Shown here: positions 1-38,558 of the stretch, one piece after another
How positions within the stretch are numbered: the first letter of the stretch is position 1
Layout: every line of letters begins with the position of its first letter
Assembly (NCBI GenBank): GCA_030019075.1
Contig: JASEHD010000014.1
Location: 1-38,558 of the forward strand
Direction: 5' to 3'
DNA length: 38,558 bases
DNA from: Bacteroidota bacterium
GTDB lineage: Bacteria > Bacteroidota > Ignavibacteria > UBA10030 > SZUA-254
Notes under the pieces: model-generated
Told to the model about the DNA's origin: nothing
The model's input: only the letters and a program-made list of their open reading frames with translations
Databases searched by the model: none
Program-made: the position numbers and the translations under genes

Positions 1-1950
1 AGTACAGTTACAGATGCGTACGGTTGCTATTCTTTTACCCCATTGTTACCGGGCACGTATACCGTTTCCGAAATTCTACAACTAGGATGGACGCAATGTT
101 GGCCTCTATCCCCGGGAATATATACGGTCACACTCGGCGCAGGAGAAACAATCGGCCCATTGAATTTTGGCAATCGTCTGCTGACGCCGGATTGCCCGCC
201 ATGGAAAACGCTTTACGACAATGTTAAGATAGACGACATGGGCTTCAAGATCCCAACCGTTGCCAAGAAGATGACGCGCAACTTAGCGGTTGCTGCCAAC
301 GGGGACGTGTACGTTACCGGCTACAGCAAGCGTGTCGGGACGGGGTATGACTATGTTACAATTGTGTACGACCAAAACGGTGCAACGAAGCTTGGATGGC
401 CGCAGTACTACAACGGTCCGATGAATAGAGACGATAAAGCGTACGCCCTCGCTATCGACGCCAGCGGAAACGTGTACGTCACAGGCGAGAGCCAAAGAGG
501 AAAGTCGCACGGTGTCGACATCACGACGATCTCATACGACCAACTCGGTAACCTGCGATGGCAGGCACACTACTCTGGAACGCCCGGGTGCAAAGACGCT
601 GGATACGCTATCGCAGTCGACCCGACTGGTACGTATGTCTATGTCACAGGTGAAAGCTTCCGACACAAAGCGCATATGATCGACTACATCACCCTGTGCT
701 ACGCCACCGCCGCCACAGGAATTAATCCTAACTCGTGGGCTAATACATACAACGGGCCGGGCAACGGGAACGATAAGGCATACGCTATTGCCGTGTGTCC
801 TGTTACGGGCGATGTTGCGGTAACTGGAGAGAGCCAGGGCAGTGGCACCAATGCGGACATTGCGACCGTAAGGTACAACTCTATTGGTACTACCAGGCAC
901 ATCTACGATCGGTACAATGCTTCCAACAGAGACGACTACGGCTTCGGCATCACGTTTAATAAATTTGGCGATCTGTTCGTAGTAGGCGCGAGTTACATAT
1001 CGTCTATGCTGAACAGTACTTGGGATTACACCACCCTGAAGTATAATGCAACATCACAAGCGTGGGTTTGGGTGAAACACTATAATGGTGGAAATAATGA
1101 CTTCGGTTATCACCTCGCAACCGATGACGCAGGGGACGTGTACGTTACGGGTGCAAGCAAGATTGCAAGCCCGCTTATTCCTGTGAATGGCATGGATACA
1201 GGATATGACTATGCTACCCTGAAGTACCGTCAATCAGATGGAATGCCGCTATGGCCAACATCTAATAAGTATGACGGCATCAAGAAGCAAGACATCGCCC
1301 GTGCAATTACGGTGTGCGATGTACAGAATAAAGTCTTTGTAACTGGCAGCAGCCACCAAGGAGTGGGCCGAATGCTCGACTACGTTACGCTCAAGATCGA
1401 TGCAATATCTGGAACGACGGACTGGGTCGGTAAGTACAACGGTACGTCTGGTAGGAACGACATCGCCTACAATGTCGCCGTCCGTCCGCTGGATTGTTGT
1501 GTCATCCTGACAGGTACAACTCATCAGAAGGTAACATATCTCGATTTCGCGACGATCCAAGGTCCTCCCGGCGCCCCTGTGCCAGGACCAATCACAACAC
1601 CTACTGGGTACGACGGAGAAGATGGTGAATATGAGTCAGAATTGCCAATCACCTTTACGTTGTACAACAGCTACCCGAACCCGTTCAACCCGATAACTAC
1701 GATCCGGTTCACGCTTCCCGAGCAAGCGTACGTTACGCTGAAGGTGTATAACGTGCTCGGTCAGGAAATGGGCAAGTTGTTCGATCGGGAACTGCTCGAT
1801 GACGGCGCACAGAAAGTGGAGTTTGATGCGTCGAATCTGACCTCGGGTGTCTACTTCTATCGAATCGTCGTGGAAGGAATCGGCGACGAGGATGAAGGCA
1901 CCATCGGACAAACTTACGTGAGCGTGAAGAAGATGATCCTTCTCCGGTAA
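1..1950 (+). CDS. Secreted SBBP beta-propeller protein with T9SS C-terminal sorting domain (5' end outside window)
   Basis: The frame is open from base 1, so the true start lies upstream; a TTG at 43 is only an internal codon. The first ~58 residues (PLLPGTYTVSE, then a second GTYTV-like strand set ending in NFGNR) look like an SdrD-B/prealbumin-like domain. Residues ~85-510 carry about eight repeats of the form GNVYVTGES..DYVTI.Y, the SBBP beta-propeller repeat. After a short linker the last ~90 residues hold the motif NSYPNPFNPITTIRF, then LKVYNVLGQE and SGVYFYRI, the type A sorting domain recognised by the type IX secretion system. The product is therefore probably exported and attached or released at the cell surface. 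Ligand and function are unknown. The gene looks noticeably more GC-rich than the rest of the window. A terminator follows. Confidence 0.88.
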   Translation, partial: STVTDAYGCYSFTPLLPGTYTVSEILQLGWTQCWPLSPGIYTVTLGAGETIGPLNFGNRLLTPDCPPWKTLYDNVKIDDMGFKIPTVAKKMTRNLAVAANGDVYVTGYSKRVGTGYDYVTIVYDQNGATKLGWPQYYNGPMNRDDKAYALAIDASGNVYVTGESQRGKSHGVDITTISYDQLGNLRWQAHYSGTPGCKDAGYAIAVDPTGTYVYVTGESFRHKAHMIDYITLCYATAATGINPNSWANTYNGPGNGNDKAYAIAVCPVTGDVAVTGESQGSGTNADIATVRYNSIGTTRHIYDRYNASNRDDYGFGITFNKFGDLFVVGASYISSMLNSTWDYTTLKYNATSQAWVWVKHYNGGNNDFGYHLATDDAGDVYVTGASKIASPLIPVNGMDTGYDYATLKYRQSDGMPLWPTSNKYDGIKKQDIARAITVCDVQNKVFVTGSSHQGVGRMLDYVTLKIDAISGTTDWVGKYNGTSGRNDIAYNVAVRPLDCCVILTGTTHQKVTYLDFATIQGPPGAPVPGPITTPTGYDGEDGEYESELPITFTLYNSYPNPFNPITTIRFTLPEQAYVTLKVYNVLGQEMGKLFDRELLDDGAQKVEFDASNLTSGVYFYRIVVEGIGDEDEGTIGQTYVSVKKMILLR

Positions 1951-1971
1951 AATATTTTACTCAAATTAACT

Positions 1972-2003
1972 AAGCCGGTACGCTCATCCGTATCGGCTTT
2001 TTT
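1972..2003 (+). terminator. Rho-independent terminator of the SBBP protein gene
   Basis: An 11-bp stem (1972-1982 with 1989-1999, AAGCCGGTACG pairing with CGTATCGGCTT through one G-U) encloses a 6-base loop and runs into a T tract (1998-2003). It lies 22 bases after the stop codon at 1950. Confidence 0.85.
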
Positions 2004-2051
2004 ATTTTCCTGGTTACCCAAGTCCCTTTGGTTACCAACCATTTTAATTTG

Positions 2052-2135
2052 CTTACTGAGCTGATATACTACTTCCAACAATCAGTACTCTGTGTCGTCC
2101 TGTAGGTGGATGAATTTTTAACAACGCTCAGTAAG
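2052..2135. other. Inverted-repeat-bounded region with alternative hairpins upstream of feoA
   Basis: CTTACTGAGC (2052-2061) is a perfect inverted repeat of GCTCAGTAAG (2126-2135). Inside, GAGCTGAT (from 2059) can pair instead with ATCAGTACTC downstream, so the two helices overlap and exclude each other. The gap 2004-2257 holds no convincing ORF, and I see no clear promoter in it. This could be a structured leader for the feo genes or just a small palindromic repeat. Confidence 0.35.
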
Positions 2136-2257
2136 AGGAAGAACACTGAATGAACGCTTACAGTATGCCGCGACCATCATGTAAAATTCTTAGGATATCT
2201 GTCGAAAATTTCTAACCAGAAAAACAAAATCAGTTTTTAATTTATTATATTTAATAT

Positions 2258-2512
2258 ATGGAAAAATCAAAGAATACTATTCATTTAATAGATGTAAAGA
2301 CCGGTCAACATCTGAAAATTGTTTCAACGCCGCACGGTATCCTCAAAGCTCAATTCGTCCGTTTAGGAATCCATGAGGGTGAAAAAGTGAAATGTTACGA
2401 ACATTTACCCGGTGGCACAATCGTCCTTCAAAAAAATCGTCAGCATATAGCGGTTGGTCATAAATTGGCTAAACAGATTTTAGTTGAAGTGTTGGATGGC
2501 AAAGGACGTTGA
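2258..2512 (+). CDS. feoA: FeoA family ferrous iron transport protein
   Basis: This 84-residue protein has the SH3-like FeoA core: a first strand region around TGQHLKIVSTP, then KAQFVRLGIHEGEKVKC, PGGTIVLQKNRQHIAVGHKLA and a final VEVL. The LGI.EG and IA(V)G..LA patterns are typical of FeoA. FeoA is a small cytoplasmic partner that modulates the FeoB iron transporter. It is directly followed by feoB, with stop and start codons practically abutting, so the two are co-transcribed. The ATG at 2258 has no obvious Shine-Dalgarno sequence, only AT-rich leader. Confidence 0.9.
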   Translation: MEKSKNTIHLIDVKTGQHLKIVSTPHGILKAQFVRLGIHEGEKVKCYEHLPGGTIVLQKNRQHIAVGHKLAKQILVEVLDGKGR

Positions 2513-2514
2513 GT

Positions 2515-4398
2515 ATGAATGGAAACAAGTCAGAGAATATCAATCATTTCGAAAAACACAAACATTCCGAGCTATCATTTTTAGAAAGAGACCTCACGAA
2601 ACGGAAAATCGTTTTAGTGGGAAATCCTAATGTCGGGAAATCACTCATATTCAATGAGCTGAGCGGGATGAATGTTGAGGTCTCGAACTATCCCGGAACT
2701 ACGGTAGAGATTATCAAAGGTCGTTATAATAATTACGAAGTTTATGATACGCCGGGAGTTTATGGTGTTTCTTCTTTCAATGATGAAGAACGGGTTGCAC
2801 GAGATGAAATCCTCGAAGCTGATATTATCTTTAATGTTATTGATGGAACGCATTTAGAAAGAGACCTTTTCCTCACGCAGCAATTAATTGATATGGGAAA
2901 AAAGATTGTTGTGTTTTTGAATTTTATGGATGATGTGAGAAAACACGTTATTGAAATAGACATCGAAAAACTTTCTCAGTTTATGGGTGTAGAAGTAATT
3001 CCCATTATTGCAGTAAAGAAGGTCGGTATTGAAAAATTAGCCGATGCAATAACGAAAGCGCGCGAAGGGGCTCAGCGGGATGATATGCACAAGTATCTTC
3101 ATTCGATGTTGAAGATGGTTGGAACTCAGGCAGAAGCTCTTTTGATTCTTGAAGGAGACGAATATATTGCAAAACGTCATGGTGTGCCACCTGGGACAAC
3201 TCGCGATGAAATTTACATCGGACGGCGCAATCGTGTGAATTATATCGTCAATCAGGTAATGAGAGATACTTCGGTGAAAATTAGATTCTCCGAATTTTTC
3301 AGTCGCTGGGCGATCAGACCAATTACAGGCATCCCGATTTTAATCATTGCTCTTTATCTTGCTTATCTGTTTGTTGGAAAATTTGTCGCCCAAGATGTCG
3401 TCAATCTTACTGAGAAACAAATAGGTAAAGAAATATGGGAGCCATGGATTCGCGATGTTGTTTCTACAATTGTTCCTGTAACTTCATGGTTAAATACGAT
3501 TTTGGTCGGCGAATTCGGTGTCATTACGATGACGACGACTTATCTGTTGTTCTTACTGCTTCCTTTGGTTGTCTCGTTTTATATTGCTTTATCATTAATG
3601 GAAGACAGCGGTTATTTACCTCGTCTTGCCACGATGGTTGATTACACATTAAGCAAAATTGGATTGAACGGGCGAGCGGTTATTCCACTCATATTAGGAT
3701 TCGGTTGTATTACTTCTGCGACTATCACAACAAGACTTCTTAGCTCAGAGCGTGAGAAAACAATTGCCACCGCATTATTACAATTTGTTATTCCATGTTC
3801 GGCTCAGATGGCAGTGATTGCAGCTTTGATGGCAGGAGCAGGTTTTGGTGCGATGGTAATTTATGTTGTTACAATTTTTACTGTTCTCATCGCAATTGGA
3901 ACAATTCTCAATAAATTTTTAAGAGGTGAATCAGCTCCGTTGCTCTTAGATTTGCCTCCGATGCGTGTCCCGAGAATCACCAATATTGCACGTAAGACGA
4001 CACTGCGTACATTCCATTTCATGAAAGAAGCAGCGGGATGGTTCTTTGTTGGTGCGCTTGCCATTGGTATCGCACAAATCACCGGATTTCTTGAATTCGC
4101 ACAACATGCCTTGCGTCCTCTGACCACTCACTGGCTGCAATTACCACCTGATACTGCAACCGCGTTCATCATGGGAGTCGTCAGGCGCGATTTTGGCGCT
4201 GCCGGATTATATCAACTTCAATTGGCTCCAATGCAAATTACGGTTGCACTTATTACGATTACACTCTTTGTTCCCTGTATCGCTTCTTTAATGGTGATGA
4301 TGAAAGAGCGCGGAATTAAGGAAGGGGTTATAATCTGGATAGGTACTTGGATAGTTGCTTTTTTAATCGGTGGTCTCGTTTCACAGATTGTTATATAA
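2515..4398 (+). CDS. feoB: Ferrous iron transporter FeoB
   Basis: FeoB imports Fe2+ across the inner membrane using an N-terminal GTPase domain. Visible G motifs are GNPNVGKS (G1), NYPGTT (G2), DTPG (G3) and NFMD (G4). The membrane part has about eight hydrophobic segments and the two FeoB gate regions: GFGC followed by TTRLLSSERE and PCSAQ, then later VVRRDFGAAG with FVPC. About 627 residues is short for the family (commonly 700 or more). I chose ATG 2515 over the in-frame TTG at 2509 because AAAGGA (2501-2506) is well spaced for it. A hydrophilic stretch of ~25 residues precedes the G domain. Operon: feoA-feoB-zinc ribbon gene. Confidence 0.93.
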   Translation: MNGNKSENINHFEKHKHSELSFLERDLTKRKIVLVGNPNVGKSLIFNELSGMNVEVSNYPGTTVEIIKGRYNNYEVYDTPGVYGVSSFNDEERVARDEILEADIIFNVIDGTHLERDLFLTQQLIDMGKKIVVFLNFMDDVRKHVIEIDIEKLSQFMGVEVIPIIAVKKVGIEKLADAITKAREGAQRDDMHKYLHSMLKMVGTQAEALLILEGDEYIAKRHGVPPGTTRDEIYIGRRNRVNYIVNQVMRDTSVKIRFSEFFSRWAIRPITGIPILIIALYLAYLFVGKFVAQDVVNLTEKQIGKEIWEPWIRDVVSTIVPVTSWLNTILVGEFGVITMTTTYLLFLLLPLVVSFYIALSLMEDSGYLPRLATMVDYTLSKIGLNGRAVIPLILGFGCITSATITTRLLSSEREKTIATALLQFVIPCSAQMAVIAALMAGAGFGAMVIYVVTIFTVLIAIGTILNKFLRGESAPLLLDLPPMRVPRITNIARKTTLRTFHFMKEAAGWFFVGALAIGIAQITGFLEFAQHALRPLTTHWLQLPPDTATAFIMGVVRRDFGAAGLYQLQLAPMQITVALITITLFVPCIASLMVMMKERGIKEGVIIWIGTWIVAFLIGGLVSQIVI

Positions 4399-4432
4399 GG
4401 GCACAAAGTTTTTACACAAAGAGCACAAAATA

Positions 4433-4636
4433 ATGGACAAAGATATCACACTCGAAGATCAATTAAAATCTGAAGAACGGATCTGTTCACAATGTAAGTT
4501 TATTGTAGTAAATCCTTTCGTTGAACTTTGTCCCAGATGCAATTCATCGCTCCCTCGGGTCGAAGTAAACTGTCAGGGATGCGCCCACAAATTTTTGTGT
4601 ACCATCGGAAAAAATGGTAAATTTACACTTCAATAA
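4433..4636 (+). CDS. Small zinc-ribbon protein downstream of feoB
   Basis: A 67-residue product with four cysteine pairs or near-pairs: CSQC, CPRC, CQGC and a further C four residues on. This resembles a zinc- or iron-binding ribbon (rubredoxin-like knuckles). No signal peptide or membrane segment is visible. It starts 34 bases after feoB; the in-frame ATG at 4433 fits better than the upstream start at 4370, which would overlap the feoB 3' end. Placement suggests a role in iron handling or in regulating FeoB, perhaps like FeoC, but it does not resemble classical FeoC. Function not established. Confidence 0.65.
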   Translation: MDKDITLEDQLKSEERICSQCKFIVVNPFVELCPRCNSSLPRVEVNCQGCAHKFLCTIGKNGKFTLQ

Positions 4637-4705
4637 CCTGTTTAGTAAGTTATCTGAAGGATTCCTTTGGAAAAACGGTTGAAATGTGAACGGTTGGTTC
4701 AATTA

Positions 4706-4859
4706 GAGGTTGTCCAAAAAGTCCGGGGTCATGCTGAATTTATTTCAGCATCCCTGCTTGCCGCAGGCAAGTATACAAGGCAAGCGGGTTTGTAAGGTCC
4801 AGATTCCGATCCCGCTTAAAGAGCGGGACGGAATGACTCCTTTTTTCTTTTTGGACCTC
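4706..4859. repeat. MITE-like intergenic repeat with terminal inverted repeats and three internal hairpins
   Basis: The ends are inverted: GAGGTTGTCCAAAAAG (4706-4721) matches the reverse complement of CTTTTTGGACCTC (4847-4859) apart from a 3-base gap. Inside are three perfect hairpins: 4731-4738 with 4744-4751, 4757-4761 with 4767-4771, and TCCCGCT (4810-4816) with AGCGGGA (4822-4828). No ORF of note lies in it. The shape fits a non-autonomous dispersed repeat; no second full copy is in this window. Confidence 0.6.
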
Positions 4860-4883
4860 CACTAATTTTAGGATATGTAACAG

Positions 4884-4901
4884 TTAACTTGAGTAAGTTA
4901 A
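4884..4901. promoter_or_regulatory. Candidate operator upstream of the carbamoyl operon
   Basis: TTAACTT-GAGT-AAGTTAA is a perfect 7-bp inverted repeat with a 4-base centre, 69 bases upstream of the start at 4970. It is the right size for a dimeric repressor site. No regulator gene is adjacent, so this is suggestive only. Confidence 0.3.
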
Positions 4902-4969
4902 AAACAGATCATCTACCAAAAAAAATGTTATTCAAAAAAAATAGGAATTTATTAATAAAGGTATAATTT

Positions 4970-6298
4970 ATGAAACGTATAAAAGTGATAATAATGGGAG
5001 CTGCAGGTAGAGATTTTCATAATTTTAATACAGTTTATCGAGACAATGAATTGTACGATGTAATAGCATTCACCGCTACTCAAATCCCGAATATCGAAGG
5101 ACGAAAATATCCGGCTGAGCTTGCCGGAAAACTTTATCCTACCGGTATTCCAATCCATCCCGAATCAGAGTTGAATTTTCTTATACAAAAACATGAAATT
5201 GATGAAGTAGTTTTTGCTTATTCGGATGTCTCATTTAATTATGTCATGATGAAAGCATCTGAGGTAATGGCGGCGGGTGCAGACTTTAAAGTGCTTGGTT
5301 CAAATCCAACAATGCTGAAAAGTACGGTACCAGTAGTAGCAGTTGTTGCTGTCCGAACAGGTGCAGGAAAGAGTCAAACCTCACGCAAGGTTTGTAAAAT
5401 ACTGCGTGACATGGGAAAACGCGTAGTTGCTATTCGTCATCCAATGCCGTACGGAGATTTAGTGAAGCAAAAAGTACAGCGTTACAAAACACTCGATGAT
5501 TTGGTAAAATTTGAATGTACTGTTGAGGAAATGGAAGAGTATGAGCCGCACATTGTAAACGGTACCATTATTTACGCTGGAGTTGATTACGAAGCAATCC
5601 TGCGGCAAGCAGAACAAGAAGCTGATGTGATTGTGTGGGATGGTGGGAATAATGATATGTCATTCTACAAACCAGACCTCACAATTACTGTTGCTGACCC
5701 ACATCGACCGGGACATGAGATGACTTACTTTCCAGGCACATCAAACATCCTTGCGGCTGATGTAGTTGTAATTAATAAAGTCGAATCGGCAACAAGAGAA
5801 AATATAGACATTGTTAGAAAAAATATTCGGACAGTCAATCCGGATGCCATTGTTATTGAAGCTGCCTCACCCATTTCTGTTGATGATGAAAGTGTAATAC
5901 GCGGTAAACGAGTGCTTGTTGTTGAAGATGGTCCAACACTTACTCATGGTGAGATGGCATATGGTGCGGGTGTTATCGCTGCAAGAAAATATGGGGCATC
6001 TCAAGTAATTGACCCAAGACCGTGGGTCGTAAATTCAATCGCAGAAACATTTGCTAAATATCCGAATATCGGCACGCTGCTTCCAGCAATGGGTTACGGT
6101 GGGAAACAGGTTAAAGATTTAGAAACAACCATCAATAAAGTCGATTGTGATAGCGTGATCATCGGAACACCGATTGATTTAAGGCGAATCATCAAAATCA
6201 ATAAGCCATCAGTTCGTGTTCGATATGAGCTGGACGAGATTGCTAAACCGGATTTGACTGAAATTCTCACTAACTTTTGCAAGAAGATGAAAGGTTAA
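4970..6298 (+). CDS. COG2403-type GTPase (cyclic 2,3-diphosphoglycerate synthetase-like)
   Basis: This 442-residue protein starts with a Rossmann-like MGAAGRDFHNFN segment, has a P-loop VRTGAGKS near residues 128-135 and an NKVE guanine-type motif near 265, with GYG and GTPIDLR near the C-terminus. This is the family annotated as predicted GTPase COG2403, or cyclic 2,3-diphosphoglycerate synthetase-like after the methanogen enzyme. Function in bacteria is unproven. It is the first gene of a tight operon; its stop is two bases before the ATG of the ornithine carbamoyltransferase. AAAGG before the ATG serves as ribosome site. Context points to a role in carbamoyl-phosphate or arginine/pyrimidine metabolism rather than osmolyte synthesis, by inference. 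Confidence 0.82.
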   Translation: MKRIKVIIMGAAGRDFHNFNTVYRDNELYDVIAFTATQIPNIEGRKYPAELAGKLYPTGIPIHPESELNFLIQKHEIDEVVFAYSDVSFNYVMMKASEVMAAGADFKVLGSNPTMLKSTVPVVAVVAVRTGAGKSQTSRKVCKILRDMGKRVVAIRHPMPYGDLVKQKVQRYKTLDDLVKFECTVEEMEEYEPHIVNGTIIYAGVDYEAILRQAEQEADVIVWDGGNNDMSFYKPDLTITVADPHRPGHEMTYFPGTSNILAADVVVINKVESATRENIDIVRKNIRTVNPDAIVIEAASPISVDDESVIRGKRVLVVEDGPTLTHGEMAYGAGVIAARKYGASQVIDPRPWVVNSIAETFAKYPNIGTLLPAMGYGGKQVKDLETTINKVDCDSVIIGTPIDLRRIIKINKPSVRVRYELDEIAKPDLTEILTNFCKKMKG

Positions 6299-6300
6299 TT

Positions 6301-7221
6301 ATGAAAAAAGATTTTTTAAGCATAGCCGATTGGTCAACAGATGAACTTTTTGAACTGATAGACCTTTCAAAGAAGATAAAAAAGAATCCGGAAGATTATC
6401 GACAGGCACTTCAGGGTAAATCGGTGGCGACTATTTTTGAGAAACAATCACTCCGGACTCATGTAACTTTCGATGTTGGAATTTATCAGCTTGGCGCTCA
6501 TCCTATTTATTTAACACAAGCTGATATTAGTCTTGGGAAGCGTGAATCTGTTTATGATACAGGAAAAAACCTTGAGCGTTGGGTAGAAGGTATCGTTGTC
6601 CGCACTTATGCCCATAAAACTTGTACAGATCTTGCAAAGTCTGTAAAAGTTCCTGTCATCAATGCACTAACAGATTTTGAGCATCCGTGCCAGGCGCTTG
6701 GTGATTTCCTTACTGTCCATGAAAAAATGTGGAGCTTCAGCGGAAAGAAATTTGTCTTCGTCGGTGACGGCAATAATGTTTGCAATTCTCTTATGCTTTT
6801 TGCTTCAAAGGTAGGAATGAACTTTGTAGCCTGTACTCCAAAAGGTTATGAACCAGATAAAAATGTGTTCAAGGCCGCTTCAGCCGCTGCAAAGAAAATG
6901 AGCTCGACAGTTCAAATTATCAACGACCCAAAGGAAGCGGTGAAACATGCGGATGTAATTTACACGGATGTCTGGGCAAGTATGGGGCAGGAAGCAGAAA
7001 AAGAAGAACGGATGAAGAATTTCAAATCTTATCAAGTGAACAAGAAATTGTTCTCTTTGGCAAAATCGGATGCAATTTTTATGCACTGTTTGCCTGCCCA
7101 TCGTGGTGAGGAAGTGACTAATGATGTAATCGATTCGAAGAACTCTGTAGTGTTCGATGAGGCAGAGAATCGTTTACACACACAGAAAGCGGTAATGGTA
7201 AAATTAATGAAGGAAGTTTAA
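6301..7221 (+). CDS. argF: Ornithine carbamoyltransferase
   Basis: The enzyme interconverts ornithine plus carbamoyl phosphate and citrulline. Residues ~50-60 hold the carbamoyl-phosphate loop as SLRTH, where most relatives have STRTR; HPCQALGD, DVWASMGQE and MHCLPAHRGEEV are the classical binding and catalytic motifs, the SMG loop being specific for ornithine rather than aspartate. The 306-residue length is normal. I took ATG 6301 (preceded by GAAAGG) instead of an earlier in-frame start inside the upstream gene. Next to a carbamate kinase it could act catabolically (arcB-like, making carbamoyl phosphate for ATP), but no arginine deiminase gene is in the window, so direction is undecided. 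Confidence 0.92.
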   Translation: MKKDFLSIADWSTDELFELIDLSKKIKKNPEDYRQALQGKSVATIFEKQSLRTHVTFDVGIYQLGAHPIYLTQADISLGKRESVYDTGKNLERWVEGIVVRTYAHKTCTDLAKSVKVPVINALTDFEHPCQALGDFLTVHEKMWSFSGKKFVFVGDGNNVCNSLMLFASKVGMNFVACTPKGYEPDKNVFKAASAAAKKMSSTVQIINDPKEAVKHADVIYTDVWASMGQEAEKEERMKNFKSYQVNKKLFSLAKSDAIFMHCLPAHRGEEVTNDVIDSKNSVVFDEAENRLHTQKAVMVKLMKEV

Positions 7222-7222
7222 T

Positions 7223-8173
7223 CTGAAGAATTCAGTTTTGATTGCAATAGGAGGGAACTCGCTAATTCGAGCGGGGCAGAAAGGTACGATACCCGAACAA
7301 TTTGCAAATGCACGTTTGACCACTGAACAAATTGCTGTATTAGCTGAGGAGGGTTGTCGAATTGTTATCACACATGGAAATGGTCCTCAGGTAGGATCGC
7401 AGCTTTTACGCTCGGAAGCTGGTTCATCGCAAACCTATACATTGCCGCTTGATGTTTGTGTTGCTATGACGCAGGGAGAGATTGGATATATAATTCAAAC
7501 ATCGCTGCAATCAATTTTTCGTGAAAGAAAAATCTCAATTCCCGTTACAAGTTTGATAACTCAGGTATTAGTTGATAAACATGACCCAGCTTTTCAGAAT
7601 CCGACAAAACCGATTGGTCCTTTTTATTCAAAGGAAGTCGCACAGAAGAAACAGGATGAGTTAAACTGGAATATTATTGAAGATGCAGCGCGTGGTTATC
7701 GCCGCGTTGTGCCATCGCCAAAACCGCTCGAAGTTATAGAGCAGGATATAATCTTAGATTGCCTTGAGCGAGGTATAATCGTCATTGCTTCAGGTGGGGG
7801 TGGAATTCCAGTAACATTTGAAAATGGAACGATGGTAGGTGTTGAAGCAGTCATTGATAAAGACCGCGCATCCGCATTACTGGCTATTGAGCTAAACATC
7901 GAACGTTTTATAATATCAACAGAAGTTGAAAAAGTATATTTGAACTTCAAGAAATCTAACCAAAAAGCGATCGACATGATTAGTCTTGATGAGGCAAAAA
8001 GGTATCTCGATGAAGGGCATTTTTTAGAGGGAAGCATGAAGCCAAAAATTGAAGCAGCGATCGAATTCCTTGAGTCAGGTGGTGAAGAAGTGATAATAAC
8101 TAATCCTGAACATCTCGCAGATGCGATTAAGGGAAAAACAGGAACGCATATTATTGGAAGGATACAACGATGA
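7223..8173 (+). CDS. arcC: Carbamate kinase, probable CTG start
   Basis: It transfers phosphate between carbamoyl phosphate and ADP, giving ATP, CO2 and ammonia in the catabolic direction. Motifs: IAIGGNSL at the N-terminus, THGNGPQVG, KPIGPFY, ASGGGGIPV, GVEAVIDKDRASALLA and the C-terminal GSMKPKIEAA, all typical. No ATG precedes the first motif. A TTG at 7238 would cut off the first beta-strand, whereas CTG 7223 gives LKNSVLIAIGGN, matches family N-termini and has AGGAAG exactly upstream (7211-7216). I therefore favour CTG; a sequencing error in an ATG is the alternative. Its end overlaps pyrB by 4 bases. Confidence 0.92.
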   Translation: MKNSVLIAIGGNSLIRAGQKGTIPEQFANARLTTEQIAVLAEEGCRIVITHGNGPQVGSQLLRSEAGSSQTYTLPLDVCVAMTQGEIGYIIQTSLQSIFRERKISIPVTSLITQVLVDKHDPAFQNPTKPIGPFYSKEVAQKKQDELNWNIIEDAARGYRRVVPSPKPLEVIEQDIILDCLERGIIVIASGGGGIPVTFENGTMVGVEAVIDKDRASALLAIELNIERFIISTEVEKVYLNFKKSNQKAIDMISLDEAKRYLDEGHFLEGSMKPKIEAAIEFLESGGEEVIITNPEHLADAIKGKTGTHIIGRIQR

Positions 8174-9090
8174 AATTACAGCATGTTATTGAATCTCAGC
8201 AATTCACACTCCCGATGCTCGTTGAATTATTCGAGCTTGCAGATCAGATGGATCGAATTCTTATCCGGGGCGGTACACAAGATTATAACAATAAAATCAT
8301 GGCTTCACTATTTTACGAACATTCAACTCGTACGCGCTTCTCATTCGAATCTGCAATGCATCGCTTAGGTGGAAATATTTTAGCAACGGAACGGGCAAAC
8401 ACATTTTCCTCGGTTGCTGCCGGAGAAACGCTTGAAGATACTATTCGTGTTGTCGGACATTATGCCGACGTGATTGTGCTTAGGCATAATGAGGTAGGTG
8501 GCGCACGGCGTGCGGCAGCAGTATCGAGTACACCAATCGTCAATGCAGGTGATGGAAAAGGTGGGCAGCATCCAACGCAAGCTCTTCTTGATTTATACAC
8601 AATTTATAAGGGGGTAAAGACAATCGAAGGTGTGAAAGTTGCTTTGGTTGGTAATCTTACCGATGGTCGAACCGTCCGTTCGTTAGCGTATCTTCTTGGA
8701 AAATTTGAGCGAGTAAAAATTTATTTTATTGCCCCGCATTCATTTCAAATCAAGCAAGACATTCTCGATTATCTGACAAAGCATAATGTCTGGTTCACGC
8801 TTGAGAGTGATTTGAAGAAAACCCTTCCCGAAGTAGATGTCGTTTATAGTACCCGTATCGAGCCAGAGCTGCTTACACAGCGGGGTGAGAGACTTGAAAC
8901 GATCTCACAATATTTTATCGATGATACACTTCTAAAATTATTGCCGAGTCATGCACTCGTAATGCATCCGCTGCCTCGATTACATGAAATATCACCTTCA
9001 ATTGATTCTGACCCAAGAGCGGCATACTTTAAGCAGACTCGTAACGGAGTGTTGATTAGAATGGCATTGCTTGTCTCTGTCCTTGGATAG
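8170..9090 (+). CDS. pyrB: Aspartate carbamoyltransferase, catalytic subunit
   Basis: It condenses carbamoyl phosphate and aspartate, the first committed step of pyrimidine synthesis. Visible: STRTR phosphate loop followed by FSFESAMHRLGG, SSVAAGETLEDT (mobile loop Ser/Lys region), GDGKGGQHPTQALLD, GNLTDGRTVRS, and HPLPR near the C-terminus. The 306-residue length is normal. The start overlaps arcC as ATGA. No regulatory subunit (pyrI) or other pyr gene follows; 90 bases later a separate promoter begins. Pairing with OTC and carbamate kinase is unusual and suggests the operon shares a carbamoyl-phosphate pool. Confidence 0.92.
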   Translation: MKLQHVIESQQFTLPMLVELFELADQMDRILIRGGTQDYNNKIMASLFYEHSTRTRFSFESAMHRLGGNILATERANTFSSVAAGETLEDTIRVVGHYADVIVLRHNEVGGARRAAAVSSTPIVNAGDGKGGQHPTQALLDLYTIYKGVKTIEGVKVALVGNLTDGRTVRSLAYLLGKFERVKIYFIAPHSFQIKQDILDYLTKHNVWFTLESDLKKTLPEVDVVYSTRIEPELLTQRGERLETISQYFIDDTLLKLLPSHALVMHPLPRLHEISPSIDSDPRAAYFKQTRNGVLIRMALLVSVLG

Positions 9091-9111
9091 TGTTTCTTAC
9101 AAGCATACTTT

Positions 9112-9140
9112 TTGACTTTCGGTCGAAGAAGGATTATATT
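9112..9140 (+). promoter_or_regulatory. Sigma70-like promoter for the receiver protein gene
   Basis: TTGACT (9112-9117), 17-base spacer, TATATT (9135-9140); start codon 9181 follows about 40 bases later. Confidence 0.6.
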
Positions 9141-9180
9141 GAAGTAACGAATATTTTAGATGAAAATATTTTAATCTATC

Positions 9181-9558
9181 GTGTGTAAAAAGAAAACAAT
9201 CTTATTTCTTGAAGATGAACTAGAATTTCTTACAACCCTGAGTCAGCTTTTTCGTGATCAAGGATACGATGTTATTGAAGTAACCTCGGCTGAGACCGCC
9301 ATTAAGAAGTTGAGTGAGCTTATTCCTGATTTAATATTAGCCGACATCAAATTGCCCGGTATCGATGGTTTTGATTTTTTTTCGCAAATTCGGGAAATTG
9401 AAGAATATAAAAATATCCCATTTATCTATCTAACAGCATTCAACAATTTGCAAGCTGCAATGAGAGCGAAAAACGAGGGTGCAGTCGATTACATCACCAA
9501 ACCATTCGAATTGGAATACTTGATTACACGTGTCCAAGAGATTTTACCACTTACATAA
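9181..9558 (+). CDS. Stand-alone response regulator receiver protein (CheY-like)
   Basis: A 125-residue single receiver domain. Acidic pocket E11-D12, phospho-acceptor D55 (LADIKLPG), switch T85 (YLTAF) and K107 (YITKPFE) are all in place, so it should be phosphorylated by a histidine kinase. There is no output domain and no kinase gene nearby; it must act by protein interaction. The start is GTG at 9181, the first in-frame start giving a complete first strand. A well-formed promoter precedes it. Confidence 0.88.
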   Translation: MCKKKTILFLEDELEFLTTLSQLFRDQGYDVIEVTSAETAIKKLSELIPDLILADIKLPGIDGFDFFSQIREIEEYKNIPFIYLTAFNNLQAAMRAKNEGAVDYITKPFELEYLITRVQEILPLT

Positions 9559-9659
9559 GTAACTTGTCATCTCGATAGAATCATAAACGTGATTGTTGTC
9601 ACCGATAGTGAAGTAAATTTCATGTATGTTTTAATAAAAATGAAAGGGTATTAATACCA

Positions 9660-9821
9660 ATGGATGAGGAAAAAGGAATAAATAAAATCCTCAAATGGGC
9701 AGGGATAGCAGCATTGATTGCACTGCCCGTGCTCGTTTTACTCCGTAAACGTAAGGTCCAAGAATCTGAAACAAATTGGGATGATGAATCAAATATCTTT
9801 GCTGCAGAGTTAGAAGAATAA
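9660..9821 (+). CDS. Small single-pass membrane protein (53 residues)
   Basis: The ORF begins ATG GAT GAG and encodes a short charged N-terminus, one hydrophobic segment (WAGIAALIALPVLVLL, residues 13-28), a basic RKRK stop-transfer and an acidic C-terminal tail (NWDDESNIFAAELEE). GGG about 11 bases upstream could serve as ribosome site. The positive-inside pattern gives an internal C-terminus. It lies between the receiver gene and the convergent PBP gene. Function unknown; coding is supported only by protein-like composition and topology. Confidence 0.5.
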   Translation: MDEEKGINKILKWAGIAALIALPVLVLLRKRKVQESETNWDDESNIFAAELEE

Positions 9822-9848
9822 AATATTAATAGCAAATCACTGTTGTAA

Positions 9849-12080
9849 TTAGAAGTTGATTGGGTGTTTTGATTCGTAGCTTTCCTTCCAATTTTTACTT
9901 GCATGTTTAGAACATGTATCCGGTCTATATTTTTTATTAAAAATTTCTTCTTCTTTTCCCGGGCAAAATGGTGTTGCTATTTTTTTTGAATCTATGCAGA
10001 TACTATCCCTTTCAATTCCTTCAGGTTGAGTAAAATATTCTAATGGTAGTCCAATGTTTTTGTCTTCGTAGACATATTTCATAAACCGTCCCCAGATTGG
10101 GGCTGCGGCCCGCCCGCCTTGTCCATCACCTGTTGTAAAGTGAACAACCTTATTGTCGAAACCTATCCAAACGCCGGCAGTTAATTGTGGTGTAAAACCT
10201 ACAAACCAAGCATCTGCATATTCCTGTGTCGATCCGGTTTTTCCACCAGCGGGTCTTAAAAAAAAGTTTCTAACACGTGCGCCTGTGCCGCCGTTCACTG
10301 TTCCTTCTAACATATTTACCATCAGGTATGCAGTTTCTTTGCTTAGAACTTCACGCTTTGATGGTTTGTTTTCTTCAATCACGTTGCCGTTTTTATCTTC
10401 AATCTTAAGAATCGATATCGGTTCCACCAAAACCCCATCATTTGGAAAAACACCAAATGCAAAAACAAGCTCTAATGGTTGAACTTCACCTGTACCAATC
10501 GCCAATGATTCGTATGGTGGCAGATCTGATTTTATGCCCATACGATGGGCATATTGAATTACTGTAGGAATCGGGGCGATTTCCATGATCGCCCGTATTG
10601 CAATTAAGTTTATAGATTGTTTAATCGCTTCACGTAGAGTATATTTCCCGCCAAACCTACGATCGAAATTCTCTGGTGTCCACCGTTTACCATTTGCCAT
10701 CACTAATGTAACGGGTTGATTAAGGAGTTCATAGCAAGGTGGATATCCATTATCGATTGCAACTGTATATACGAAAGGTTTAAACGCTGAGCCAGGTTGC
10801 CGTCGGATCTGAGTTACGTGGTTAAGTCCATATTTAAAAGATTTATATTCTGATCCCCCAACAAGTGCAAGTATATGCCCCGTCTGATGGTCGATTGCTA
10901 AAAAGCCAACCTCGATCCGTGATGCTATTTTCTTAACCGAATCGATGAATGCTCGATTTTTCTTTAAAGTCCGTGCAATGCTATCGCGCTGCTGGTTCGA
11001 TTCAGCAAATCGGTACTCATCAGAGGTACGAATAGCCATTGATATAGATTCATTAAGTTCTGCCTGACGGTGTTTCCAATTCCATTGTTTGTTAAATGCT
11101 GGTTGATATTCAGCGAGATGCTCACCGACAGCTTTGTTCGCATACTGCTGCATCCGGCTGTCAAGAGTTGTATAAACTGAAAGCCCATCCCGATAGATAT
11201 CAAAACCGTATTTTTCTGATTTTTGGATAAGTTGTTGCCTGACCATTTCAATGAAATGTGGTGCGATGCCTGCACGGCGCTGCTCATCTAATGGTACTAG
11301 TACGATCTTTTCGTCTTTTGCTCGTTGCTCATCTTTTTCATTAATATAGTTATACTTTACCATCTGGTTAATAACAGTATTTCTGCGGTTCATTGCCCGA
11401 TCAATATGCTTGAAGGGATCATAAGTACCGGGCCCTTTTAGCAGAGCGATTAGAAGTGCGCTTTCGGAGAGTGTTAGCTTTGAAGGATCTTTCCGGAAAT
11501 AAATCTGAGCTGCCGAAGCAATGCCATACGCACTGCGACCGAAGTAAGCAACACTCAAATACATTTCGAGGATCTCTGTTTTCGTATAATTCCGTTCAAT
11601 CTGAACAGCAGTGATGAATTCTCGGAGTTTTCTCGTGAATTTATCTAAAATTGTTTCATTCACACCTTTCAGCTCATAAAGGTTCCTTGCGAGCTGTTGA
11701 GTTATTGTACTTGCACCAGGTCCTCGCCAGAGTTGTAACGTTGCAATATTTTTTATCATTGCCCGTATAAATCGTGGCAAATCTACCCCCCAATGATTAT
11801 GAAAATTTTTGTCTTCGGTAGCGATGAGCGCATCAACAAGATGAGGCGGAAGCTGTTGCAGTGTTATGGAGGTTCGATTCTTGATAAAATAATGGTCAAG
11901 AATTTCCCCATCAATTGAGTAAACTTTCGTAGCAAGCTCAGGCCGGGGATTTTCTAATTGCTCGAGCGATGGTAATCCCGATATTAGATAGGCAGCGTAT
12001 GATATTAATAAAATAACAACTACCGTTACACTGATAAGAAATGGCTTATTTATTTTTTTGTATAAGTTTTTCATCGACAT
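9849..12080 (-). CDS. Class A penicillin-binding protein (PBP1A family), transglycosylase-transpeptidase
   Basis: This 743-residue enzyme polymerises and cross-links peptidoglycan in the periplasm. An N-terminal anchor (ISVTVVVILLISYAAYLIS) is followed by the GT51 glycosyltransferase domain with ATEDKNFHNHWGVD and GASTITQQLARNLY, then the transpeptidase with SAFK (active serine), SIN and KTGS (GGKTGSTQEYADAWF) motifs. The C-terminal tail has four cysteines of unknown use. Start at ATG 12080; a second ATG six bases later is equally possible. It follows lpxH by 11 bases, so an envelope operon (DsbD-N-like, lpxH, PBP) is likely. Confidence 0.93.
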   Translation of the reverse strand: MSMKNLYKKINKPFLISVTVVVILLISYAAYLISGLPSLEQLENPRPELATKVYSIDGEILDHYFIKNRTSITLQQLPPHLVDALIATEDKNFHNHWGVDLPRFIRAMIKNIATLQLWRGPGASTITQQLARNLYELKGVNETILDKFTRKLREFITAVQIERNYTKTEILEMYLSVAYFGRSAYGIASAAQIYFRKDPSKLTLSESALLIALLKGPGTYDPFKHIDRAMNRRNTVINQMVKYNYINEKDEQRAKDEKIVLVPLDEQRRAGIAPHFIEMVRQQLIQKSEKYGFDIYRDGLSVYTTLDSRMQQYANKAVGEHLAEYQPAFNKQWNWKHRQAELNESISMAIRTSDEYRFAESNQQRDSIARTLKKNRAFIDSVKKIASRIEVGFLAIDHQTGHILALVGGSEYKSFKYGLNHVTQIRRQPGSAFKPFVYTVAIDNGYPPCYELLNQPVTLVMANGKRWTPENFDRRFGGKYTLREAIKQSINLIAIRAIMEIAPIPTVIQYAHRMGIKSDLPPYESLAIGTGEVQPLELVFAFGVFPNDGVLVEPISILKIEDKNGNVIEENKPSKREVLSKETAYLMVNMLEGTVNGGTGARVRNFFLRPAGGKTGSTQEYADAWFVGFTPQLTAGVWIGFDNKVVHFTTGDGQGGRAAAPIWGRFMKYVYEDKNIGLPLEYFTQPEGIERDSICIDSKKIATPFCPGKEEEIFNKKYRPDTCSKHASKNWKESYESKHPINF

Positions 12081-12091
12081 AGATTATAAAA

Positions 12092-12814
12092 TTATTTCCA
12101 CTCTTTCAGTGTAATTTGTTCCCCGTTCATTTCAGCGTAAGTGTTATGAGTAATCCAATCACCCAGATTTATATAAGTTCCTGTATTAAGCTGCACCGTT
12201 ACTGGTTGATGACTGTGTCCCATGATAATAAAGTTATATCCACTATCAATCGTCTCTCTGGCAAACTTTCCCATGCCATCGTTCCCATCATAGTGTTTGT
12301 TTGAAGAATATCCCCTGCTTTTTCTAGACGAAAAATGGGCAAGTTTGATCCCAATGTCAGGATGAAGCCATGAGTACGCCCATATTGCAAATCGGTTCCG
12401 CAATATCTTTTTTAGAATTTTATAACCGACATCGTTGTCCGATAACCCATCACCATGATGAATGAAAATCTTTTTCCCGTTGATAGTCATAATGATATGT
12501 TTGGGATATGTCCTGATTCCTATTTGATCGCTGAAGTAATCTCTCATCCAGTAATCGTGGTTCCCCCCTAAATAGTGAATAACAATACCATGCGATGCAA
12601 GCTCGTCTAATTTAGCAAGTGTGCGATAAAATCCTTTGGGTGCTACAGTACGATATTCGAGCCAGGCATCAAACAGATCGCCGACTATGAAAATCTGTGT
12701 TGCATCTTTTTTAATTGCATCGAAAAAAGCAATGAGGCGATCTTCTTTTTTTCGTTCCTCATTAAATGTGCCTAATCCAAGATGAACATCGGAGATAAAG
12801 TATACTTTTTCCAT
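12092..12814 (-). CDS. lpxH: UDP-2,3-diacylglucosamine hydrolase, lipid A biosynthesis
   Basis: A 240-residue calcineurin-like phosphoesterase that cleaves UDP-diacylglucosamine to lipid X at the inner membrane. Metal-binding motifs in order: DVHLG (D9, H11), GDLFDAW, GGNHDYW, HHGDGLS and GHSHQP. The YFISDVHLG opening and spacing match LpxH rather than generic phosphodiesterases. Its presence implies a lipid A outer membrane. It starts six bases after the upstream DsbD-N-like gene stop and precedes the PBP gene. Confidence 0.88.
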   Translation of the reverse strand: MEKVYFISDVHLGLGTFNEERKKEDRLIAFFDAIKKDATQIFIVGDLFDAWLEYRTVAPKGFYRTLAKLDELASHGIVIHYLGGNHDYWMRDYFSDQIGIRTYPKHIIMTINGKKIFIHHGDGLSDNDVGYKILKKILRNRFAIWAYSWLHPDIGIKLAHFSSRKSRGYSSNKHYDGNDGMGKFARETIDSGYNFIIMGHSHQPVTVQLNTGTYINLGDWITHNTYAEMNGEQITLKEWK

Positions 12815-12820
12815 TAAATA

Positions 12821-13267
12821 TTATTTAGAAACTATCAATGAAATATCAATAGGTTGTTTAACCCTGCTGCACAATCCATCGGTACCAGAGCAATAGAAGT
12901 AGGTAAGCAATCCGCGCAGGCGTATTGTCCCCGGTTTTGCTTTCTTCGAAATTCCGAACTGCAGTTTCACCGGTTTTGAAATGTCGAGATATTCCGATTT
13001 ACCGGTTTTAGGCAGTATAAGTTTTCCCACTGTAGCGATCACATCCGTACTATCTAATTTCACCTTCATAGGTGGATCAAGGTTTATGTGTATGTCCTTT
13101 TTGGTTTTGAATGTTATTAACAATTCCCCTGTAGCTCCTGCGTTTACTGTTTTCTGCTTCAGTGAGAATTCAACTTTGACGTCTTTATTCTCTTTTTCGG
13201 GTTCAATAGCGTTGATTGTACTGATTGTAGATAGAATTACAAAGAACAATAAAAATATTTTTTTCAT
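12821..13267 (-). CDS. Exported DsbD N-terminal-domain-like protein
   Basis: A signal peptide (MKKIFLLFFVILSTISTINA) is followed by ~128 residues resembling the periplasmic alpha domain of DsbD/ScsB (DsbC/DsbD_N family), including the paired cysteines in YFYCSGTDGLC near the C-terminus. In DsbD this domain passes electrons to periplasmic partners. Here it is free-standing, without the membrane and thioredoxin domains, so its electron donor must be encoded elsewhere. It is the first gene of the probable operon with lpxH and the PBP. Confidence 0.7.
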   Translation of the reverse strand: MKKIFLLFFVILSTISTINAIEPEKENKDVKVEFSLKQKTVNAGATGELLITFKTKKDIHINLDPPMKVKLDSTDVIATVGKLILPKTGKSEYLDISKPVKLQFGISKKAKPGTIRLRGLLTYFYCSGTDGLCSRVKQPIDISLIVSK

Positions 13268-13349
13268 CGAATATGTATTGGTGATATAGATTGAATCTTT
13301 ACTATAAATTAAATAAAAAACTGATAATCTGGAAATTTATGTATTGATG

Positions 13350-14609
13350 TTAATTAGCTGTTCTGTTCTGTGGTTCTTCTACACCCTGGAGGAGAATTAA
13401 ACCTGCAAGAAAAAATGTTCCTACCATTAAAATGGCGAGGCGTTCGTTTGTCAAATCGGCGATCAATCCATAGATTAACGGACCTACAACGGCAGATGCT
13501 TTACCGCAAAGCCCATCGTAGAATCCAAAAAACTCGGCTTCCCGATCCTTCGGTGTAAGAAGCGCCATCAAGCTTCTGCTGGCTGACTGTGAAGAACCGA
13601 TAGCAATTCCGGCACCTAACGCTACAATGTAAAAAACACCGACGGTATCGATAAAGTATGCTGCGATAGAGATTGCAATCCAAATAGTGAGAGTGATGGA
13701 AATCGTTTTTTTTGGACCGATTTTATCTGTAATAATGCCAAAGATGAACGAGCCGATTACGGCGCTGGTTTGAACGACAGCGAAAAATATTATAATATCT
13801 TTATCACTCATGTGTAAAATATGCTCTGCGAAGATTGCAGCAAACGCAATTATAGTTAATATCCCATCGTTATAGATAAAGAATGCAATAAGGAAACGTC
13901 CAATGTTAGGAAATTCTTTTGTGATAAATAATGAACGGAATGTTTTTTTTGCCTGCTGAAATCCATAAGTAAAATTCGAACGAAGTTGTTTCGTTGGTTT
14001 TACCGGCTCGGGCACAAAGAAGAATAATGGAAGCGAGAAGATTAAGAAAAATACCGATGCAATAATAAACGATGTTCTGACAAAAAAGAGATACTCAGGG
14101 TGGGAGCTTTCAGGTAGAAAGGAATTAACTATTAATAGGATCACAAGAGCCCCAATATATCCCATTGCGAAGCCGTATCCTGAAACCCTGCCATAAGATG
14201 ATTTCGATGTAATGCTTGGCAGGAAAGAGTCATAAAAAACAAGCCCACCTTCAAAACCGATATTTGCCAAAATGAATAGAATCATTCCAAGCAAAATCAT
14301 ATCTGCTTGCACGAAAAACAACAGGGCTGTGCAAACGACGCAAAGGAGTGTGAGGAATAAAAGGTATTTTTTTTTCTGATTCGAATAATCTGCCGCTGCA
14401 CCCAGAGGCGGGGAAAGGAGTGCGGCACAAATCATTGAAAGACTTACGGCAAGCCCCCACAGCCAGCGTCGACCACCACTGATATGATCAGTAAAATAGC
14501 GTGAATAGATGACAGTTACAATAATAACCGAGAAAGCGGTGTTGCCAAAATCGAACAAAGTCCATACAAAAATTCGGAAGCGATGTAAAAAATTTGTGGG
14601 AAAAATCAT
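13350..14609 (-). CDS. MFS transporter, UMF1/Atg22-like family
   Basis: A 419-residue polytopic membrane protein with about 12 hydrophobic segments. The opening [18 protein letters not shown] corresponds to the Y/WxxYDxxNSAF signature of the UMF1 (Atg22-like) family, and the loop [14 protein letters not shown] matches the MFS A-motif position. Members of the eukaryotic branch export amino acids from vacuoles; bacterial substrates are unknown. The start overlaps the end of nusB by four bases (ATGA), so the two are translationally coupled. Confidence 0.82.
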
Positions 14610-15076
14610 TTGATATGGATATTATCTTCTATCAGACCTCTGCCAGATTTGTTCAACCGGTTTGTTTCCTTAAAGTCGTCCAAGATAGCATCAAGCACAC
14701 CGTTTATAAATTTTCCGCTCTGTTCCGTGCTGAAAGCTTTGGCTATTTCTATGGATTCATTTATAGTTACTTTTGGTGGAATATCAGGGCAATAAAGGAA
14801 TTCACAGATGCCGATCCGAAGAAGAATTTTATCAATATAAGCGATTCGATCATACTCCCAATGTGCTACCTTTGCTTTTATGATCGCTTCGATCTCTGCT
14901 TCATGATGTATAACTTCGCTGATGATTTTTTTTGCAAACTCAAAATCATCCTTCGAATTTTTCAGGTCTCCTAAAAAATCTTTTATAACATCGGTTATAG
15001 GTTCTTTTGAAAGCTCGTAAGCATATAATGCTTGCAGCACTTTCTCTCTAATAAGGCGTCGTTTAAAGGTTGGCAT
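14606..15076 (-). CDS. nusB: Transcription antitermination factor NusB
   Basis: A 156-residue all-helical RNA-binding protein that acts with NusE/S10 in rRNA antitermination. The N-terminal [16 protein letters not shown] and C-terminal [28 protein letters not shown] followed by [11 protein letters not shown] are diagnostic. It overlaps the MFS gene. A weak promoter candidate lies just upstream on the minus strand (TTGAAA 15113-15108, 17 bases, TAAATT 15090-15085). Confidence 0.93.
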
Positions 15077-15144
15077 ATGTGTTAAATTTATATAATTTTT
15101 AGCTGGTTTTCAAGAAATTAATAAGTTGAGAAAGTGAAAGCAGA

Positions 15145-15255
15145 TTAATCATTCATTTTCAATTTTTGTAATATCGGCCGATATTCAATTTTTGCCGCAT
15201 CCAATTTCCCTTGTAAGAGATGGATGCTTGCTAAAACGGATTGCCCGTTAAGCAT
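15145..15255 (-). pseudogene. Possible remnant of a TPR-containing protein C-terminus
   Basis: Read on the minus strand, 36 codons (LASIHLLQGKLDAAKIEY and a short tail) resemble one TPR helix pair and its stop. An in-frame TAG lies just upstream and the rest of any gene is gone. It could be a chance ORF; the remainder of 15077-15281 shows nothing. Confidence 0.25.
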
Positions 15256-15281
15256 ACCACAAAGCTTGATCTGCTAAAAGC

Positions 15282-15743
15282 TCACGAGAATTTTATCCCT
15301 TGTGCAAGTTGTTTTATGGCTTCCTTAATCCGATGCTCTCTTGTTTCCTTTTTCTTTGCATCTTTAATCCATTGTACATATTCTTTTTGATTTGTGTAAG
15401 AAGATTCTTCGAAGAACTTCTTCGCTTTCAGATTTCTTCCTAAAGCTTTCTTTAGATCGGTTGGTACGGCAACGATTCTCGGTGATGTGTCAATTTCTAT
15501 CACCACTTTAACTTTATCCCCGGCTTTTTTTTCGATAGTTTCCCGCATTTCTTTGTTCACTACCATCATATGTTTACCGCCCATCGGCATGATAGAGCTT
15601 CTGAAAGTATGTCCGTCAATTGTCCCGCGGACTTTAACTTGAGCTTTTGTGCCAAAAACCTCATGGACGTTGAAAGGCACTTGGAAATAAACTCCGCTGC
15701 TTCCGGCTCTTTGCAGCTTAACCTCAAATGTTTGTTTCGACAT
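15282..15743 (-). CDS. DUF1905 / YdeI-type protein
   Basis: 153 residues. The N-terminal ~90 residues (FEVKLQRAG...GVYFQVPFNVHEVFG...KVRGTIDGHTFRSSIMPMGGKHMM) match the small DUF1905 beta-barrel domain, and the C-terminal half (PTDLKKALGRNLKAKKFFEESSYTNQKEYVQWI...K.ETREHRIKEAIKQL) matches the YdeI/OmpD-associated helical region. Members are widespread, mostly of unknown role; the YdeI name relates to bacteriocin protection. Single gene with its own upstream AT-rich region. Confidence 0.8.
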   Translation of the reverse strand: MSKQTFEVKLQRAGSSGVYFQVPFNVHEVFGTKAQVKVRGTIDGHTFRSSIMPMGGKHMMVVNKEMRETIEKKAGDKVKVVIEIDTSPRIVAVPTDLKKALGRNLKAKKFFEESSYTNQKEYVQWIKDAKKKETREHRIKEAIKQLAQGIKFS

Positions 15744-15829
15744 CGTATAAACACTCCTTTATTTATTGTGATATGTAATATAAGAACTAAATATTGATGT
15801 TAAAAACGGCGAGGTGTGATGTCAGAGAT

Positions 15830-15855
15830 GGAGAGACCATTTTCTAAATGGTTCC
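15830..15855. repeat. Palindromic repeat related to GGAGACC-ATTT elements
   Basis: GAGAGACCATTT (from 15831) faces AAATGGTTCCTAC, giving a perfect seven-pair core (ACCATTT/AAATGGT) with imperfect outer pairing. It resembles the palindrome at 19331-19359. It directly precedes the trpG-like fragment at 15865. Confidence 0.45.
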
Positions 15856-15864
15856 TACTTTTAA

Positions 15865-15978
15865 ATGGCAATTGCACACAGGGAGTTGGATGTTAAGGGT
15901 GTTCAGTTTCACCCCGAATCCGTCATAACCGCTTACGGGAAAAATATTTTAAGTAACTGGTTAAATAGTGAAAAATCA
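15865..15978 (+). pseudogene. 3' fragment of an anthranilate/aminodeoxychorismate synthase glutamine amidotransferase (copy 1)
   Basis: The translation reads MAIAHRELDVKGVQFHPES followed by VITAYGKNILSNWLN, the characteristic C-terminal end of TrpG/PabA class I amidotransferases with the catalytic His-Pro-Glu. The N-terminal three quarters, including the nucleophile cysteine, are absent, so this is a relic. A second similar relic in the same orientation lies at 17145, on the other side of the RhuM-Fic gene. Confidence 0.7.
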
Positions 15979-16049
15979 GGTATTATTTTTAGATTCCATC
16001 GAAATTTTGGTTATGTTCAGAAAATTCGTATCGCATACCAATTCCTTGA

Positions 16050-17051
16050 TCATTTGCCAGAGATGAGATTAATAATGAGCTTGATCATGATATCCTTCTG
16101 TTTAGGATTACTTTCTGCAATCAACAGTGTCAGTGCAACCAAAGCGTTGTCATTGAATTTCCGATCTCCGTTATCGCTCGACAATAAATTGTTTCTCTCC
16201 AAAAACCAGATAAAAAAAAGAGAAGCGATCCGCTTGTTACCATCGATGAATGGATGATCTTTGATGAGAAAGTACAGAAGGTTTGCTGCTTTCTCTTCGA
16301 TGCTCGGGTAGAGCTCAGTGCCGCCAAATGTTTGCTCGATACTGCCAAGAATTCCTTTGAGAACTCCTCGTTCCTTTTCTTGACCGAACAGATTGCTGGC
16401 TTCCTTATGCTGCATCAGGCTTTTTTGGAGTTGATCGATTGCCTTCTTCGCCTCACGTTCCGTGATTCGGTATCGGACAGTACGATGAAGTTCTTTTGTA
16501 GCAAGCGTACCTGTATCGTATTGGTGCAAGAGTAACCACGAGCGGGTGTACTCGGTTATTACTGTGAGCAAGCCCGCTGTTTCCGATGCCGAGAGCATTA
16601 TCGTTGACTTTGCTTTCTCCACCAACTCAACCGCTGCTTCCAGTTCCTTAAGCCGCTGCTTGTTTTCTTGCAATCGCTTTTCGTTGAGCGTATAACCCTT
16701 TACAAGATGGTCACGGAGAACTTTGGTTGCCCAAATACGAAATTGGGTGCCGCTTTTGGATTTTACTCGATAGCCAACCGAGATTATCACATCAAGGTTG
16801 TAGTATTGTACATCGTATGTTTTCCCATCCTGGGCAGTATGTCGGAAATTCCGACATACTGAGTTTTCCTTTAACTCCTTTTCCTTAAACACGTTGAGAA
16901 TGTGTTCAGTTACCGTAGATCGTCCTTTCCCAAACAGCTTTGCCATCTGAGCCTGCGTCAACCACACTGTCTGGTCTTTGAGCCGCACATCTAGACCAGT
17001 TTTACCGTCTTCAGTCTGATAGATTATTATTTCACCTTTTTGTTCTGTCAT
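16050..17051 (-). CDS. RhuM family protein with C-terminal Fic/Doc domain
   Basis: 333 residues. Residues ~1-120 match the RhuM (virulence protein) N-terminal domain: EIIIYQTEDGKTGLDVRL, VWLTQAQMAKLFGKGRSTVTEHI, YYNLDVIISVGYRVKS and QFRIWATKVLRDHLVKGY. A charged coiled-coil-like linker follows (125-150). The C-terminal part carries HPFIDGNKR at 266-274, the Fic/Doc nucleotide-transfer motif. Such proteins are predicted to AMPylate or phosphorylate targets and often sit in mobile or defence regions. No partner antitoxin is visible. The two trpG-like relics on either side suggest it was acquired. Confidence 0.88.
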   Translation of the reverse strand: MTEQKGEIIIYQTEDGKTGLDVRLKDQTVWLTQAQMAKLFGKGRSTVTEHILNVFKEKELKENSVCRNFRHTAQDGKTYDVQYYNLDVIISVGYRVKSKSGTQFRIWATKVLRDHLVKGYTLNEKRLQENKQRLKELEAAVELVEKAKSTIMLSASETAGLLTVITEYTRSWLLLHQYDTGTLATKELHRTVRYRITEREAKKAIDQLQKSLMQHKEASNLFGQEKERGVLKGILGSIEQTFGGTELYPSIEEKAANLLYFLIKDHPFIDGNKRIASLFFIWFLERNNLLSSDNGDRKFNDNALVALTLLIAESNPKQKDIMIKLIINLISGK

Positions 17052-17056
17052 ACTTT

Positions 17057-17073
17057 CAACCAGTGAATGGTTG
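17057..17073. promoter_or_regulatory. Inverted repeat just upstream of the RhuM-Fic start
   Basis: CAACCA-GTGAA-TGGTTG, six perfect pairs, ends six bases before the start codon at 17051. It could be an operator or a leader hairpin affecting translation. Confidence 0.3.
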
Positions 17074-17144
17074 TAAATTACTCATAAGAAATACTTTCTC
17101 TATAAATTAACTGTCTCTAATTTATTAAACTTTTTTCATTGATA

Positions 17145-17261
17145 CAACAGCCGCAACTTAATGCAGTAGATGATGGAACGGTGATGGCGATTGCACACAG
17201 GGAATTTGATGTTAAGGGTGTTCAGTTTCACCCGGAAACGATTATGACTGCATTCGGGAAA
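17145..17261 (+). pseudogene. 3' fragment of a TrpG/PabA-type glutamine amidotransferase (copy 2)
   Basis: The frame reads QQPQLNAVDDGTVMAIAHRE followed by FDVKGVQFHPETIMTAFGK, again the C-terminal region of TrpG/PabA, slightly longer upstream than copy 1 and broken off right after the GK that precedes the last helix. The two copies match closely at the DNA level across the shared ~75 bases, with many differences at third codon positions. No complete trpG is present in the window. Confidence 0.7.
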
Positions 17262-17327
17262 AGGGTATCACTCACAAACAGATGATAGCGAAACTGCTAC
17301 GAAGAGTCCGCCGTGGGCGAACCCGCT

Positions 17328-17624
17328 AAGTATACACTGCGATAGCTTCCTACTGCACAAGAAGACCTTATATCCATTCATGATTACATCGCTCAAGATA
17401 GTCCCAGTCGTGCAATGGCTTTTGTCGAAAAACTTGGCGCTCACATCGGACGTTTGGAGCAGCACTCACTCTTAGGACGTTTTCCACGCCATCCTAAACT
17501 CCGTGAGTTTGTATATCGGGTTCTAATTGTAGAGTCGTATCTTGCCTTCTATATCCTCCGTGGACATCAAATAGAAATTCATCGGGTTATTCACGGTCCA
17601 CGTAATTTCGACCCTCTCATTTAA
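17328..17624 (+). pseudogene. ParE/RelE-type toxin gene with an in-frame stop near the start
   Basis: From 17346 the frame encodes LPTAQEDLISIHDYIAQD, then LEQHSLLGRFPRHPKLREF, YRVLIVESYLAFYIL and IEIHRVIHGPRNFDPLI, a near-complete ParE family toxin that would inhibit gyrase. The codons just before it (AAG TAT ACA CTG CGA) fit the missing first strand but are separated by TAG at 17343-17345. A rescue start at ATG 17415 would lose the first helix. No antitoxin gene is recognisable upstream. Probably an inactivated toxin. Confidence 0.65.
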
Positions 17625-17653
17625 CCTGCTACTGTACGTTATATTGCCTGTTT

Positions 17654-18667
17654 TTACTTGTTACCTGCTTTGTTTTCTTTGTCGGTGCAGTATTCGTCTA
17701 TTGTTTGTTCTAAGTTTTTAAGTGTCCGTATGAATTTGTCAAGGTCAAGATTTCCACTATCATCAACTGAAAATGCGTTTTGAATAATTGCCAAAGTTGA
17801 AGTTTCTCCTGTTCTATATTTGTCGGGCTTTGAAATTGTTAGGCTGTATTTATGAGCGTAAGGTTGCAAGTCCGAAAGGATTTTATAGAGTGTGTTCGTA
17901 CTTGGTTTCCAGTCGCCAATTTTTACAACAACCTTAATTCCGTAAGGAACAACGGTATTTTCAATTTGTATGTAAATGCTGTAATCGCTTGTTCTTTTCC
18001 AATGATACCAAAAGCCCAAGAAGCCGCCTGTTTGGTTGGGAACATAACCCCAGTCCGTCTCCTTGTCTAAAAGCTCTTGCAGCTTAATGAAAAAACCTTC
18101 TGCTGCTTGCCGGTTAGAGATTATGTTATCAAACTTGGTATAAGAGTCGGTTTGATTTTCAATGGTTGTCAAATACTCTTTGAAGTCATTAAAAATTTCG
18201 TTTTTAACCGGTCGTCTGTTTAGAACATTTAAAACCGCTTTTCTGTCAATAATTGAGTAACCTTTTTCTGTTACTTTTTTGAGTGTCGCTGAACTTTCAT
18301 TGCCTGTTTTAAGATAAATGAAAACAAGTTTGAAATTCTTGTCTTTGGTGCGTTCAGTTGCAATTTGCTTGTAGCGTTCTAATTGCTCGGAATGTTCACC
18401 TGTGTTGGTCTTGTCTTCAATGGCTATAAAATACTCATCATTGATTTTAACCCAAATGTCAATGTTGTTCCACTGTTTGCCTGCTTCAACTTTGGCTATT
18501 GTATAATCTGCTGGTTGTCCGATAAGCAACCTTACAAAGTCTTTCGCAGTTTCGTTAAGAAGTTGGTCGTGTTGGCTGTTAGTGTTGTCCGCCCATTGTA
18601 AAAGCCATGTGAAGAAGCCGTCTTGCGACAGCTCCTTTGTGGCAAGTCTAAATATGTTTGGTTTCAT
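17654..18667 (-). CDS. PD-(D/E)XK nuclease superfamily protein (PDDEXK_4 type)
   Basis: 337 residues. The core motif is D70 in NNIDIWVKI, then E84-D85-K86 in YFIAIEDKTNTGEHSEQLERY, the D...ExK plus QxxxY pattern of this family. The N-terminal FFTWLLQWAD is also typical. The C-terminal half (~180-337) has no recognised domain. Homologues are common in Bacteroidota and are found in defence or accessory regions; the nuclease function is inferred from motifs. The small repeat protein gene at 18691 lies 23 bases upstream in the same orientation, so the two probably form one unit. Confidence 0.82.
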   Translation of the reverse strand: MKPNIFRLATKELSQDGFFTWLLQWADNTNSQHDQLLNETAKDFVRLLIGQPADYTIAKVEAGKQWNNIDIWVKINDEYFIAIEDKTNTGEHSEQLERYKQIATERTKDKNFKLVFIYLKTGNESSATLKKVTEKGYSIIDRKAVLNVLNRRPVKNEIFNDFKEYLTTIENQTDSYTKFDNIISNRQAAEGFFIKLQELLDKETDWGYVPNQTGGFLGFWYHWKRTSDYSIYIQIENTVVPYGIKVVVKIGDWKPSTNTLYKILSDLQPYAHKYSLTISKPDKYRTGETSTLAIIQNAFSVDDSGNLDLDKFIRTLKNLEQTIDEYCTDKENKAGNK

Positions 18668-18690
18668 TTTAATGTGTTGAACAATTTAAA

Positions 18691-18921
18691 CTAACTTCTT
18701 TTGTTCCAACTTCTACCGTCATTTGTAGAGTAGTAAAGTCCTTTTGATGTCATACCCAAAACTTCTTGACCGTTGTCAGTTAAATCGTTAAAGTCACCAC
18801 ACAACGAACTAGAATAACGAGTATGCCAAGATCTGCCGTCATTTGTTGAATACTCAATTTTTTGTTTGTTGCTAGGGTTAATTCGGATTAGTTCCTTTCC
18901 CTTGTTAATCATTTGTCCCAT
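18691..18921 (-). CDS. Small protein with two BNR-like YSTNDGRSW repeats
   Basis: 76 residues with two near-identical motifs, EYSTNDGRSWHTRY (about 23-36) and YYSTNDGRSWNKRS (63-76), each resembling an Asp-box/BNR turn (S.NDG.SW), plus DFNDLTDNGQEVLGMTSKG between them. There is no signal peptide, so unlike usual BNR proteins it appears cytoplasmic. It is probably co-transcribed with the PD-(D/E)XK gene downstream. Function unknown. Confidence 0.6.
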   Translation of the reverse strand: MGQMINKGKELIRINPSNKQKIEYSTNDGRSWHTRYSSSLCGDFNDLTDNGQEVLGMTSKGLYYSTNDGRSWNKRS

Positions 18922-19368
18922 TTTTTAGACCTTTCTTTGTTTATACTTACTCTATTCGGTTTTCAGCTTCCCCGTTTTTATTGCAAATTAAAATTGTCAG
19001 TCCATCAAAATATGTCGTTGTCATTATATGCTGTCATTTTTTTTGACATAGCAGGTAACATCCGTAATAACACTCTACGAGTCGTAGATAATATTGTCCC
19101 GTCCAGAAAATTATCGGGTCGGGATAAACTGTTTTATCGTTTATAGTTTCTATCTTTTTCAATTGAATTAAGCTACTTCTTTGATTTATCTGCTATTTTA
19201 TATTCGTCTTTGCTTTTTAGGAAACCGATCAAACTCCATATATGCTATATTTCTAAATATCCTCTGAATCGTTTCGTATAGTATAGTAAAAATCTTAGAA
19301 GATGTCAAGCACAACCGTTATGCCGGAGAAGTGGAGACCATTTCCAAAATGACCTCCACTTTTTCTTC
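18922..19368. other. Gene-poor 447-base stretch with several palindromes
   Basis: No convincing gene. Structures seen: TGCTGTCA with TGACATAGCA around a T run (19029-19053); a perfect 13-base palindrome CTACGAGTCGTAG (19075-19087); a 12-bp imperfect hairpin (19096-19107 with 19114-19125, GTCCCG facing CGGGAT); and the GTGGAGACC palindrome listed separately. It looks like an accumulation of small repeats rather than a regulated leader. Confidence 0.45.
19331..19359. repeat. GTGGAGACC-type palindromic repeat
   Basis: GTGGAGACCATTT (19331-19343) faces AAATGACCTCCAC (19347-19359), 11 of 13 positions complementary, with a short loop. The half-site is shared with the palindrome near 15831 and with the terminus of the IS630-type element at 38252. 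Confidence 0.5.
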
Positions 19369-19830
19369 TCAGGATTTCTTTTCTTTATTCGTGGACATTA
19401 ATGTAATATATGAACCGAATATTGTAGCTAATAGTTGTAAAAATGGAGAAATAAAAATCATAAGAACCAGCCAACCGATAAAGCTAATTTTGGGATCATA
19501 TAAGAAAAATGGATGACCGAAATTCTCGAAATCTGTGGAAGGATCAAATATCGTCGGAACAACCCTTCCCCAGATTATGCACATGATAATAAAAGTTACA
19601 AGAACAGTTATCAATGAAAGACGAAAGATTTTTTTCAGTACAGCTTGTTTATCTTCGTGTGCTTGGATAAATCTTCGAGCGATGTACCAGCCAGCAACAA
19701 AACTAAAGAGGATGCAGAAAATCGGAACACCCATCCCCATACCCGTTAAGATAACATCAAGGATGGCATAAAGGAGAATAACAATTTTTATGTTCCATGA
19801 ATTCACGTAACTTATTAAAGCGGTGACCAC
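19369..19830 (-). CDS. Integral membrane protein, four predicted helices
   Basis: 153 residues with hydrophobic segments at about 14-30, 33-50, 70-90 and 116-140, and a charged loop AHEDKQAVLKK between the second and third. No family recognised. It starts at GTG 19830 inside the end of the thioredoxin-like gene (16-base overlap), so it is translationally coupled to it and may work with it at the inner membrane. A shorter start at a later Met is possible. Confidence 0.6.
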   Translation of the reverse strand: MVTALISYVNSWNIKIVILLYAILDVILTGMGMGVPIFCILFSFVAGWYIARRFIQAHEDKQAVLKKIFRLSLITVLVTFIIMCIIWGRVVPTIFDPSTDFENFGHPFFLYDPKISFIGWLVLMIFISPFLQLLATIFGSYITLMSTNKEKKS

Positions 19831-20297
19831 TTCCTGAGAAACTCGAACACTTTTTCCCGGCTATGCCCCTTCCCCGATTCTAAAAAGCCGGTGTCTTGCG
19901 AGTGAAGAAGCTTACCGTCTTTTTCTAAAACAAACATGTGTGGATAACCTTTGATCTCTGGATATTGTGATAGAACTTTCTCGTTCTCGTTTTCTTTACT
20001 GAAGTTAATCTTGACGACAACATAATTCTTGTGCATGAATTCGTTAAGGTCTTGGTTCTTTATAAAAAGTGTATCGAGTCGTTTGCACCAGATGCACCAA
20101 TTTCCCCCAACATCGAGTATAATTCTTCGGTTACTTTTCGTCGCTTCAACAATTGCATCTTTGATGTCTTGTGCTGCATCGCGGTTGGGATCGAATTTAT
20201 CAACCGTTTTGTAGTCACCCGATTTGTTAGTCTTTTCGAGACACACAGTAGCAATAAATATAAAAAGTATCGATACGAATACAATTAGTTTTTTCAT
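19815..20297 (-). CDS. Exported thioredoxin-like protein (WCxWC)
   Basis: 160 residues: an N-terminal hydrophobic signal (KKLIVFVSILFIFIATVC), then a thioredoxin-7/DUF255-like domain with the redox motif WCIWC, the KINFSKENE strand and YPEIKGYPHMFVLEKDGK containing the cis-Pro region (GYP). It probably acts as a periplasmic disulfide reductase or isomerase, in a DsbD-supported pathway. C19 after the hydrophobic stretch is not a convincing lipobox. The following membrane protein gene overlaps it. Confidence 0.78.
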   Translation of the reverse strand: MKKLIVFVSILFIFIATVCLEKTNKSGDYKTVDKFDPNRDAAQDIKDAIVEATKSNRRIILDVGGNWCIWCKRLDTLFIKNQDLNEFMHKNYVVVKINFSKENENEKVLSQYPEIKGYPHMFVLEKDGKLLHSQDTGFLESGKGHSREKVFEFLRKWSPL

Positions 20298-20384
20298 GAT
20301 ATATGTTTTCCTTTATTACATATGATTTGCTCTGTCAACCTCCCGAATGGCATCCGTGTAAATCTGTGGTTAACATTCAGGAGA

Positions 20385-21170
20385 TTAGCTTAGTTTCTTT
20401 ACCTGCTTTGCAATAAGCTTTTTAATTTTTTTATAAGAGGGTGGAGGTCCGTTTCTGACTTGCTTGTCGTTAATATATATAGCGTCTGCTTCACCACATT
20501 CCAAGAGAGTATTTCGGTCGAATGTATCAACTTCGCGAAAAATAACATTATCTTTAAACTCGGTTGAGGCGCGCTTTGCTCTCTCGAATACCATGTTCAT
20601 CGCCGGACACCAACCATTTATGTATCCAGTAACTGTCACCTTATTCGGCTCAAATGTTGGGATCTGTTTTCTCTGTATCCATTTGGGCGGCATTGCATCT
20701 GATGTGAACGGTTTCCATACAAGTGACATCATATCTTGCTTATCTGCAACTTTGTATCCATGTTTCTTGAACCATGAAGCTTTCATCCAAAATGGTAATC
20801 GCAAGCCCCAGGCGGCTATTCCTTTTGCTCTGAGTGATTTTGAATCGTCTTCCGCTGCTTGCAGGAGAGCTTTCCCCATGCCATGCTTTTGAAAGTTGCC
20901 GCGGCCCTTTTTATGTCCGTGCACCCAAATACACGGGATGAAAAATAAATCTTTTCCCTCAACAAACGATTGTTCAATTGGTAGATATTGAACCATTCCA
21001 CCTACTTCTCCCTTCTCATCCAGCGCAAGCTTGACTCGAAGTCCTTTGTTTTTCATTTTTTCGTACCAGTGCATCTTATGATTTCCTGCTTCTTTAATTT
21101 CGTCCGACCAGTCTTCGAGGCAAACAAGGTAAAGTGATTTGTATTTTTCTTCTAAGTCGATGATCTGCAT
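20385..21170 (-). CDS. GNAT N-acetyltransferase with C-terminal YoaP-like domain
   Basis: 261 residues. The GNAT half contains the acetyl-CoA loop QKHGMGKALLQAAEDDSKS, preceded by FFIPCIWVHGHKKGRGN. The C-terminal ~90 residues (VTVTGYINGWCPAMNMVFERAKRA...ADAIYINDKQVRNGPPPSYKKIKKLI) match the YoaP thioredoxin-like domain, with one cysteine in GWCPA. Substrate unknown. It follows obgE with a 13-base gap and reads in the same direction. Confidence 0.85.
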   Translation of the reverse strand: MQIIDLEEKYKSLYLVCLEDWSDEIKEAGNHKMHWYEKMKNKGLRVKLALDEKGEVGGMVQYLPIEQSFVEGKDLFFIPCIWVHGHKKGRGNFQKHGMGKALLQAAEDDSKSLRAKGIAAWGLRLPFWMKASWFKKHGYKVADKQDMMSLVWKPFTSDAMPPKWIQRKQIPTFEPNKVTVTGYINGWCPAMNMVFERAKRASTEFKDNVIFREVDTFDRNTLLECGEADAIYINDKQVRNGPPPSYKKIKKLIAKQVKKLS

Positions 21171-21183
21171 ATATGTTTCTCTA

Positions 21184-22170
21184 TCATTTTCGTTTCAACT
21201 TCTTCCACATCTCATCAACTAAATCTTTCAAATTCTCTCCCGATACAGCCGAGATATGGAGCAATGGAATATTTTTAGAGAATTTAATTTTCTTGATAGA
21301 TTTTCTTAAAGTATCATCCGCTAAATCCATCTTAGTAATAGCGATGATTTGCGGTTTCTTCAACATCGTCTCATTAAACGACTTCAACTCGTTCACAAGT
21401 GTTTTGTATTGTGCTTTCGGATCTTCAGAGGCGCATTCAATCATAAACACGAGAACGCGGGTGCGCTCAATGTGTCGGAGAAATTCTATACCAAGTCCTT
21501 TTCCCTTATGTGCCCCTTCGATGAGGCCCGGCATATCAGCAACGACGAAACTTTTTTCTTCGCTGTATCGGACTATACCCAAGTTAGGAATGAGTGTTGT
21601 GAATGGATAATCTGCAATCTTTGGCTTTGCGGCTGAGATACGTGAAATCAGTGTTGACTTGCCTGCGTTCGGAAATCCGACCAGTCCAACATCTGCAAGA
21701 AGTTTTAATTCAAGCTGAATAGTTTTTTCTTCACCTTCCGTTCCTTTTGTTGCCCGGCGCGGCGCCTGATCGGTTGATGTGGCAAATTCAGCGTTCCCTT
21801 TTCCCCCTCGTCCACCTTTAACGATAATTATTTCGTCACCATCATCAATAAGGTCTGCAATCAGTTCATCCGTGTTGGCATCTTTCAAGATTGTCCCAGC
21901 TGGTACACGTAGGATCGTGTCTTTTCCCGTTTTGCCGGTTTTATTGGCTCCCATTCCATGCACGCCACTCTCGGCGAAGTATTTATGTTTGTACCGGAAG
22001 TCCATCAGTGTTGTTAATTGCCTATCGGCACGGATGATAATGCTGCCGCCGTTTCCACCGTTACCGCCATCAGGTCCACCTTTTGGTATATACTTCTCCC
22101 GTCGGAAACTGACAATACCGTTTCCGCCATATCCTGCTTTCACATAAATTGTCGCTTGATCTATGAACAT
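21184..22170 (-). CDS. obgE: GTPase Obg/CgtA
   Basis: 328 residues. The glycine-rich Obg fold (GYGGNGIVSFRREKYIPKG, GGNGGNGGSIII, then GRGGKGNAEF) is followed by a G domain with GFPNAGKST (G1), TTL switch, DMPGLIEGAHKGKGLG (G3) and TKMD (G4). It monitors 50S ribosome maturation and stress. It lacks the extra C-terminal OCT domain, as in many bacteria. Part of the minus-strand series TPR protein - unknown - obgE - GNAT. Confidence 0.96.
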   Translation of the reverse strand: MFIDQATIYVKAGYGGNGIVSFRREKYIPKGGPDGGNGGNGGSIIIRADRQLTTLMDFRYKHKYFAESGVHGMGANKTGKTGKDTILRVPAGTILKDANTDELIADLIDDGDEIIIVKGGRGGKGNAEFATSTDQAPRRATKGTEGEEKTIQLELKLLADVGLVGFPNAGKSTLISRISAAKPKIADYPFTTLIPNLGIVRYSEEKSFVVADMPGLIEGAHKGKGLGIEFLRHIERTRVLVFMIECASEDPKAQYKTLVNELKSFNETMLKKPQIIAITKMDLADDTLRKSIKKIKFSKNIPLLHISAVSGENLKDLVDEMWKKLKRK

Positions 22171-22182
22171 AATAAGTATGGG

Positions 22183-22253
22183 AGTAGTTAAGTAGTTAAG
22201 TAAAAAGTGATTATGATTATCTTACGTACTAAATTACTCATATACTGACCTAC
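22183..22253. repeat. Degenerate tandem repeat of GTAGTTAA / TACTCAT type
   Basis: AGTAGTTAAGTAGTTAAGTAA (22183-22203, described as two and a half 8-base units) and a diverged inverse-sense series of TACT(A)AATTACTCATATACTGACC fill the 83-base gap between obgE and the upstream gene. It is of the same kind as the low-complexity series near 27049, 27242, 28779 and 29871. Confidence 0.4.
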
Positions 22254-23360
22254 TCATCTACTTTTTGGATGATACTGCTCAAACAGCACCTCAATAAATC
22301 TCGTTGCTTCTGATGAGTATGGGTCAACATCGTATTGAATGAAAATTTCATCGATACTCTTAGATGCCTGTTTCCATGTCAAAAGCTCAGCCATCGATTT
22401 AAGTGCTGAAGTGTAAGCATCTTCATTCTGTTTGAATATCTTTTTAATAAACTTCCGTTTATCTGATTCACTTATAGATGATAAAAGGTCGAGTTTCAGG
22501 GTGCCATCACGTGGGGCGGTATCTGAATTAATATTATGGGATTTTTCTATCAGTTCCGTTTGTTCGAATTCGATTTTCTCTACCTGAAAGGCGCCGAGTG
22601 TACGGCGAACATCTTCAAGCAGCTCCGATAACTCATGTCGATTCATTTCGGTTTTGCCTTGAACGATCTCACCCTCGAATCGAGGAAGCACCATCGTAAG
22701 ACCTTTATCCTCAAAAAACTTAATCAGTGCTTTGATCATTATAGAATTATTGCTCGTTTTGTTAGGATAGTCGAAGAAATCAAAGATCGGTGACATCATT
22801 TTTGCAAGCTCATCACCCGACTTTCGACGGATGAATTCACCGTCAACTTTCCAGACGAGCGATTTAAATTCGTCCTTTTTTATCGAGGCAATCTTCTTTT
22901 CAGAAAGATAATGAGTTATAATTTCTCTCAGATATTCATACGGTCCAAAGTATCGAAGAAGACTAATGAGAGAATGAGATGAGATAGACTGTTCTTTCTC
23001 GAAGATTGCATTTGTGAGTGCCCACTGCGGTCGTATTAAGTAATTGATAATCATATGAACGGCATCGTCAACGCGCTGATTGTATTCCTTCCATTTTAAT
23101 TTATAGTGGAGAACAAGGATGGAATTTATCTGCTGCTGAAGACTTTGTATTTCAGGATGATCGAAAGAAAAACGACTTCCTTTATGGTGATGCTGTAACT
23201 CACTGAGCAGCATGGCTTCCACATCAGAACGGAAGAAAGTTTTTATCGGGTGAGGAATGTCTGCCGCCAATATATCTTTTATCCCGATAGAGCCGCCGGA
23301 TGTTTGAGGAATTCGACTTAAAATTGCCTTAATGATGTCGGTGGTTTCTTGCTCGAACAC
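22254..23360 (-). CDS. Conserved-looking hypothetical protein, mostly helical
   Basis: 368 residues, hydrophilic, no signal peptide or membrane segment, rich in predicted alpha helix (e.g. PEIQSLQQQINSILVLHYKLKW, KSMAELLTWKQASKSIDEIF). No family recognised. It starts six bases after the stop of the 1212-residue TPR gene and must be co-expressed with it; it is cytoplasmic, whereas the TPR protein is exported, so a direct partnership is not obvious. Confidence 0.7.
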   Translation of the reverse strand: MFEQETTDIIKAILSRIPQTSGGSIGIKDILAADIPHPIKTFFRSDVEAMLLSELQHHHKGSRFSFDHPEIQSLQQQINSILVLHYKLKWKEYNQRVDDAVHMIINYLIRPQWALTNAIFEKEQSISSHSLISLLRYFGPYEYLREIITHYLSEKKIASIKKDEFKSLVWKVDGEFIRRKSGDELAKMMSPIFDFFDYPNKTSNNSIMIKALIKFFEDKGLTMVLPRFEGEIVQGKTEMNRHELSELLEDVRRTLGAFQVEKIEFEQTELIEKSHNINSDTAPRDGTLKLDLLSSISESDKRKFIKKIFKQNEDAYTSALKSMAELLTWKQASKSIDEIFIQYDVDPYSSEATRFIEVLFEQYHPKSR

Positions 23361-23366
23361 TTACTT

Positions 23367-26300
23367 TTAATCCTTCTTCAATAATGATTTTACACGGTCA
23401 ATTTCTTTGCGTGCCGCCGCTTTGAACGTTGCATCGATGCCCGGACGATCTATCACTTGCTGATACATACCAATTGCCTCATCGAACTTTGATATCTTCT
23501 CGTACGATTGTCCCGCCATATACAGCGCTGTTGCAGTCCAGTTTACTTTTCCTTGCTTTGCTACAAGATACGGCACTTTAAGAAATTCGAGAATCGCTTG
23601 CTGATAATCTCCTTTGTAATAGAATGCTTCACCGATGTTATATCTGATTTCAGCTTCCAACAAACTTCCTGCTTCCGGAATTAAATTCTGGAAGTGCAGC
23701 ACCGCCTGATCGTAATAACCGATTTTTATATACAACATTCCGAGTTTAATTTTCTTGTCGATAATATTTGCATCGTTCGGATATCGTTCTATATAATCAC
23801 GATTTGTCTTCAGTGCTTCATCGTACATCTTTGTTGATTCGTATACTTCGATAAGGTTGTTCAGTGCGTAGGGGAGAATATCGCCGGCATTTTCAGGAGA
23901 TTTGGTAATTTGTTGATAATAACGAATCGATTCCTCGAACCGCTCAGCATTGAAGTGCATGTTGCCAAGTGAGAGAAGCACACGAGGGATAACATCCGAT
24001 TGCGGGAATTTCTTCAGAATCGTTTCGTACTTTTTGGCTGCTTCCTCTAATTTGTTTGCAACCTCAGAGATTTTCCCGATGTAATAATGACCCCAAGGTC
24101 CGAAACGTGTATCGTCAAAATCGTCGGCAACATTTTCGAATAATTTCTTAGCAGTTGTGTAATCTTGCTTTCGATAATAAACCAATGCTTTTTCGTATTC
24201 GAATTCTGCTTTCATAATTCTGTTTTTTGGATATGCTTTCTCAAAATCAATTATCAGTTTTTGCGCCTCAGGAAGTTTGTCCAACCGAAGTGTGGCTACA
24301 ATTCCACGAGCTTGGTATAGTTGTTTACTGGGAACGGAGTCGGTCGATTGGGCAAGATCGAAGTATTGTTTTGCGGCTTCTTTATATTGTTCGGTTTGAA
24401 AAAGAAGGTCAGCAATATCTTTACTTGTTGAGCCAATCTCTCCCAGTGCCGCTGCCTGTTTGAAGTATGCTGATGCATTTTCCAGTTTACCTTGAGCACG
24501 CGCAAGCGCTCCAAGTGAGTAGAATGCTTTATTCGCATATGCACCTTTGCTATCGGCAACGAGATATTGATTATAATAATGAATGGCTTTCTGACCCTCA
24601 CCTTTTTTCTCATGCACGGCTGCGAGATGATAATAAAGATTTAAATCGATTTCTTTTTGGATAGGCGAAGATCGCTGCTCGTCTAATATATCGGAATAAA
24701 CTTGAATCGCCTGATCATATTCATTGTTCGCAATGTATAATTCGGGAAGAAGGGAGATTGCTTTTTCGGCAATTGATGAATAGAAAAACTCAACTGTTAT
24801 CCTTTTCAATAGGACGATTGCTTCAGCATAATCGTTGTTTTGCCGGTGAAGGTCAGCTAAATTCCAGATTGCATTTAGTGTGGATGGATCTTTTGCAGGA
24901 TATGAAATTGCTTTCTCCCATACAATTGCAGCCGAGTCGCGTTGTTTCAAAGACAGGTAAATATTTCCTCGTTCCAAAAGTGTGTTTGGTACTAAAGGTG
25001 ATTCTGGGAATTCCTTGGTTATTAACTCCAACCATTGGAGTGCATCGGCTGGAGCACCTGCTTTTGTTGTTGCCCGCCTAAGGCGGGCTAAATCGAAAAG
25101 GACTTTATCCCGCTGAGTTGATTTGGGATGGTTTGAAAGGAATTCTTGAGCAAGTGAAATTGTTTCTGTTGGATTTTTCTGCTGAGATTTTAATCGGTAA
25201 TTAAAGTACGCAACATCTTCACTCCATTTGCTTTTCGGAAATTGTTTGAGGAACGCATCGTAGTCGGTAATTGCATTGTTTGTTAGGTCAGGATTCATTT
25301 CAGATTGGAGGTGATACGCTCTTGCGTGGAAATAAAACGCATCATTGAGGTTGTCTTCACTTAAACCTCCATCTATGGCATTACTGAATTGTTTGGCTGC
25401 GGATTCGTAATCTTTAAGATCATTAAAATAAATTGCACCCAGTTTAAACGAAAGCTCGGCTTTGGATTTTTCCGTTAGAACTTCACCCATCAATCGTGCA
25501 AGCTTCTCGATTCCGGCATCCCGATCTTTCATTTTATGATGTTTTATGAATTCAATTTTTTGTTTTATATTCTCGAATTGATCACAAGCCGGATATTGTG
25601 ACAGAAGGTCTCTGTATGTCTTCGATGCGCCATCGTAATCGCCGATATTCTCTTGGCATCGTGCGACGCCAACTATTGCATCAACAATCTGAGATGATTG
25701 TGTATATCTTTGGTTAATCTGATCATAAATGTTCAATGCTTTCCCGTAATCCTGCAGCTTATTTTCAAAGAGATGAGCCAACTTAAGCATGATTACCGGA
25801 GTAACAGGATTCTCAGCATGGGTGTCGATGAAGTTTGTATAATAGCGAACAGCTTCTGCATACAGACGTAAGCCTATGGAAGCATCTGCTGCGAGGAGAA
25901 GTGCGTGCCCCTTGAATTGTGAGTTGTTTATGGTGAGCAGTTTCTTGGCATATTGAAGAGCACTCTTGTTGTCTCCGTTCGAGATAGTCGCCCTACCAGC
26001 TTCGAGAAGTGTACGCTCAGCGAGAGAACTTTTCGGAAATTTTGATATAAGCTTGTCAAATGACTTCTGAGCATTGCCGTACTCCTTTTGATTTGCGTAT
26101 GCTCGTCCGGTCTCAAAGATCGCTTCTGCCTGTAATGAATCGTCAGCCGTGTCTTCCGATGATACCTTTTTAAAATATTCAACGGCTGCATCATAGTCAT
26201 GGGTTGTGATTGCAAGTTTACCTAATTCGAACATCGCAGCAATCGCAGCCGATGTTTTTTTGTAGTTTGAAGTTATCGATTTGAATGTTGCCTCGGCATC

Positions 26301-27005
26301 ATCAAATAAACTCATCATCACATGGAGTTTACCGATAGAAAAAAGGGCGCTCGCTTTCACCGGGGCTGGTGCATCGCTCTCGGCAACACGTCGGGCTTCG
26401 CGCTCTGCTAATTCAGTTTGACCTTCTTCAGCATACATCTCGCCGATGGCAAGTCGTGCCGGTAAAACACTGGAGCTTGCCGGGTATTCCTGAATGATTG
26501 ATCGAAAATTCTTTTTTGCATTTTCCCGTTCTCCAATGCGGCGGTAAAGCTGCCCCGCTTTCAGCAATGCCTCTGGTACAAACTGACTTTTGGGATGAAA
26601 AACTTTTACACGCTCGTATGCTGAAGCTGTCTCTCGCTCATTTCCAAGTGCGAGGAACGCATCGCCGACATTCAGCCATGCCTCAGGTGCTTTTGGATGT
26701 TCAATGTATGCGAGTGCAAAATTCTGAAATGTAATCCGGGCTTCGTCGTACCGCTTCAGCTTCATTTGCGTGTTGCCGAGATAGAAACGGGCTTCAATCC
26801 CATTCGACGTGTTCGGATATGCGTTGATGAAATTTTTAAACTGCTCAGCCGCTAAATCGTACATACCGTCGTTGTACAAACCAATTGCGAGCTTGAACTC
26901 GGAGTTTTCTTTTTCCTGAGCGAAGAGCGAAGAGCTAAGAGCCAAGAGCAAAGAGCATAGAGCGAAGAGCTTAGAGAATGACATGAATAATATTTTCTCT
27001 TTCAT
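23367..27005 (-). CDS. Giant exported tetratricopeptide-repeat protein
   Basis: 1212 residues. A signal peptide (residues ~1-29, ending SSSLFAQ) precedes more than 20 TPR units from about residue 35 to the C-terminus, with the YbgF/BamD-like spacing (e.g. YDLAAEQFKNFINAYPNTSNG.EARFYLGNTQMKLKRYDEA). Such long periplasmic or outer-membrane TPR proteins occur in Bacteroidota and are thought to scaffold envelope complexes. The signal peptide is encoded by a degenerate tandem repeat, and a perfect 17-base palindrome lies inside the gene at 25072. A TTTG-N20-TATCTT promoter stands about 75 bases upstream. It leads the operon with the 368-residue gene. Confidence 0.88.
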   Translation of the reverse strand: MKEKILFMSFSKLFALCSLLLALSSSLFAQEKENSEFKLAIGLYNDGMYDLAAEQFKNFINAYPNTSNGIEARFYLGNTQMKLKRYDEARITFQNFALAYIEHPKAPEAWLNVGDAFLALGNERETASAYERVKVFHPKSQFVPEALLKAGQLYRRIGERENAKKNFRSIIQEYPASSSVLPARLAIGEMYAEEGQTELAEREARRVAESDAPAPVKASALFSIGKLHVMMSLFDDAEATFKSITSNYKKTSAAIAAMFELGKLAITTHDYDAAVEYFKKVSSEDTADDSLQAEAIFETGRAYANQKEYGNAQKSFDKLISKFPKSSLAERTLLEAGRATISNGDNKSALQYAKKLLTINNSQFKGHALLLAADASIGLRLYAEAVRYYTNFIDTHAENPVTPVIMLKLAHLFENKLQDYGKALNIYDQINQRYTQSSQIVDAIVGVARCQENIGDYDGASKTYRDLLSQYPACDQFENIKQKIEFIKHHKMKDRDAGIEKLARLMGEVLTEKSKAELSFKLGAIYFNDLKDYESAAKQFSNAIDGGLSEDNLNDAFYFHARAYHLQSEMNPDLTNNAITDYDAFLKQFPKSKWSEDVAYFNYRLKSQQKNPTETISLAQEFLSNHPKSTQRDKVLFDLARLRRATTKAGAPADALQWLELITKEFPESPLVPNTLLERGNIYLSLKQRDSAAIVWEKAISYPAKDPSTLNAIWNLADLHRQNNDYAEAIVLLKRITVEFFYSSIAEKAISLLPELYIANNEYDQAIQVYSDILDEQRSSPIQKEIDLNLYYHLAAVHEKKGEGQKAIHYYNQYLVADSKGAYANKAFYSLGALARAQGKLENASAYFKQAAALGEIGSTSKDIADLLFQTEQYKEAAKQYFDLAQSTDSVPSKQLYQARGIVATLRLDKLPEAQKLIIDFEKAYPKNRIMKAEFEYEKALVYYRKQDYTTAKKLFENVADDFDDTRFGPWGHYYIGKISEVANKLEEAAKKYETILKKFPQSDVIPRVLLSLGNMHFNAERFEESIRYYQQITKSPENAGDILPYALNNLIEVYESTKMYDEALKTNRDYIERYPNDANIIDKKIKLGMLYIKIGYYDQAVLHFQNLIPEAGSLLEAEIRYNIGEAFYYKGDYQQAILEFLKVPYLVAKQGKVNWTATALYMAGQSYEKISKFDEAIGMYQQVIDRPGIDATFKAAARKEIDRVKSLLKKD
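25072..25088. repeat. Perfect palindrome inside the TPR gene
   Basis: GCCCGCC-TAA-GGCGGGC is a 7-bp perfect stem, GC-rich against an AT-rich background, read in frame as part of LARLRRAT. It looks like a small dispersed palindrome tolerated in a coding region. Confidence 0.5.
26919..26978. repeat. Degenerate (A)AGAGC(N)A tandem repeat encoding a signal peptide
   Basis: On the plus strand the unit reads GAGCGAAGA / GAGCTAAGA / GAGCCAAGA / GAGCAAAGA / GAGCATAGA, about seven units. On the minus strand it encodes SKLFALCSLLLALSSSLFA, residues 11-29 of the TPR protein, i.e. the hydrophobic core and tail of its signal peptide. Confidence 0.75.
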
Positions 27006-27048
27006 GGAAACGTCTTGAAATTTGATTTTTTACCAGTTAATGATAACT

Positions 27049-27076
27049 AAAATCTGCAATCTGCAATCTGAAATCT
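27049..27076. repeat. Degenerate AATCTGC tandem repeat in the TPR gene leader
   Basis: AAATCTGC / AATCTGC / AATCTGA / AATC: four 7-base units. It lies between the predicted promoter and the start of the TPR gene, so it forms part of its untranslated leader. Confidence 0.5.
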
Positions 27077-27078
27077 TT

Positions 27079-27110
27079 AAAAGATAGCTGAATTTTGGGA
27101 GTTGTGCAAA
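27079..27110 (-). promoter_or_regulatory. Bacteroidota-type promoter of the TPR operon
   Basis: On the minus strand TTTG (27110-27107), a 20-base spacer and TATCTTTT (27086-27079) fit the TTTG-N19-21-TAnnTTTG pattern known in Bacteroidota. The spacer closely matches the promoter of the tyrosine phenol-lyase gene. Confidence 0.6.
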
Positions 27111-27241
27111 CAGAAGCAGCGATTCCGATATTAACGAAACCGCCGCAATCTTTTTTTATGATGAATCCTACTAATGCGTATACCGATAGTTTGCGTTAAT
27201 ACAAGGGACGATGTATCCACAAACTATAACCAGCAACTGAT

Positions 27242-27270
27242 GAACTAAAACCAAAAACCAAAAACTAAGA
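27242..27270. repeat. Degenerate AACCAAAAACT tandem repeat
   Basis: Units ACTAAAACC / AAAAACC / AAAAACTAAG repeat in the spacer downstream of the tyrosine phenol-lyase gene. The rest of 27113-27290 contains no recognisable feature. Confidence 0.4.
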
Positions 27271-27290
27271 ATAATATTACAGATACGCAT

Positions 27291-28885
<1,595 letters not shown>

Positions 28886-28930
28886 AACACATTACCAATG
28901 CAAAATTAAAAATGCAAAAGGAAAAAGGGT

Positions 28931-29872
28931 ATGCTCAATTATATTTGGCTCTCACTCATTGTTATTGGAATCTTGGTGGCTGTTCTAAGCGATTGGTGGG
29001 ACATCTCTACGAATAAATACCAGAATGGTGAAATATCGACAGTTTCAATCCGTCTTTCCAACAATCCAACAATCCCGCTTGATAAATCAAAGAAATATCC
29101 TTGCACATTGATTTACTCTGAGGAACTTGGGATTATTCAAAATGCTGAACTGCTTGTTGGAAATGAACATTCTGGGGTGCTCCATATTTCTGTAGATGAA
29201 AACACACCACCTCTGTGGCGAGAAATTTTCAAAGCACAAAAAAATAACAATTATCTCCTCGCTCATGTTAAGTGGGAGAGTATCAGTGGACTAAAATTCC
29301 CTGCAACAATGACGTTTGATCCTGTCAAATTTGTTAAACTTAATAAAGTTACAAATGAAGGCATCATCAAATATGCGAAGATAGCCGTCGAACTTGCAAT
29401 CGGACTCATCGGTATCATGGCGCTTTGGCTTGGGATTATGAAGATTGCCGAGCAATCTGGTTTGGTTGCTAAACTTGCAGGAATGCTCAAGCCGATCACG
29501 ACTCGATTATTCCCGGATGTCCCAGCCGATCATCCCGCGATGGGTGCAATGATAATGAATATCTCTGCTAACATGCTTGGACTTGCAAACGCCGCTACAC
29601 CACTCGGCTTGAAAGCAATGGAAGAGCTGAACAAACTCAACAAAAAAATTGGCACAGCAACCGACGCGATGTGTACGTTTCTTGTAATCAATACGAGTAA
29701 TGTACAATTGATACCTGCAACTGTAATTGCAATTAGAGCAGCATCTGGCTCGGTAAACCCGACTGAAATACTCGGACTAGTGATTGTTGCAACTGCGATT
29801 AGTACGGTTGTGGGTGTGATTACGGTGAAGCTCATGGCGAGATTGCGGATTTTTAAGAGACAGCTTAGCTGA
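28931..29872 (+). CDS. spmA: SpmA-like nucleoside-recognition (Gate) membrane protein
   Basis: 313 residues. An N-terminal membrane helix, an extra ~110-residue soluble insert (KNNYLLAHVKWESISGLKF) and then the Gate/nucleoside-recognition core: IGIMALWLGIMKIAEQSGLV, LFPDVPADHPAMGAMIMNI, ANMLGLANAATPLGLKAM and CTFLVINTSNVQLIP. This matches spore maturation protein A, which is widespread in non-sporulating bacteria with unknown transport role. spmB follows, but with a four-helix-bundle gene between them. A strong promoter precedes. Confidence 0.85.
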   Translation: MLNYIWLSLIVIGILVAVLSDWWDISTNKYQNGEISTVSIRLSNNPTIPLDKSKKYPCTLIYSEELGIIQNAELLVGNEHSGVLHISVDENTPPLWREIFKAQKNNNYLLAHVKWESISGLKFPATMTFDPVKFVKLNKVTNEGIIKYAKIAVELAIGLIGIMALWLGIMKIAEQSGLVAKLAGMLKPITTRLFPDVPADHPAMGAMIMNISANMLGLANAATPLGLKAMEELNKLNKKIGTATDAMCTFLVINTSNVQLIPATVIAIRAASGSVNPTEILGLVIVATAISTVVGVITVKLMARLRIFKRQLS

Positions 29873-29881
29873 GAGCGTAGG

Positions 29882-30343
29882 GCATAGAGCGTAGAGTGAC
29901 ATGGAAAGATTGTTGAACAATTTATTTCAATTTTAATAGGAGAAAGGATTATGTTTCGATTTGAAAATCTTGAGATATGGAAAAGGTCAATTCAGATTAC
30001 TGATGAGATATTTAATATTGCCGATATTATTGAAAGCAAACATCATTACAGATTTGCGGACCAATTACGGGGTGCTGTGCTTTCGATTTCGAATAATATC
30101 GCAGAAGGATCTGGCAGTTCTTCAAAAAGGGATTTTACCCAATTCCTTAATTACACCCATCGTTCGATTTTCGAAACAGTAAATATGTTAATCATTGCTT
30201 GTCGGAGGAAATATATAAATGAGGATCAAAAAAATAATCTAAGAAATGAGCTTGAAGAAATCAGCAAAATGGTTTCAGGTTTTTCAAGATCATTAAATCA
30301 CAAAATTAAAAATACTCTAACCTCTGTCCTCTAAGTTCTATGC
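29882..30343. other. Inverted repeats enclosing the four-helix-bundle ORF
   Basis: GCATAGAGCGTAGAGTGACA (29882-29901) matches the reverse complement of 30325-30343 at 17 positions with one single-base gap. The right arm contains the stop codon of the enclosed ORF and reaches to the first ATG of spmB. In a transcript the arms could form a stem that loops out the ~420 bases between. Confidence 0.5.
29951..30334 (+). CDS. Four-helix-bundle protein (S23 / 23S rRNA intervening-sequence type)
   Basis: 127 residues beginning FRFENLEIWKRSIQI, with the signature YRFADQLRGAVLSISNNIAEGSG and FLNYTHRSIFET: the four-helix-bundle family first seen encoded in 23S rRNA intervening sequences, related to the Avd accessory protein of retroelements. 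Function unknown, nucleic acid binding suspected. AGGAGAAAGG precedes the ATG. It is inserted between spmA and spmB and enclosed by inverted repeats, unlike the usual adjacent spmA-spmB pair. Confidence 0.88.
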   Translation: MFRFENLEIWKRSIQITDEIFNIADIIESKHHYRFADQLRGAVLSISNNIAEGSGSSSKRDFTQFLNYTHRSIFETVNMLIIACRRKYINEDQKNNLRNELEEISKMVSGFSRSLNHKIKNTLTSVL

Positions 30344-30348
30344 TAACC

Positions 30349-30891
30349 ATGGAATTACTCATTAACATAATCAGCACACTCTCAATCATCGCTATTCCGG
30401 CGTTGATATTCTTTATTGTAATCTACGGGACAATCAAGAAAGTAAAAATCTACGAAGCATTCGTCGAGGGTGCTAAGGAAGGTTTCAATGTCGGAGTTAG
30501 GATCATTCCGTACCTCGTTGCAATGCTCGTTGCAATCGGGATTTTCCGTGCGGGTGGCGCTATGGAAATTCTAGCATTCGTTCTTTCACCAATTACAAAT
30601 CTAATTGGTATGCCGGCAGAAGCACTGCCGATGGCAATGATGCGTCCGCTTTCGGGGAGTGGGGCTCTCGGAGTTATGTCGGAGATTATCAATACTCATG
30701 GTGCCGATTCACTCATTGGCAGAATGGTATCCGTTATGATGGGAAGCGGTGAAACAACTTTTTATGTGCTTGCTATTTACTTCGGTTCGGTTAGTATTCA
30801 GAAAACTCGTCAAGCTGTACCAGCAGGCATAATTGCAGATATTGTTGGGATTTTAATGTCGGTATGGTTGGTTAATCTTATCTTTGGATAA
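30349..30891 (+). CDS. spmB: SpmB-like nucleoside-recognition (Gate) membrane protein
   Basis: About 180 residues: STLSIIAIPALIFFIVIYGTIKKVKIYEAFVEGAKEGF, IIPYLVAMLVAIGIFR, RPLSGSGALGVM, and SVMMGSGETTFYVLAIYFGSV, all characteristic of SpmB. ATG 30349 gives the typical family N-terminus; ATG 30340 three codons earlier is possible. It probably forms a complex with SpmA. The last 47 bases (30844-30890) occur again, diverged, at 31550-31596 beyond the toxin-antitoxin genes. Confidence 0.9.
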   Translation: MELLINIISTLSIIAIPALIFFIVIYGTIKKVKIYEAFVEGAKEGFNVGVRIIPYLVAMLVAIGIFRAGGAMEILAFVLSPITNLIGMPAEALPMAMMRPLSGSGALGVMSEIINTHGADSLIGRMVSVMMGSGETTFYVLAIYFGSVSIQKTRQAVPAGIIADIVGILMSVWLVNLIFG

Positions 30892-30901
30892 AATTATTTA
30901 C

Positions 30902-30930
30902 TTGACAGCGGTAATATATATTATTATTAT
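30902..30930 (+). promoter_or_regulatory. Sigma70-like promoter of the DUF433/DUF5615 module
   Basis: TTGACA (30902-30907), 17-base spacer, TATTAT (30925-30930), beginning 11 bases after the spmB stop and 35 bases before the antitoxin start. Confidence 0.55.
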
Positions 30931-30964
30931 AAGAATACAATCATAATTAATTATTTGGGTATTT

Positions 30965-31237
30965 ATGGATAAAACAATTATTGAACATTTCCACATTACG
31001 CGTAAAGAAAGTACAGGAGAACCAATTATTAAGGGAACTAGCGTTTCTGTACGCGCTATTGCTGAACTTTGGCTAATGGGCGCCCAACCGGAAGAAATTC
31101 TTACTCATATGCCTCATCTTTCGCTATCTCAAATTTTTGATGCTCTTTGTTATTATAATGACCACAAGGAGGAAATCGAAAAGTTCATTAAGAATAATTC
31201 TGTCCCTGGGGAATTAAGTGGTACGCGTTTACCTTGA
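30965..31237 (+). CDS. DUF433 family antitoxin
   Basis: 90 residues with the DUF433 core: GEPIIKGTSVSVRAIAELWLMGAQPEEILTHMPHLSLSQIFDALCYYNDHKEEI, a winged-helix-like domain that neutralises and probably autoregulates a PIN-like toxin. The 3' end overlaps the downstream toxin gene by 20 bases. The pair lies between spmB and a second copy of the spmB 3' end. Confidence 0.88.
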   Translation: MDKTIIEHFHITRKESTGEPIIKGTSVSVRAIAELWLMGAQPEEILTHMPHLSLSQIFDALCYYNDHKEEIEKFIKNNSVPGELSGTRLP

Positions 31238-31550
31238 TGAAGATGTCTCGGTACTGATTGCAGTTTTATTACGAGCCAGAAGCATTGATGCAATCGCTAC
31301 AAAAGATGTAGAAATGCTTGGAAAAAGTGACGAAGACAATCTGAAAAAAGCGATTTCATTAAAATGCATTTTTATTACACACAACAGAGTAGATTTTGAA
31401 AATATGTATTCAAAGTACATACAAAATGAAATTCATCACTATGGGATCATAGTTCTCTCCCGCAAACGGGACGTGTACGCTTCTGCTCAGAAATTAGTTC
31501 GTTTCTTTTCACAACATAAAAACATAGATAATCAACTATGGTACGCATAG
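31218..31550 (+). CDS. DUF5615 PIN-like toxin
   Basis: 110 residues: VRVYLDEDVSVLIAVLLRA with the acidic pair DED, KDVEMLGKSDEDNL and FITHNRVDFE, typical of the DUF5615/Mut7-C-like PIN-type RNase toxins paired with DUF433. GTG 31218 is used; it lies within the antitoxin gene and gives the standard N-terminus. The final base of its stop codon (31550) is the first base of the duplicated spmB 3' end. Confidence 0.87.
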   Translation: MVRVYLDEDVSVLIAVLLRARSIDAIATKDVEMLGKSDEDNLKKAISLKCIFITHNRVDFENMYSKYIQNEIHHYGIIVLSRKRDVYASAQKLVRFFSQHKNIDNQLWYA

Positions 31551-31596
31551 TTGGGATTTTAATGTCTGTATGGTTGGTGAATTTGATCTTTGTGTA
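31550..31596 (+). pseudogene. Displaced copy of the spmB 3' end
   Basis: 47 bases matching 30844-30890 at 41 positions. It encodes VGILMSVWLVNLIFV and a stop, against VGILMSVWLVNLIFG in spmB; differences are mostly at silent positions. It is a gene end without a gene. Confidence 0.85.
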
Positions 31597-31603
31597 ATTT
31601 AGC

Positions 31604-31632
31604 TTGATTTTTATGCAATCCTTGCCTATATT
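31604..31632 (+). promoter_or_regulatory. Sigma70-like promoter of the proline dehydrogenase gene
   Basis: TTGATT (31604-31609), 17-base spacer, TATATT (31627-31632), about 52 bases before the start at 31684. Confidence 0.5.
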
Positions 31633-31683
31633 CACAAAGCTAATTTTTTCTAATTTTCGATAAATCCGCCTCAATATTAGTTA

Positions 31684-32592
31684 ATGAATCTATTAAATAA
31701 GCTAATCGTTACGGTACTTCCGGCAATTCCTAAACCCATTGTTCGGAAATTTGCCAATCGGTATATTGCTGGTGATAAATTATCGGATGCTGTACGAGTT
31801 GTAAAAGAACTGAACTCAAAGGGCTGCATAGCGACACTCGATGTTTTAGGTGAAGCTATAACAACCAAAGAGGAAGCCATATCGGCGCGGAATGCAATCC
31901 TTGAATTGTTTCCTATTATTCAAAAAGAAAAATTAGATTCGAATGTTTCTATCAAACTAACTCAACTTGGTTTGGCGCTTGACAAAAATTTTTGTTTGGA
32001 AAATGTTCGAATGATTGTGTCGAAAGCAAAAGAGATGAACAACTTCGTTCGTATTGACATGGAAGATTCTCCAACAACTGATGATACAATTTGGGTGTAC
32101 AGACAGATACGAAAAGATTTTAACAATTGCGGAATTGTTTTTCAAGCATATTTGCGTAGAACCGAAAATGATACAGATCAACTAATCAAAGATGGGCTCG
32201 GACACTTTCGATTGTGTAAAGGGATTTATGTAGAGCCAGCAGAGATTGCATTTAAAGGACATGATGAAATCAATCAGAACTTCATCCAAGTGATGAAGAA
32301 GATGTTAGAAAAAAAAGCATATATTGGTATTGCAACACATGATGATATTTTAGTTGATGCCGCGTACCGCATCATTCAATCTATGAAGCTGCAAAAACAT
32401 GAATACGAATTCCAGATGCTGCTTGGGGTTCGAGATGAGTTAAGAACTAAGATTGTGAGAGACGGGCATCGGATGCGTGTATACGTTCCGTTCGGAGAAC
32501 ATTGGTACAGGTATTCCATTCGCCGCTTTAAAGAAAATCCACAAATTGCAGGATATGTTTTAAAAGCATTATTCCATCGAAATAGTAAGTAA
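31684..32592 (+). CDS. Proline dehydrogenase (monofunctional)
   Basis: 302 residues forming the FAD-dependent (beta-alpha)8 barrel that oxidises proline to pyrroline-5-carboxylate. Seen: FVRIDMEDSPTT, GIVFQAYLRRTENDT, RLCKGIYVEP (FAD/substrate region), ATHDD, EFQMLLGVRDE, and the C-terminal RVYVPFGEHWYRYSIRRFKENP with the substrate-binding Y..RR. The separate P5C dehydrogenase gene is not in the window. It precedes the OPT transporter by 38 bases, which suggests one peptide/proline-use unit. Confidence 0.92.
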   Translation: MNLLNKLIVTVLPAIPKPIVRKFANRYIAGDKLSDAVRVVKELNSKGCIATLDVLGEAITTKEEAISARNAILELFPIIQKEKLDSNVSIKLTQLGLALDKNFCLENVRMIVSKAKEMNNFVRIDMEDSPTTDDTIWVYRQIRKDFNNCGIVFQAYLRRTENDTDQLIKDGLGHFRLCKGIYVEPAEIAFKGHDEINQNFIQVMKKMLEKKAYIGIATHDDILVDAAYRIIQSMKLQKHEYEFQMLLGVRDELRTKIVRDGHRMRVYVPFGEHWYRYSIRRFKENPQIAGYVLKALFHRNSK

Positions 32593-32630
32593 TGTATTAA
32601 ATAAATAATCAATAATTAAAGGAGATTTCA

Positions 32631-34727
32631 ATGGCTGAAATAAAATCTGGTGGGCCAGGATTAAAATATAAACCATATGTCCCGATAGAAACTGATATGA
32701 AAGAGTTTACAATACGGGCGTTGATCCTCGGACTCATAATGACTGTCGTTTTAGGTGCTGCTAATGCATACCTGGGTTTAAAAGCCGGTATGACAATAGC
32801 GGCAACATATCCGGCAGCAGTTATCGGAATGGCGATGCTGCGAATAATGAAAGGTTCGATACTTGAAGAAAATTTTGCACGTACTATAGGTTCAATAGGT
32901 GAGTCAGTAGCGGCTGGAGCGATTTTTACAATTCCAGCTTTTTATATTGCAAAAATTTGGCATCCCGATAACAATTCCTCATTTGCTACTGTAGAAAATT
33001 TTCTTATTTCAGTAGCAATTATGTTTGCAGGCGGCTTGTTGGGTATAATGTTCGTGGCGCTTTTAAGAAAAGTAATGGTCGAGGATGTGGAATTACCATT
33101 TCCTGAATCTGTTGCCGCTGGCGAAATTCACAAAGCCGGGCAAAAAGGTGGCGGAGGTGCAAAATTCTTATTTTCCGCAATGGGTATTGGTGCTATAATT
33201 AAAGCATTAGGAGAATTCAAATTGTTTGCTTCCGGTTGGGCTTCGTTTGTGCAATTTTTTGAAACCACAATTAAAGGTACTGCCTTAACTGCAAAGGGTG
33301 GACTATTACTCAGCTCTCCGGCAGTTAAACCGGCTTATTTAGGTGTCGGTTACATTATCGGACCCAAGTTAGCTTCTCTCAATTTTAGTGGTGGACTTTT
33401 AGCTTGGGGATTGTTAACACCGATAATTTACTATTTCTTAGGACCTTACATCAATTTAGAAGCTTGGGCTTCCCAATTGGCGGCTGCAAGTCAAATCTCA
33501 ATCGAAAAAGCTACCGAACGGGTTCAAGACCCGATTTTCCAGATGACTGAAATCTGGAAATTTATTGTTCGTCCAATTGCTATCGGTGGTATGTTAGTAG
33601 GAGCAGGTTATACACTCTTCAGAATGAGGAAAAGTCTGATAACCGGTATCTCACGTTCGATTTCGGATGTAAAGAAAGCTGCTACTGGCGAACACGTATC
33701 TATACGAACAGAAAAAGATTTAAGTTTTAATTGGGTATTAGTTGGTATTGGCATAGCGGCAATCGGAACATTTTTTATCTATAACTATTTTGCACAAGAT
33801 GTAGTTGCTGCATTAGTTGCAACTGTTGTAATGATAATAGCTGGATTTTTCTTTGCCGCTGTTTCGGGTTATTTAGTCGGTATCATCGGTTCATCGAATA
33901 ACCCTATCAGCGGTTTAACATTATCAACACTAATAGTTGCTGCATTATTGATGGTTGCACTTGGTATGAGCGGAGTACAAGGTATTGCCGCTGTACTAGG
34001 TGTTGCTGCAGTAGTTTGTGTAGCTGCCGCAGTAGCTGGTGAAATGTTGCAGGATTTAAAAGTTGGACACATTTTAGGCGGTACACCTTGGAAGATGCAA
34101 TCAGGAAATATCATTGGTGCATTAGTTTCATCTGCAGTAATGTTCATCCCATTAGTTATTTTACATCAAGGCGATATTAATGCTGGTAAAATGGCTGACC
34201 CACCGTACGAAGGTGGTTTCGGTGGTCCTGTCCTTCCTGCACCTCAAGCGAGTTTGATGGCGATGCTATCCACCGGGATTGTTGGTGGCGAAATGGCTTG
34301 GCCACTCATCATTGTCGGTATGCTTATGGGATTTGGTTTTATTCTGATGCAGGTTCGCAGCCCGATGCTCGTATCGGTCGGTATGTATCTACCTCTGGCT
34401 ACAACATTTGCAATTTTTGTTGGCGGTTTGATAAAAGGGATCGTTGAACGAATTAATGCAAAACGACAATTCAACGATGCTCAAAAAGCTCGTGTTGAAA
34501 ATACAGGAATCTTGCTTGCTGCCGGGTTAATTGCTGGCGAAGCATTAATTGGATTATTGTTCGCTGGTTTTGCCTTCGGCGAAATTCAACTCTTTGCGTT
34601 CTTTGCCAAACCAACATTCTTAATAAGTTTGGGAGTGTTTGCATTTATAGCATGGATTTTAATACAAATACCCGTAAAGAATGCCGGCAAAGCTGATGAA
34701 CCAGCACCACCATCGGCAATAATATAG
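32631..34727 (+). CDS. OPT family oligopeptide transporter
   Basis: 698 residues, about 15 hydrophobic segments. The N-terminal EFTIRALILGLIMTVVLGAANAYLGLKAGMTIAATYPAAVIGMAMLR is diagnostic of prokaryotic OPT proteins, as are LPFPESVAAGEIHKAG and SSNNPISGLTLSTLIVAALLM. It imports small peptides (some homologues metal chelates) using the proton gradient. AGGAG precedes the start. PqqD-like, MNT/HEPN and pepD genes follow in the same direction, so imported peptides may be cleaved by PepD. Confidence 0.93.
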   Translation: MAEIKSGGPGLKYKPYVPIETDMKEFTIRALILGLIMTVVLGAANAYLGLKAGMTIAATYPAAVIGMAMLRIMKGSILEENFARTIGSIGESVAAGAIFTIPAFYIAKIWHPDNNSSFATVENFLISVAIMFAGGLLGIMFVALLRKVMVEDVELPFPESVAAGEIHKAGQKGGGGAKFLFSAMGIGAIIKALGEFKLFASGWASFVQFFETTIKGTALTAKGGLLLSSPAVKPAYLGVGYIIGPKLASLNFSGGLLAWGLLTPIIYYFLGPYINLEAWASQLAAASQISIEKATERVQDPIFQMTEIWKFIVRPIAIGGMLVGAGYTLFRMRKSLITGISRSISDVKKAATGEHVSIRTEKDLSFNWVLVGIGIAAIGTFFIYNYFAQDVVAALVATVVMIIAGFFFAAVSGYLVGIIGSSNNPISGLTLSTLIVAALLMVALGMSGVQGIAAVLGVAAVVCVAAAVAGEMLQDLKVGHILGGTPWKMQSGNIIGALVSSAVMFIPLVILHQGDINAGKMADPPYEGGFGGPVLPAPQASLMAMLSTGIVGGEMAWPLIIVGMLMGFGFILMQVRSPMLVSVGMYLPLATTFAIFVGGLIKGIVERINAKRQFNDAQKARVENTGILLAAGLIAGEALIGLLFAGFAFGEIQLFAFFAKPTFLISLGVFAFIAWILIQIPVKNAGKADEPAPPSAII

Positions 34728-34739
34728 TAAATAAAGCGG

Positions 34740-35102
34740 ATGAAGATATTTAGTAAAAAGAAGTCTGAATTTGATAATTTTAACTTGCTCGATCTCAAAC
34801 CAGTTCGTATGTTTGAATTCGAGGAAGATCAAGGAGCAAAAGTTACTTTGCTGATCCCCAAATTCAGAGATAAAATTTTAGGTAAATATCTTCAGCCGTT
34901 GATTAAAAAGAAATATTTTAAAGTTAAGTTAGATGAATACGGCAGTTTTGTTTGGAAACAAATTGACGGACGAATAACAGTAAACGAGATAGTCGAACGG
35001 CTTCGGCTGAAATTTGGTGCCGAAGCCGAACCGGCTGTTGATAGAGTTGCAAAATTTATACAACACCTTTATCGTGGTGATTGTGTAAAATTTAATACTT
35101 AA
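34740..35102 (+). CDS. PqqD family protein (RRE-like winged helix)
   Basis: 120 residues. The C-terminal ~75 residues (VKLDEYGSFVWKQIDGRITVNEIVERLRLKFG...RVAKFIQHLYRGDCVKF) match PqqD, the fold that binds RiPP precursor peptides. The N-terminal ~60 residues include IPKFRDKILGKYLQPLIKKKYFKV. There is no radical SAM partner or visible precursor peptide. It starts 12 bases after the OPT gene, a conserved-looking pairing, and may have another peptide-binding role. Confidence 0.8.
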   Translation: MKIFSKKKSEFDNFNLLDLKPVRMFEFEEDQGAKVTLLIPKFRDKILGKYLQPLIKKKYFKVKLDEYGSFVWKQIDGRITVNEIVERLRLKFGAEAEPAVDRVAKFIQHLYRGDCVKFNT

Positions 35103-35103
35103 C

Positions 35104-35418
35104 ATGGTTTCTAAAAAGACTATAAAAAATATTGTAAAAGAGATTGTTGATGCCTGCAATCCAGAGTTGGTAATTCTTTTCGGTTCATACGGAAGAGGAA
35201 AACCGAAAAAGGATAGCGATTTGGATATTTTTGTAGTGGTGGATTTACCGGGTACCTCTGTTGAAAGAAATCGATTTGTACGAAGTACAATTAAGGAAAA
35301 TGGATTTGGCCTTGATGTTGTTACAAGGACACCGCAAGAGTATAACAAGGCATTGAGGGGTCGAGATTGGTTTATCCAGGAAATCGCACGAGAAGGTAAG
35401 ATTCTTTATGCACGCTGA
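35104..35418 (+). CDS. MNT nucleotidyltransferase of an MNT/HEPN module
   Basis: 104 residues, minimal nucleotidyltransferase with the catalytic GSYGRGKPKKDSDLD (GS-x10-D-x-D, intact). In characterised systems such proteins act as antitoxins that AMPylate the HEPN toxin. It starts one base after the PqqD-like gene stop and overlaps the HEPN gene by 11 bases. Confidence 0.88.
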   Translation: MVSKKTIKNIVKEIVDACNPELVILFGSYGRGKPKKDSDLDIFVVVDLPGTSVERNRFVRSTIKENGFGLDVVTRTPQEYNKALRGRDWFIQEIAREGKILYAR

Positions 35419-35812
35419 TGCAGAAAAATGGACCGACAAAGCAGAAGGTGATTTTCAGGGAGCTGTAGAACTTTCAAAAAAGCGATCTCTAAAATTCGCA
35501 CATCTAATTTGTTTTGCGTGTCAACAAAGCGCTGAGAAATATTTAAAAGGATTTTTGGTCGAAAACAATATTGTCTTCTCGAAAACGCATGATTTAACAT
35601 TGGTAATTTTACCGTTGTGTTTGAAGGTTGATAAGGAATTTAATGTTCTCCACAAATATTTAAAAACCTTGGAACCATACGCGGTAGAATTTCGATATCC
35701 GGGAGAAGAGTTGTCTCGTTTAAATATTAAAGAAGCTGTAGAAGCGGCAAAGATAGTTCGTAAATTCATCCGCAGTAAACTTGGTTTAGAAAAACAAAAA
35801 AGACTATTATAA
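35408..35812 (+). CDS. HEPN domain protein (partner of MNT)
   Basis: 134 residues, helical: AEKWTDKAEGDFQGAVELSK, CFACQQSAEKYLKGFLVENN, FSKTHDLTLVIL and a final KIVRKFIRSKLG. This is the HEPN (PF05168-like) domain paired with minimal nucleotidyltransferases. A clear Rx4-6H RNase motif is not seen, so nuclease activity is uncertain. Overlap with the MNT gene indicates coupled translation. Confidence 0.87.
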   Translation: MHADAEKWTDKAEGDFQGAVELSKKRSLKFAHLICFACQQSAEKYLKGFLVENNIVFSKTHDLTLVILPLCLKVDKEFNVLHKYLKTLEPYAVEFRYPGEELSRLNIKEAVEAAKIVRKFIRSKLGLEKQKRLL

Positions 35813-35839
35813 ATTTAATTATTATTTAAGGAAAATATT

Positions 35840-37297
35840 ATGTCAAACGCAATAGAAGGATTAAAACCAGAGCTTGTTTGGAAATACTTTGCCGAGATAG
35901 CGAAGATTCCTCACGGCTCGAAGAACGAAGCCGCAATATCGAAATATGTTTACGATACTGCAAAGAAATTCGGCTTGGAAGCAAAGCAGGATAAATTTGG
36001 AACCGTGCTTGTCAAAAAACCAGCTTCATCCGGATTTGAGAATAAAAAAAGCATTTGTCTGCAAGGTCATCTCGATATGGTTTGCGAAAAGAATGCCGAT
36101 AAAGTACATGACTTCATGAAAGATCCCATCGAGCTTGTCCGTAAAGGGAATGTAATAATGGCAAACGGAACGACGCTTGGTGCTGATAATGGAATCGCGG
36201 TTGCTACTAACCTTGCCCTCATGGAAGATAAATCGCTTCAGCATGGTCCACTCGAGTTTTTATTTACAATCGATGAAGAAACCGGATTGACAGGTGCAAA
36301 CAATCTTCAGCCCGGTTTTGTGCAAAGTAAAACACTTCTCAACCTCGACTCGGAAGAAGAAGGTGCAATTTACGTTGGATGCTCGGGTGGAAAAGATACT
36401 CTTGGCACATGGAAAGTAACATTTGAGAAAGTCTCTGCCCCTATGGTTGCTGCTGAAGTTAGTGTTAAAGGGTTGAAGGGTGGTCACTCTGGACTTGAGA
36501 TTGATAAAGGTCGCGGCAATGCAATTAAAATTATGAACAGAGTTCTAATCGAGCTCTCTGCTCTCGGCTCTAAACTCTCAGCTATCAACGGCGGAAACAA
36601 GCGCAATGCAATACCGCGCGAGTGCGTTGCGTTTATTTATTTGCCGAAGAAAAATTTAAATAAGGCAAAGAAGATTGTTGCAGAATACAACGAAACGATA
36701 AAAGCAGAGCTCGCTACCGTTGACCCCGATTTAATGATCAGTATGATCGATAAGCCGCGTGAGAAGAAAGCGAAAGTAATCAAGAAAGCTCAGCAGAAGA
36801 AATTTCTTCGAACGATAGCTGGTTTACCGCACGGTGTCATCAAGATGAGCGCTGATATTCCTGGATTGGTTGAAACATCAACTAATGTTGGTGTTATTAA
36901 CACAACAAGCAAAGCAATAGTGGTTTCAACAAGTCAACGAAGTTCCGTTGAATCGGAGAAATTAGAAATCTGTCAAACGGTTGCTTCTATATTCGATCTG
37001 GGTGATGCGAAGGTTGAGCCATCCGTTGGTTATCCTGGATGGAAACCGAATCTCGAGTCGCCGATTTTAAAACATGCAAAGGAAACGTACAAATCACTCT
37101 CAGGCAAGGAACCGCATGTGAAAGCAATACACGCAGGTCTCGAGTGCGGTATCATCGGTGAAAAATATCCAGGGATGGATATGATCTCTTTTGGTCCAAC
37201 GCTCGAAGCAGTTCACTCACCCGACGAGAAGATATACATTGATACGGTTGAGAAGTTCTGGAACTACTTGTTAGCGATATTGAAGAACGTACATTAG
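35840..37297 (+). CDS. pepD: Aminoacyl-histidine dipeptidase / cytosol nonspecific dipeptidase (M20)
   Basis: 485 residues, dizinc M20 peptidase cleaving dipeptides including Xaa-His. Motifs: LQGHLDMVCE (H and D ligands), GTTLGADNG, TIDEETGLTGA (catalytic and ligand Glu), LLNLDSEEEG, KGGHSG in the lid domain, and the C-terminal HAGLECGIIGEKYPGMDMISFGPT and VHSPDE. Length is normal for PepD. A palindrome, not a T-tailed terminator, follows. Confidence 0.95.
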   Translation: MSNAIEGLKPELVWKYFAEIAKIPHGSKNEAAISKYVYDTAKKFGLEAKQDKFGTVLVKKPASSGFENKKSICLQGHLDMVCEKNADKVHDFMKDPIELVRKGNVIMANGTTLGADNGIAVATNLALMEDKSLQHGPLEFLFTIDEETGLTGANNLQPGFVQSKTLLNLDSEEEGAIYVGCSGGKDTLGTWKVTFEKVSAPMVAAEVSVKGLKGGHSGLEIDKGRGNAIKIMNRVLIELSALGSKLSAINGGNKRNAIPRECVAFIYLPKKNLNKAKKIVAEYNETIKAELATVDPDLMISMIDKPREKKAKVIKKAQQKKFLRTIAGLPHGVIKMSADIPGLVETSTNVGVINTTSKAIVVSTSQRSSVESEKLEICQTVASIFDLGDAKVEPSVGYPGWKPNLESPILKHAKETYKSLSGKEPHVKAIHAGLECGIIGEKYPGMDMISFGPTLEAVHSPDEKIYIDTVEKFWNYLLAILKNVH

Positions 37298-37306
37298 ATT
37301 TTGGTG

Positions 37307-37339
37307 AACTTTGCGAAGGTTTCAAACCTTCGCAAGGTT
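37307..37339. repeat. 33-base near-perfect palindrome after pepD
   Basis: AACTTTGCGAAGGTTT, a single C at 37323, then AAACCTTCGCAAGGTT: 16 pairs including one G-U, the inner 12 perfect. There is no T tract on either strand, so it is more like a REP-type palindrome than a terminator, though it could stabilise the pepD mRNA end. Confidence 0.65.
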
Positions 37340-37398
37340 GAGTTGTTCTTACTACCTTGTATTGTTGTCAATGGATTTGATATTTATTATTTTATGGT

Positions 37399-37695
37399 AT
37401 GAATATAGACTTAATAATAAAAGAAGTCATCAATATTTTAAGAATATATCTATCGGATGATTACAAAATTTACTTATTCGGATCGTGGATGAAAGGAAAT
37501 GCATTGCCTACTTCAGGTATTGACATTGGTGTATTAGGTAAAAAACAAGTTGACTGGTCAGTGATGGCAAAAATTTTAGATCGAATAGAATCGTTGAAGA
37601 CATTACGAAAAATCGATATCGTTGATCTGTTTTCAAAGGATGAAACTTTTAGAACGAATGTTTTAAAATCTAGCAGGATATTATCAAATGAATGA
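37399..37695 (+). CDS. MNT-type nucleotidyltransferase with a degenerate active site
   Basis: 98 residues: YLFGSWMKGNALPTSGIDIGVL keeps GS and the second aspartate, but the first catalytic Asp of the D-x-D pair is Gly (SGIDI for SDIDL). It is therefore probably inactive as a transferase or in decay. Its partner gene downstream is broken. Confidence 0.75.
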   Translation: MNIDLIIKEVINILRIYLSDDYKIYLFGSWMKGNALPTSGIDIGVLGKKQVDWSVMAKILDRIESLKTLRKIDIVDLFSKDETFRTNVLKSSRILSNE

Positions 37696-37698
37696 AAT

Positions 37699-37917
37699 AT
37701 TTAACCCAGATTTGTCATTAGAGGGCTATAATGTAAGATAAACTGATATATTACATCAATTTATAGAAATGAATGGTTAAAGATTTTCTTAAATATAAAT
37801 GTGAAAATTTATTGGACAATCAATAGCTGTAACTGACTGAAATAAAACGAGTTAGTTACGTTTTTTTCTAATGACGGTCATTAGGAATTTATCTCTATTG
37901 AACAATCTGGGTTTAAT
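37699..37917. repeat. 219-base MITE-like element with 25-base terminal inverted repeats
   Basis: The left end (37699-37723) matches the reverse complement of the right end (37893-37917) at 21 of 25 positions. Inside are a T-tailed hairpin (37829-37867) and a perfect 17-base palindrome CTAATGACGGTCATTAG (37868-37884). No ORF. No clear target-site duplication was found. It separates the MNT gene from its partner. Confidence 0.55.
37829..37867 (+). terminator. T-tailed hairpin within the inserted element
   Basis: GTAACTGAC (37829-37837) pairs with GTTAGTTAC (37851-37859) through one G-U, followed by G and seven Ts. It could terminate transcription from the MNT gene. Confidence 0.6.
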
Positions 37918-38234
37918 TCATTTAATAAATCAATAAGCAGACTTGATGAGATTTTGACGCAGCAAAAAACAATCGCTAATCGTGATTCTGCAATTAAGCG
38001 ATTTGAGTTTACTGTAGAATTAGCTTGGAAATCTCTTCAGATGGTTCTCCGTGAAGAAGGAATCCCGTGCAGATCACCAAAAGAATGTTTAAGAAAAGCT
38101 TATGAATAATGATGGAGGATAGAAATCTAACTGTTCATACTTATGACGAAAGCTTTGCAGATGATGTTTATAAACGTTTACCCACGTATCTTGCACAATT
38201 CCAAACACTCATCGCCAAACTTGAGAACCAGTGA
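37918..38234 (+). pseudogene. Broken nucleotidyltransferase substrate-binding (HEPN-like) protein gene
   Basis: The frame ending at 38109 encodes SISRLDEILTQQKTIANRDS and then AIKRFEFTVELAWKSLQMVL and SPKECLRKAYE, typical of the substrate-binding partner of MNT proteins. After a TAA the rest appears in another frame from 38109: MMEDRNLTVHTYDESFADDVYKR and a normal end at 38234. The ~10 residues usual between these parts are missing, so a deletion/frameshift has occurred. The 5' end is also lost behind the element at 37699-37917. Confidence 0.75.
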
Positions 38235-38251
38235 TATATTTTTCCCGCTTA

Positions 38252-38558
38252 GTGGAGACCTGGTTTCTAGTGTTGTGTTAGCCATGAATTGACGGATATA
38301 ATCTTTTAAGTTTCACCCTTGCATCTTTGGTTGTAAACTGCCAGTTTATTTTGGCGTTTTTATTATCTCTATTTGATTGCCACGCCTCAACTTCTTCTTT
38401 GATTTTTTCCATCGTTGAGATATGCCTGTTTAAGCACTGTCCGTTTAATACATGTAATTCTATTTCTGCCATATTGAGCCAACTGCCATGCTTTGGTGTA
38501 TAAACAAATTCAAATCTATCCCATATTTTTTTTGCTTCTTCGGGTTCAAATATTTCAT
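38252..38558. mobile_element. IS630-type insertion sequence, partial (right part outside window)
   Basis: The end begins GTGGAGACC immediately after a TA dinucleotide (38250-38251), consistent with the TA target of IS630/Tc1-like elements. It contains the C-terminal part of a DDE transposase on the minus strand and continues beyond 38558. Confidence 0.65.
38278..38558 (-). CDS. IS630 family transposase, C-terminal part
   Basis: On the minus strand the frame is open to the window edge and reads EIFEPEEAKKIWDRFEFVYT, then PKHGSWLNMAEIEL with the last catalytic glutamate, then a helical tail (VEAWQSNRDNKNAKINWQFTTKDARVKLKRLYPSI) and a stop at 38278. This is the DDE C-terminal region of IS630-type transposases; the gene 5' end lies outside. 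The internal Met at 38472 is not the true start. Confidence 0.85.
   Translation of the reverse strand, partial: EIFEPEEAKKIWDRFEFVYTPKHGSWLNMAEIELHVLNGQCLNRHISTMEKIKEEVEAWQSNRDNKNAKINWQFTTKDARVKLKRLYPSIHG

Follow-up and report, generated by a model that had tools for sequence, protein, structure and literature searches.

An S23-family gene between complementary heptamer arrays at the spmA-spmB junction: a candidate counterpart, in mRNA, of the 23S rRNA intervening sequence

A gene of the S23 family was found inserted between spmA and spmB in the 38,558-nt stretch of DNA analysed here (hereafter the window). S23 is the "23S rRNA intervening sequence protein" family (PF05635/TIGR02436), best known from ribosomal RNA insertions. 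Our data directly support the insertion relative to an empty site, arm complementarity that is specific to each copy, a 7-nt periodicity of the arms, joint drift of the two arms, coupling of the heptamer theme to the S23 lineage, co-direction with the neighbouring genes and a strand asymmetry. With about even confidence we regard this S23-heptamer element, inserted co-directionally at the spmA-spmB junction, as an mRNA-located counterpart of the intervening sequence (IVS) of 23S rRNA. The unit would consist of a G-rich heptamer array, the S23 ORF, and a complementary C-rich array. Pairing of the two arrays in the operon transcript could create a long stem, with the S23 ORF in its loop and the spmA stop placed beside the spmB start. 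If this stem were cut, in the way that RNase III cuts the rRNA form, the cistrons would come apart and the S23 message would be set free. Recognition of the heptamer by the S23 protein of that lineage is most likely, given how protein lineage and heptamer theme are coupled. Gene and arrays may be maintained together as one selfish unit, and we infer that its spread also leaves ORF-less arrays elsewhere.

S23 proteins have no assigned function in the literature examined, and the intergenic heptamers of Cyanobacteria and Bacteroidetes have no agreed origin. Our results tie the two problems together, since every S23 lineage is accompanied by a heptamer of its own, set out as matching arms, and this coupling opens both questions to direct tests of binding and cleavage. 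We tentatively propose that S23 proteins are lineage-specific binders of heptamer arrays, and that gene and arrays form a widespread bacterial element, autonomous with the gene and non-autonomous as arrays or hairpins without it, residing in mRNAs and at times in rRNA; its first recognised form would be the 23S IVS. The intervening sequences of rRNA would then be the part so far noticed of a far larger population of elements located in mRNAs.

The insertion at the spmA-spmB junction

The S23 ORF matched PF05635 (E 1.7e-30, 105.8 bits against a cut-off of 33.8) and TIGR02436 (E 2.1e-28, 98.7 bits against a cut-off of 24) in profile searches. It is flanked by two Gate-domain genes, consistent with SpmA and SpmB. 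The features of the locus are as follows.

28931-29872, plus strand: spmA, host gene, Gate domain (PF07670); orthologues in 74 of 80 relatives
29866-29898, plus strand: 5' arm in the RNA register (from the fold and pair table); theme common to orthologues and distant relatives
29870-29872, plus strand: spmA stop codon TGA, within the stem base
29873-29879 (GAGCGTA), 29880-29886 (GGGCATA) and 29887-29893 (GAGCGTA), plus strand: heptamers of the 5' arm, degenerate beyond
29938-29948, plus strand: putative Shine-Dalgarno-like stretch AGGAGAAAGGA, 5' of the S23 start
29951-30334, plus strand: S23 ORF, four-helix bundle, 127 aa (PF05635, TIGR02436; solved relatives 2gsc and 2rld)
30313-30345, plus strand: 3' arm, complementary to the 5' arm (fold and pair table); includes the stop codon of S23 and the first ATG of spmB
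30332-30334, plus strand: S23 stop codon, inside the right (3') arm
30340-30891, plus strand: spmB, host gene, Gate domain (PF07670), starting at 30340 or 30349; in most relatives it overlaps spmA or adjoins it

The unit at this junction is an insertion, because spmA and spmB overlap or directly adjoin each other in most relatives (gap of about -14 to 0 nt), where no S23 gene lies between them; two further relatives have short gaps of 43 and 77 nt, also without S23. A comparison of spmA-spmB spacing had been suggested by an earlier, sequence-only reading of the window, which had also placed an S23-type ORF between the two genes inside inverted repeats. Both the profile matches and the alignment of the arms bear out that placement. 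S23 and its arms occur at the junction in six genomes: the window's own, G002, G014, G016, G030, and G034 (the last judged from the spmB start downstream). At three loci (L025, L022 and L031) the heptamer array extends into the 3' end of spmA. A single vertical origin of the spm copies could not be adopted, as the tree was not decisive; the clade comprises the spm copies and one surE-linked copy. The family is abundant, with 16 PF05635 matches in the window's genome, at least one in 65 of 80 relatives, and up to 18 copies per genome.

The inverted arms reported by the sequence-only reading were confirmed: 29882-29901 (GCATAGAGCGTAGAGTGACA) aligns with the reverse complement of 30325-30343 (GCATAGAACTTAGAGGACA) with 17 matches, 2 mismatches, and 1 gap, and the right arm does include the stop codon of the ORF. 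A better register was obtained by folding 29866-30350 as RNA. In the predicted structure 27 of 33 positions of 29866-29898 pair with 30313-30345 (4 of them as G-U) without a bulge and with a mean pair probability of 0.94, so that the stem would span from the last spmA codons and stop codon to the first spmB ATG. The terminal inverted repeats around the insert are predicted to form this stem of 27 pairs. The predicted folding energy was -114.2 kcal/mol (z = -2.74), and 0 of 100 shuffled sequences folded as well. Dinucleotide shuffles of the flanks gave P = 0.005 (150 x 174 nt flanks) and 0.033 (tight flanks); against swapped flanks the window's copy ranked 7 (row) and 3 (column) of 122, and an ungapped exact repeat finder missed its arms. 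Taken alone, the arms of this copy are thus of modest significance, and certainty about them comes from the family-wide tests described below rather than from the single copy.

The element sits between protein-coding genes, and the window contains no rRNA match. No group I or group II intron was matched by Rfam within the window, and by eye no reverse transcriptase was recognised among the window ORFs. Elsewhere in the window, a DUF433 ORF overlaps a DUF5615 ORF at 30965-31550, a pair resembling a small toxin-antitoxin operon, and Rfam matched a DUF805b cis-regulatory RNA at 18944-18976 on the minus strand (37.8 bits). At the spmA-spmB junction of another genome (L033 in G021) there is a 128-nt insert without an ORF, carrying inverted AAAATCA-like repeats of another unit, as though another element lacking an ORF had inserted at the same place.

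Paired heptamer arms across the S23 family

Arms were assessed by aligning the 5' flank to the reverse complement of the 3' flank in 122 S23 copies of the same order. Own arms scored a mean of 18.4, compared with 10.2 when arms were swapped between copies (permutation z 36; the highest mean of 5000 permutations was 11.0), while 120 control ORFs from the same loci were flat (9.7 own, 9.4 swapped). Because orthologues are among the 122 copies, these are not independent and a z of 36 implies more independent events than there are, although exchanging flanks between orthologues renders the test more stringent rather than less. A swap test within genomes agreed with this result. Significance at p <= 0.05 was reached by 85 of the 122 copies, and about 30% were without significant arms by the swap test. 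Median arm length was 36 nt and complementarity was 81%. The absence of inverted repeats around homologous ORFs, which the sequence-only reading had named as evidence against its proposal, is not what this survey of other family genes found, since inverted arms are the rule there. When swaps were limited to orthologues at the same locus, own arms were still favoured (19.6 against 16.6, Wilcoxon p 1.2e-6), which indicates that both arms have changed in step since divergence. Selection on G-U pairs was rejected as proof of RNA pairing: G-U-compatible mismatches in the arms showed no excess over A-C ones (121 vs 158), which leaves RNA pairing unproven as the target of selection, in a test blurred by tandem units that permit several registers.

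The arms are degenerate tandem heptamers, sometimes octamers, with a median of 4.5-5 units per arm. Self-match of the arms peaked at lags 7 and 14 (0.51 and 0.48), with a lesser peak of 0.375 at lag 8; in the ORF it was about 0.25. The repeat unit varies between S23 lineages and alters in step in both arms, and copies at unrelated loci have a common unit where their S23 proteins are similar. Across different loci, arm similarity correlates with S23 identity (Mantel r 0.20; none of 2000 permutations exceeded 0.07). The provision of stop codons in all three frames was rejected as a cause of the 7-nt unit, as the mirrored arm did equally well (0.52 vs 0.46).

The coupling extends across phyla. 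A scan of one genome per species, with an alignment of spm-type S23 as the query, returned 80 loci with 45-68% identity from Bacteroidota, Verrucomicrobiota, Kiritimatiellota, Nitrospirota, Marinimicrobia, Desulfobacterota-type bacteria, and others. Own arms again outscored swapped ones (18.9 against 12.6), although the swaps have a common theme, and lag-7 self-match rose to 0.65 in this set. Defined as three or more G[AG]GC units spaced 7 nt apart, the GAGC theme was found in 48 of 78 cross-phylum relatives and in all five spm copies tested (5/5), as against 0 of 117 other S23 copies; among control genes it occurred in 0 of 120 on the same strand, and the opposite strand of the 5' flank had it in 4 of 120. 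The window's S23 lineage therefore keeps its GAGCNNN theme across many phyla. In a second lineage (the L006 type) paired heptamer arms are likewise retained across the phylum (18.7 against 11.6); strict conservation of the theme was rejected there, because it drifts from GATRTNN towards GATNCTG while arms and period are kept, and the evidence for strict conservation thus covers a single lineage. Heptamer arms also accompany plasmid S23 genes in Nostoc and Riemerella, and the single Pseudanabaena S23 gene examined was without them. With its arms, the Riemerella plasmid gene (L159, 1456-1872) separates sufB from an iron-sulfur assembly accessory gene.

Orientation was counted where both neighbours point the same way, using ORF-based gene calls. 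S23 ran with rather than against such neighbours in 98 vs 3 cases in the same-order set and 52 vs 0 in the cross-phylum set (150:3 in total). Co-directional gene pairs are common at these loci (148 of 167); the same-versus-opposite comparison is independent of that background. The 5' arm was G-rich and C-poor rather than the reverse in 66 vs 1 same-order and 50 vs 2 cross-phylum cases (116:3 in total). Co-direction and strand asymmetry are both compatible with an element that works in the transcript or is tolerated there. In two Emticicia copies (L173 and L194) the arms are flipped, with C-rich heptamers on the 5' side.

Arrays without an S23 gene and competing explanations

Heptamer arrays are also dispersed without the gene. 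The pattern GAGCNNNGAGCNNNGAGC gave 42 hits in the window's genome and the reversed pattern gave none. Some hits lie inside coding sequence, including two in the window, both found by pattern search:

26914-26976, plus strand: GAGCNNN array of eight units, without S23, inside the 5' end of a TPR ORF on the minus strand
36553-36580, minus strand: second GAGCNNN array without S23, inside an ORF

The first of these encodes part of an apparent signal peptide of the TPR ORF. Further short arrays of other units (one of them octameric) occur in the window at 27041-27082, 27240-27275, 28901-28929, and 22174-22203. A survey of dispersed arrays covered 81 genomes, with cognate S23 taken as at least 52% identity to the window's protein. 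All seven genomes with a cognate S23 had at least 37 GAGCNNN arrays, and at least 30 were found in only 2 of 73 others (G003 and G021), an association with Fisher 1e-8 and a family-stratified p of 5e-5. Congeners differ: one with S23 (G036) has 45 arrays, and two without (G023 and G028) have 0. In five genomes rich in other S23 types (G024, G027, G041, G076 and G079) GAGCNNN arrays were absent or almost so. GATRTNN arrays were associated with their own S23 type (p 0.0036), but also with the other type (p 0.0006). These sequence associations suggest a trans effect of S23 on arrays and do not establish one, since the GATRTNN association is no better with its own type. ORF-less hairpins of GAGCNNN and GATRTNN arrays were found at L360 and L361, with predicted energies of -46 and -38 kcal/mol for 180-nt stretches.

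Solo arrays, some of them within coding sequence, point to a process at the level of DNA. In a REP/RAYT-like explanation S23 acts on DNA arrays and aids their spread, the arms are the ends of the element and the mRNA hairpin is a by-product. Array numbers in cognate-S23 genomes and in congeners agree with such a system, as do the ORF-less hairpins. We nevertheless consider it unlikely: the GATRTNN association is not specific to the cognate type, the Pfam/NCBIfam hits of S23 carry no known nuclease or transposase signature, a fixed orientation to host transcription would not be expected of a purely DNA-level element, and near-identical copies are few within a genome. Active transposition was likewise rejected as a reading of such copies, since only one pair within a genome exceeds 56% identity and its members are neighbours. 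Nor do L053 and L054 (95% identical) show homing of S23 on its own, because the similar stretch of 1.3 kb reaches past the element.

Were S23 an ordinary operon gene with a housekeeping role, and the hairpin a processing or stability signal without element behaviour, one would expect what is indeed seen in the Shine-Dalgarno-like site, the co-directional placement and the retention of orthologues at one locus in several genomes. The patchy presence against empty junctions, an arm theme common to relatives at unrelated loci and the high copy number per genome make this explanation rather improbable. That common intergenic heptamer repeats happen by chance to flank an S23 gene is highly improbable even for the window, where solo arrays elsewhere in window and genome and the only moderately significant arms lend it something; for the S23 family it is already refuted by copy-specific pairing against swapped arms beside flat control genes and by the concordant same-genome swaps.

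Relation to known systems

The counterpart reading draws on the Coxiella 23S IVS, which is 428 nt long, has a 28-bp stem cut by RNase III and holds an S23p ORF preceded by tandem GACAGAT heptamers, the first of which marks the RNase III site; its S23p is probably not made in vivo (PMC4990558), a point against the counterpart reading. The spm element resembles it in an S23-family ORF looped out by a stem of about 27-28 bp (predicted here) and in tandem heptamers beside the ORF. It differs in lying between protein-coding genes, and being outside rRNA it is not a 23S IVS; its heptamers occupy both arms, the unit varies by S23 lineage, and ORF-less arrays are dispersed. Removal by RNase III with no subsequent ligation is a feature of the IVS and here an analogy. 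The sequence-only proposal of an mRNA-located IVS-like element, able to be cleaved or excised from the spmA-spmB transcript, is thus partly supported. The insertion, arms, co-direction, fixed 5' strand, predicted stem, and parts held in common with the Coxiella IVS agree with it; cleavage or excision would follow by analogy. It overlooked the heptamers, lineage coupling, and ORF-less arrays, which a purely RNA-processing reading leaves unexplained. Taken together, the results suggest something broader, a genetic element composed of S23 and heptamers.

S23p of X. campestris is a homopentamer (PMC4990558). The entries of both solved S23 relatives contain five chains each, the median of 4.5-5 units per arm is similar in number, and we conjecture that an S23 pentamer could bind an array as a ring. 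Avd proteins of diversity-generating retroelements are pentameric four-helix bundles of a Pfam family common with S23. This family membership is cited by PMC10053308; unlike the Avd systems, the S23 ORF had no reverse transcriptase recognised next to it. With REP/REPIN sequences and RAYT genes the S23 system has in common short repeats that are dispersed and occur beside a cognate gene as well, but its units are tandem heptamers rather than fixed palindromes and it lacks a tyrosine (Y1 HUH) transposase, as profile searches of S23 matched PF05635 or S23-type models only.

PF05635 genes are known from CPR bacteria, where they occupy several insertion sites in rRNA (PMC11270868). A section of another study places them in cas operons, for example between cmr3 and cmr2, and proposes a CRISPR-related role (PMC3936711); the position between operon genes is the same as here, and that section mentions no flanking repeats. 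Among open-licence papers, preprints excluded, none was found joining S23 proteins with heptamer arrays, and novelty is therefore provisional. TAACTGA heptamer repeats are known from Beggiatoaceae, Cyanobacteria, and Bacteroidetes (PMC4679880). These and the cyanobacterial heptameric repeats are, like ours, intergenic tandem heptamers in overlapping phyla, but the link to S23 is absent from that paper, whose text has 0 occurrences of "S23", "23S rRNA", or "intervening". The 3' flank of one S23 gene in our set (L048 in G024) resembles the TAACTGA repeat of Beggiatoaceae and cyanobacteria, and solo arrays of that type occur in the same genome.
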